Positions 1 to 64,000 of a stretch of DNA of 64,000 nt are shown piece after piece; position 1 is the first letter of the stretch, and each line of letters begins with the position of its first letter. This DNA comes from Owenia fusiformis. Taxonomy: Eukaryota; Annelida; Polychaeta; Sabellida; Oweniidae. The stretch covers positions 21,955,936 to 22,019,935 of the forward strand of contig CAIIXF020000006.1 in assembly GCA_903813345.2 (NCBI GenBank), read 5' to 3'. The notes beneath the pieces are model-generated. The model did not search any database and was not told the origin of the DNA. It worked only from the letters and a program-made list of their open reading frames with translations. A program made the position numbers and the translations under genes.

Positions 1-82
1 AAATGCAATCTCATTGGCATTGTGTGCAAAACTATTAGATACAATGCAAGATGTTTTCAATTTAAAAACAATCACAGACTAA

Positions 83-1722
83 TGCCTTGGTCACATAGGC
101 TCCGATTTTCACTGCGGCGCCCGGCCGATGAGTATTTTGTTCAAAATCGGCCGGCGAGCCCGGGCATCGTACGGGCGCCGGACGATGATCGCCACTCATC
201 GGCCGATTTTTAGACATCGTACGGGCGCCGGCAGAGTTTTATCGCGGAGATAAAAGTTGCCGATGTCTTGGCGATTTTTTCTCAACCAAACTCATCGGTA
301 CCTACCCGGCCGTGTCCCGCCCGATCATCGTACGATTATCTTACGGCGCCCGGTGGCATCGCACGGTCATCTTTGGATTTTGCGTGCTGATTTGTTGGAT
401 AAATCTTAATAATGATTACTTATAAAGTGATATAAAGGTTTTAAAAATAATGAGGTAAGGAATTATAATTACTACACACTGACAGAGATTTTTATAAAAC
501 ATAAATGGAACGATTAAGCTTACTGTATATAAAACAATGGCACACATTTGAATGGCTGGGTGGGTGGGTTGATCTAGTCGTTCTTATATTGACATTAATC
601 GTGTATGTCTGTCATACACATTGAATAGAGTTTTACAGTTTTATGCGTATATTCACTCATGCATATACCATTACAAATCATTTATTTTAAAAATCTTCGG
701 AATGTTTTTGTGAGTACAGTAATTTCAAGGGTCACAATTTTACTACGATTAATTACGTCTCAATTACAACGTAATATGCCAAAGGCTAAGGATAGAGGGG
801 ATAAGGCCAATGGGCCATATATGAGGAAGGCCTTGGAAAGACAGGTGGAAAAAGACAATAACAATGCTACTGAGCTGGTGGATGATGAAGATTTAGATGT
901 GTCTATAGGGAAGCGGGTACTCCACTTGAAACAGAAGAAATATGCCAATTTCTTTGAAGCCATATTTTTATGACCAAACTAATTCTCTTTACAAGAACAG
1001 ACGAAAGAAAGATGGAGAAATAAGGAATTTTGCTAATAGCATCGGATGGACATGTAGACATAGTAGTTTTTATATGAAGGATCTAAAAATGAATTAAGAT
1101 CAGGGTGCACTTTGATGAAAAGACCACGTCCAGTATGGTAAGTGATTTTAGACGGTCATATATTTCACCATGAGTACCTTCTGGGCACAAATAGAGTGTT
1201 TTTATTAAAACAATATGTTTTCTTTCAATTGAAGTACCCATGATGATAAAAATATCAATCAAACAATTCGAAAAATGATAAATAGGGACCCCATGTCAAC
1301 ATTTTTTCTAAATATTGAACCTATTTACTCAAAAGAGAATCTTCTTTTTCTGATTTTTATTGCATGAAAACATTATTATCCTGGAAGTCCTGTTTATCAA
1401 AGTATTTCGTTTTCAAATGTTGCATTCACGCCATGTGGAACAGTCATACTGGGTAATACAGGGATTAAGTATAAATCTAGAGGCCTGTAAATCGACCGAT
1501 GTCCTGGCGGGTCCCGTACGGCCATCGGTCGATAGCCTTGCGATACCCGTGCGATGTCTTTCAGATTCAATTGATTGCGGGCGCCGTACGATGCCTGTAC
1601 TAATGTGACCATACTCACGATTAGATCAAGACATCGGTGAAAAGTCACCGGCGCCCGGTCGATTTACAAATCGGCCGATGACTACTCATCGGCCGGCGCC
1701 CGGCGGCTATGTGACCCAGGCA
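83..1722. mobile_element. Harbinger-like element with GC-rich ends, TAA target duplication
   Basis: The left end begins TGCCTTGGTCACATAGGC and the right end, read in reverse complement, begins TGCCTGGGTCACATAGCC. TAA flanks the element directly on both sides (80-82 and 1723-1725). About 300 bp at the left and 240 bp at the right are GC-rich and built from repeated short palindromic words such as CGGCCGATGAGT and CATCGTACGGGCGCCGG. The interior, about 380-1480, is AT-rich and unlike the ends. A 3-bp TWA duplication is typical of the PIF/Harbinger superfamily. No transposase is visible, so this is non-autonomous. A 140-bp relative with the same terminus lies at 13416-13555. It could instead be two separate fragments, but the matching TAA flanks favour one element. 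Confidence 0.65.
776..973 (+). other. short open frame inside the Harbinger-like element
   Basis: A 65-codon frame from an internal ATG (the frame opens further back, at 659) encodes a charged, Lys/Asp/Glu-rich peptide beginning MPKAKDRGDKANGPYMRKAL. It lies in the AT-rich interior of the 83-1722 element. I do not recognise it. It may be captured host sequence, a transposase remnant or chance; there is no clear splice or start context to decide. Confidence 0.2.
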
Positions 1723-2573
1723 TAAGGTATGTAGGCTGGTGTTTCATTTTTCAAGACTGTTCTCAGATCACAACGACCCTTAATACGGGGTTACAAATGG
1801 TGCTGGTAGTTCACTGATTTTTTTCAACAAAAATAAAAAATTCACAAATGTTTTTTTTCTGTCAACAATTTGAATATTTGAGAAAACTTTCATCACAAAA
1901 TATCTCATTGTAAATCTAATAAAACATGTTTTAAGAATAAAATTGGCTGAAATCAATTTTTATTTTTGACCCCCTCCCCCCAGGTTATTAAACGGACATT
2001 ATCTCGGTGATAAAATGTGCTAGAACAGTCTAGTTTGCATCAATTGAGAGTATTTTGATGTATATCAAAATGCTTATGACAGAAAAATTACTTCTAACCA
2101 TTCCTGGCAAATGATTAGCAAAGAAGTGCGAAACAATACCATCATTATGTTCAACCATTGAGAGGTTGGCGCAAATCAGTGTCAAACTAATCAAAGCAGC
2201 TTGCTCTTTAAATGTTCAATCAAGTATAAGGGTAAATGCCAAAATTATAAAAGATATTGACCATTTTGTACTTGTAACATTTTTGAGACACTCTGTAGAG
2301 GACATCAGAGGTTTTCCATGTAATGTGACATCGTGTATGCATCACTGCAGAGTAATAATGCGATATCGATAAATGAAAAAGTCAGATATCTTAGACTTAA
2401 TAGATGTTGAAATGATCAAAATGATACTACCAATGGTCACCTGTCAATATGCCTACATTGTCATGTTCAAATGGATAATATTAATATCATAACATTTGGA
2501 TTACTATACAACATCCACTGGGCTTTTGTCACATTTTCTGTCCACGATCCTAAACAAAATTATTACATTACAG

Positions 2574-5195
2574 TTGTAGCATGTGCAAAAGACAGTGACT
2601 GTAACAATAGTGGATTATACTGCCCTATTGGACAAGCTGAGACACGTTTGAAGGGGAAAGATCTTGGCAAATGTCGAGAACGCCTCATTCATGGATTGGC
2701 TTGCACAAGAGATGGTGAATGTCTAATAAATAACATGTGTCATAGAAACCAATGTTACAAGAACACGACACAATACATGCGTGGTAGGATTTTACATTCT
2801 TTAGGAAATATTTGTAAAAAATTTAACTTGATATTGTCCATTGTTTGTTCAAATGGAAACAACCCTTTGCACTTGAAATAGTACTCGCCTTACATTTTGA
2901 AAAAGACCTGTGCATCAAAAACTATTATTATATTAATAAAGAGCCATAAAACCTTTTTAGGTAAGCCATGTGCCAGCACCAAAGACTGCTTTTTTGAAGA
3001 TTTAATGTACTGCGCCCATAGTACTTTGTGGACATGTGCGAACAGAGTCGAAGATTACAAACAATGTTATTACGATTTTGAATGTCTGAAAGGCCGAAAA
3101 TGTGTACAGTGGCGACAAAACCGCGAGCATTGTATACCTCCCCCTTTCATCTGGTCCAAACCCAGAAAGACGTGTACACACGATAGTCAATGCCTGTATG
3201 CGCAAAAATGTCACCACAATGAGTGTATGAAGGCAACGTATACAGTTTTATATGGTATGATTTCTCGTTGATAATTCTATTTTTGAATGTATGACACGAC
3301 AAATTGTCCATATGGTATGCAATTCTCAGGGCGCCTTATAAAGGAGTTGGACTGATTCAACAATATAGAGCAGTGACATTTGACCTAATATTTACATACC
3401 GTCAAGTATTGTTCTTTATCATAGCCGTTCATGTTCCTAAGGTTTTGGGCTGAAATTATGCGTGTCATGAACAAGGGTCTAAAGTATTAGCAAAACCGAA
3501 TCTCCCTTTTACAATTTGAAGTACATGCTGGTACAGAAAATTATATGAAGTAAATTTTGAATGTGAATGTTAACGGTTTTTCAACTTTAAATTTGACGTT
3601 AGTTTTCTTAAAATACATGATATCAATGAATCGTTTTTATATAAGAATGAAATATGCTTAAATTATGGTAGATTTTTGAAAATTGGGTCTAATACGTTTT
3701 GAGATTTTGGACTTTCATTGTCAGGGGTCAAGTATCAATGGAGGAGGACTTATTGATCTTCCTTGACTAAATAAGGCTACGGTTAAAAATATTTTGCCCC
3801 AAGCTAGGAATTCTACAGTTGTTTTTAAAGCAACCACTATGACCTGGTCGAATTCATGAAGCTTTGAGAAAAATGGTTTTGATTATCAGCAACAGCAATG
3901 TCCAAGAACATGTAAATCATCAAAAATCACCAATACCTCTATAACATTCAAATAGTTATATATTTTACATCTTTGCCATTGTTGTATGTTTTATAAAACA
4001 CAGGCAATTATTTCTTGTTTGACTCCTGGTGATGATAGAGATGACTTCATTAAATGAAACTTTCAAATGATAAAAACCGAGTATGTTTGAAATTATGTAC
4101 TTTTTAAATAATTCACATAATTTTATTGAATCTGCTTGACCAATATTTGAAGATTAAGCAAAAAACAATATGCACATTTATTGAATTAAACTAATTAACA
4201 ACTGATAATTACATTGAAATTTTAATTATTTTTTATATAATGTTAATCCTTTTATTGTAATTATGCTTATTAATGAATTAATAAATTATGATAATGTTAA
4301 TGTTTTTTACCCCGTGTGATGAGAGACATATTTCGACACTAAAGCCCGAAGTTTTTTCAGCAAACGGTATTTTAAAATTTTAAGACACATATGAACCTCC
4401 TTAAATATTGGTTCCTATGTTGCTGCGCTATATTGTGCTACGGATTCTTCATATTCCGGAGTTATACCATGGACTAAAATAGAGTTTGGCGATGATCGTG
4501 ATATAAAATTTTAATTTGGAAATAAAGCCGGCAATTTGATAGGGATTCCAGATTATTCTTTACCTCTATATCTGAAATAGATATATACAGGATGTCCAAG
4601 AAGTAGAATACTCTAATTTAAAGAGATTCGCCCATTGTGGGGTGAAAATGAATGCATTAAATCACTTACAATTCAAGAGTTACATTGTACATTGTACATT
4701 GTATATCCATGGATATACAAAGGAAGAACATCCCTTTCATTTTAGAACATTTTGTAACTTTACTCTTTGAACACTCTGTCTGGTCGGAGTCAAAGGCATT
4801 TCTGAAATAACGTATCCAGAAGGCATCTATCCCTATATGACAATTATATTGAATTCTCTCCAGACAAAACTTGCGATCTGAAATGCAATGTTCCTAACAC
4901 AACAGTTGACTACATAAGAATGGTACAAGGTAGATCGGCAATACACGTTTTCTACGAATGTTGTACAGAAATTGAAATACGAGACGAAGACCGGAAATAC
5001 CTTAGTGATACCATTAAGAACATTGTTACTAGAATCAAGGAGGTTGGTATTCGTAGAGACCCACAAAGTGCATATGGAAATTTGGCGTATACACTTGGCG
5101 GAAGGAACATTATTGTTGGTTTTGATGCATTTACAAAAGAACACAAGGGTCCAAGAAAATGGTTAGATTGTGAAAGACTTCCCAGCAGTTGTTAA
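2574..5195 (+). CDS. Cys-rich, probably secreted protein; three visible exons, 5' exon missing
   Basis: Exons are read at 2574-2783, 2961-3254 and 4864-5195. Each has a plausible acceptor (attacag, ttttag, tctccag) and the first two have GT donors. All the joins are phase 1 and in frame, giving about 277 residues to the TAA. Exon one has 8 Cys and exon two has 12, in a spacing such as C-x5-C with repeated D/E-x-x-C, which recalls EB-type or dickkopf/colipase-like Cys modules. Exon three is different: about 109 residues with six Cys, an ECC motif and a charged helical stretch, not recognised. No signal peptide is present, so at least one upstream exon is expected. The symmetric 1-1 exons fit extracellular module shuffling. 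Function is unknown; secretion is inferred from the Cys content. Confidence 0.6.
3255..4863 (+). other. intron of the Cys-rich gene
   Basis: This is a 1.6-kb AT-rich stretch between a GT donor at 3255 and an AG acceptor ending at 4863. Near 4585 there is a lone mariner-type terminus (TACAGGATGTCCAAGAAGT); I did not find its partner. I see no other gene in it. Confidence 0.5.
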
Positions 5196-7545
5196 GAAGT
5201 GCACGGACCTGGAGACAATTCGAGAAATATAGGCTAATGCCACCTTTAACCCTTTGTTCCCGCCTTATTATAAAGACGATCGCGCGACGTGTTTTTAAAG
5301 TATTTTCATGCGCTTTTCAGTAATATAATTTTTCATAGAAAAGTTTGATGATGCGATATACTACTTTTTAGGCTAAATATATCCAGACATCTTCATATGC
5401 GACAATGGCTATTCATGACGTCATAAGTGCTTTTTCGGACACAATAAGAATTTCCTTATATCTTGGAATAAAATCATTTAGTATTCCAAGCTTTTAACCT
5501 CCTAGTTTAGATCTGAATTGTATATTAAAAACAATTGCACAATAATGCGCTGCCGATTTACAAAGCAATAACCGGTTCGTTGATTTAACAAATAATATTA
5601 AAATGACAGCTGATTTCCGAGATTTGAAAATATGTAATGCAACCATTTTCATATCAAATTCATTGCATATCAATATTACTAACACCTCAAGTGGACATCC
5701 TGACCGTTTTTCAAAAACGTTTTAGAAATATTGTTCCGAAATCTTGTTACTCTGTCACTTCTGTAATGATTGAATTAGGATAACGTATTTTATTTTCAGG
5801 CAGACTAAAGTTGAAAAAATGTAACGCTCGAGGTTTTGGCGTGAATTCTATTTGCGCAATATTGCTTTGTTTTGGTCTTTTGACGCTATGATGTTACGTT
5901 AATTAATTGTTCTCAGTTTCATGCGACGTATTTTGCGAGTTACGACTATCACCAGATCGAATAAATAACAGGTGCATGGTTTTATACTTAGAACGTTGTC
6001 TCCACTTAGTAAACAAACATGTCCATGTTAACAATTGAATGTACTATTGAAGTGAATAAGTGATGGACAATCAAATCGAAGACAGCCACGGAATGCGACT
6101 CGCGTAACTTTTCACTGCAGTACAGAGCCAAAATGGGGGGACTTCCTGTTGTGCCTCCACATCGGTGGAGAAAACTGAGACGTCTAAGTAGGCCTATTCT
6201 AAATACTTTTCAGTATCTATTCGGTGACGAAGAGGATACTCAAAACCCAGATCCATTATTCATACCTGTATGTGGACAAAAATAAGAAGTTGTCCAGATT
6301 GAATTGAAATAGCAGAAACATTTCGATCGTCTTATAATGGTCAGATCGTTCAATAAGTTTGGAATAATTTAATGACACCACATTGAATTCGCTAATTCTT
6401 TAACATTTATTGTAATGACTTGAGTATGGATGAAATGCTCCTTGGTGTTCTGGTCCTGGATATTGACTCCGGGGGAAGGGCCTATTTCTTTTCACGCTAG
6501 ATCAATGGGTTTTGGGATATATAGGTTAATTTTTCTTATGACAGGTTTACACTTAGAGTTTGCTTTTTGCTGGGGTTCATTAAGTTTTTTCTTTTCTTCT
6601 TTTCTCTTTGGCGCTTATGCTTAAAGTCCCCGTCTAAAGTTTGAAAATATTTTTTATCATTCATATACTATTTGTCAGGACTTAAAAAGTGATTTTAGAA
6701 ATTTTTGAAATTTCTTAGTCATCAAATATTTCTTAATGCATTTCAAAAAAGATTATCTTTTTAACACCAATGCAAAGGTTGAACAAAGGACACACTATTT
6801 CAATAATGAAATGCCATATTTAATGGGCCACTTCAATGTTTTAGCATATCAAAAATATTTTGAAACGTTAGTGATGTCACTAAGGTACCAAAAACTTTTT
6901 GAAAAAAAATGAATTTTTATTTTCGATGTCAATCTTTTCTAAATATGTTAGACTTTCATAAAAAACCAATGTTGATTGTCTAACCAGGTTAAAAGGAAGA
7001 ATAAATTATGTTTTAGATATCATTGTACCATTGGTTTCTATGAGAACTAAAATTTTGAAATGCATTTTTCTCAGAACCATTTTCATGCACTGATAAGTTC
7101 ATTTCTTGCTTATTTATGAACCGATTTTCTTAATTTTTTCGGCAAAAAACACGGGAGGATGAATGCTATGCATTGGTATGAATTGTGGCTAATTAGAAGA
7201 TATTAGTGACCTCTTAAAGTTGGTTTTAAATAAATTCACAAATTTTGGAACAAAAAGTCTATCAAAAACCTCTTTTTGAAATTTAAAAAAAAGTTTCACA
7301 TATCACACTTTAATAACATTGGTTAAGACTACAGTATAAGCCAAAGTGGTTTAAACTTTATATGGGGCCTTTAATTATTCTAGAGGCGTGTGTTCCAAAT
7401 ATGTGACATATATGACACAAATGCCCATTATAACTTTTTGTGTTATGAAGTTATGGTTTTGTGGTTGCAATACCTATTTATAATATCATAACTTTATCAA
7501 ACATGTAAAACTTTAATCAACACTGTTATATTCCAATATAGTAAA
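5196..7545. other. intergenic, nothing firm
   Basis: AT-rich sequence 3' of the Cys-rich gene. The only candidate coding segment is the short frame at 6133. No terminal repeats or RNA genes were recognised. Confidence 0.4.
6133..6285 (+). CDS. possible short first coding exon or small ORF (hypothetical)
   Basis: An ATG opens a 50-codon frame beginning MGGLPVVPPHRWRKLRRLSR and ending at TAA 6283-6285. It is less AT-rich than its surroundings. A GT donor (CCT/gtatgt at 6268) would end it cleanly after 45 codons in phase 0. The peptide has a basic, proline-containing N-terminal half and an acidic stretch (GDEEDTQNPDP). I do not recognise it and have not found a following exon. It could be a chance frame. 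Confidence 0.22.
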   Translation: MGGLPVVPPHRWRKLRRLSRPILNTFQYLFGDEEDTQNPDPLFIPVCGQK

Positions 7546-8160
7546 TAGGTCCCCTTTGGCCCCCAATGGCCGACAAGAGCATGCTAGTGTCCCCCGGGGC
7601 CTTTAAAAGCATCCTGATGCCTCTACTCGGTGGCATCAAAAAGCATCCTAGTGGCCCTCAGTAGCCCCAAAAAAGTATCTTAGTGGCCCCCAATAGCAAA
7701 ATAAGAATGCTAGTGGCCTAACTTGGCCACTAAAAATATCCTAGCCCCCTGTGACCCCAGAAATTGTTAGTGCCTCCCCGCCCCAAAAAATATCATTGTA
7801 CGCCCCAGTGGCCATGTGGTCCCTAAAAGCATTATTCGTGTAGTGGTCCCAAGTAGCCTCTAAAAGCATTCTGGTCCAACAACCATCCTAACCATCACAA
7901 GTGCACCCAAATGTATCCTAGTGGCTCCCAAAATCATCCTTGTCACCCTCAGTTGCCCCCAAAATCATACTAGTAGTCCCTTAGCTAGAAGCTAGTGAGC
8001 TTCAGTGGCCCACAAAAAATCATCCTAGTGGCCCCAAACAAGCATCCTAGTAGCCCCAGCCCCCAAAAGCATCCTAATTGACCCCTGTCACCCCTAGAAG
8101 CAACCTAGTGGATCATGTGGCTCCCAATAGCATGCCAATGCCCCCCGGCTTGTGCCCAAG
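7546..8160. repeat. degenerate C-rich minisatellite
   Basis: About 600 bp of imperfect tandem copies, roughly 24-30 bp each, of a word like AAAAGCATCCTAGTGGCCCC. Units vary in length and sequence, so copy number cannot be fixed by eye. The strand is markedly C-rich within AT-rich surroundings. No open frame runs through it. Confidence 0.85.
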
Positions 8161-10026
8161 AAAAATTATCATGGGCATTTCTGTCTATGCCCCATATATG
8201 GGACGTTTGACAAATTAAAACAAAACAAAAAAATTATTCTTCAGATAATCTTCCAGACGTTTTTTAGTAATGTATTAAAAGTATACTCACTTGGAATAGA
8301 ATAAGTGTTCATTCTTGAACTAATATTTCAATTTGAGAGGCATCGGGCCATTTCCTGTGAAGTAATTCAAAAGATGTCTGAAAAAATGACTTAAAATCAC
8401 TTGCAGAGAAATGCATCTTCTTTTCTAAGAAATGTAAAGTACTATACTCTAATGAAACAGTGCTGATAGACACAAAAATAAAAATGTTACACATATGGGA
8501 CATAGACATAGACACTCAGTGGTTTAACTTTACCAGTTTACCATGTATTTGAAAATTCTTTCGAGTTTATAATATGTGAGAATGGTGTAATAATAATTAT
8601 AGAATCTGTTCATAAGCTTAACCTCTTGACTACCCAGAATGGCGAGATTTCTCGTCATCTCAGAAATGACCTTGAAACCCAGAGGGACGAGAAAATCCGT
8701 CACAAAATTTGCTCTCATTTGAACAATTTTCATACAATTTACACAAAAATTGTTTTAAAACATGTAGAAATGATCTCTGCCATCTAATTTTACTAAGTTG
8801 AGCATCTTAAGTTGTGTAGGTATGTAGAAAAATGTCAAAAGGTGGCAAAAATGAAAAAATTATCTGGTTTCCACCAATTGTAGAGCATGGGATTCAAGAG
8901 GTTAAAGTGTCTCACATATTCGATCAAAATTTGCCATGCAAACATGTTAGTCTACTTTACTGGCCCCCCTTGCTGTAACAAGGAACACAAAACACATTAA
9001 ACAAGGCAAATGTGTATTAGCAGAATACGCATGTGTGCATGGACTAACACAATGTCAGTGGTCATTTACTGTGTCAACTTAGTAACCCTTGCATATCGTG
9101 CTCACTCAAGTATTGAATAATTTTTTTTATGATCTAAATGTTTGTGGTTTATAAAAAAATGTGATATATTTTAGTTGGAAATACATTAATAAATATATTC
9201 ATTCAAACAGCACTAGAATGCGGGAAGAAAGAGCAATGGTGACAAAATGCAGACCGAATTTTCCGTAAGGGTTTCAAACATTTCTGGACACAATCATACA
9301 TGTACTTCATGTGTACTGTTATTTTAGTGCTGTATTTATAGATATAATTTCATGTATTAAAATCATATTTTCCAGCAATGACTTCAAATTCGGAACCACC
9401 CCCATATCACATTTTCTTCAATAACTCCAAACATGTGTAAACATTGACCATGTGCATATAAATTCAGATTTCACGGGCTCTTTCCTATTCGAGTATCTCA
9501 TACACCCCTGCATGGATTTGAGTTGGATTCGCCTTTTATACGTGAGCCGGTACACATCGCAAACGCTGATTGGATAAAGATTGCGAGAATCTTTAAGGAG
9601 AAAATTAAATTCAAAGTGCTCATTCACAATAGAAAACAATATTTTTGTTGCGAATGGGAAAATATTAATATTAATTTTCGATGTTTTATTCTAAAAAATA
9701 ACTGAAAAAGTTTTGAAAAAATGAAACCGTCGAATATCACTTTTAAAACCATCGGATATCACCTTTTAAAATGTGATATTCGATGGTTTCAAAGTGATAT
9801 TAGGTGGGTTCAAAAGTGATATTCGATGCTTTGGGAATTTTTTGCTGATGATATATCGGTCCACATATCAATGTATCTTTACGTGATATTCAATTTACAT
9901 CCTTCTAACGATGGGATAAGGCGCAATGACATCCACTGAACATCTATTCAACTATGGAGTTATATTGAATATCTAAGACAATTCTTGATTAGCTATTCAC
10001 TTATCTTAAAATGATCTACCATACGT
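8161..10026. other. intergenic; small hairpin cluster at 9725-9830
   Basis: No gene recognised. At 9725-9830 the word GTGATATTCGATGGTTT and relatives recur in both orientations, so the segment can fold on itself. Confidence 0.4.
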
Positions 10027-10029
10027 GTA

Positions 10030-10609
10030 CCCTACTATCACACCAAACTAGTTCTCACTACGTTCTCGAAAACTGGCTTAAACTGTGCACGAACGGATTT
10101 GACGTACTGAGAACCCACTAAGAACCGTTTGGGATCTGTTTACAAACTTCATGAAACTACTAGAACGAGTAGTTCCTCCAGCACTTAGAGCATGCTAAAA
10201 AATTTCTGGTGACCGTCAAAACGTTGCCGAATCGGTTTTAAACTGTGTGCGAACTGAATGAACGTAGCTACAACGTTCTACGGTCTGTTAACGAACTTCG
10301 TGGACTTTCCCGGACGGGGTATGTGATTTAGAATTTTGAATCGATTCAAAATTCGATGGCGACCATACCGTTCTGTAATCAGGTCATGATGACCTTCTAG
10401 ACTAAGAGACGGTTTATACTACGTTGCACACCGACGTGGTGCGACCTGAACGAACTGCGAATGAGATGGACGTATTGAAGACTGTTTATGAACGAAGTAG
10501 CTAATTATTTTAGACATATATCCCGACCGCAGCCAGATTGAGCCCGTTTTACGACATTTTCGTAGGACTGGCAAGAACGGGTAAGAACTAGTTTGGTGTG
10601 ATAGGGGGG
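10030..10609. mobile_element. 580-bp MITE, copy 1 (uninterrupted)
   Basis: The termini are inverted: CCCTACTATCACACCAAACT on the left and a matching GTTTGGTGTGATAGGGGGG on the right. The right flank is TTA and the left flank GTA, a 3-bp duplication with one change. No coding capacity. Nearly the same sequence occurs in inverted orientation at 38152-38950, where it carries a further insertion. The TTA duplication points to PIF/Harbinger-type mobilisation, or TA to Tc1/mariner; I cannot decide between them. Confidence 0.85.
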
Positions 10610-10887
10610 TTACGTACGATAGTATGCAGTGTGAATGTTTTTTTCGAGTAACATAATCCCTTTTTTAAGTTTATCGTACACGTTAATATTTAATTGATTA
10701 GTACTTCAAATATCTTCAATAAGAAATGTGTAGAATTTATATTATACATATATATACAATGTTTTTTGTACAATATTTACATTAAATATACATATGTTGT
10801 ATACAACAACTGAGCATTGGTATATCCAGTTGAGTGGATATATTATATCGTATACTGCTACTACTAGTATACTGTCGCTAACATAAG

Positions 10888-12327
10888 TTAGTAGCATTTA
10901 ACCATTCGCAGCATTTTCTCACGATCATATTTTGAACACCTCCAAAAGCTCCATGGTATGTTCTTTAACGATTTTCCCTGGACTATCTCAGGGCTCGAGC
11001 ACCTTAGATTCACCGACTGTTTGTTGATTTTCCCCGCATATGCCAACCAATACACAGTGCAATCACAATGCAATGGGTTTCCGTCCAACACCATCGTTGG
11101 CGTCTTGGCATTCATCAAACACGGGTCTAGAACATGAATATTGTTAAACCTGACGTCTAAGATCATCTTATCCAGTCCGTAGAACGCCCTGGCTGGAATT
11201 GTCGTCAGTTGATTGTGATTCAAATACATTCTTGTCAACTGAGTCATATTAGTGAACGACCATGGTATGGAGCGGATCTTATTCTTGGCCAGATTTACCT
11301 CTCTCAGAGTCGGACCCGCCTGCTTGAGGGGCTCTACTGGGATCTCGGTTAATTCATTACCCTCCAGTCCAAGGTAATAAAGCTTAGGAAAATACCTAAG
11401 TGTGCTAAGTTTTATGCTTTGGATCCTATTGTTTTGAAGGTAAAGGTATTTTAGTCGACGAAGTCCTTTAATTGACCTATAAGGAAAACTAGTGAGATTC
11501 GCCGACGAGATCCACAGACTGACAAGGCTGCTTTCCAAGCCCCTGAAGGCGTTTTTCGTGATCAAATCGATATTTTGATCTCCAATACTCAACGATGTCA
11601 GACGAAGGCCCTTGAACGAGTTTGCTCGAATATGTCGTATATTGTTCCCATTTAGAAAAAGTTCTTGTAATCTAGGGACGTATTTGTTAAATTTTGGTAC
11701 GCGGTCAAAGTTATTCCAATTTAGAATCAGTTTCCGAAGCTTTAAATGATAACCAAACCCGTGAAGATTTGAGATCTTATTTTCTTTCAAGTTTAGTTCC
11801 TCAAGCATCGGTAGGTCGGCAGCTCTTAGAGGAAACCTCGACAGCTCATTGCTCTCAAGCTCAAGGCGTTTGATAAATCGTCCAATTTTACTGAACTCCT
11901 TTTTCACGCTATTGATGTTATTATTGGAGAGTTGAAGCCACGTAAGCTTTGTCATGTTTGCCAGCGATCTCGATGGTACCTCTGTCATGTTGTTCCATCC
12001 GAGAAGAAGTACTTCTAGCGTGTCCTCGAGACCTTCAAAAGCATCGGGTGACAATCTCTGGATTTTATTACTATAAAGACATAATTTTCTTGTTTTTATG
12101 TTCATAAAAGCACCAGCGGGGATACCACGAATGCTGTTGTAAGTAAGATCTATTTCTGAGAGTGTCTCACCGATTTTGCCGAAGAATGGCACTGCTGTGA
12201 GGTTTTTGGAGTAGCAATTGATTCGGCTTGATCTTTCCCAATAGTGACGTTCCAACCGCATCGCACATTGGTGGGTTGACACCTCCGCGATGGAAAATAG
12301 TATGACTAAGGATATGATGAGCGGCAT
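10888..12327 (-). CDS. secreted leucine-rich-repeat protein
   Basis: The protein has 479 residues in one coding exon. A hydrophobic signal peptide starts MPLIISLVILFSIAEVSTHQ. Next come a short N-terminal Cys cap, about 15 tandem LRRs of the LxxLxLxxNxIxxIP type, and a C-terminal cap with the NPLHCDC...W...C...C pattern. There is no membrane segment after the cap, so it is probably extracellular, acting as a binding protein; the ligand is unknown. I chose the ATG at 12327 over the one at 12357 because the ten extra codons read through a pyrimidine tract ending in an acceptor (tttttgttacag/GAG, exon start 12330). That implies a 5' UTR intron. Reading frame and caps are intact. A relative of slit/LRIG-type ectodomains is possible, but no orthologue can be named. 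Confidence 0.9.
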   Translation of the reverse strand: MPLIISLVILFSIAEVSTHQCAMRLERHYWERSSRINCYSKNLTAVPFFGKIGETLSEIDLTYNSIRGIPAGAFMNIKTRKLCLYSNKIQRLSPDAFEGLEDTLEVLLLGWNNMTEVPSRSLANMTKLTWLQLSNNNINSVKKEFSKIGRFIKRLELESNELSRFPLRAADLPMLEELNLKENKISNLHGFGYHLKLRKLILNWNNFDRVPKFNKYVPRLQELFLNGNNIRHIRANSFKGLRLTSLSIGDQNIDLITKNAFRGLESSLVSLWISSANLTSFPYRSIKGLRRLKYLYLQNNRIQSIKLSTLRYFPKLYYLGLEGNELTEIPVEPLKQAGPTLREVNLAKNKIRSIPWSFTNMTQLTRMYLNHNQLTTIPARAFYGLDKMILDVRFNNIHVLDPCLMNAKTPTMVLDGNPLHCDCTVYWLAYAGKINKQSVNLRCSSPEIVQGKSLKNIPWSFWRCSKYDREKMLRMVKCY

Positions 12328-13415
12328 CTCCTGTAACAAAAAATACAATTGATACAAACGTTACCGTATAAAAATCAAGAGATGTATTGCGCTTTCATTT
12401 AGATGGCGTGTGATCATTTATATCGTGTGTTCTAAATTCTATCGTTTATGGTTTCTCCTGGTACCATGTTCACTGGGGGGTATCGTGATGCAACAACACC
12501 GTGTTGTTGCATCAAGATGGCCAGACTTCCGGTGATAGATTTTCGTACGATGTTTTGTTTTCCCAATTTACACCCATTTCTAGGACGAGTTGCTCAATAA
12601 TCATACACATGCAGTTAGCACATGATCTATATTTTAAAAAACTGTCATTGGTATACATGTAGCATCATCAAGAAGCGATAAATTCGTGGTTTTAATTCCT
12701 CACTATTGATGCAACAACACCACTCTGTTTCTTATCGATGATGCAACAACACCAATGTGCTGATGCAAAAACGCCAATATAATGTATCATTGAACAACAA
12801 GAGAAACTGTTTTACGTTCTGTTTACAGGTGTAGGTCGGGACATGAATAAAACGCGTGAGTCAGTGGTCCATGAACGAAACGTATTTTGTTTGGTTTCTT
12901 TGTCTATATCAAAGTTAAAAGGATATACAAGGCAAACTAAATAAAGTACAGAATCCCCGGGAGGCAATCTCATTGATATTGTATCTGAAAAATAAAGATT
13001 ATACATTTTCTAAATTAAATGCCCTTGATTTACCGTATATATGGAAATTGCTTACAAATAACTAATATAATTTTGGAAAGACAACAGATCAGACATTTTG
13101 TGTTGTATATCCTTTGTTATCCCACCCAAAGTATGATGTCATATATCAAGTTGAAGAGTTGTATACGCTGCTCAGGAGTTTATGCTATCCAGGAGTTGTA
13201 CATCGTTCTCAAGAGTTGTATAGGATGAGTGTTGGTTTAATGATATTGCAGTTATACAATGCTATAAAAGTTATTTACTGAGAGGGACTCAATATTGGTT
13301 TTATTTCGAGAGACAATATGATATTTCCCGAGGGCCCGGGATATCTGGGATAACTGTACCCCTATCAATTTACCTTTTTGGGCCCTAAATCTTATCACTT
13401 TTATTTACCTTTTTA

Positions 13416-13555
13416 TGCCTTGGTCACATTTGCTAAGATTTTCACTACGGAGCCCGGACGATTGAGTATTGTGTTCAGAAATGTATTCAATTTTGAACAA
13501 AATACTCAATAGACCGGGTGCCGGCCGATGAATCGCAGCAAATGTGACCCAGGCA
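13416..13555. mobile_element. 140-bp MITE with TTA duplication
   Basis: Begins TGCCTTGGTCACATTTGCT and ends with the inverted partner (AGCAAATGTGACCCAGGCA). TTA flanks it on both sides (13413-13415, 13556-13558). It shares its terminus with the 83-1722 element. It sits inside the 12471-14544 element, so it is younger than that insertion. Confidence 0.9.
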
Positions 13556-13831
13556 TTACTCAGTCGGAGAGAAGGAATCCAAAGAGAGCAATAATTCTAC
13601 ATGTGCGTCGTGCAAGATTTCAATTAAACGTGTAACTAAACGGCCTCTCTAATAAAGTCAATTAGACGTTTTTACACATTGGCTCTCCAAATTGGAGGAA
13701 ATAAAGAATCATATCATATTATATCATAGATGAAGCAATCATCCCATCAACATAAGCTCACGAATGTCACAGTTAAACTGTTTTAGTTATAATTTGATAA
13801 ACAGTGGTAACGTACATCTACTATAGTTTAT

Positions 13832-13969
13832 CACTGTTCCACAGATGGATGACAGATAATATCATGATAATATCCAATAGCTCATCATGTTTACCGAGAA
13901 CGAAAGATGTTTGTCCACCATTTTTAATGATACTAACTGGAGTCAGGGTCATCAAGCTATGGAACAGTG
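13832..13969. mobile_element. 138-bp MITE, CACTGTTCCACAGC family
   Basis: Inverted termini CACTGTTCCACAGATGGATG and its partner. The direct flank GTTTAT (6 bp) occurs at 13826-13831 and 13970-13975. Related copies lie at 60270-60363 (part) and 63745-63864. Nested in the 12471-14544 element. Confidence 0.88.
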
Positions 13970-14549
13970 GTTTATGAAAATAGATTGGGTTACTAAAGCT
14001 TGCCATGTTAAAGGCGATTGAACTATGTTATAGAATAACGTCCATAAATTATAATATGTAAAAGTATAAATTTTTGAAAATACATACGTATAAAGGATCT
14101 TCGCCCGCAGGACGTGTATTTTGAATGCCTTGAGAAGAACGCAAATATGGGTAGGCTAATTGGTAACGGTATTGCAATAGTAGCATTTAAAAATCTGTTC
14201 CTCTCGAGATTTATGGTCTTCTGAAATTATACTATTAATTGGTGTTGCTGCATCATTGCTCAAATCTAGAGGAGTGTTGTTGCATCTTCGGTTTGGTGTT
14301 GTTGCATCAATAGTGAGGAACTAAAACCGTGAACTTATTGCTTCTTGGTGATGGTATATGTATACTAATGACAGTTTCTTTAAATATAGATCGTGCGCTA
14401 ACTGCACGTGTATGGTTATTGAGCAACTCGTCCTAGAAATGGGTTTAATTGGGGAAACAAAATATCGTACGAAAATCGATCACCGGAAGTCTGGCCATCT
14501 TGATGCAACAACACGGTGTTGTTGCATCACGATACTCCCCAGTGATGTT

Positions 14550-17500
14550 TCTCCCCATTAGTAGCTAATATGTCAAAATATAATAACAAAAATTATGAAA
14601 ATGAATTCCCAAGTACGTTCTCAAAGTTATTTCAAGTGGAAACAAAGTATAACAAAAATAAACATAATCCACCTGACATGGTAACAAGTCTTTCAACAGT
14701 ACTTTTTATGCAATAATATCTCGGGCTGACACACCCTATACTTCAAAGTGGCTGGTAAGTAGTTAGGAAAATGATGTATTGGGATCAAGTGTGCTCCAGC
14801 TGCTTGTGTTTGCGCAATAAGCATCCATTCTTTACCATACTGTTGTCAGGAATACATAACTAAGCAATAGCTTTCTCATAAAGTACCTTAACATACATCA
14901 TCCATTAACTGACTAAGGTCAAACTGCATTTATTTTTAAACCTCAAAAACACTAAAACAATTTTCACCCAGATCTAAGTTCACACTTGATTATATTAAAA
15001 AAATCGTAAGTCTCATTTTATAACAACTTTGCATCTCGACCTCGTCGATATTAGATGGTTGGGATAGAGATATGTTTCGGAGGTTAATTATCCTGTGGCG
15101 TAACACATCTCTTGCTTTTAGCAGGTGCTGCCTCAATTGTGTTCCTAATGCAATAGCAATAAACACAGGCTCATAAACCTTACTTTTCTTATGACGCTTT
15201 CATATTTTTGCATGGTGTGCACTTTAGCCTACTCAATAAAGGTTGTTACAACATCAGTTCCAATTCAACTAACTCCAAACGAGTATCTTTTCCTTTTACC
15301 ATTGATTTCAAAAAACTAAACTTTTGAATTGCATTTTCGAAGAACTAATTTTACGGAGATCTGTCAATAACTGGCTTATGTTTCTACCGATTTTCTTTAT
15401 TTTTAACGATGGACAAAAACTAAGGATGTGAGCCGTTTTCGACCAAAAAAGTTGTTCAAGCACTTTATGAAATTAAATTTCACGAAATCCCATCTTTTAT
15501 CAATAGAAAAATGCAATTAGAGCTTAAGTGGTTTAAACCTAAAAAACATAAGCTTGGCTAGTTTGTGGTGGGATCTCTAAAATTATGGAAAATACTTATT
15601 GGACACTGAGGGTTTTTAGCATTGTCAAATGGGGTAAGTGATTTTACCATGTTAAAGTATTGAAGTATTGGCACGGAACATCTCATGTAAAACGAGGGAA
15701 ATATATAATCGTGGTTTACTCACTACAAATTAAATGCCAACGTATCAATTGATGTATTCAAAAAATAATTCTAAGTCAGATAAAAATTAAATTGCCTAAT
15801 TATTTCCTATTCTGATTTGAAAGATCGTGTCAGTCATTAAAAAGTGACAGAGTCGCAAAGACAAAATCGTAAATCGTTTTGGCCTGCTGTGTTTCTTCAA
15901 TAGTGAGGGTTTCTTGAGAAAATCTTTTGACTTGAATGCCTATATCTTTCTTCAGAAAAACCTTTCCTTTACCTGTCATATAAAGTTAGCAAATTAAGTT
16001 TTGTATAAGAAATAAGACAAATTTGCTAAGTTGCATGACCTAAGGGGATAAAGTTCACCATGGGGACATCAAACTCAGAACCAGAAAATGTGTCGACATA
16101 TAGAGGTTTAGTATCGAGTATTGCTCATGCCTTTACGAATTGCCAAAATGATTGTTGTGATGCTTTCAAAAATATGATGCGCTTAAAAAGCATTGCAGCG
16201 AACTTTCTTTGAGAAAAGAGTCCCTAAAACATAGTTTCAAATAAATTTTTGAATAGGGGCGCGGCATCATTGATTCAAAACATAAAACACCCTATAGGCC
16301 AGGGGCAAATCTTGCACTTTTTCAATAGTGATTTTGATTTTGGTTTGAGAAAATAAAGAGGTTGGTGAACATTATAGTTTACTTGCTGTACGTTTAAAGC
16401 CTATCAAAATAGATAGTTGATTAACTTGCATTTATAATTCCTAGTATACATACCAATAATTTCTGACAATATCTATGGCATCGAAATTTAAATGCGTCAA
16501 TCTGGGGCAACATCTGATAAAATGAACACAGCAAAATGTATATGTTTTTCTTAGATGCTACCCTTTGTGCCTTATCTTATTTCCATCGCTCTACCCTTTA
16601 AACATGACGAAAACAGTATTCCAGTGTGTTGTGTTGTTTTAGAAATAAATATTATCTAATTGGAGGTCTCACCAGTTGTCTGACTCAATCCTAATGGGTA
16701 ATTGCTGCCTGTTTAACCGAGAATCCGAGCTTTCAAAACACGAGCAAACCATATATCTTCATTAGTTAAGGAAGTAGTGCACAATACCATGCTTTGTTTT
16801 TGTTGGCGTTCCATCACGTAATTAATTGTTAGAACAGACTTGTTACTGGCGTTCCCTTTAGTTCGCGGATTTGGTGCAATTCACTGTGTTTTCAAATATT
16901 TTCCTTCACGTGATTTTAATATTTTTTCAATGTTTATATTTTCTATAGCTATAGAAGTATTTCATTTAATGAGAAATATGAATTAAGGAATGGAACCTTA
17001 CATACCCTCAATTTCTCCTTTTGACAAATATGCTTGTAATATATGGTATGTTGTTCTGTTGAAGATTGTATTAACTTCACCCGCTATGCCAGGTTCAAGT
17101 AAAAACTGTAGCCTGTGGGATGAAATATCATTCCAAGCATTCTGTTTAATTCATCATAATTCGAATCGACATATATTATGCCTTAATAGCTTCAACGTGG
17201 TGTATTGTGAGCCATCTTAATTTGTTTAGACTTCTTACTCAGAAATCAGAGAGAATGATCAGCATTTAAAAAAATACTGTTTCAATTTCTATACGGTTGC
17301 ACTCATGTCTGTAAGTCCGTACAATCAAATTATGCTCTGGGCACATATCATTCGTAACCAGACATATTTCTAAAATTTCCCGAATTTCTTACCATTATAA
17401 TTATAGGAACAAACATAAGCTAAAATTGCACTTTTTAATTATTGTATCTTCATGAAATAACGCTTGGGCCATCTCAAGTCTAATTCCGACTCACCAGAGT

Positions 17501-20500
17501 CTGCTTTTAAAAGTCTTAAATAGATCCCCTATTATTTCAAAGTAAATTCATTTGTAAATAACAACAATTCTTAGAGTTGTGTCGTCTACTCTTTTTTGAT
17601 TCAAATTGGGTTTTAAATTTGAAATATTTCTCATTACATAATAGGAATCTCTACAAATTTAAACATAATATTACCCGATGTAGCAGATGAAGTACTTACA
17701 TATAGTTTATGCCGTGTACACGCTGGATGAGTGAAGTCTCGACTCACGCTATTTCCGTTGATAAATGATTGCGATCTGTTTTGCAATACAAATTGATTTT
17801 TATTCTAAGAAACGTCAGATTTTTGAATCGGGGACCGTATCAAAACTGTTTATGAATCCTCTCTCCTAGAACTGATTTCATAGGCTGGTTTTGGGAAACA
17901 ATGCTAACCACAGAAACAAAAACTGGTTCGAATCAGCCGTTTGCTCCTTCCCAGCCAACCATAATTAGCCTGGTGGTTGGCCTTAAATTAGTGTTTTAAC
18001 GCCATTTACTAATAGTTCATTTAATTTGAGTGTATGACTTTCAATTACACACAAACTTCTGTACAAAAGTCTAAAAAAATGAAATTACTAGGATTCATGC
18101 GAACATTGGGACCTCCCAACATTATTGAGAATTGAGCTATACTAGCTACCGTACCCTTTATGTTCAACCTTTGTGTAAGCTAATTACTATTTAAACAACC
18201 AATTGAACATTAATTATATGTTACAACTATTTTAATGGATATTTACAATCCAAGGCAGATTTTTTATACGTCAAGAGAAAGCATTCACGATTAAAAAATA
18301 AATTAAAACGCTAAGTTTTACTATTGTTACCTTATTTAGGTTAGGCCATTGCGAATACAGTCAAGAGGTTTCAGCAATTTTAAGAATGAGCGTCAAATAA
18401 TTCAATTAAATATTTTAATCAATGCTGTATTGCCACCCAAGAATTTGCATCTTAACTACAAAACTTAATTCTACCTGATTAAGATCACCCATGAAAGTGG
18501 CCTGCATGTCCCTTTTTCAAACAGAATAGTTTTGATGATTTTGGGCAAAAAAATTGGCTTTCATTGAACACAATTGGCAATTAACTTTTGGTGAAATTGA
18601 CAAATCATCTAAAATAAAAGACCATTCCCCGGTGAATTAGAGCCCGTTTGACAAATTAAAGCCCTTCTGGACACTGAAAACCACGGTGAAAGCTGGATAC
18701 GAGGCCTGATAACCTTGCTAACTTACAAACTTTTCGGTTTTGCGTATTGAGATGTTATCCAGAGAATATTTCCCTAGTGTCTACTTGGATCCACTTAGCC
18801 TTATAACTAAAATAAGCTGTGAATGATAAAGATTAAATTCCTCCGAGACAGAATGTGTCGAGGTGCATTATTTACTGTTGTTTTTGATGCACTGAGATAG
18901 TTGGGCGTCTTGAGTTGCACGATACGTCCAATTCAACAACAAAAATGATTCACACTGGGCTTGGGAAGAAACAATTACGGTGTACTATAAAGCAAGTAAT
19001 CCGGTCACTGATCTGTGATCAACCGACCAATTCAAACTTATTTCAATCGAGGCCTGAATCACAGACTCGCTACACTATGTATACTTATTTACTCTTTATA
19101 AAAATAAAAGCATTTGCCGATAGAAAAGCTCGATAGATTCAATCTTATTCAGATAATCTAGAGATGAAGAGCACGATTGAATTTTATGCTTCCAATGAAT
19201 GCAAAAAGTACATGTAGTTCTCGGTCGATTAATAGTGTAAATATACATATTTTACTTACCATAGCAATACTGATCAGTTTTTATCCTTTATTCACATTAC
19301 ATATTTTCTGGGAAAGTGCCGTATTGAGTCTGTTAACGTTGTTCGTTACCTTTTTGCTTACATGACTTTGGAAACCTAAATATGCAAGATACCACGCATG
19401 TAATGTATTCTCTTAAACTTTGGAGGTTATTTCTTTCTTTTATACATGACTTTCAAACTCCAATATCCCTTTTGCTAAATGAAACCATGCATGTAAGCAT
19501 TTCTAAAAATCGTGTTTCCATACACGAGCTCGTCTTGTTTAGTCTATTTGAAACCTAAAGTTGCATCTAAGCAATTTTTTCTCCGTACACTCGGATCGCG
19601 TTATGCTTTACATAATCCTCTGCTGGGAGTATGTCCATCCGTAATCGTGCACGTAACATATAATTTCTTCAATTCCTTCTGGTATATCATCTTAGATAAG
19701 TCTCGTCTGCAGTATTTTAATCTTATATGAAATAAGTTCCAAAGTTACGCACTCTTTAAACTAAATCTTCATCCTCGGATTAGTTTGATCTGCTATATCT
19801 GTTAACAGATGATTGCTCACGTTTGTCTGTTTTCCCGGTGTCTTCTGCTACTCGAGTACGCACCTTGTAGAGCCCCATATTAATATTAGTCATATCGTGA
19901 TGCCAAGAGTCCGAATTGCCAAGGGTTAGCTGAGTTTCCAGAATTAAATTCTTCTAGTTTCACACAACAACTCAGTATCTTAAATTTCCAAGTGTTATCA
20001 AGTTAGTTAACAACATGGTGTTATGTTGAAATGTGACAACAAAAAATTAGATTATCTGAAGAAAGGAAGAAGATATAGGCCTAAAATGAAAGCATTTATA
20101 TATTTCGCTATTGTATTTACTTGATTATGCAATCTGGCCATTTTGTAAGATCTTATTTCCTACCGAAAAATACCCAGCAAGAGGAACTTTGAATTCTGCC
20201 CTGGAAAACATTCTCTGTTTTCCAGATCACAACATTATGGTAAGGTAATCAGTAGACATATGTAAAGTGACACCTAAATCAGGGCGCTTCAAGGCCTCGA
20301 GGGTCTTGTTGATTACTAACCAGAGACCCAGAAATACGGAACGTCGATCTCAGATCAAACAGATATATGCTGAAAAATACTGAGTGTGTTCTCATGTTTT
20401 TTGTTTAGACGTATACGTAGATAATCTTTGAAACAGTAAAGTTTCGGAGGCCTCATCTTGTCGCATTAAGTGTTTCCTTTTAAGAAATCATTTACGCTTT

Positions 20501-22369
20501 AAACATGTGCCATTTATTCTTGCATTTACAAAAGATTACCTTTATCGAAAAAGAAGGTTAACATTTTATTCAAAAATTGGTGGGTTGATTGCCCCTTATC
20601 TACCACTGCGCCTATTATCATATTTGGGATATTTGGGATTGTGCAATTGTTTAAAAGACCCAACATGATAAGAAATCTACAATTCAAGATCTGACAGTCT
20701 AGGGTTGAGTTCTGCTATTTTACATGATGCATTTTATAAAGGTTTGTTCCGGATGGTTTTATGAACGCCAGGTAGGCACATCTCAGTAAACAGAAATTCA
20801 ATTCTCGAGAGTCCGATGAAGATGTGATAAGAGGGTACTGAGAAGCATCTAACTACACCAGTAAAGTGACTTGCATTGTTTCGTTTTATCATGTTGATAA
20901 TTGATATCTGTATCGTAGTCCATTTGGTACTCTAACGTTTTAATACACGTGTATGCTTGAATTAATACAAGTTATACTAGTTATATACATATATCACAAA
21001 ACGGAATATCATTCAAGCACCCAATAGAGCAAATCTGGAATGTAAGGCTGCTACAACATACTTTGTGAATGCAAGACTGTAAGTTATCGCCTGGATTTCA
21101 CCCTTTTTGTGCCTTATGAAGAAGTCTTTCAACAAATTAGGCTCCATGCTTTTCAATTAGCCTTTTGACATACACCCCCAGGGATTCTACAAAATGCGGA
21201 TCTGAAACGACATTTCAAACTGTGAAAAGCAGGAACGAAGTGCATTCCGTATTTCAAAGACATAAAACGTGAGAATGTTGTATATGATCATTTACGTTCG
21301 TCTATTGATCACATTGTGATTGAAGTACATACTGGAATTCGAATAATGCAATAGAGTACATCTGTTTCGGGAGTTCAAGATCGGCGTGTAATTTTCTGGA
21401 CGGACGGAATTGCAGAACTTGAATGACCTTTGTGTTATGGATCTGATTCAAATCTTTCCCAGTATCCCTTGTATTCTCGTTGTAGTGGTAGATATTCAAA
21501 CGTTGATAGCCATGTGTCTTCATTTTTGTATTGCGTGTGTTGAAGCTAAAGACATGCATGTTTTGACAACTGGTTGGTGACCGAAATTCTTTGGCTCAAA
21601 GATTCCCCATTTCATTCTTGAACGTTTTAACATGATTCGCATATTATAAGATTTACAATATTCAATATACGGTCTGATAAGTCGTTTCTTTCTGTGAACT
21701 GTGTTATCTATCAGTTTAGTATTGGCGATACTTGTCTTGCACTCATTCTATGAAGTCCCTCTTTACTATCCAGTTTAGCTTTAGATACAGAGGAGAGGTG
21801 TGTCGAGGGTGGGGTCACCATGGAACTTGAATTAAAGACAAGATTCCATTCTCTAACATAACACATCGTAATTTCATAATATCTTCACACATTATACAAC
21901 TGTACCAGCTTGCCATGGTTACGATGACATACGTGACCCTACTTGATGTAAATGAACTTGAAAACACGTGTAAAATGAGTTAGATCGTAATAGAAAGTGG
22001 ATTGGAATTTGTAAACAACAATGTTAGTATCAAAATGTCACCAGCTGGTTACAGAAAGTATCAGAATGTGCAAACACGTACATCTGGTGATAGTCATTGC
22101 CATGATCGCTATGTGTGACTAACATATTAAAAGTCAAAATATAGAACAGTTTTTGTTGTTGTTTTTTTACTTTTTTATTCCTTTTTTATTCATAGAAAAA
22201 ACATTTGAAATATAGAAAAGGTTAATGAGTGGTGAGATAAAGATGAAATTAATAAATTAGCCTAAAATCTAAGATTAAAAAAATGAACATACAAATGGTT
22301 TTTAAAATTAAATTCAAAATAGAAAATATGAAACGAGTTTGCATAGAGTAAGATACACCCTCAGCAAAG
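14550..22369. other. gene-free stretch
   Basis: About 7.8 kb of AT-rich sequence with only short open frames on either strand. None shows a family motif. I saw no paired terminal repeats or RNA gene. Short coding exons could still hide here, as they did in the 23.9-28.1 kb gene. Confidence 0.4.
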
Positions 22370-22985
22370 CGTAGAGGGTGTCCAAAAAAGCAGGACCAAA
22401 GAAAAGTTATATCACTCGGTCAATCTTGCATATCTTGCCTTGAAAATTCAAATTTATTTAGTTCATTCAATGTGGATTCTATTGTGAAAGGTTGACGGTA
22501 TTCTGCCAATTGAGTGAAAATATACAGACTTTACAAAACATGCCCCAAGTAGGCACATCTCCTCTCTGATTCACAATTGAATTTTGCGAACGAAGATGTT
22601 GGTGACCCTCCTGGGACCCTCCTGCACACATTTCTGGGAATTCACACCTATTTTACCTGAAAAACTGCACTGCCTGGGTGGCAATAAGCAAACATGGAAT
22701 CATCGGCCCCTGTTGATTCGAAGATGATCGGCCGGGAATGTGATATAACAGTATGGTTTGAACAAGACAGTGCGAACCTCCACACTTCAAATCAGATATG
22801 CTGGAATGGGTTAGGCAATGCCCCGGGGCAATGCTTTGGTGGTCAGCTCATCACTGAGTCGCAGAGGCAAAACATATGGGCGGCTCATTCACCAGATCTC
22901 AACCACCCCCCCCCATATTTTTTATCAGTGGCGATATCTTAAAGACAATATGTATATGCTGACTGATAATTCCTGATCTCAAGAG
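22370..22985 (+). pseudogene. broken mariner-type transposase
   Basis: A terminus-like start (GAGGGTGTCCAAAAAAGCAG, 22376) is followed by a degraded frame. Recognisable pieces are WFEQDSANLHTSN, NIWAAHSPDLN and, after a frame change, a trace of LWRYLKDN. These correspond to the QDGA.xH and W..HSPDLNP..F..WGYLKD blocks of mariner/Tc-type DDE transposases. The N-terminal DNA-binding part and the right terminus are not found. It is inactive through loss and frame disruption. Confidence 0.75.
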
Positions 22986-23855
22986 GCCAATAACTACCCA
23001 AATTAGAGTATGTACGCGTAGCCTATATTAGTATTTCAAAACAGTCTATATTTTATTTCACTTCTAAAGTATATCATCACTATTTACATATTGATCTCTT
23101 CAATATGATACACGGACTCTGATTATATATTCTCGATTAATATTGAACGGCAACCGACAGTTCATTATCAGGTGCCACTGCAGTGTGGGATTAGACGAAT
23201 CAAGAAAATAATCAGAAATTGTTAACGTTTGTAGAACCTTTAAAACAAATGTGAATATTTCTGTATTCTCTCCAAATGTACACCCATTGTTTCCCAGTTG
23301 CTCATCCGCACCATATGCAGCCAGAGATTAACAATTACCCCCAACTAGCAAGCAGTTAGGCAATGTGTTGTGTGGCTTTGTTTGATATTTCAGCAAATGT
23401 CAGAAACAAATGGTAACATGGGACGAGTTAAGTTGATGTTGATTAACGTGATAAAATATAACTCTGTCGACACACAATCAACCGCTCCTTTATGATTCTA
23501 TCGGACTTTGAAAAACTTCAAGGGAAATAAATTCTGACAAAATACAAGATAATTCTGACGCCTGCCATGGGGAACTGTTCTTCTATCAGTGTTTTACCAG
23601 ATCTATCTTCATTTTTCAACTTCTAGTTTATAGAGGCTATCTGTATTTTCAATCTTTATTGCATTCCCAGCAGAAATCTGTGCTTGCCTCTTCTAGTAGA
23701 TATCGTACTGACATTAACTCACAGGTAACAAAATCTTGAGCTTACTATGAGATATATAATTCTTATATTTTCAATTGATTAAAAAATTGCATATATATTT
23801 GCATGATTCGTAATGTTCAGGAATGTCATCTTGAGTGAAATTATATCTTTCATTT

Positions 23856-26800
23856 TTATTTACGTCTTGCGTTTGTTGTGCTATGTCCGAATGTGTTTCC
23901 ATATCGAAATTTCTCACCTGAAACGACAGACAAATTACATTACACCTTATCTTACAAATTAATCAACACTCAAATATCAAATTCGATACGTGTTTACGTA
24001 TACAATATAGACCAGACCAGACCAAACTCTTGTGGTTCCCATTTCTCACCTTTTAATTTTTGATTTTCTATTCATAATTCAAAAGTCAAAATAAAAGGAG
24101 AAAGAGTATTGGCGCCAGGCAAAATTACGTATTTATTTCAATCTCGGCACTCTTTGAATTCGAGACCTTCCCCTCTGACCTATGATTCGAAGTTTTATAT
24201 GTAGGTACCACGAGCTAGTGTGTTTAGTCTTTAGCCCCGAGGGGAAAATATGCATGCGAGGAAAGGATTCAAAACATTAATAATTTTTATTGTATTAGTA
24301 CAATATTCAATAAAAATATTTATTTTATGTGTACTTTAAACCGAGAAAGTCAGTCTAACCTATTTATCGTGTGGTCTATTGAATTGTTTGATTATGTTGT
24401 GTGGTTTTATGCTTTATTTTTCAATTTTTGTTCATTTTTTCATTTTACCTGGGACATGGCCGGTGTAGTGTGGTACTTGACCAGTTTCTTTGCGATAGAT
24501 GGGGTTGCTGTCTTCTGTTTTCGGTTCTTTTCGCTCAACGGTTACAGATTTTCCTATTGTATTCTTCACCAGTTTCATATCATCGGTGAAACTGTTCAAG
24601 GCATGATGTGTGTTGATGGGGTATGGATGTCCATTGCTCATCTGTGTCAAGATATGCGGAACAAACCCGGTGTAGCCTAGAGAGATATTGTTCCGTTTAC
24701 TAGTTTATGTGTAGAGAGAGGGGGGAGGTCGTCTTTCGATAAAACTATTATGGGGAAAAGTATGGAAACCATATAAAAGTATGAAAAATTGTAAAATAGA
24801 AGAACGTTTGACTAAATACATGGGAAAGTGCGGTGATCAATAGCGTCATCTATTTTACTAAAAAAAGTTCAATTTCATGTTCTCAATCAAATTATCTTAC
24901 CAGATATAAAACTCTTCTGAGGGTTACTGTTGTCCATGTAGTAAGGCGACATCGCAGGTTGGAATGCATTTTGTGATATATATGGCTTGGCGTCCTTCGC
25001 TATGGCTTTCAACGGACTTGGAAATTTAACAGACAGCTGAAATAAATTAAAAAAGTATCATCGTCATATTCATATGCAAATCGATTTTTTGAAAATCATG
25101 TGAAACGTTTATTGTGAAATTCTGAAAGAAGGCAATACAAGGCGATAATACACCCAATGCAATATATTATTTAAAAAAACACACAATACAATATGCAATA
25201 CAATGTGAATGTATCTCTGAATACGTTATGTTATGAAACAAGACAATTCAACACTCAAGTATATCCAAATTGTAGATTATTGAAAACTGGTATTTGAACA
25301 AAAAAGAGTTCAAAGTTGATATTGTAAAACGTACCAATTTAGGATTTGTTGTTTTGTCTACTTTCATTCTTCCTGACTGTATAGAAGCGATATCCCTTAG
25401 TTCTTGGCGGTCCTCGCTTCTCTTTCTTCTGCTGAGTTCGAAATCAGACTGGGCATTCAAAGAATTCTCGGCATACCTGCTTCCAAAGTAGTGCTGTCCC
25501 TTTGGAATATATCCTAGAGAAATTGTGCAAAGTGAGACATACACTGTATGGCCATGTGTTGTCTTTACTTTTTTAATAAAGTAAAACGCGTTGCTTTTGT
25601 TACCTTTTCAAATGTTTCAGATTCAGTGCTATCGTCATGAATACCAGTTCATCTGATTAAAGTGTTTCAATCCTTTTATAAGAAAGCATATCTTAGGCCG
25701 AAGTAGATTCTTTGTTTTGCGTCCCCTTGCTTGCACGATTTTGAGTAAATCAGAAAAAACATATGCTAGGGGCGTCAGAAGGATTTGCCAAGGGAGGGGG
25801 CGACTTTTGGATATGGATGAGTCGTGCGTGAAACGCGCCGCACGCGGAGCAATCTAGGGGGATCTGTATGGGCCCTGAGAAACTATACAGAGTGGTCCAA
25901 AAAAAAGTGAACCCCTGCAACAGGCTACAATTTTCATAATACATGCATGAATTGGCTCATATTATCACATGTTGTAGAGAAAGGTCTAAAATTTTGGTTG
26001 ATGCCATAATTTATTCTCAGTCTTAAATTTTGAAAAAATTACAAGCGTTTAACAAACATGCCTGGAAATTAGATATTGTACAAAATTTTACAAATGTGAT
26101 TCATGGAAATTGTTGAAACACGTTGGATGATCTTAAACAGCTTTCAGTTAGAGATGCAAGTTTAAAACCCTACCATATGACAAAAGGGACACTATTCACG
26201 CAGAAAACACATTTCACACTTTCATTGATCATTTTGAAGCATTTTTAACTGTTCAACAGTTCAGGGGTATGTTACCTACACCAACAGTTAGAGAGGGGCC
26301 TCCTATGGAAGGAAGTTGCCCCCTGTGACCAGGAATCTGATAACCCCTTCATCAAATATCTTTAAAAAATCAAAAAAATCCAATATTCAATGTTTTGAGC
26401 CATATATCATAAGAATTGGTCCATGATTTATGAAGATATTGACATTTCAAGATCATATAGGGGTATGTTCATGATTTCACTGGAAAATGTTTTCGTCTGT
26501 TGAAGCTTAGCACATCTATTTAGATCACACTAACTTTGCAACTAACAAATGTAGGATGCTAGTTTTAAGCCATAATGTGCAAGATTTAAAATTGAACAAA
26601 GTCAGAAAATATTAGTTCTTTAAGACTGCAGCTTAAAAAATTCACAGGGGAAAGGTGTTAAAGGGTTGAAGAATCGCGGATATTGAAAATCACAATTTGT
26701 CCATTTTCAGTAATGTTTGGTTAAGGCTTATAATTTCTGCAAATTTCAAGACTAAGAAAATTGTATGGTATCAACATAAATTTTAGACCTTCCTCTACAA

Positions 26801-28087
26801 CATGTGAAAATAAAAAATAATTCCTGCAAGTAATGAGGGAAATATGGCCAGTTGCAGGGGTTCACTTTTTGGACCACCCTGTATATGGTATAGAATTAAA
26901 TATAATATGAGAAATGAGATATTTTATGCTTGATGTAGTCCAGATACTGACATCGTATCACTTATGTCATTATTACACTTTCACTTTGATTAGCTCTAGA
27001 GTGGTGGGGGGGGGCGTGTGCCCCCAACGTCCTCCCCCTCCACACGCCAAATAGTATCAAATAGTAGCAATCACAACGGTTTGAAAGTACCATCGCATTT
27101 CGTTCAATCAGAATCAGATGAAATGGTGGATAGTTTTATGTTCGTCAAAATTGACAGTGTTATTGATTACTTTGGCATACATTGTTTATTTTCTTATTTT
27201 TACCCTTAAATAATAGCTATATGTTTAAATATATTGTAAAAAACGTATAGATATGTGTTTGTAATCACTGCAAATTGGTATGTCATCCCTTTTTATGCCC
27301 TTGAAATGTATTCATTTCTCAGCAAACAAGTTTGGGTTTTTTCTTGAGTTTGCGTTTGTTTTCCTTGTACCCTTGCATGATTTGGATTTTGCCAGGACGC
27401 AAAACAAAGAATATATATATATATATAGTAATGAAGAAATTGTTGTAAACATCTTACGTTTTCCTCAAGTACAGTATGCACTGTGGGACATGAAAAGGAA
27501 TGTTATGAGCCCAAAAATTCCAAATCTGGAAATAAAGGTTCCCCCAACTACAATGAGGACGGATATTGATGACTGGTGAATCTATTGAATCCGGAAAACA
27601 TAAAAGACTGCATCACCACGTGACAAAAGGGGCATCTGCATACCAAACCTTTGAACGGGAGTGTAGTATAGAAATTGTATATAAAATTACCTGTATACCC
27701 AGGAACCATTTTGTCCAGCATTTTCTGATCACCATAGCTTTGTGTTCGATTCCTTAAACCCATGACTCTACTTTCTCTCTGGGACTGTTGGTCATTTTTG
27801 GAGGGATCAATATTTGCCAGCACCAATCGTCCAGAACTTGCAACTTTTTTGTTTGTTAAAAGATCGGAGGTAGTTCTTCCGAAAGTGGCTCCGATCTGAT
27901 ATTCGAACTGCGGGCAAAATCCACCATATCTTTAAATAAGAATACAAACAAATCAATATACAATCCCGTATTGTTTCGCTTAACTAAGTTATTTCAATGT
28001 AAATTGTTTATGATGAAAGATTATACTGTAAAAAGCTTACCCCGGGGTATGGTAGGGATCAGGGGTCATCAGTATACTCTTGGGCAT
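23856..28087 (-). CDS. CIMIP2B: ciliary microtubule inner protein 2B-like (FAM166B family), six exons
   Basis: Exons, in transcript order: 28041-28087, 27691-27929, 25335-25513, 24901-25036, 24449-24676, 23856-23917. All introns are GT-AG and all phases agree, giving 296 residues ending at TAA 23856-23858. The protein has the family layout: TPGYGGFCPQFEYQIGATFG (residues 14-33), VPGYTGYIPKGQHYFGSRY (91-109), SPYYMDNSNPQKSFISGYTG then FVP (185-207), and a final VPHYTGHVPG then EKFRYGNTFG. Known relatives are microtubule inner proteins of ciliary and flagellar doublets, so an axonemal role is inferred from family. AATAAA overlaps the stop region. Intron 2 carries a mariner-type MITE. Assignment to paralogue B rests on the multi-repeat layout and length and is less sure than the family. 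Confidence 0.9.
25888..26881. mobile_element. mariner-type foldback MITE in CIMIP2B intron 2
   Basis: Left terminus CAGAGTGGTCCAAAAAAAAG, right terminus reading CAGGGTGGTCCAAAAAGTG in reverse complement, with TA on each side (25886-25887, 26882-26883). Inverted similarity continues about 150-200 bp inward, including a shared CACATGTTGTAGAG block. No transposase. The flanks at 25765-25885 and 26995-27055 are GC-rich and may be the two halves of an older element it entered. Confidence 0.85.
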
Positions 28088-28171
28088 CTTGGTCTTGAAA
28101 ACCCTTTCTCAGTCGGACAATTTTGTTTTTAAAACATTCACTTTGTCAAGGCGATATTTTAACCTATGAAT

Positions 28172-28226
28172 TGACGTCACCAAATGCTTTTTATTTGTCA
28201 CCATGATAGATATGGTTATGACGTCA
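28172..28226. promoter_or_regulatory. two CRE octamers upstream of the CIMIP2B-like gene
   Basis: TGACGTCA occurs at 28172-28179 and at 28219-28226, 85 and 132 bp upstream of the ATG on the minus strand. These match the palindromic CREB/ATF/CREM site. The same octamer also occurs elsewhere in the window (5417, 31892, 32295 regions), so the pair may be partly chance. A role in transcription is inference. Confidence 0.4.
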
Positions 28227-28229
28227 TAT

Positions 28230-31200
28230 TTGACCAAACTGACTAATATTGCAAGTGGACAGAACGAAATGAAGCACGATACCAAGTTAACGACAGTGTT
28301 AGGCTCGTGAATGCAATATATGATTAATATATTGTCTCGTATATCTATCTAATCAAAGAAACATGATCAATGGGTGGCCACACTGGCCATATGTGTCATG
28401 TTCTGTCGATTTATACACCGTTGCTCGTTTACATGCATATTTATCAATTTTACTCTTGGCAGTCAGGCAATCAGGTTCCATTTTCATAAGTCAACATTCG
28501 AAAATAAAAATCACAAAAATCGTACATCTTTGATTTCCAAAATAATTTGTGAGCTGGTTATTAAGAAGATAATGAACATTTTAACGTATTAATTTTGAGT
28601 ACATCTCGAATCCATTCTTTGCAAACCTTTCACGAAATAAGTATTCGAAATGTGGGGGTTAAAACATGGACAGATATATCGCTCCTTAACAAATTCCTTT
28701 GGGAACAATAATAGAACCAAAAGCATATTCTTCTCATTTACTCACTGACACATGCCAACGCGGAATGTTACATATATTAAGTAAATATCTCTGTTTTAAA
28801 TAATTTTGTCATTTTTTATTATTGGGTAACAAAATTGAACAGCTTGTATTTTCTAAATTGATAAGTTTCTTGGAATACAGCATAACTGTTAACGATTTAA
28901 GTCATTAATGTTTTCCTTGGTGATTCTTTGATAAATAGACAGTAACTGTGTCAATGTTTTATGTTCAACCTTGTTTTCATGATTTTTAAACATGAGTCGA
29001 CAATTATACAGGAAATGTTCGAAATGTTAGCGTGTCAACTCGTGTTTTTCACAATATTAAGCCTTTTGTCGTGATGGATCGCCAAAAACTGCATGCACCT
29101 TTCAGAGATGATATGTTTTTAAAAGAGATGAAGCTATAAATTCAAACAAAAATTCAGACTACCCGCTATTATTTTGATTGCACAAGACGAAATTTCCATT
29201 CTCGAGAGCTCTTTGGTAACACTTTGAAGGAGGATTCTTGAAAAATCGTTCGAATTTTCACAAGAAGTTTCATTCATTTGTGGATAGTTATATAAATGTA
29301 AGTCGGCATGTATCCAACAGTTAATGATGACACATATGATGTATATGCATCAATGTGTGATCTAAATATCAATTTGTGACCATCATATTTGGCTTTCAAA
29401 AATTAAGTTACAGTGGTAAGAGATAAGCGAAAACGTCAATCACACCCAAATATCCGAACGACGTCAAGTATTAACAATGCACTTTTCGTGCATCTCGAAC
29501 AAGGCAAGGTTCTGTGATCCATCAATGTGCATTCCGAAAGAAAAACTTCAACAATTTTCATTGAGTAGGAGATTATATTCGAAATTACAACTTTCAAAAT
29601 ATTTGCTTCAACCAAGGATTGTAATTAGAATTTGAAAGATGTTGTTAGTTTTTAATTTCAAGCCGCATATCCTCAATCACGTTCTTTGGCAAGGATGAAT
29701 CCATTTGAAAACATGGTTTTTCTTAATTATTCTTCAAAAATACCCCTTGGAATATAAGTATGTAGGATATTACAGTGTATATTGACACGCCTTTGTTCGC
29801 GAGTGTACAAGTACAAGCGATCTTTTTGGTTAACCATTCAATCCAAATGTAAAATCAATTTTCAAACGAATGTTCACAAAAACACAAAATGTTGCTATTT
29901 TTAAAGTTTTTCAAAAATAATCTCTTAACCTTTTTTAAATAAGGTTTGAACCCATATGCATATGTAGCATACCCAATAAATATGAGCAACGTTGTAGTTT
30001 GTACTTTTCACCACCAATAATCAAACTAAATGGGAAATCAAAACCCATGTGAAAAATTGACTGTCCCTGGAAACACTGAACATTGATTTTATACTAAGAG
30101 TGTCCCTTGAATTTCACCGAAAATCAATTTGATGAGTTTTCATCAATCGATAGGCTCCTGTGTATCTCTAAAGTGTAACTCTGTTTTCCTATCTAGACGT
30201 TTTTTTATTTGAGTTGAAGTATCGACAACACCCACATCATATGATTAGTTACCTCATTAATACACTAATAGCCATATAAAGCCAAAGCAATACTGTCTTA
30301 ATGGTTAGACATAACTCGACAGCATCAAACTAATTTTCTTATTTTATTACATTTTTTCCTTAGTTCTGTGATATATTTCATGCTTTACTTGGTTATTGAA
30401 GGTGTCGTTAACTGATCGATGTCTCGTTGTTAAGGGCACCAATGTCATGTTGTCAAAAAACATGGGTCCAATGATCAACATTTTGGAAAGAATGTCAAGT
30501 CGTTTTGCAGAGAGGTACGTGCAGGTCAAGCCAATCCATCGAGTTGACTTGAGATATTGACGACAGTACCCCTAAACTACCTTAGACTTATTTTAAAATT
30601 ATGTTTTGAGCTCATTACATAATTTTCATTTTTTTATTTCCAGAGACCGTTCACAAAAGGGCCCTTGTATTATACCGTAACTATCATTTATTTCGACAAA
30701 TACTTTCAGAATTTTGGCAAACTCTCAGATATGCGTCGGTTTTCAAGGGATTAAAATCGCGTCCATGACACTATTCAAGCTGTATTTTGGGAAACATTTA
30801 GTATGAAAAATAGGTATTGTGTAAAAATGGTAAATGATTATCATAATTATTTTCTTTCGTTGATATACATAAAGAAGTACATAAAGAAGTTTACTACCGT
30901 TTGATTGCATTTATGAAATCATTATCTTTTTATCCTAATTTACAGCTTCTTGTGTTTGCGTTTGTCTTGACAATGTCGCTTGAATTCAAAACTATCTAGG
31001 CCAATCCGGGCCATGATGTCATATTTTTTTACTATGGTCCATCTTAAAGATCCTTGGAGTCATTTTGCTCGTAAACTAATGAATTTTAGTTTCATTGGAA
31101 TACTCGTAGTAGACCTATAGCTCAAGTGTACATGTACTTTTAAAGGTCAAACGAGAAGGTCTGGAGAGTGAGAAAGCAAATTTCCCATGATCACGATAAA

Positions 31201-32060
31201 AAGCCAAAGCTAGTGAAAGCTTTCATTCGATATTCACCCTCAACTACTATTTAACCTACCATTACGAAATTGAAATGGGACTAGCGACAAATGATGTCAT
31301 CAGAGAAGTGACAGACACAAATGCGTTTTAACGTCACGGAAACACCATCCTTCCAGTCACTAATTGGTAACCCGATTTAATGTCCAACACTATCTTTTTC
31401 GGGGGCAAAAACATCAATCTTAAATCCCGTATGATCATAATTAATCAAAATTCATAGTATGTTGTGAAAGATTAAATTGACAAAGTTATATTCGCACATA
31501 CAATTCAAATGCTCGTATAAAATAATATATCGAATATTGGATCCTCTCATGCAAGGCCTCGCCAATGATCGAAATGTTTAACGCATTGCCCTTATTTTGG
31601 TATCAAGTTCCCGAAGACATTTACATAGCCTAATTTGACTTAATTTAGGGCAAGGAAAAGATGACAAAACAAAGACAATGCTCCTATTGAGGGATAGTAT
31701 TCTCTTTTACACCAAGTGAATTTGCCCCATCGTATAAAAAACAAAATCTAACTAATAAATGTAATTATAGCAATATGTCCACGCCGGACACGGATTTATT
31801 GGGACAATTTTGGATTTAGTAAAGGATTGGTATCGATATGGTGAACTGAATTGATGATTTGCGATCACCGAATGGATTCTATCTTGTAGTGACGTCACAA
31901 TTAGGCCACCCAGCTTAAGATGTTTGATTTTGAGAGATTATCTTCTATATTTCGTGCTTTATTGATTTATTTTTCACGAAAGCGTTCGATTTGACTAGAT
32001 CAACATTCATGCTAAGCACATACCAAGTATAAAATCTTAATGAGATGATTTAGATAGCGG
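28230..32060. other. gene-free stretch
   Basis: AT-rich sequence upstream of the CIMIP2B-like gene. Only short frames without recognisable motifs; no paired terminal repeats seen. Confidence 0.4.
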
Positions 32061-32062
32061 TT

Positions 32063-32101
32063 AAGCGCCCCCCGATTTTGACAAAAACGGGGGGCGCTTA
32101 T
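32063..32101. repeat. 39-bp near-perfect GC-rich hairpin
   Basis: TAAGCGCCCCCCG at the left pairs with CGGGGGGCGCTTA at the right. The middle, ATTTTGACAAAAA, also nearly pairs. It is strongly GC-rich in its arms within AT-rich flanks. It could be a tiny foldback or a solo remnant of a larger element. No coding context. Confidence 0.8.
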
Positions 32102-33960
32102 AGGCATCGATGTTTAGTATGAATTTCACCCAAACTTCGCACATATATAGATATACTCATGATCTAGTCAAATCGGCATACCTGGTAAATATCCGACCCA
32201 TGGTTTTCATAAAAGAAACGACAATATTTTTAGCTCAAAACTGCCACGTGTCCGCCATTTCGTGATTCCATCATGTCTAATATCATTTCTATATGACGTC
32301 ACACCAATAAGATGAAATACATGACAACAGTATCCATAAACAAAATTCCTGAATTGTGATCGCAAAAGGTCAATTCAACAATGTTTTTCTCTTAAATCAA
32401 TTATTGAAAACATTCTGTAAAAAACACGGTTATTTTGACTGATTGACAACAATTTAATGCGAAAATTATTTATTTATATTTTTTTATAACTGTTTTTGTA
32501 AACATTTTTTGTTTTTAGTGAAATTGTTTTTTGTTCCTTTTTACCAATTCTTGAGAATGAAATAAAATATCTTTCCGAACCTTGTTGGGACGAAATAGCT
32601 TAAACAATACCTAAGAACATACAATGCTCATAGTCAAGTCTTGTATGCGAGCCCTAAAAACGTCCTCGTTTTCAACTAAAACAAGATCCCTATGCAATAA
32701 ATTACCCACAACTCATTGATTTAAGTGTTCATAATCATAATTTAGTGCTCTTTGCATTATCCCAGAGAAATTATTGCCCGCCCCTGCATTTTATGCTCTG
32801 ATTGGGATTGGGTGGAGTAATGAGGATACGCGTAGCTGCACTCGGTCACCTAGTCTTCAAGCTCGCTGATAAGTTGGCAAATTACTCTGCCGTAGCATGA
32901 TATATCTCCAAGTATTCAGTAGGTTGAATTAAGTTGCATGAGTTACCCACTGTCTTGTGACACCTAAGAACATACAATGCCCTTAATGATACCATACCTA
33001 ATTTTCAGGTATGACCTTGAAATCAGCTAGTACTAATGATAATAAATATATATTATTACTTTAAAAAAAGAAAAAGTAAGAGATCTAAATTAAAGAGATG
33101 CTTAAATGGCTAATAATAATACTCTTTCCAATAATTTCATTTTGCTTCTTCATTTACCCAATATGTCAAGTTTTCAATATAGGCTAACACTTTTTGTCAA
33201 TTTGCGAAAATCACTTCAAACTCATAAAAAGTCATGGAATGGTGTGATATCGCAGCTAAATCGAATGCATCACTTGGACGGGGCACTGTCAGCTGCTGGT
33301 AACCGATAACGTGCTAAATAAGCCAAAGAGGCTCTGATACTTTATAGGATGACTAAACAGGCTTTATCAATAAGCCTATAATTCCAGTGGATCATCACTG
33401 TCTCTGTTCCCAGGTGTGTCTGTGAGAAATTTAATTTACACATTCCATCAATCAACACTGAATCAATAGTCACTTATCACTTAATTAGTTCACTAAATTT
33501 ATGAACTGACCTATCCATGATTTTATATTACAACATACATGTACTCGTTCTCTGCCAGATCAAGATAGGTACAGTAGAGTATCGTCCCCTCTCCCGTCTT
33601 TTAGACGTCCCTGGACGCTTGGTCCAAGTCTTAGTTATACCTAAAGCCTATAAATGGTAGGTTGCAATTATACCATATTGGCGCAATATTAGAGTGTCAT
33701 GACGATGTATTGGCATTTCTCCTTCCCGACACAGGTGTAAATTGGTAGGAGCTGGTCCTATTAATTGATGGTCCTACTCTCCATTGATTTATATGATGAC
33801 CTCTTTCCCTTATTATCTTATACACAACCAGGGTCAGTAAGGGCCCTTAAAAGGGGGACCATAATCCCTGTGGGACCATAATTTCTTTCACACCGGGTTC
33901 GGGCAGTTCTATCTACTAGATTTGCAGTCATAATTGTAACGTTTCCTTTCCTCGACCCCT
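32102..33960. other. gene-free stretch
   Basis: No gene, RNA or paired repeat recognised. Confidence 0.35.
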
Positions 33961-34357
33961 TGGCCAAGGTGTGTCTGATAAAAGCTGATCCGAACACAGT
34001 ATTTCATATAACTACAGTGCATTATATAACCAATCACCGCACCCAAGGCCATTCATTAAATGGTTGTCAAGGTTGCAATTTGATTCTGCAGATTGAAATT
34101 AGTACTTTTGCCCACTTGACCCTTGCAAAAAGTTTCATTGAAAATATGTTCTTTTGGTGATTCCTTATTTTGCAATGCGTTTAAAAAGAATTTAAACCCA
34201 ATACTTGATGCATTGTGGCTGATTCATTCCACCCAAGTGTTGTTTCCTAAATTAAACTTTGCATTCCCCGCTACGTGGTTATACAAAGCCAGAAAACAAC
34301 ACCTTCAAGGGAATGATTTAGTCCACAGGGCACTGAGTCCCAGGGCTTAAATCCTTA
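33961..34357. repeat. dispersed ~400-bp repeat, copy 1
   Basis: Similar over its whole length to 44268-44842, in the same orientation. Shared landmarks include AAGTGTGTCTGAT/AGGTGTGTCTGAT near the start, TTCATTGAAAATATGTTCTTT in the middle and GGACTTAAATCCTTAA or GGGCTTAAATCCTTAA at the end. No coding capacity and no clear terminal inverted repeats. Confidence 0.8.
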
Positions 34358-34359
34358 AT

Positions 34360-35630
34360 TTACTAATAATACGCTAGAATGCAACATCCATTGTAACGCA
34401 ATGAAAAAATTGCAATGGAATGTAAGCACTGCAATATATCGCAATAATACGATACAACAACGCAAGCATCACTTACACAATGAACTGCTTAAAACATATA
34501 AGTTCGGACGAAGAAAATATGTTTAAATTGTCACTGTCGCCTCAACGTTTATATTGCCAGTCATGTGATCTGAATAACTCATGAATCATTTTTTATGCTC
34601 ACTCTTCGCAATGTGGTTCACTTGTAAACTATTACAGGCTATCTCAAGTATCAGCTGACAAGCCAGTTATTTAAAGGTGGTATATGCTACAGGCTTACTG
34701 TTAAGTAAGGTGATATACCCAATACAACAACTCGAATACTATCTGTGTATATTTGTGCACATAGATTCGTAGGCTGTACACCACTTAAATTGGACTTTAA
34801 CCTCATGACGTTCAACACACAAACAAACGCCTGAGGTAAGTTTGTTAGTTTTTAAACTTTTCTCATGATTGTTAGTGTTATACGTTCGGGGACAGTTATT
34901 TTTCTCAGAGGGGGTGCTGTTGCGTAAATCACGCCGAGATCATTGACCAATGAATGGTCGTCATAAATAGCCACACTCGCATGAATAACTGGGTGTATTA
35001 AAAGGGGGTGTTTCACACAACTCGACTAGACATACAATCATGTAGATAATGGACGACAATTAACATTACACTGGACTACATTCAATGAGTCGATACATGT
35101 GTATATAGTCTAATAACAATTGTTTAAAATGGAAGATGATTATGAAACATGTCCATTGACCGATGGATGTATTATGGTCCATGAAATGTTTTGTTTTACA
35201 AAAGCATCCAACCAGGAAGTGTTTACTTCAAACTGAAACAGAAAGTTTAAGTACGATGTCTTTACCAGCTATGAAGAGTAATGATGTTAGACTGAGCATG
35301 CTCTCGGGGGAGGGCAGTAAATCATACCTGTCGTGCGGAACTCGTGTCGGTTGATTTGTTGTTTTATTTGGTTTTGGTGTCCAATGTGTCAAGCCATGCC
35401 GCAAGAAACCACGTCGATAAGATATAGCAGGTTAAAGCCTGGTTATTTTTAAATGTATTCATCAGTTACATACATTTTGGATTTGTATTAAATAACAAAA
35501 AAATAACGCGATGTTCAAAAGAGGATTTTACAATTTCGGGGAAGTGTATGTAACTGATGGTTACTCAGTTGTGGAATCACAAACATGGTTTGAAATAATG
35601 TATTTAGCATATGCTTTGGCCCTTTCACAT
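34360..35630. other. gene-free stretch
   Basis: Short frames only (for example one at 35163), without motifs. Nothing else recognised. Confidence 0.35.
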
Positions 35631-35634
35631 TATA

Positions 35635-37160
35635 CAGGGTGGGCCAAAAAACGCCACTTTTTTCAAGACACTACAACTTTTTTATTTTCCAACCTACATA
35701 CTAAAAGGGGAGTTCAATTGGTCCTCCACCCTATTTGATGATATACGAGGGTATATCATAAAGTTCTCATAATATTTCTCTAACTTTTTTATTTTTCAAT
35801 ATATTCTAATGAAATTTTCATGAAAGCTGCAGTATAGAACACTCTATTAATCTATCAAAAATATTTGGTATAACAGAAATATTAGATAAGAAATGGTACC
35901 CGGGGCAAATAAAAATAGTTGAGAAAATGAGCTTAATTAACCATGTTTATATACATAATAAACTCTCATAAATTATCAAACACATTAAAATGTTATCTTG
36001 AATATGTTGTTAAAATGCTTTTACTATAAAATAAATTGATCATGTGAATTGTGTGATGTCATAGGGGATGCTTACATGCTTCATTAGATGTGATACCAGA
36101 CTCTGAGAATCAAAGCTTATTATGATCAGAAATGACTGAATAAGATCATGCATAGATGCAGAAATCATCAGAAAAATAAAATTCATACCTACAAAAAGTC
36201 TAGATAAGTTCGAAAAATCCTTTTGCTTATACTAAAGATGATCTAAAACAAATATGTTGCAAAGATATCAACAAAATTACCCTCCTATTTGTAGTCTAAA
36301 CATATTTAAGATGAACTAAAGGGGGAAAATCGACTTTCCTTAGAATATTTGACAAAATAGTTGTAGTGTCTAACATCACTTCTAATGAAGCATTACAATC
36401 ATCCATTATGAGATCACACAATTCACATGACCATTATAATTGTTTTCAAAACAGTGAAGAACACATAGTATTTAACAATTTAATGTGTTGCATAGCTTAT
36501 TTGATAACTTATGCATTTAAACATGGTTAGTTGGGGCTATTCTTGCACGATTTTTTATTTGCCCCAGGTGCCTTGATTTCCGGTTACTATGGCAACCATT
36601 TCTTAAATAATATTTCCGTTATACCAAATATTTATTAACAGATTGATACAGCATTCTATACTACACATTCTGTGAAAAATTCATCAGAATATATTGAAAA
36701 ATAAACAAATTAGAGAGATATTATGAGAACTTTATGATATACCCTCGTATTTTAGTTTTAGTCGCCTTGCTGATATTGCAGTATCAATGAAATGTTAGCT
36801 AAGTTTTTTCAACCTGTCTTAATTGCCAGCTTTAGTTGAGTAATTTTCTAGATTGGGTGCCTTCATACAATCTCCTGGAGACCTTCCCATACCCTATACT
36901 CACTGGGGTTTGCATCAGGGCTATTAGCTTGGCGATCATCAGGCCGTGTCAGTTCAGGAACATTTTGCAAATTATGCTTATTTCTCATGGCACACCACAT
37001 GTTTAAGTGAGACGCTGGTGACATATTTTATTCAAGTAAAAGTGTATAATTCATGATCCATGGCTAGATAACAACCTCAAGTTTCATTTGGTATGTAAAT
37101 TATGATTTCATATAAAAAATTATAGCATTTTGTTGAAAAGGTTTTTTTTGGCCCACCCTG
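35635..37160. mobile_element. mariner-type MITE (outer element)
   Basis: Inverted termini CAGGGTGGGCCAAAAAA (left) and its partner TTTTTTTTGGCCCACCCTG (right), with TA on both sides (35633-35634 and 37161-37162). About 520 bp once the nested element at 35746-36747 is removed. No transposase. Confidence 0.88.
35746..36747. mobile_element. nested 1002-bp foldback element, mariner-type ends
   Basis: Ends CGAGGGTATATCATAAAGTT and its inverted partner, with TA at 35744-35745 and 36748-36749. The two arms, about 350 bp each (35746-36100 and 36390-36747), are inverted copies with small differences, leaving a loop of about 290 bp. It lies inside the 35635-37160 element and so is younger. No coding capacity. 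Confidence 0.88.
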
Positions 37161-37162
37161 TA

Positions 37163-38148
37163 TATCATTATCGATTTATCCATCAGTCTTAAATAGTTGA
37201 AATTTTTTAATTAAGATACTCAAAGAGATCTCAACCTTATTTTGTGCAGTTAAACCTGGGATGTGTACTTAGTTATTGTTTCAGTCTTACAAAAATAAAA
37301 TACTTTATGATTTGTTAGTTATATGATTTTTATCCGCAAATAAATATGATATCTGTTAAGAAAAAATGAGTACTTAATTCCGAGAATGCCGAATCTCTTA
37401 TTCATTCAAACATTTGACAGTAATTGTATTGTATTGGTTACGTGTTAAGTTTTTGTTACTCTTGGGGTAAATGGCAAGTAAATATGTTGAAAATGCCATC
37501 GCTCGTTCATTAATGATGCCAAGGAAAACACCCATTTCAAAGGCAGTTTAATTATTGCAAGATCATTTTATTGAGATGGTTGTGTTCGAAGTCTCCCTTT
37601 CATCAATGGCAGTATAGAAGTACCATGATGTAACATGGTATCTAATTTCTTTTCAACCGCGTTTTTATGTGACATACATCCCTAAATTTTCATTGGATAT
37701 GGATAGCTTATCAAGGCAAATCATAAAGCATCCTTACATACAACCAGGACCAAGACTCGCCAAGCCGATCAAGATGTGCTAATAACCACTTTGATTTCAC
37801 TCTCGTTATGGTGTTGCATCTTCCAGAGCAGGTATCCAGAATCCGTACCTCCTTCTAGCTTCCCCCTGCTATAACCAATTTGGAAGCGCCCGATTAAACT
37901 GAACCACGTGATCTAATTATGTGCAATGACTTATACATGATTTCTGGCGCAGTGTTGCTACAGCCAATCAGATTGCGAGTTCTTAATCGGGGAAATGCTA
38001 ACTGCTTATGGCAGGGGGTACGAAGAAAGAATATATTCTGGATTTTGAAGCCCTGTGATCGGAGGATGTGGTGTTGAGGTTGGAATAGATGGCAGGTCAA
38101 GTGTTTATTGGTGCTTCCTGTTGGATTCTATTGGATGACGTCTACCTG
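37163..38148. other. gene-free stretch
   Basis: Only short frames without motifs. No repeat recognised. Confidence 0.35.
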
Positions 38149-38151
38149 TTA

Positions 38152-38950
38152 CCCCCCTATCACACCAAACTAGTTCTTACCCGTTCTTGCCAGTCCTACG
38201 AAAATGTCGTAAAACGGGCTCAATCTGGCTGCGGTCGGGATATATCACACTACTATACCTTGCATTAGGTGTTCATGAGCAACCCATTTGGCTTATTAGT
38301 AATGATTATGTATTTGTTTTTATTTGTCTGTTCCTTATGAATGGTTTATCGGTTGAAAATTAGATGCTAGTAAGGCACTTTCAAAAATATATTAAACAAT
38401 TCAATTAGACAAACAAAGTATCTTATGCATTTCTAGGTGTTAGGTATAGTAGTGTGTATATGTCTAAAATAATTAGCTACTTCGTTCATAAACAGTCTTC
38501 AATACGTCCATCTCATTCGCAGTTCGTTCAGGTCGCACCACGTCGGTGTGCAACGTAGCATAAACCGTCCCTTAGTCTAGAAGGTCATCATGACCTGATT
38601 ACAGAACGGCATGGTCGCCATCGAATTTTGAATCGATTCAAAATTCTAAATCCTATTCCCCATCCGGGAAAGTCCATGAAGTTCGTAAACAGACCGTAGA
38701 ACGTTGTAGCTACGTCCATTCAGTTCACACACAGTTTAAAACCGATTCGGCAACGTTTTGACGACCACCAGAAATTTTTTAGCATGCTCTAAGTTCTGGA
38801 GGACCTACTCGTTCTAGTAGTTTCATGAAGTTTGTAAACAGATCCCAATTAACGGTTCTTAGTTGGTTCTTAGTACGTCAAATCCGTTCGTGCACAGTTT
38901 AAGCCCGTTTTCGAGAACGTAGTGAGAACTAGTTTGGTGTGATAGGAGGG
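38152..38950. mobile_element. 580-bp MITE, copy 2 (interrupted)
   Basis: The inverted counterpart of 10030-10609, flanked by perfect TTA repeats (38149-38151 and 38951-38953). It is 799 bp long because a 211-bp element plus its 5-bp duplication has been inserted; without them it is 583 bp. The remaining sequence is highly similar to copy 1. Confidence 0.92.
38246..38456. mobile_element. 211-bp nested MITE with TATAT duplication
   Basis: Perfect 15-bp inverted termini CACACTACTATACCT. TATAT directly flanks both sides (38241-38245, 38457-38461). The empty site is preserved in the sister copy at 10516-10520, where the sequence reads gac-ATATA-tcccg (minus-strand cggga-TATAT-gtc). Excising the element and one duplication restores the sister sequence exactly at the junction. 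No coding capacity. Confidence 0.95.
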
Positions 38951-38953
38951 TTA

Positions 38954-39965
38954 GAATTAATAGTATTACTAAATTATAAACTATTGCTAATTACTTACTC
39001 GAACTTAAGATAAACAAATGTTGCATTTCCTTTGTCATATCAAGTTTTTCATTGCGTTATACTTAATGAAGTATCAAATATATTGCCAATTATTTTTTAT
39101 TCGCAATAAGTTGATAATAGGAAAATGCAATCTTACTTAATAGATCAAAGTGATAAGAATTATGTTCAAATTAGACAGGTAGTGTTCATTCCCACACCAA
39201 GTACTTATAGGTGGCTAGACAATAATCTGTTTAATAGTATCTGGGTTATCTTGACTTGTCAAAGATAAGAAAAATGTATCTGTATACCTTAAAAAATCTT
39301 TAAATGTTTTCTATCAACTATTTCAAAGTATATTGCTTAGCGATAAATAGGTATGGATGAACTAAGTGTGTATTGCAACGGTTTGAACGCAAAAGTCTGT
39401 CATTATACATTAGGGTCATGATCATATGCATGTTGCCAATTTTTCTAAGGGGGGGGGGTCTCTAAATCCCCCCCAACCCACTCACGCATAAAATATTTCC
39501 ATGCTGAACAAACTCACTTCGCACCAAGGGCAATCCTGACAAAATTCAGATGGAAAGGGGCCTAAAAGTTTGGCCGAAATATGTGAAAATAATGCCCATA
39601 TTTTACCCTTTACAAAGTATTCGACTTCACTTCTTAAAAGGAGAGTTTCGTCTTCAGTAGTTTTATAACTTAACTCTGCACGCAGGGAACACATGATCCT
39701 GGTGCCACTTCCAAGTTTCGTTATAATCTTACACATTGAAGACATTTGTGTTGCACAAGCTCGTTGAAAGCATCCTAATTATATTAACACCTTTTCTTTG
39801 TCGATTCAGTTGTCATTAGCGTTGATGTCATCCTTAATTGTTCTTGTTTTAGTGACTTAAGGGGCGAACCATTGCTACGGATTGAGGTGCATTTCTATTT
39901 TTCCCTCGAGCAGATTTCTTTATATTGAATAACTGTAGGAGTTATGCCAAATATTCACAACATGC
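38954..39965. other. gene-free stretch with a G/C homopolymer tract
   Basis: A G-run followed by a C-run at 39450-39480 (ggggggggg...ccccccc) can form a small hairpin. A minus-strand frame at 39482-39745 shows no motif. Confidence 0.35.
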
Positions 39966-40200
39966 ACTGGCGGATCCAGCCCCAACCCCCCCCCCCCCCC
40001 TCCCCCTGTGGGCCCAGAGAAAAGTTTCGGGGCCAAAAGTTTTGTAGGGCCCCAAATGGGCCTTTAAATGGGTCTTTTTGGGCATAATTTGGCATTTTAG
40101 CCCGAATTATCAAAATATGGGTCTTAAATTTTCAAAATATGGGCCCAATATTTGGTTTTAGGGGCCCAAAATTTTTTCAAATGGTTGACCAAATGTGTTG
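39966..40200. mobile_element. truncated hAT-like element end
   Basis: Begins CACTGGCGGATCCAGCC, followed by a long C-run and then GGGCCCAAA-type words. The reverse of the same terminus (CAGGGGCGGATCTGGGAACC) closes the segment at 56310-56485. CAGGGGCGGATC-like ends are common among hAT-type elements. The partner end was not found here. Confidence 0.5.
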
Positions 40201-40227
40201 GTTTTATTCCAGAGATGTGACTCTAAT

Positions 40228-40337
40228 TAACCGCGTATTACGCGGAATTTCGCATTTATTCATGGTTGTACTGTATTTGTGATACGGTGAATATGCCGTA
40301 TAGCATATTCTACATGTGAGTTCACCGCGTAACAAAA
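40228..40337. mobile_element. short relative of the ACGCGGTA-ended element
   Basis: ACCGCGTATTACGCGG near the left, TTCACCGCGTAACAAAA at the right, and an interior with TTCATGGTTG, GTATTTGTGATACGG and GTGAATATGCCG. The same landmarks occur in the same order in 46749-47393. It looks like a short internally deleted copy. Confidence 0.65.
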
Positions 40338-41639
40338 TGAATGATCGGCAATAACACGCGCCTAACCATCGACAAGGTACAGTGACAAAATATACCGTAG
40401 TACACTTTAGATGTACGATGGCACTATTTAACCGATTTGAAGCAAAGACAATATAGATGCAGGTGTGATGTAGGTTTTAAAAATTAATCTTGGGAGTACT
40501 TGAAAGATTTCATGTTTAATTTCGTGTGTATTCGTATTGGAGGACATTTAACTTTCTAATAACGTTAAAAGATTTTCGAACAGATTTTTGAACTGTTAAT
40601 ACAGTGCTCGATTTTTTCGTAGTCAATATACCCACGAAAATTGATCGGTTGGAAAATGTTGGGTTTTTCACATTTCCTTTGATCATTTTTTCCCCTGTTG
40701 CCTAAGAGAGTCGATTGTTTTTATGAGAATGTGTTTCTCTATACTACACAATTTAGGACGGGTGGAGATTTATTGTAATTTAAAAAAATCAGAAATGTGC
40801 GTTGTCAACTTGAATGTACGTTGTCCCTGTAATTGAGATTCATGAGATACGCGCTATATTAACAATGCAATGATTTCATTTCAAAATTCATTAAGGTTTT
40901 TATAAGTAACAAGTGATCTTTAACGAACATGTTCAGGTATCCTTTTTGCTTTTTCATTTCATGAAAGTATTGTTGTGGTGGTGGTTAATTTGTGCCCATT
41001 TCCAGCCCAAACTCCCGTCCAGTGTCTCGGAATAGAATATGTTGAAGACTCTGATAGATAGATCTACTGATCTATACTAAGCTTATTGAATATGACTTTT
41101 TAAAATCCCGTTTATGATATATCTGGAGTTTCAATAGTTCAATCAAATTGAAGTAATTCTGTAATCGTTCTGTCTTAATTTTAAATGCATCTGACCCCCC
41201 TCTCTGTTAGTGTTATGAAAAATACGTTGTGCTCATTAGGGTTAACTATGAATTGAGTAAGTTCAATGGGACAACGTACATTCGAGTTGACAACATACAC
41301 TTATGATTTTTTGAATTATAGCCAAAATGTTAATACTTATTAAATCTCCACCAGACCTTAATTGTGCTGTTTAAAGAAACATATTCTCATAAAAATCTTC
41401 AACATTCTTAGACGACAGGGAGGAAATGATCAAAGGAAATGTGTAAAAACACAACATTTTCCGACCGACCAATTAAATGGGTAGATTGACTAGGAAAAAA
41501 ATCGAGCACTGTTCGAAAAACTTTCAACGTTATTAGAAAGTTAAATGTCTTCCTAAACAAATACACAAAAAACTAGAAAAACAGCAACTCCACGGAGTAG
41601 CAAATCCCACCTAACAAAAACATGTTTTGATAAATAGCG

Positions 41640-42830
41640 GCAATATAAAATTTGGGCCAAATCCATCCACTGGTATTTGAATTATCAAAGATTATGTTAT
41701 TATGAAACATGGTTGCCATTTTGAAATTCAGCTGTCATCTTTAGATTTCTTCTTTAGCAAAGCTCCTCTGTCATAAGGCATCAGCATATAGAATTTAATC
41801 CAAATCCATCAACTGGTACTTGATCGAGTTATCAAAAATTACATGTTTAATTAAAATGGTGGAGATTTCAATATATATTTTTTGTAATTGTAAAATTTAT
41901 TATAGTGTCTTGGGTAAAATTATACATAAAATATCAATTAAAACGAACCCCGGGCCGACATCGGCCTATAAGACACCTGTCTTATCTATATAGAACCCGC
42001 TCCCTGGTCCTGAGCATTTGGCCACAGGCCCTGGCAACGTATAGGTAGATTCCAGGCTCACTCATAAGTATTTTAAATTGTTCTTCGTGATTTTCTGGAA
42101 ATAATGTTAATTTAGATGTCACTTTATGCAACATATTCAAGCCACCTTGAAAATTTCTTCTCAAGCAGAGCTCCTTTTTCCCTCAACATCAGCATATAAA
42201 ATTGAAACCAAATCCATCCACTGGTATTTGAGTTATCAATGATTACGTTTTTTACGAAAAATAGCAGCCATTTTGAAATTCAGTGGCCATCTTGAAAATG
42301 TCTTCTCGGGCAGAATTTCTTTGTCTCTAGGCATCAGCATATAGAATTTGAACCAAATCCATAAACCGGTATCTGAGTTATCAAAGGTTACGTTATTCTA
42401 TGAAAAATGGCGGCCATTTTGAAATTTAGCTGCCTATGCCTATGTATGTATAGAGCTCCTATGTCCCTAGTCATCAGCATGTAAAATTTGAACCAAATCC
42501 ATTGAATGGTATTGGTATGGTAAAAAAAACTAAAAGTTGTCAAAGATAACGTTTTTTACGAAAAATGGCCGCCATTTTGAAATATAGCGGCCACCTTGAA
42601 AATGTCTTCTTGAGCAAGGTTCTTTTGTACCCAGGCAATAGCATATAAGATTTGAACCAAATCCATCTACTACTATTTGAGATATCAAAGATTATATTTT
42701 TTCCGAAAAATGGCCGCCATTTTGAATTTAGCGGCCATATTGAAAATTCCTTCCCGAGCGGAGGTCCTACTACCATAAGGAATAAGCCTATAAAATTTGA
42801 ATGAAATCCGTCGACCGGTATTTGAGTTAT
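41640..42830. repeat. diverged tandem array, ~150-bp units
   Basis: About six diverged units share the order: CAGAGCTCCTTTGTC-like, CATCAGCATATAAAATTTGA, CCAAATCCATCCACTGGTAT, TGAGTTATCAAAGATTACG, AAAATGGCGGCCATTTTGAA. The array is interrupted by a LINE 3' end at 41872-42164. No open frame runs across it. Confidence 0.8.
41872..42164 (-). pseudogene. LINE 3' end with ORF2 C-terminus
   Basis: A minus-strand frame ends LYVARACGQMLRTRERVLYR at a stop, then a 3' UTR with TCTTATAGGCCGATG and an A-rich tail. The other LINE end in the window, at 60925-61350, ends SIAKACDRMLKRREHSIYKT with a similar UTR. These are the carboxy ends of related non-LTR retrotransposons, truncated at the 5' side. Confidence 0.75.
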
Positions 42831-43008
42831 TGCCCGGACACACGAACGGACGGACGAACGTCTTTTCTATATCCCCCTCGAACTTCGTTCGGTGGGATAA
42901 TCAAACATGAAATCCTTATTGCCCGGGCACACAAACGGACGGACGAACGTCTTTTCTATATCCCCCTCGAACTTCGTTCGGTGGGATAATCAAACATGAA
43001 AGCCTTAA
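42831..43008. repeat. two-copy 89-bp tandem duplication
   Basis: Two nearly identical 89-bp units (starting TGCCCGGACACAC at 42831 and TGCCCGGGCACAC at 42920). Each contains GGACGGACGAACGTC and a palindromic CGAACTTCGTTCGG. ACGGACGGACGAACG-type words are typical of the ends of certain invertebrate interspersed repeats. The near identity indicates a recent duplication. Confidence 0.9.
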
Positions 43009-43944
43009 TGCATTCCTCAGATTATTTTCTAAAACCTACATCAAACCTACATCATTGTCTTTGCTTCAAATCAGTTAAATAGTGACATCGTACATCTAAA
43101 GTGTACTCCGGTATATTTTGTCACTGTACCTTGTCGATGGTTAGGCGTGAATAACGATTTAAGATTTAATTCTTAGTATTTCTTTCGAAAAAATAATTTC
43201 ATTCTGGGTCAGAATGAACCATATAAATAACATAATCTTCCAAGCAGGGGTCATAATTTTAACACTAGAATGTAAAACAAGGTTACATCCCTCACATTCA
43301 AGATCTAATCGTTTTTCCTAATTCGTCTTACATATACAATTACTGCACGTCTGTTAGAAGTGTAATATAATGACTAGGTTTTACGTCCTTCTATTTGGAG
43401 TGATTTAATTAATTACAAACATAAGATTGTGTCACGAATATTGCGTAGATGGCATATACGTAACATAACTCATTTTCAAAATAGACAGTTACTTTTGGTT
43501 TATATTACAAAAAATGAATCTCATTGTTTTTTCTGTTTATTTAGGTTTATATATTTTATTAGTCTTTAGTGTTGGGGAGACCGGGGCAAACGGGAGAATG
43601 ATTTTTCTCAAGCTCTTGTAATGATGAAAGCGTTTGTCAATAGCGTCATCATTGATTGTGGTGTCGGATGCCATCTTGAGAAATTGCAGACATCAGGAAC
43701 GCATTGGAACCATCTAAGGGATAATTTAATATTTAGAGCATCTTGATTAATCATATATCTCTTTCAATAAATTACATGTAAATCAAAACGTGTCTGTAGT
43801 CTAGAGCATACCCAAAATGCTGATTTTAACATCTTATGTATATATTTCCCTAAATTAATGAAATAGAATTAAGAATGCAGGGATAAAGCGGAAATGTAAA
43901 AGAAATATGGCTGATAGTATGGTTTAAAATGTATTCACACATAC

Positions 43945-44249
43945 CAAGGAGGATTGGCTCCCAGGATCGAAACTCGATATTTTCCAACAATGAAAACGTC
44001 GAAATGTCGTTATTTTCTGAAATTAAAACCGACTATAAATTCAAAATAAACAGTTCAAAAGATTCGAACCAATATCTCGATCGTTTCTTGTGAGTTTTGG
44101 AATTTTTCGTTTGGAAATAAGACCAAAATTCACGATTTAAATGTTGAAGTGAACAAAATGGCGGCTGTTTGAATTCGAATTTTGTATTACGACATACCCA
44201 TATATGGGACAGAATATCGGTGGTGCACTCTGGGAGCCAATCCTCCTTG
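43945..44249. mobile_element. 305-bp MULE-like MITE, 9-bp duplication
   Basis: Perfect 20-bp inverted termini CAAGGAGGATTGGCTCCCAG. The 9-bp direct flank CACACATAC is identical on both sides (43936-43944, 44250-44258). A 9-bp duplication is the hallmark of Mutator-like elements. No coding capacity. Perfect termini and flanks suggest a recent insertion. Confidence 0.93.
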
Positions 44250-44267
44250 CACACATACTGTAGCTAG

Positions 44268-44842
44268 ACAAAGTGTGTCTGATTCCAGCCAATTGGAACA
44301 CAGTATTTCATAACTGCGTTGGATTATATAACCAATCACCACACTCAAGGTCATTCGTTCGAACGGTTATCAAGGTGATAACTTGACTCTAAACATTAAA
44401 ATGAATGCTTTGTCAACTTGACACTGACAAAAGCTTTCATTGAAAATATGTTCTTTTGTGATTTTGTATCTTTTAGGTGATGTCGTACTAAACATTTTTA
44501 TATATGTGTAAAAGAATGTAAGCCCAAGACGTAATGCATTGTGGCGGATTCATTCCACTCAGACGTTGTTTGCTAAATTTTGCATTCCAGCTGCGTGGTC
44601 ATGCGAAGATTTAAAAACAACACGTATCGTATCTTTTAGGTGATTTCGTAGAAAATATTTTGTAATGTGTGAAAAGAATTAAAGCCCAAGACTTGATTCA
44701 TTGTAACCGATTCATTCCACTCAGACGTTGTTTCCTAAATTTTGCATTCCTGCTGCGTGGACATGCGAAGATTTAAAAAAACAACAATTCAGATGAATGA
44801 TCCAGTCCACAATACAGCCGAGTCCAGGACTTAAATCCTTAA
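44268..44842. repeat. dispersed repeat, copy 2, with internal tandem duplication
   Basis: Same family as 33961-34357. Here a segment of about 163 bp is present twice (starting GTATCTTTTAGGTGAT at 44466 and again at 44629), which explains most of the extra length. The two units have diverged, so the duplication is not very recent. Confidence 0.8.
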
Positions 44843-45168
44843 AACTGTGTCCGTATACTCTTCTACTTGAGTGGGGTTGATCCTTTAAGATGCAACATGA
44901 TATTGAAATAACCTGAACTTTGAATCGATAAAAATTAACATGCTCAAGTTACGTTACCATGCGTTACGTCTAGCTGTTTCAAGATAAAAAATGATGTTTA
45001 TAAATATCATCTAAGGTAATGGTGGTTCCCATCTTTTTATTTGTTAAAATCAATGTAACAATTATACAGGTTACAGTAACCATGACTCCCCCATCTATAG
45101 GGAGTATTAGGTGCCACATAATGGTAAATTATACATTTTTATTTCAGATTACAAAATAATAGATAAAA

Positions 45169-45993
45169 ATGGATCGTGGGGGCGATGACGATATGAGGTC
45201 GGAGCTGAGGGACTACCAGATGCAGGCCAACGCTGTCACTGACCAATCACTGGACAGCACACGGCGCATGCTCCAAATGTCCGAGGAAAGCCAGGATGTA
45301 GGTCAGTGTGACATAACATGAACTCCTATCTATCTTTGGAGAAAAGATATAAAACTTACAATATTTTATCTCTAATATATGTAGGCCTAAATACATTTAA
45401 TTTGTTCTCCGAAGTACAACGTTCAGCATGTTTTCGTTTAAAGTGGCTATTTTGTTTTGTAGAACGGTTATTATCACGATTTACTTTCAGGTGTGAAAAC
45501 ATTGGTTATGTTAGATGAACAGGGGGAACAACTCAATCGTATAGAAGATGGTGTTGAAAAGATTAACGCTGACGTAAAAGTTGCGGAAGCAAATCTCCGT
45601 CAAATGGAGAAGTGTTGCGGCTTATGTCTATGTCCACCGTGGAAAAGAATTCCAAGTAAAGACTCTGAATTCAACAGTTGGCAGCCTAATAAGGACGGGG
45701 AGCCGAATACAAAAGGTCCTCAGGCCAGGATGGAAGATAAACGAGGGCAGTACGATAGTGGCCCGGGTGGAGGGTACATTACTCGTGTAACTAACGATGC
45801 TCGGGAGGATGAAATGGAAGAGAACTTGCAACAGGTTGGGGGGATTGTAGGCAACCTAAAAATGATGGCTATGGATATGGGCAATACAATTGATAGTCAA
45901 AACAAGCAATTGGACAGAACCACACACAAAGCAAATGTCGCTGATGACAGAGTTAAAGGTGCCAATCAAAGAGCGATGAAGTTGATAAAATAA
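45169..45993 (+). CDS. SNAP25: SNAP-25 family Qbc-SNARE
   Basis: Exons 45169-45301 and 45491-45993, joined at a phase 1 intron of 189 bp (GT-AG), encode 211 residues; vertebrate SNAP-25 has 206. The protein would act with syntaxin and synaptobrevin in membrane fusion at the plasma membrane. The first SNARE helix contains [14 protein letters not shown] and [12 protein letters not shown] with zero-layer Gln 55. A Cys cluster KCCGLCLC (residues 85-92) matches the palmitoylated linker. The second helix, around [20 protein letters not shown] then [14 protein letters not shown], has zero-layer Gln 181. An acceptor (ttatttcag, 45147) just upstream suggests a 5' UTR intron. AATAAA lies at 46007. Having a single coding intron is unusual for the family. 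SNAP-25 and SNAP-23 cannot be separated with certainty. Confidence 0.95.
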
Positions 45994-46748
45994 AACAGCG
46001 CTCAAAAATAAATCATATTATTATGGTATCATGAAATTTGAAGATTCGCCACGAATATTGGCTATAAACAAAGATATACTCCATTTGTGTTGGCCCGTGA
46101 TATTCGATATTATTTATAGGAGAAAAACATTCCAACTACTCACATGTCTCGAAAAGTTAATGCATAGCTACAACGACATTTTAAGGAAAGTTATGCCATA
46201 TAGTAAATACCATATACACTGTATTTAAATATTGCACCTAGACTATGTGTAAAAGTAAGATGCTCTTCTTCATCTTAGGTCTCAATGTAAAAATATAATA
46301 CAACTGTATACCCATGTATAAGAGAACATTGTTCTAAAACCACATGTCATTGTCCCGTGTATGTACTTATAAAAGTCCTTTAATATAGCCAATCTCATTT
46401 AATGTCTAGAAATGCCCTACAAGTTCGTCTCAATTTGTCATTCATTCTTTTCTTCATCCAATGTCATTCGCAATTGCAATTTGCTTTGACCAAGTATTGG
46501 GTATTGTACTGTAACTTCAGTAATGGCAAGTAGCCACCGAGTTGAATATAATCCATAGATTACGCTCAATAAATAGTCAATATCCTAAAATACAATAGCC
46601 ATAAATACAGTTCTGAGTTCTATCAACTGTTTTGCAATCGTTTTAGTCGTATTTGTTGCATCTTAAGACCATGAGACCCGATTTCTAGCTTTGTCATTTA
46701 ATAAGTGAAATGTTTGTCTAACGATAGGTGGATAACCAAGGTTTGAAG

Positions 46749-47393
46749 CTTGTTACGCGGTATATGGCATACATTCATGGTTGCGCAGTATTTGTGATAC
46801 GGGTGAATATGCCATACTCACCTGCGGTATATGGCATATTCCGCAGGTGAGTATGCGATATTCCGCAGTGAATATGCGATATATTGAGTTCAGTGAATAC
46901 CCGATACTCACCTGCGGAATACGTCATACTCACTTGCGGAATATGCCATATACCGCAGGTAAATATGACATATATCGCAGGTGAAAACGTGATACAGAAA
47001 GCCTTGATTTGATTGGTTGCGAGAGTCGACTCTAAATGTAAAACTACGCTGGATTTCTTACCAATATAGTTAGTGCGTCGAGTACTTATATATGAATCCT
47101 GGATTGATTGAGTAAGTTTATTACGTGAGATTGGTGACTGATACTTCTGCTAAGTTAATATATTCGATACACAGTACTGTTGATTCAGTAATCATTACAA
47201 TAATTTATAAAGTTTTACTTGTTCGTTCAATCGATGCAATTGACAATTGTGTACTTCCGTATCACGTTCTCATTGGTTAGTGTGTATGCCATATACAGCA
47301 GGTGAATCTGTCATACACCGCAAGTGAATATGTCATATTCGTTGCGGAATATGACATATTTTTGTATCGTGTTTACCGCGTAACAAAGTTTTG
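46749..47393. mobile_element. element built of repeated palindromic ATGCCATA/CCGCAGGTGA units
   Basis: Ends TTGTTACGCGGTA and TACCGCGTAACAA are inverted partners. The left 230 bp contains many copies, in both orientations, of words such as GAATATGCCATA and CCGCAGGTGAGTATG; a shorter cluster follows at 47286-47390. The middle, about 47000-47280, is ordinary AT-rich sequence. A short relative lies at 40228-40337. Superfamily unknown. Confidence 0.75.
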
Positions 47394-48936
47394 GTTTTGA
47401 AAATAAAACTGGTAAGCGAGTATGGCACCAGCGAGATAAAAATATGTAGAACTGGCTCGGTGTATTCACCAAATCAAGACCAGTGTACAAGTTATTGACA
47501 ACTCAAAAGAGTTGAACAGCTTTTTATACTATCTATTAGCTAGTATACATAAATTCGACAATTTTGGGCGAACAGCAAGTGATACAAGTAACGGCCTGCA
47601 TCCCATGAAGCATACTCCACCTCTATTCTTATTTATGAGTGAAGATGGGCTAAATCCATGAGTGGATAAAAACCATTTTACAAGGAGTACCATTTAAAGA
47701 AGTTTAATGCACAATGGGGAAGAAAGGTAAAGTTTTGAAAGGGGTGTATTTAAAAAATCCATTTAACAGTTTAATTTCTCCACACTAGGGTTCATTTGTG
47801 ATACTATTTCTCAAATCCATAAACCTTGTGAAAGAACACTTTAGAAACAATCAGAGCACCCAGGATCTAAGATGTGCATGGGCACCATGGGCCTTTAAAG
47901 CCCATGTGGGCACTAAGCAGCTAGAGGATTGCAAGACACATTTGTGGACACTACGGCAGTTCTTCTACCTATCGGTATCACCTAGTCCTGCATTTCAAAA
48001 GTTCCATGCTCGCTTCAACCACATATAACAATATTGTCTTCCACTTTCTACACTGGTACTACCTTGAAACAAAAACTACCCATTGAAGGTGTATTCTAAC
48101 TGCATTTAAGCCTCGACGAACATTTTCTACAACACACAATTCTATAATGACCACATACCAGTATTCGATATGTTTACAATATGAATGTTCCAATCGTCCA
48201 AAAACAATAAATTGCATTTTCCAACTTTCTATTTTTGCAAATCTTAAAGAGATCGAGTCGTCCAGATTTCTATTCTGGACAATCAGTAATGTCCCAATAT
48301 AATTGCTCATAAAACATCAGATATACCTTTAATATCTTGAGACCAAATCATAAGCAAGATATCGACAATATATTGAGGATATCAACAGGGCAACCAAAAG
48401 AACAACCAACTGTCAGAATTGAACGCAATAAGTCGAAAACGGAATACAATGTTTTTGGGGATTTATTTATATTTTAACCCCTTAGAAGTAATAAACATGG
48501 CTTCTCTAAGCCAAAATAATCTGAAGGAAAAAGCCAATCAGATTGGGACAAATTTGGGCGGGCTTTTTAAATTTGAATTTGAATTTCTATTGATGTAAGT
48601 GGAAATTCATGGCTAGGAACAATCATCGAATTGATACTGTTAACGAATTAACTCAAGCCTCAGAATTGATAGTTGATAAACAAACTTGTTTTACATCAAA
48701 TAACACGAAAAACCAGGGGGTTACTCTAATTGTGTTTTTAGGAGACCCGATCTCTTTAAGTAAGATCCGGATGGCTGCGGCAATAAACATCAATATATTG
48801 ATATGACCTATTTAACATCTTCTTGGAATACCGATTGCTACGGAATGGTAACAAATGCAATGTATATATCAGTTCCCATTTTAAATTGCAATTTATAATT
48901 GTAATTACATTCAAAGGGAGAAATAGTATGAATGCT
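47394..48936. other. gene-free stretch
   Basis: Short frames only on both strands (for example 47798-48028 and 48059-48310), none with motifs. Confidence 0.35.
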
Positions 48937-50488
48937 CTAATTGTGCGAGCACTGTTCTCTCCAACCATACCAAGAGCTGATATTATATTGTTTGTTGAAA
49001 GAAGTATCTTGTCTCCTTTCATGAAGGACTGTACACAGTTTGCAAATATTATGAGGTTGATACAAACCAACTGTGATTTTAACCCTGTGACGTTCAGTCC
49101 ATTTGAAGTATGAATTGTAGAGTGTTTCGTTTCGAGACACTTTTGTAATGTACAAAGCTAAATCGTTTACCGAATTGAAGGCATTTGCTTGAATAAATGA
49201 GTTTGGAGGTAGAATTTTATTATATTCTACTTTTGACCCTCGTACTATTGGTATTAGATTCTCAAGTAATGCATTTTTCCACACTTTTTCTGTGATGTAG
49301 TCCTTGCAATCGGCATTCTCGAGGGCCAGGTAAAACATATATGGCTGTGTCCCACCTGAAAGTGCAAAACAAAGCACATATATTAGTAAGTATTCAAATC
49401 TATATGGTGTTACTCTGATAGTAAAATATCTCGAACAAATGCATAGGCCCAGGGGACAAGGAACCCATATACGGTTAACAGTGTTCTACCTGAAAGTAGT
49501 GACATCTATACAAACCTAGAAAAGCATATTTTAAATACATTAATTGACGGATGCCGAAGATACACGTACATCACGAGTTCACAATTTTTTGTAGACATTC
49601 AAAAGTACGCATTTATGCAGATGCAGTGTAGAACTAAGATATGAAAATTTAGGTTGAATAGACATTGGAATTTAGATTAAATGTAGGCATGGAATTTGGG
49701 AATTTATGTTAAATGTAGGCATGGAATGTGTTCAACTTACATTTTCTGTAACGCGCACAGGGTTTTCCACATTTTCCAAATATATCAACTTTTATATGTT
49801 TTTGTAGCTCTTTCACAAACTGCATCCTCTTATTCTTTGTATTACAGTGACTTACAGTCCAGAGAATAGTAGCATTCTTGTCCCTTTCATCACGTCTATT
49901 TTCAATGTAATAATTCCTCCTTGGACTTCTAGGTTTTAGATTTGTTTTTGAAGAAATATATTGCCCATAAGGCAAAGGTACATCAGAGTCTAGTTTGTAT
50001 GTAGCTGTAAGGTTAAAGAAACCGTCGAATTTCGTCAAGTTCAGTTGTTTGGAGAAGGTATGCCTTGTTGGATTTTCTAACGAAAAAAAAATATAGTTCT
50101 GCCAAAAGAAACGAATCGGAGGTATGTCCAAACTGTTAAAGTCACCGCTCCACACGTGGAATAAGACCGCATCACTTGTTGATATCCCTAATTTGGATTT
50201 ATCGTGGTGAAAACTACAGCGATTAACAGAGCACTTTGCGGAAAAGTTTAAAAGTCCGGAGTAATATGTAGTCCATATGAGAATTTTTATTTCGTCGTTG
50301 TTGTTTTTGTTATACGTAGACTTTTCGTTATGTTGTAGTTTTTCGGTAGTAAAATCATGTGCTCGATATCTCGGGTTAGTCGATTTCAGCGTGATAGATA
50401 AGTTTAGACACACCAAGCATATTACTGTGAAAGCCACGCAGAACAGAAAGACTAGCTCCGTCTGAAACAAAAAGTGATTATGTGACAT
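48937..50488 (-). CDS. alpha-1,3-fucosyltransferase, GT10 family, two exons
   Basis: Exons 49741-50488 and 48937-49355, joined at a phase 1 GT-AG intron, give 388 residues. The enzyme would transfer fucose from GDP-fucose to glycans in the Golgi as a type II membrane protein. A hydrophobic anchor spans about residues 10-33. Family blocks seen are YIFFSLENPTRH, KLDSDVPLPYGQY, ILWTVSHCNTKNKRMQFVKE with VDIFGKCG, and the donor-binding block FYLALENADCKDYITEKVW (residues 257-275). The start is uncertain. The first nine codons read through an acceptor-like tract (tttttgtttcag/ACG) and there is no later ATG before the anchor, so the true start may be in an upstream exon above 50.5 kb. Linkage specificity cannot be read from sequence alone. 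Confidence 0.92.
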
Positions 50489-50897
50489 ATTACCTTTAGT
50501 ATCACTAAATCAGTTTAATTGTATATTGAATGATTGACCCTGTATAAAATATTCAACTTTCTGCGAATTTTTGCGCCTATTATTGAAATATTGATTATCT
50601 TCCATATCTTAAAAAGTAAGCAGGATAGTATCACAATTGTTGTGGCACAACCCATGTTTCCAGGGTCAGTAAATAAATAAACTAGAGAGTGTGGAGAATT
50701 TAAACATGCGGGCTACTGTGTGATGTCTGTATACTGTTCAAATGGTTCAAATGGAACACTGATATAAGATTCATTTTTGCCATGAAAACAATACTAGATA
50801 TTGCTTAGATTTAAGTTGACAGTTGATGTAAGTTAATTTGGGCATGTTTAGTGATATTGTCTTTAAAAATGATATGGACCGTGCCGCCATCACCTTG

Positions 50898-50911
50898 GTT
50901 ACCATAGCAAC
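50898..50911. promoter_or_regulatory. perfect X-box (RFX site)
   Basis: GTTACCATAGCAAC fits the RFX consensus GTNRCC, two bases, RGYAAC exactly. It lies about 400 bp upstream of the visible start of the fucosyltransferase. RFX sites drive ciliary genes in many animals, but this neighbour is not ciliary, so the site may be chance or belong to a repeat. A similar near-match occurs in the foldback at 36585-36600. Confidence 0.4.
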
Positions 50912-51308
50912 CGTAAAATGTTAAGTACTAATCATAAATATATGAAAACTTAACGGTGTAAGGAAATAAGATGTGGGCACATACTTACCAAATATGAACA
51001 AGATTGGTTCATTAATTTCATAATTAGATATGTCTGTGCAAAACTTTTTGAACAACCCTTGTATTTTTCAAACAGGAATCACTCCTTCCCCACATTTTCT
51101 TCATCTTCCAGTTTTGCACAAAGAGTGCACTTTTGTGCCTAGAAGACTGGTGAGAAGATCTGTTTTGTAAAATGTACAGTGCTCACCATAAATAAATGAC
51201 ACCTGGATTTGTTGGAATGAGGATTTCCCATGTTAAAAAGAAGAGAATTTTCAAGAGGCTACACATCAGTGGATGAGAGTATACAATATGTAAAAATAAA
51301 AAACTTAA

Positions 51309-52310
51309 GGTAACGGTAAAGTTAATCTAAAGTACAAAAATGGCAGCCATATTTTTGGGGTAAAGTCAAAAAAATTGTATCGATTTTCCTTATATGAGAA
51401 TGCATTATGACTAAAGAGATATGTCAAAGAAAACTTCACATTTAAACGCATTTTTCATAACTATGAATTGGAGGTGCATGGGTCCCCAAAGCTAGCATGA
51501 ACACCGTGAAATGAGGCTAATTTTTTAAAATTTCAAGGAGTAGCCTTGCAACAGTCACACATTTGCAAGAATTCAAAATTTCCACAAATCATCTTACCTC
51601 ACCAAGGAACATCGAAGGAGCGTGAAGATGTGCACTTCTTGCATAGATAGAGTATGATGGAGCTCAAACCATAGTTCCTTATAAATATTTCATGTCAACC
51701 ATTTTGTTTGCCGGAACTACTTCTAGACTTCCTGATTAATCCTCATACAAGTTTTGTGACTTCACCAAATGGCATGGATTACCACTAGTATATTTTATAT
51801 TGTAAAATAACAGCATAATAATCATGATAGATAGATGATTGAGGCTTTATAAATGATAAACAATGGATACACGAGTGAGGATTACTTTAGACTAGAAAAT
51901 AGTCCCAGCAAACAAAATGGTGGACATGAAATATTTAGAATTCACAATGGTTTGAGCTTTATAATACTCTAACAATATAAGAAGTACATATTTCCATGCT
52001 CCTTTGATGTTCCTTGATAAGTTAGGATGATTTGTGGAAATTTTGAGTCTTACAAATGTGTCTCTGTTGCAATTCTACTCCTTGAAATGTTAAAAAGTTA
52101 TCCTCACTTCACTGTCTCCATGCTAGCTTTAGGGACCCATGCACCTCCAATTCAAGTTATAAAAAATGTGTTTGAGTGTGAAGTTTGCTTTGACATGTCT
52201 CTTTAGTCAGGAAATGCATTCACATATAAGGAAAATAGATACAAAATCTTGTGACTTTATCAAAAAATATGGCTGCCATTTTTGTACTTTTGATTAATTT
52301 TACCGCTACC
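51309..52310. mobile_element. module A: 1002-bp palindrome
   Basis: Left end GGTAACGGTAAAGTTAATC; right end in reverse complement GGTAGCGGTAAAATTAATC. The arms of about 440 bp match with scattered differences around a loop of about 130 bp. TTAA on both sides. No coding capacity. Confidence 0.88.
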
Positions 52311-52314
52311 TTAA

Positions 52315-52794
52315 GGTGCCATGATACTTAACAGGAAATGACAAGAATTTTGCATTTTTAGACATTTTTTGAACAAAGATACAGAGTTCTGTTTTGACCT
52401 CCAGTCAATTCAACTAATTCCACATACCATTTACAGATCCAGGATCACAATGTTCATGGTCAGGATGATTCTAAACATGATGAAATTACCTTTTCAGCTC
52501 TCTGAAAATGTGACTGAAAATAGCTAAAAGTAGGAGGTAGGAAAGGTCACTGAACAGAATCTTTTGAATTTTTCAGAAAATGTGCCCAATATATTGCTCT
52601 AAATGATACAATCTTTGAAAATTTGATATCATTCATAGAAAAATAAAAAATAAATAAAAAAACTGATTTGAAAAGCGATCTATTTTCCTTTTTATGACCG
52701 CCATTTTTGTTTCAGACAATTTTCTGAAATTTCAAAGAATGTATCAGTTAGAGCATTATTTTGGGCACATTTTCTGAAAAATTCAAAAAAGGTC
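52315..52794. mobile_element. module B: 480-bp copy of module H lacking its right-arm end
   Basis: Starts GGTGCCATGATACTTAACAGG-like and follows the left arm and centre of the palindrome at 55141-55897. It stops within the right arm near AAATTCAAAAAAGG and meets TTAA at 52795. This is a truncated relative. Confidence 0.75.
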
Positions 52795-52798
52795 TTAA

Positions 52799-53356
52799 GG
52801 TTCAGCTGGAAAGTAACATTTTGGTAAAAAATTGCTATACCTGCACATTGTTATTTTCTCGTACAAAATTAAGTATGAAGTCACGTGTGTATTTCCTTGC
52901 TTCAGGAAAGGATCATTACACTGTCTATTTTTAGTAAACCTGGAAACAGGTCAATGGTAGTTCCTGTGTTGTCTGAAAACTTTGAAAGAAAATTTGGAAA
53001 AATAGAAAGTGTGAAATATCGGAATTTCCTGGAGTTCCCATTGAACTCCTACCAGATATTCTAAAAGAAGACAATGCAATGATACTTTCCTGAAAAAAGC
53101 AAGGAAATTGACACATGCCTTCATACTTTTCCTGTGTTGTCTGAAAACTTTGAAAGAAAATTTGGAAAAATAGAAAGTGTGAAATATCGGAATTTCCTGG
53201 AGTTCAATCCAGATATTCTAAAAGAAGACAATGCAATGATACTTTCCTGAAAAAAGCAAGGAAATTGACACATGCCTTCATACTTTATTTTGTACCAGAA
53301 AATAACATGTGCAGGTATAGCAATTTTTTGCCAAAATGTTACTTTCCAGCTGTACC
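52799..53356. mobile_element. module C: ~400-bp palindrome with internal 166-bp duplication
   Basis: Ends GGTTCAGCTGGAAAGTAAC and the inverted GTTACTTTCCAGCTGTACC. A segment beginning CCTGTGTTGTCTGAAAACTT is present at about 52962 and again at about 53128. Without it the length is close to the intact copy at 55902-56305. Confidence 0.85.
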
Positions 53357-53505
53357 TTAAGGCCCCAAAAAGTGGGCCTTTTTGGTCATTACTGGGCCTT
53401 TTAAGGAAGTACACACATGCCTTCATACTTAATTTTGTACCAGAAAATAACATGTGTAGGTATAGCAATTTTTTACCAAAATGTTACTTTCCAGCTGAGC
53501 CTTAA

Positions 53506-53919
53506 GGTCAGGGTGCATGATGAGAAATTTTCTGCATCCCTCAATTGAGTCACATGTTATTTTTCAAACAAGATTCACTCCTTCCCCACATTGTCTACAT
53601 CTTCCAGGTTTGCACAAAGAGTGCACTTATGTGCCTAGAGAAGACTTGTGAGAAGATTTATTTTGTAAAATGTATAAAAAACGAGAAAATTCAGTGAAAA
53701 AAATTTCTGAAAATTTTCTGAATTTTTTCACTGAATTTTCTTGTTATTTATTCACTTTATCAAACCATTCTTCTCACAGGTCTTTTCTAGGCACATACGT
53801 GCACTCTTTGTGCAAACCTGGAAGATGTAGACAATGTGGGGAAGGAGTGATTCTTGTTTGCAAAATAACATGTGACTCAATTGAGGGATGCAGAAAATTT
53901 CTCATCATGCACCCTGACC
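53506..53919. mobile_element. module E1: 414-bp palindrome
   Basis: Ends GGTCAGGGTGCATGATGAG and an identical inverted partner. The arms meet at a short centre near 53710 (CAGTGAAAAAAATT). TTAA on both sides. The arms differ at a few bases that identify them. Confidence 0.92.
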
Positions 53920-53923
53920 TTAA

Positions 53924-54718
53924 GGCTCAGCTGGAAAGTAACATTTTGGTAAAAAATTGCTATATCTAGAGTCCATTTCACTGCTTCATTTCGTCAGTAG
54001 AACGGCAAAAATAAGAAATTGGGACACCATTGTGCAATAATATATGGAAAAGTATATTCATAATGTACATGAATGACATTTGTATATCTTGGATTGCTTC
54101 TAGTTTGGCTTATAATGTGTGTGGCCTCTTATATTTGGATGTTCCTCTGCCATGTTATTTTCAATAAGATTAACATGGCTGAAATTCTTCAAATTACAAG
54201 ACGGCACAGGCTTATTGCACAAAAAACTAAAAAATCTGAAATATAGAAATGTCATTCATGTACATTATGAATATACTTTTCCATATATTATTGCACAATG
54301 GTCTCCCAATTTCTTATTTTTGCCGTTCTACTGACGAAATGAAGCAGTGAAATGAACTCTACACATGTTATTTTCTGGTACAAAATTAAGTATGAAGGCA
54401 TGTGTGTATTTCCTTGCTTTTTTCAGGAAAGTATCATTACAATGTCTACTTTTAGTAAACCTGGAATGGGTCAATGGTAGCTCCTGTGGTGTCTGGAAAC
54501 TTTGAAAGAAAATTTGGAAAAATAGAAAGTGTGAAATATCAGAATTTCCTGGAGTTCCCATTGAACTCCTACTAGATATTCTAAAAGAAGACAATGTAAT
54601 GATACTTTCCTGAAAAAAGCAAGGAAATTGACACATGGCTTCATACTTTATTTTGTACCAGAAAATAACATGTGCAGGTATAGCAATGTTTTACCAAATG
54701 TTATTTTCCAGCTGTACA
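53924..54718. mobile_element. module F: copy of module C carrying a nested palindrome
   Basis: The same element as 55902-56305, split after about 44 bp by a 393-bp palindrome (53968-54360, ends AGAGTCCATTTCACTGC and inverted GCAGTGAAATGAACTCT). Without the insert it is about 402 bp. The target duplication of the inner element is not clear. Confidence 0.85.
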
Positions 54719-54722
54719 TTAA

Positions 54723-55136
54723 GGTCAGGGTGCATGATGGGAAATTTTCTGCATTCCTCAATTGAGTCACATGTTATTTTTCAAACAAGAATCACTCCTT
54801 CCCCAGAGAGTCTATATCTTCCAGGTTTGCACAAATAGTGATCTTATGTGCCTAGAAAAGACTTGTGAGAAGAATGTTTTGATAAAGTGTATAAAAAACA
54901 AGAAAATTCAGTGAAAAAATTCAGAAAATTTTCAGAAATTCTTTTCACTGAATTTTCTCGTTTTTTATACATTTTACAAAACAAATCTTCTCACAAGGCT
55001 TTTCTAGGCACATAAGTGCACTCTTTGTGCAAACCTGGAAGATGTAGACAATGTGGGGAAGGAGTTATTCTTGTTTGAAAAATAACATGTGACTCAATTG
55101 AGGAATGCAGAAAATTTCCCAACATGCACCCTGTCC
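54723..55136. mobile_element. module E2: 414-bp palindrome, opposite orientation to E1
   Basis: Same family and same length as 53506-53919. The arm-specific differences near the centre (TTGATAAAGTG versus TTTTGTAAAATG) are swapped between left and right, so this copy is inserted the other way round. Confidence 0.88.
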
Positions 55137-55140
55137 TTAA

Positions 55141-55897
55141 GGTCTCATGGAAGTTAACAGGAAGTGACAAAACAAAAAATGACAAAGCCATGCTGGATTT
55201 TGAAAATTTTTTGAACCAAGATAACAGAGTTCTGTTTGGACCTCCAGTCAGTTTAACTAGTTCCAAATATCATTTACATGACCAGGAACACAGTTGAAAT
55301 GGTCAGAATGACCATAAACATGATAGAATAACCTTTTCAGCCCTCTGAAAATGTGACTAAAAAATAGCTAAGAGTAGGTGCTCAGGAAAGGTCACTGAAC
55401 AGAATCTTTTGACTTTTTCAGAAAATGTGCCCAATATATTGCTCTAAATGATACAATTCAAAAAAATTTGATATCATTCTTAGAAAAAGAAAAAATTGAA
55501 AAAAACTGAATTGAAAATCGATCTATTTTCCTTTTTACTACAGCCATTATTGTTTCAGACGATTTTTTAAAATTTCAAAGATTGTGTCATTTAGAGCAAT
55601 ATATTGGACACATATTCTGAAAAAATCAAAAGATTCTGTTCATTGACCTTTCCTGAGCACCTACTTTTAGCTATTTTTCAGTCACATTTTCAGAGGGCTA
55701 AAAAGGTTATTTTATCATGTTTATGGTCATTCTGACCCTTTCAATTGTGTTCCTGGTCATGTAAATGATATTTGGAACTAGTTAAACTGACTGGAGGTCC
55801 AAACAGAACTCTGTTATCTTGGTTCAAAAAATTTTCAAAATCCAGCATGGCTTTGTCATTTTTTGTTTTGTCATTTCCTGTTAACTTCCATGAGACC
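55141..55897. mobile_element. module H: 757-bp palindrome
   Basis: Ends GGTCTCATGGAAGTTAACAG and an inverted partner. The arms of about 350 bp match closely around a centre near 55510. TTAA on both sides. No coding capacity. Confidence 0.9.
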
Positions 55898-55901
55898 TTA
55901 A

Positions 55902-56305
55902 GGTACATCTGGAAAGTAACATTTTGGTAAAAAATTGCTATACCTGCACATGTTATTTTCTGGTACAAAATAAAGTATGAAGGCATGTATCAATTTTTCT
56001 GCTTTTTTCAGGAAAGAATCATTACATTGTCTTCTTTTAGAATATCTGGCAGGCGTTCAAAGGGAACTCCAGGGAATTCTGATATTTCACACTTCCTGTT
56101 TTTCCAAATTTTCTTTCAAAGTTTCCAGACAACACAGCAGCTACCATTGACCTGTTTCCAGGTTTACTTAAAGTAGACAATGTAATCATACTTTCCTGAA
56201 AAAAGCAAGGAAATACACACATGCCTTCATACTTAATTTTGTACCAGAAAATAACATGTGCAGGTATAGCAGTTTTTTACCAAAATGTTACTTTCCAGCT
56301 GAACC
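55902..56305. mobile_element. module C3: intact 404-bp member of the C family
   Basis: Ends GGTACATCTGGAAAGTAACA and inverted GTTACTTTCCAGCTGAACC. The uninterrupted reference for modules C and F and the 97-bp fragment at 53405-53501. Confidence 0.88.
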
Positions 56306-56309
56306 TTAA

Positions 56310-56485
56310 GGCCTTATCTTTTAATTCAGGCCAAATTTTGAAGAAAATGGGCCTCAAAATTTCAAAATTTGGGACCGCTTTTGGGTTTTAGGGGCCCAAC
56401 ATTTTTTCCCCTCAAGCGCGGAAGTTCTTTTCTCTGACCTGAAATTTGCCCCCCCCCCTTGTTGGTTCCCAGATCCGCCCCTGGG
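56310..56485. mobile_element. right end of a hAT-like element
   Basis: Runs from GGCCTTATCTTTTAATTCAGG to a terminus that reads CAGGGGCGGATCTGGGAACC in reverse complement. Related to 39966-40200. The 40-bp TTAA-bounded piece at 53361-53400 has similar GGGCC-rich sequence, so this element may be the original host of the TTAA chain. Confidence 0.55.
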
Positions 56486-56489
56486 TGCT

Positions 56490-57190
56490 ATCTACAGGTT
56501 GGATCCATTCCCTGTGATCTGAATCTTACCATCTGGAGTAAGCCATCCTCTACTTTCTGCTTCATGTTGATTGTGACTCATCACTTTTAGAAATTCCCTG
56601 TATAGCAAACATTGTATCCAGGTCAATGTATATCATTGATAGTATAGTAGACACAAAGAGCTATTATAGGGTTTTTTAGTTATTATAGCGTTTCTAGGAA
56701 TAACTTTTTAATCCCCGATGTAATCCCATGCCATGTATAAATAAAATGGACCCATGGGTGATGTGAGCCGTTCCGACGTATGCTATTGGTTGAAAACATA
56801 TGTATAGGAAACTATTCACATAATCACATAACTAACTAATTAGTGATTGGAGCACTTGAGAGTGTAATATTTCTCAAACAATCAACTAGAGGCAGTAAAT
56901 AATGTCATTATGCTTCATAAAATACATAATGCGTACAAAGACGTAGGGGGTTTCAATGTTCAGCACGTCTATTTGTTATTTATGATTTAGGCCCCGCAAA
57001 AAGTTTTTCAATAGGACCTTTTCAGGAAACTCTATTTTGTAGAAAAAAGTTAGATATTGCAACATGTCATATCATCACACGATCCGATGAATTGTTTGGA
57101 ATGGGTTGATGCCCTTGAAGAACATTTCTCAAAGATGTAAACCAATATTCTACCTTACTAGCATCCCTAGGGATGTCATTGAAGACCATT
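56490..57190. other. gene-free stretch
   Basis: No gene or repeat recognised. Confidence 0.35.
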
Positions 57191-57527
57191 CACTCTTAAA
57201 AATGAATTACTTGAGTATTTCCCAAATATTTCCCAAGTATAAAAATTACTTAAAGTTAAATACTTAGTTTTACTTCATTTTACTTAGGTTTAACTTAGAT
57301 TGTCATTTTGAGGTTTTTAATTGCTTAATTATGTAAATGAGTATTACAATTACTACAGTAAGTATTTCAATTTCTCTCCTTGCATTAGTAAATTCACCAT
57401 AAATGAATTACTTAAAAATTACTTAAAAATTATTCAGTAGTTCAAGATTATTTAAGTAATTTTTGACTTAAAATGAGTAGTACAATTTCTCAATATAAGG
57501 AAATCCAAGTAATAATTTTTAAGAGTG
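57191..57527. mobile_element. 337-bp MITE, CACTCTTAAAAAT ends
   Basis: Begins CACTCTTAAAAATGAATTACTT; the right end in reverse complement begins CACTCTTAAAAATTATTACTT. The interior is very AT-rich with repeats of AATTACTTAAA. No clear flanking duplication. No coding capacity. Confidence 0.75.
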
Positions 57528-57562
57528 TTGGGATCACATCAAGAAACGTAATCAGCTTAAGT

Positions 57563-57925
57563 CTATGTCGATGCATTAGACATGAGAATTTTTGTTATAA
57601 TTTGCAATTAAATTTTTTTATCCACAAAACAGCAATATGTTGCAAACAGAATGCCTCTGTCCCAAATGTGAATATGGGGTAGGGTGAATATGTGGTGAAA
57701 CTCAATATGTAAAAAGGTCCAGATGGGTCTTGATTGTGCTATCCTATGGTATAGAGCCTCTTTAAAGGGTCTATTTCTTCAATAAGATATTTTCTAATTA
57801 TTGAATCATAAATTCATTTTGGGACAGGGACATTCTGTTTGCAACATATTGCTGTTTTGTGGATAATAATTTTTATTGCAAATTACAGCAAAAATCCTCA
57901 TTTCTAATGCACTGACATATACAGG
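57563..57925. repeat. foldback, ~110-bp arms
   Basis: 57563-57675 and 57818-57925 are inverted copies sharing CCACAAAACAGCAATATGTT and neighbouring sequence. It directly abuts the mariner-type element at 57922. Confidence 0.8.
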
Positions 57926-58830
57926 GTGACCCAAAAAAATGCAACCCTCAATTTCTTCTATATTTTATTGCTCTGAGATTTGGCACACAAGGACTTCATT
58001 CAATGTGGGATCCTCTGGCAAAGTTTTAATAATCATAGTCTTATATTGATAGAGTTATGGTTGTTTCAAAATATGCTCCAGATGTCGTCAATGTCGTTGA
58101 AAACAAACTTGCTATGTTCAAGGAAAACTGTTCACAACACGGATGCATTTGCAGCCATTGCTTATTGGAGTTCTGCAATTGCGGTAGGGTTATTTTCATA
58201 CACATTATCCTTTAAATAACCCCATTTATAGAAGTCAGGGGCATTAAGATCAAGACTGTGGGATGACCATAGGTTCTCCGTCCTAGGAGAGATAATCTTC
58301 TCATAGAAATGACTAGTGAGCCAGGCTATGCTATCATTAGAAGTGTGAGGAGTAGCTCCATCCTTCTAGAACCACTGTTCTTGTCTATTGAAGTCTCTAT
58401 GTCACTCTAGAACTGCCTCGAACTTCCTGGGAACGCCAATATTGCGCTGTGTGTTAACAGTAACAGTGTTGCCATTATCAACCTCAAATCAAAAGGGGCT
58501 GATGATTTCATGTTTGGAAATTGGCAGCCCAAGCTGTGCATTTAACAGAATGAAGGGGCCTTTGAAGCATTTCATCTGGAATTTGTGATCCCAGAACACA
58601 TTATTTCTTGAGTTTACATGTTCAGAAAGAAGGGAATGTGATTCATCCGAAAACCTAACATTGGAAATGGACTACATTTGGAGCATATTTTGGAATGACC
58701 ATAACTCTATCAATATAAAACTATGATTTTTGAAACTTTGCCAGAGGATCCCACATTGAATGAAGTTCTTGTGTGCCAAATTTCATAGCAATTAACCTCC
58801 ATTTAAGGGTTGCATTTTTGGGTCACCCTG
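57922..58830 (-). mobile_element. mariner-type element with broken transposase
   Basis: Termini CAGGGTGACCCAAAAAAATG and an inverted partner; TA flanks (57920-57921, 58831-58832). Inverted similarity extends about 150 bp. Minus-strand reading gives transposase blocks KDGATPHTSNDSIAWL, then ISPRTENLWSSHSLDLN and FYKWGYLKDNVYENNP, with several stops. These match the QDGATPH and HSPDLNP..F..WGYLKD blocks of Tc/mariner DDE transposases. The gene is dead. Confidence 0.9.
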
Positions 58831-58832
58831 TA

Positions 58833-60265
58833 CTTTTAAATTAGTAATACTTCGGCCCAACTCTCACTTCCTGTCACTTACATTGTGTCCGGGAAGTAAA
58901 GTTATAAGAAATAAATGGTCTAATTTTAAGAGATCTTCCTTTGAGAGGAAATTGCCATCAACATATCTTCCAACTTTCTTTACATGTATTAAAGTTATAG
59001 TTATCATGGTTAAACATTTGAGACAACGTTTGAAATTGTATTTTCTATCACCACTTTTTTCCGATATCATATAATTGTTATCACAGTGATACAATGTGAA
59101 TTAAGAATGTCATTGATCATCAGAACAATGTGATTTCATGATATCTTATGCAAACTCTGAGAAGAAACTCTCTGAATTGATACACGTTGCTGTACCTCAA
59201 CAATGCAGCAACTCGCAAGGAAGGAAACAAAACGAACAATGGAGTGCATTAACATTGAATCTTTATCATACAATGTCCCATTCATCTGACAAAGCCCATT
59301 CAGACTTCTACCCTCATGAAAAAAGAAAACAAGATTGATCGACATTAAAGAAGATTCAACCGAAAGCCAATGTAATCAGCAATCTTAGAGATGGGTAGTA
59401 GTGCTTGTGATCACGTCATTGAATCGTGGGTCAAGAGGCACCATGAATGCTTAAGTTATGGCAAAACCGGGAAACAAAACCGGGAAACACTTTATATTGA
59501 ATGAAATAATCATTGCAAGTAGTATTTCAACACTACTCCCAATGCCGTAATGGTACACAATTTGTTATGATAGGAACCAGGGAACAGAATGTGGTTTGTA
59601 TTACATATTCTCCACAAACCCATTATTCCCATTTCATTAACAACCATAACTTCATCATTTTGGAACTTTATGTCATAATAGCTACATGATAGTGTTATAA
59701 TGTCAGTCTACAATCTGTAGTAATGTCATCTCAAAACAGATAATTCTCTTAAAATAAGAGGATTGGTAACATTACTTCCCGGATGTCATGTACTTCCACA
59801 GGGACTCGTATTTTATTGTATGTGATGATGATTTTTGAAATCATTAATCACACTTAAGACAACCCTGCAAATTTTTAATCGTAACTAATTCAAATTGATG
59901 TGCTCCAGAGTCGGAACTTATAACCATCCGTGTATACATAGGTTGTGATTGCATTTAATTGTGTAATAACGAATAGATCATGATGTTGTTTGAACCAGTT
60001 CTGCATGCTAACTTGTGATCGTATCGCACAAATGGCGAGAGACGTTCGTCACTGTAAAGTATATCTGGGAAAAGCATTTATAGAATGACTCTGACTGAAG
60101 TTAATGATGACAACTTCAGTTAGAGTCATTCTAAGTGAAGCTGTTTTCTTTAAAACCAATATCGCGAAACCCATATCGTGGTTGTTAGAGCATTTATCTG
60201 TGGTTGTTTACAATCGTAGCTTTATAAGTTTGCATGGCGAAACTTTTGGAATACAGATTCAACTT
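58833..60265. other. intergenic; short inverted repeat near 60090
   Basis: No gene recognised. At 60085-60134 AGAATGACTCTGACTGAAGTT faces its inverted copy across a short loop; this may belong to the MITE at 60270. Confidence 0.35.
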
Positions 60266-60269
60266 AGTT

Positions 60270-60363
60270 TTAGGAAATCGGAGGTTTGTCGAAAACAAAA
60301 AAAATCGGCAACCATCTTGAATGACGCTAACTGCGGATAGAGTCATGCAGCTGTGGAACAGTG
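60270..60363. mobile_element. partial CACTGTTCCACAGC-family MITE
   Basis: The reverse-complement counterpart of most of 63745-63864 (shared CGGAGGTTTGTCGAAAAC, GGCAACCATCTTGA and the terminus AGCTGTGGAACAGTG). The left end has diverged or is missing. Confidence 0.75.
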
Positions 60364-60924
60364 TTTTTGGAATTCAGAAAATACGTATAAAATTGAATGA
60401 AGTGCTCTGCACAGAAAACATGAAATCCGTGGATTATTAAGAAAACTAATGCAAAATTGAAAACGCCAGCGTTTCTGTCCTTCCCTGTACAGCAATAAGA
60501 CTATTTACACAATTTGAGTTCTAAAAAGAAAGATATCGCGAAAGCCAAAGTGACCAGTCTAATTACAACTTTAAGTTTGTCTTGGCACGCGTATCCACGG
60601 CGTGCTTAGAGATAACTAGACTCTTACTACACACTGTCCACGCCAGCTCAATGCACGTTTAAGCACGCCTTGAAATCTTAAGACTAGCGAGGGACGTCTA
60701 GAAATTATTAGAAATTACACATTTGATGCAGTGTCAATACATATGATGTACAAGTAAACCTGATAATAATGTGATTAACTTGACCCAATTTTTCCATTAT
60801 TTACCAATATCGATTTGGATTGATCAGTTCACGATGTCCAAGATAGAAATAATCCATTCTTGTCACAGTACTAGGTTGAACTTAAATCCACAAATGAGCT
60901 ACATTATTTTGACTGATAGTTTAT

Positions 60925-61350
60925 TTAGGTGGAAGGAGGTCGTTATGAAAGGCTGCCAGTTGATAAAAGGGTGTGTCCTTTATGTAATAATGCAATTGAA
61001 AATGAAAGACGTGTAATTTTGAACTGTTCTCGTTATGAAGACATCCGTTTCGACTTGTATGCAAACGTTTCTACTATTGTAACTGGTTTCATGAATTTAG
61101 ATGAAGAGAGTAGATTTCAGTGTTTAATGTCTAATGACAGAATTTGTCTTTCCATTGCAAAAGCCTGTGACCGGATGCTAAAACGACGGGAACATTCTAT
61201 TTACAAAACATGATTTATATACGTTTTTACAAAAGTGTCTTATAGACCCATAGGGGGCCTGGGGTGATTTTAATAGTGTACTATTGTTTTATTTCTGTAA
61301 TTGTATTTTAACTCATGACATTATAATAAAATTAAAATAAAAATTAAAAT
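60925..61350 (+). pseudogene. LINE 3' end with zinc-binding ORF2 C-terminus
   Basis: The plus frame reads GRYERLPVDKRVCPLCNNAI, then a Cys at ILNC and Y.DIR, ending SIAKACDRMLKRREHSIYKT at TGA 61211-61213. The CPLC...H/R...C pattern is the zinc-binding tail found at the end of several LINE reverse transcriptase ORFs. The UTR and A-rich tail (AATAAAATTAAAATAAAAATT) follow. No reverse transcriptase core: a 5'-truncated insertion. It ends about 110 bp downstream of the GPCR stop. Confidence 0.8.
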
Positions 61351-61460
61351 AATACAGACAGTGTGCTAAGACTGTGACCAACGAATGTGATGACCGCGAC
61401 GCTGTTAGCCGCGATATGTATGCACGTGACGACTGGCTCAACACTAAGTTTACATCAAGA

Positions 61461-62630
61461 TTACAAATCAGACGTGGCACACGAAGATATCATATCCACA
61501 CTGCCAACTTGATCCATTTGACTTAAAGGTAAAGCTGATATATCGTCGTCCCTACTGCTACCTTGATCTACGACAACTCCAGGAGTTGTGGGATTTCTGT
61601 GACGTTCGGTTGAATACAACCCACACGTGAGAATTTGAAGAAATTTCTCTCGGTAAAAATCCAAATTCATGTTGTAGCAAATAAAGTTTAAACAGTTGTT
61701 TAAGACACTCATGCATGAAAAAAGTCTTCCAAGTCCCCATAAGTTCTTCGGTGAAGTGTCCGATTCACTGCTCAATGCCGTACCTATTCTGCCGCAGAAA
61801 TTGAAGCAATACAATCCCCATACAATAACAAAGGGGAGCGCCACCAAAAGGTAGAGACACGATATGAACACAAGATTCAAAGTGATCTTTCTACTTCTGA
61901 TTCTCTTTTTATTTCTGTGTTTTGAAATTGAATTCATATTGTTTACGGTCATTTTATTTTGTCTTCCCAAGCCCCGGATGATGAAAACATTTATCACAAC
62001 TAAGATGACTGACGGAAGAGCGTAGTTTAATATATGTATGAGCAAGTATACCAAGGCCTCTCGTCCAGAAGCACCCGGGTCAAATAGGCAATGTTTGTTT
62101 TTTGACCCATACACATCGAGGAGTCGATAAACCAACAAGAGGGGTATGAAGATCGTGAATGACAAACATACGATACACCATATTGTTATTTTTGCGTGTC
62201 TCGAAGTGACCTTCCTGAACCAATGTGGCCTGGTGATGGCCGTGAACCGTTCCACTGAGTAGGCTACTATCAACCACGATGAGATGAACACACTCACTTG
62301 CCACATATATTTGATAGTCTTACACGATCCATCTGATGACGTTATCAATTTCAATACACGGTTGCCAAGGTAGCCCCCCAGTAATCCCTGCCAAATTATC
62401 ACTCCAATATCGGCAAAAGCTAGGCCTAAAAGGTACAGATTACAAGGATGCTGGCATTTTCTATTAATCCAAAATATATAAACGCTCACAACGTTCCCAT
62501 AGATTCCGATTACTGAAAATCCGGTCGCTATGTATTGTTCATAAATTAAGAAGGCCTCTACGAATACAGACGTTGCTTTTGAATCCGACGCTGATGTATT
62601 TATCGAGACATTTTGAGTTGTGAAGTTCAT
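61461..62630 (-). CDS. rhodopsin-class (class A) GPCR, intronless
   Basis: A seven-helix receptor of 389 residues, expected in the plasma membrane and signalling through G proteins. The N-terminus has three N-glycosylation sites (N2, N7, N11) and no signal peptide. Landmarks: GN at 45-46 in helix 1, LAFAD with D74 in helix 2, Cys103 and Cys171 for the helix 3 to loop 2 disulfide, ERF (127-129) in place of DRY, and helix 7 NFICY (325-329) in place of NPxxY. Helix 6 lacks the usual CWxP. The C-terminus ends TSDL, which fits a class I PDZ ligand. The overall look resembles invertebrate peptide receptors, but the ligand cannot be named. It is a single exon with a clear ATG at 62630. Confidence 0.92.
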   Translation of the reverse strand: MNFTTQNVSINTSASDSKATSVFVEAFLIYEQYIATGFSVIGIYGNVVSVYIFWINRKCQHPCNLYLLGLAFADIGVIIWQGLLGGYLGNRVLKLITSSDGSCKTIKYMWQVSVFISSWLIVAYSVERFTAITRPHWFRKVTSRHAKITIWCIVCLSFTIFIPLLLVYRLLDVYGSKNKHCLFDPGASGREALVYLLIHILNYALPSVILVVINVFIIRGLGRQNKMTVNNMNSISKHRNKKRIRSRKITLNLVFISCLYLLVALPFVIVWGLYCFNFCGRIGTALSSESDTSPKNLWGLGRLFSCMSVLNNCLNFICYNMNLDFYREKFLQILTCGLYSTERHRNPTTPGVVVDQGSSRDDDISALPLSQMDQVGSVDMISSCATSDL

Positions 62631-63744
62631 GCTGTCCCTCCTTTCAACGCAGTCAAATTACTAAGACTACAGTCTACGAATGTAGTCACAAATGAATCAC
62701 TAATTGAACAAACCTCGTCAAATATAAGCTACATCCATAGAAGTTCCATTTTAATCAGTTATAAATGAAGAGGCTACGATCCGCATCCACTAACTTCCAA
62801 GTTGGTATTGCTCAACTGATACACAGTCTAATGGATCTTTGGATGATGAATATATTTGCACATCGACGCTAACCCTTTTCAAATAAAGTAAATACCATTG
62901 GACAAATGTAAATCCCATCAGGAGATACAAGTATATAACATTCCAATTAACAAATTAATGCTAGGGTATAGTAATATTCTTTTTTCTAACGATCGGTTAC
63001 TATTCAGTCATATAATATTCATATCGAATAGCACGATATATCACAGTTTGTTGAAGTCTTGTTAGTACCTGCGTAATCAGTCTGTTTGAATGTGATGAAA
63101 TCTTTTTTTGGTCTGTAACTTTTCAATCTCCGGATTGACTAACCACATTTAGACGCTAATAACGCAACCTTGCGTATATTGTCAGAATGATGCAATATCA
63201 TGTTACAAGGACAGGAATATGCTAATGCCTCCGATGGGACCACCTTTTATTATTTGCTTGATGTATAGTATATCCCATTTGTTCGGTAATGCGCAGCATT
63301 CTCTGCTCTAGGCAGAAATAAGGTTTCTATTGTAACACAAATAGTCTATTAACTTCATCATATTTCAGTTATTGTGTCCTGAAGCCTCTAAAGCTTACAA
63401 ATTGCATGTTGCATTATTTCAACATATCGGCCCTTTTCTTGAGGGGGTTGTTTAATCTGCCGCCCCCACCGAGGTGGATTTCGTACCTACCACATCATGA
63501 GGGTCTTATTTTCTCAAATTCCCTCGCGATAATTATATCCAGAGTTGATGGAATATCTAATATCTCACAAATCTTGACAAATCTCATCAAAGGTCATACT
63601 TAGCTAGGACACCATCGATAGAAATTACGGACGCCAGGAACACACTCCAACTAAGGGGTTGGTTTAAGTTTTAGACCGATCTGATCAATCATAACACTTT
63701 CAATAATATAAATTGCTTTTATAATCTACAGAACACACAAGAAA
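62631..63744. other. upstream region of the GPCR gene, nothing firm
   Basis: No TATA or other element could be assigned with confidence. Short frames only. Confidence 0.35.
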
Positions 63745-63864
63745 CACTGTTCCATAGCTGGATGACTCTAATTGCAGTTAGCGTCACTCAAGATGGTTGC
63801 CGAAATTCTTTCGTTTTCGACAAACCTCCGATTTTAGCTCGAGTCATCCTGCTGTGGAACAGTG
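63745..63864. mobile_element. 120-bp MITE, CACTGTTCCACAGC family
   Basis: Inverted termini CACTGTTCCATAGCTGGATG and CATCCTGCTGTGGAACAGTG. The flank AGAAA (5 bp) occurs on both sides. Same family as 13832-13969 and 60270-60363. Confidence 0.88.
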
Positions 63865-64000
63865 AGAAAGGAATAATTTATGTTTTTAACATCTCAGGTT
63901 ATTAGAATAAATGAGTGAAATCTCGCCACATTGCGCAAATAAAGGTTTAATGCACACACAAAACTTAAGAGAAGGCTCTCGTACCACTATACATACATGT

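Follow-up and report, generated by a model that had tools for sequence, protein, structure and literature searches.

The segment between positions 51305 and 56309 of the window (the whole 64-kb stretch of DNA analyzed) is probably a multimer in which foldback transposons of four families (A to D), non-autonomous, TTAA-targeting and with Kolobok-type ends, are mixed, grown by repeated insertion at the TTAA bordering earlier copies. The reading is based on the finding that seven intact copies end exactly at TTAA, the single TTAA found at each junction, the presence of C and D elements in both orientations with their arm asymmetry kept, and the location of sub-chain 2 between remnants of an older repeat, called F.

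Eleven TTAA sites delimit ten pieces, with nothing else in between (Table 1), as described in an earlier sequence-only reading of the same DNA. GG directly follows TTAA at all 11 junctions. Seven are exact CCTTAAGG sites, the remaining four being AC-, TC-, TT- and CA-TTAAGG, and the statement of the earlier reading that nearly all junctions have the exact form was therefore generous. CCTTAAGG is found seven times in the 64-kb window, always within the chain. An order-2 Markov model gives 0.59 occurrences per 64 kb on average, with no more than 2 in any of 100 runs; per 5 kb the average is 0.026, with no more than 1 in any of 500 runs. The chain is made up by nine copies of four foldback families (one A, two B, four C, two D) and a 40-bp piece of repeat F, in the order A, truncated B, C, F piece, one-armed C, D, C carrying element E, D, B, C from left to right. 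Seven of the nine copies are intact, each with both ends at TTAA, and range from 404 to 1002 bp; M2 and M4C are truncated. End-to-end inverted repeats account for seven of the ten modules, the terminal 20 bases matching at 16 to 20 positions. Modules had been described as mostly palindromes or pieces of palindromes, which holds true for these seven and the two truncated copies; the 40-bp module belongs to none of the four families and derives from F. GG is found at 15/16 full ends (the right end of M6 starts with TG), GGT at 12/16. M5 and M8, the two copies folded, form hairpins far beyond shuffled controls. Sub-chain 1 (51309-53356) and sub-chain 2 (53405-56305) reside at TTAAs 44 bp apart.

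Table 1. Coordinates of the chain, its components and its flanks in the 64-kb window
Feature	Position	Strand	Observations
TTAA sites	51305, 52311, 52795, 53357, 53401, 53502, 53920, 54719, 55137, 55898, 56306		
D relic	51062..51176	+	129 bp left of chain, no TTAA bounds; 92.2% to M5 left/M7 right arms over 115 bp
M1, family A foldback, 1002 bp	51309..52310	.	TTAA both sides; 17/20 terminal bases match; arms 79.0% over 485 bp
M2, family B, left part (about half), right arm lost	52315..52794	+	85% to M8 over 467 bp; left end GGTGCC at TTAA
M3, family C, intact, internal duplication of ~160 bp	52799..53356	+	19/20 terminal bases match; alpha arm left, beta right
Older repeat F piece, 40 bp, between sub-chains	53361..53400	+	Score 44 vs. 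F copy 39960-40200; best of 500 shuffles 30
TTAA, left target-duplication copy of sub-chain 2	53401..53404	.	53357-53404 joined to 56310-56490 aligns through it to F
M4C, family C, alpha arm alone	53405..53501	-	97.9% to M6 left arm over 97 bp
M5, family D, intact, 414 bp	53506..53919	+	20/20 terminal bases match; one long hairpin when folded
M6, family C, intact ends, carries E	53924..54718	+	16/20 terminal bases match; alpha arm left, beta right
E, 391-bp foldback inside M6, TA duplication	53969..54359	.	Compared with uninterrupted site in M4C; arms 81.6% alike
M7, family D, intact, 414 bp, opposite to M5	54723..55136	-	M7R-M5L 95.0%, M7L-M5R 92.5%, same-side arms 89.6%
M8, family B, intact, 757 bp	55141..55897	.	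20/20 terminal bases match; arms 95.3% over 320 bp; long hairpin, branched tip
M9, family C, intact, 404 bp	55902..56305	-	18/20 terminal bases match; beta arm left, alpha right
TTAA, right target-duplication copy of sub-chain 2	56306..56309	.	From junction list and alignment to F
Right flank, rest of F	56310..56485 (end about)	+	Aligns to 39960-40200; ends near GATCCGCC, other copy begins near GGCGGATC

TTAA pairs 48-4000 bp apart, with at least 18 of 24 terminal bases matching, were searched throughout the window. The scan returned 23 pairs, 21 of which lie inside the chain; the other two (40428, 40548) have no GG start, and are part of larger inverted repeats running past the TTAA. Zero pairs were found in five Markov control sequences. 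At an E value of 1e-3, no members of families A to D other than the D relic, and no intact copy, were detected elsewhere in the window, where each family counts 1 to 4 copies.

The elements are provisionally classed, on the features of their ends, as non-autonomous TTAA transposons with Kolobok-type GG...CC termini. According to the available passages of the literature, Kolobok elements are marked by TTAA duplication and RR...YY ends (PMC9587614, PMC6004289), the rule for termini being 5'-RR...YY-3' (PMC9587614), and piggyBac elements by CC[C/T] termini (PMC2872659). Each of the 11 boundaries has one TTAA, the flanks of sub-chain 2 join at a single TTAA, and nearly all full ends carry GG; the ends thus follow the Kolobok rule and depart from that of piggyBac, as the earlier reading had suspected from the GG start. 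Intact copies are inverted repeats from end to end, unlike KolobokP with its long terminal direct repeats, to which they therefore do not belong, and are short, non-coding and bounded by a fixed target duplication, as MITEs and foldback elements are. No Pfam match above cut-off was found in the 5 chain ORFs of at least 90 aa, nor a transposase, which in Kolobok is a DDD/E enzyme with C/DxxH, in the 20 scanned of the 34 window ORFs of at least 90 aa. The similarity of eight element ends to Xenopus Kolobok TIRs is at chance level, 9-95% of 1500 random GG-starting 24-mers scoring as high. A sub-terminal motif common to the families was also discarded: of the six family pairs B-C alone is conspicuous, its score being reached by 0.4-0.6% of the random 24-mers, whose share is 6-8% for A-B, a borderline case, and 24-59% for the remaining four pairs. 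An I-PpoI-like nuclease is part of KolobokP, and cleavage by I-PpoI results in TTAA overhangs (PMC9587614, available passages). The involvement of a homing endonuclease was nevertheless rejected: the 15-base I-PpoI site scores 10 or 11 at 4/11 junctions and at 17/535 other TTAAs, an excess due to the common TTAAGG(T) alone, and therefore no evidence for such a nuclease.

The probable sites of the founder insertions could be reconstructed. The 40-bp piece resembles the GGCC-rich repeat F, as does the right flank of the chain; a further copy of F is found near 39966. Joined at one TTAA, the two flanks align to this copy in a single run with a score of 137.5 (46 and 105 separately), reached by none of 2000 random and 2000 shuffled left pieces, though by a small margin, the best controls scoring 131 and 134. 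Since F is found on both outer sides of sub-chain 2, this sub-chain appears to lie in a TTAA of the older repeat F, the original context being CTTTTAAGGCC. The founder context of sub-chain 1 is AACTTAAGGCC, assuming that its two flanks were once adjacent. Both inferred founder sites read TTAAGGCC, which the window contains three times, both strands counted, two of the occurrences being the founder sites; only 25/535 other TTAAs in the window have CC before or GG after. F was also considered as left-side host of sub-chain 1, and dismissed because the flank score of 37 is reached by 119/1000 shuffles and 346/1000 window pieces.

No internal TTAA of the chain was hit by insertions. Upon placing insertions in random order onto the TTAAs inside the growing chains, the probability of zero internal hits is 0.22 x 0.06 = 0.013 for nine copies, and 0.051 for the seven intact copies only. 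It falls to 1.5e-5 or 1.1e-6 if flanking TTAAs (500 bp or 1 kb per side, respectively) are counted as equally hot, figures biased because the chain was noticed for its contiguity. Under uniform insertion, at the upper-limit density that still allows 59 kb to be free of intact copies, a six-element chain is expected with a probability of 5e-11 per starter by a simple growth approximation, and of 1.4e-4 at twenty times that density. A preference of insertions for junctions, which may be set by base context or by transposase tethering, is likely but unproven. The notion put forward in the sequence-only reading, that the elements make their own target, receives moderate support from the internal-TTAA test and from the founder sites reading TTAAGGCC, and is weakened by the value obtained with intact copies only. 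That value, the small margin of the F join (137.5 vs. 134) and the assumed adjacency of the flanks of sub-chain 1 are counterpoints to serial insertion.

The same figures bear on the best-surviving alternative, by which TTAA transposons accumulated in an open or tolerant region, junctions being hit by chance with no self-targeting. Such a history is unlikely, though the within-chain test is modest on either count, 1.4e-4 per starter is not negligible across a large genome, and further foldback elements and repeats are present in the window; against it speak the lack of intact A-D copies outside the chain in the window, and the low probability calculated with equally hot flanks of 500 bp, with the bias just mentioned.

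For serial insertion, which fits the anatomy of the modules with GG...CC elements entering TTAA as the earlier reading had supposed, the following mechanism may be envisaged. A transposase acting in trans (none was seen in the window ORFs scanned) would cut at the border between TTAA and GG, and would prefer TTAAs already beside GG or CC. Every insertion would generate new CC-TTAA-GG junctions, better targets than other TTAAs. Alternatively, and with equal effect, transposase bound to the ends of resident elements could steer the next copy in. In its full form, by which the ends recreate the preferred site, and unrelated families served by a common transposase build spacer-free chains autocatalytically, ordinary TTAAs being largely spared, the scheme is tentative, and we rate it somewhat below an even chance.

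Excised elements might also have been ligated through self-complementary TTAA ends and then inserted as a unit, the cohesive-end step being modeled on piggyBac chemistry. Such concatemers would carry one TTAA per junction and a random order and orientation of elements, as seen, with no need for target preference. The two sub-chains, residing at TTAAs 44 bp apart, would require two events, and the modules have diverged to different degrees (identity of 79.0% between A arms, 95.3% between M8 arms, about 83% between B copies and 92.5-95.0% between matched D arms), although module ages are not firmly readable from divergence because arms differ ancestrally. Altogether, capture of a concatemer is improbable.

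The relationships among copies argue for independent insertion of family members. Compared over about 100 bp, C arms are of two types, alpha and beta, set by a few diagnostic bases. Full C copies all combine an alpha with a beta arm, M3 and M6 being in the plus, M9 and the one-armed M4C in the minus orientation. Matched C arms of different copies are 90.9-97.9% identical, the arms of the same copy 89.0-91.9%, unmatched arms 87.9-94.0%; the classes overlap (M3R-M9R 94.0%), and the case therefore rests on the diagnostic bases. The two D copies are oppositely oriented, and their matched arms (95.0% and 92.5%) are more alike than same-side (89.6%) or within-copy (91.5% and 89.1%) arms. Palindromes formed in place should have arms most alike within the copy, block copying should result in fixed order and orientation, and neither is seen for C and D elements. 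Arm differences kept from copy to copy in both orientations thus denote family copies rather than an amplified block. Family B does not support the orientation argument, since the M8 arms are closer to each other (95.3%) than to M2 (82.7-83.4%), and family A, having a single copy, is outside it. That one composite unit was duplicated, as a segment or a satellite, or that hairpins drove duplication in place, is very improbable: the D-C-D long inverted repeat (53500-53953 / 54689-55142, 93%), the two private variants common to M4C and the M6 left arm, and the mutual similarity of the M8 arms are in favor of such duplication, yet copying of blocks, whether direct or inverted, does not account for the order C(-) D(+) C(+) D(-) B C(-), the arm differences of C and D are found again from one copy to the next, and Tandem Repeats Finder (period up to 500) detected no array in the chain. 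Amplification as a single block, by which the sequence-only reading would have been disproved, is contradicted by the order and orientation of the copies.

Some modules changed after insertion. M4C and M6 are closely related copies, as indicated by the two private variants common to M4C and the M6 left arm. The new left end of M4C fits a deletion between two AAGG motifs. Judged from the uninterrupted site in M4C, element E went into M6 with a TA duplication.

MITE multimers, including TTAA arrays and arrays with shared target duplications, are already published, and 11% of rice MITEs are in multimers, as cited in PMC10664404. The comparisons below refer to the available passages of the papers quoted. 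Xenopus T2-MITE/XKol elements (PMC6004289) resemble the chain elements in TTAA duplication, purine-rich, GG-containing ends and non-autonomous inverted repeats, but T2-MITE ends read AGGRR after TTAA instead of GGT, end-to-end chains are not described in those passages, and the match of Xenopus Kolobok TIRs to chain TIRs is not beyond chance. KolobokP (PMC9587614), a Kolobok lineage of many marine invertebrates, is frequently found as multimers like the chain; there, however, neighbors share long direct repeats at their termini, which measure about 450 or 660 bp, whereas the chain consists of several palindrome families joined by TTAA. Coral CMITEs (PMC2872659) are TTAA MITEs which also form tandem arrays, but have piggyBac CC[C/T]T ends, and the elements as well as the spacers of an array resemble one another and were ascribed to replication slippage; the chain has mixed families, no spacers and both orientations. 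Pithovirus M1-M2 repeats (PMC10664404) are, as in the chain, adjoining palindromic MITE-like units with one common target duplication, but this is TA, and two families of about 140 bp alternate regularly. SaTar arrays of guayule and rice (PMC5907723) are similarly non-nested arrays of unrelated small elements, formed by Mu-like elements in microsatellites rather than at a 4-bp site made by the elements' own ends. The foldback Tetris (PMC4079207) is non-coding and seeds arrays as well, but has 8-10 bp duplications, and its arrays derive from repeats inside the TIR. The available text on silkworm MITEs (PMC2997013) contains nothing on multimers. A spacer-free TTAA chain combining several families was not encountered in the accessible parts of the open-access literature searched; within it, the association of four families in such a chain and the testable self-targeting rule appear new. 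According to the rule, transposons that restore their own best target through their ends and target duplication should accumulate in chains, sparing other sites. Should solo insertions favor TTAAGG as well, DNA transposons would be using a landing-pad strategy, which, if true, would explain the build-up of long inverted-repeat clusters in animal genomes. Such clusters are fragile, and may give double-stranded RNA if transcribed.

Searches for the chain in plasmids, for short D and C patterns in viral contigs, and for the short C pattern in bacterial and archaeal genomes gave no match. Neither Rfam families at threshold nor, with the bacterial setting, tRNAs were found in the window, and no relatives of a receptor ORF at E <= 0.001 were present among 7190 candidates. 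The window ORFs carry rhodopsin-type receptor, fucosyltransferase, SNAP-25 and ciliary-protein domains, which point to an animal genome.

A further pair of foldback-type inverted repeats, adjoining each other, lies in the window, and as the second of the two is TA-type, stacking end to end may be wider than the TTAA elements, the foldback elements of the chain, probably non-autonomous transposons that duplicate TTAA on insertion. The ends of this second repeat resemble those of the inverted repeat at 25884-26885. Within the chain, the right end of M2, a family B copy which has lost its right arm, may be a deletion scar or the remnant of a lost module. The opposite-orientation repeat copies are spaced by ~28 kb.

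Repeats and element ends in the window
Feature	Position	Details
Two-copy repeat, opposite orientation	10029-10613 + 38148-38951	96-99% identical
Inverted repeat	25884-26885	ends TATACAGRGTGGTCC
Inverted repeat	35743-36750	first 30 bases = last 30 bases (ATACGAGGGTATATC...)
Tandem array, ~145-bp units	42166-43011	adjoins two 89-bp units with identity of 95-97%
Truncated right end of M2	52785-52798	sequence AAAAGGTC-TTAAGG
~160-bp duplication within M3 (family C copy)	52961-53286	93.5% identical
Inverted repeat, foldback-type	57561-57922	abuts inverted repeat 57920-58832
Inverted repeat, foldback-type	57920-58832	ends TACAGGGTGACCC, TA-type
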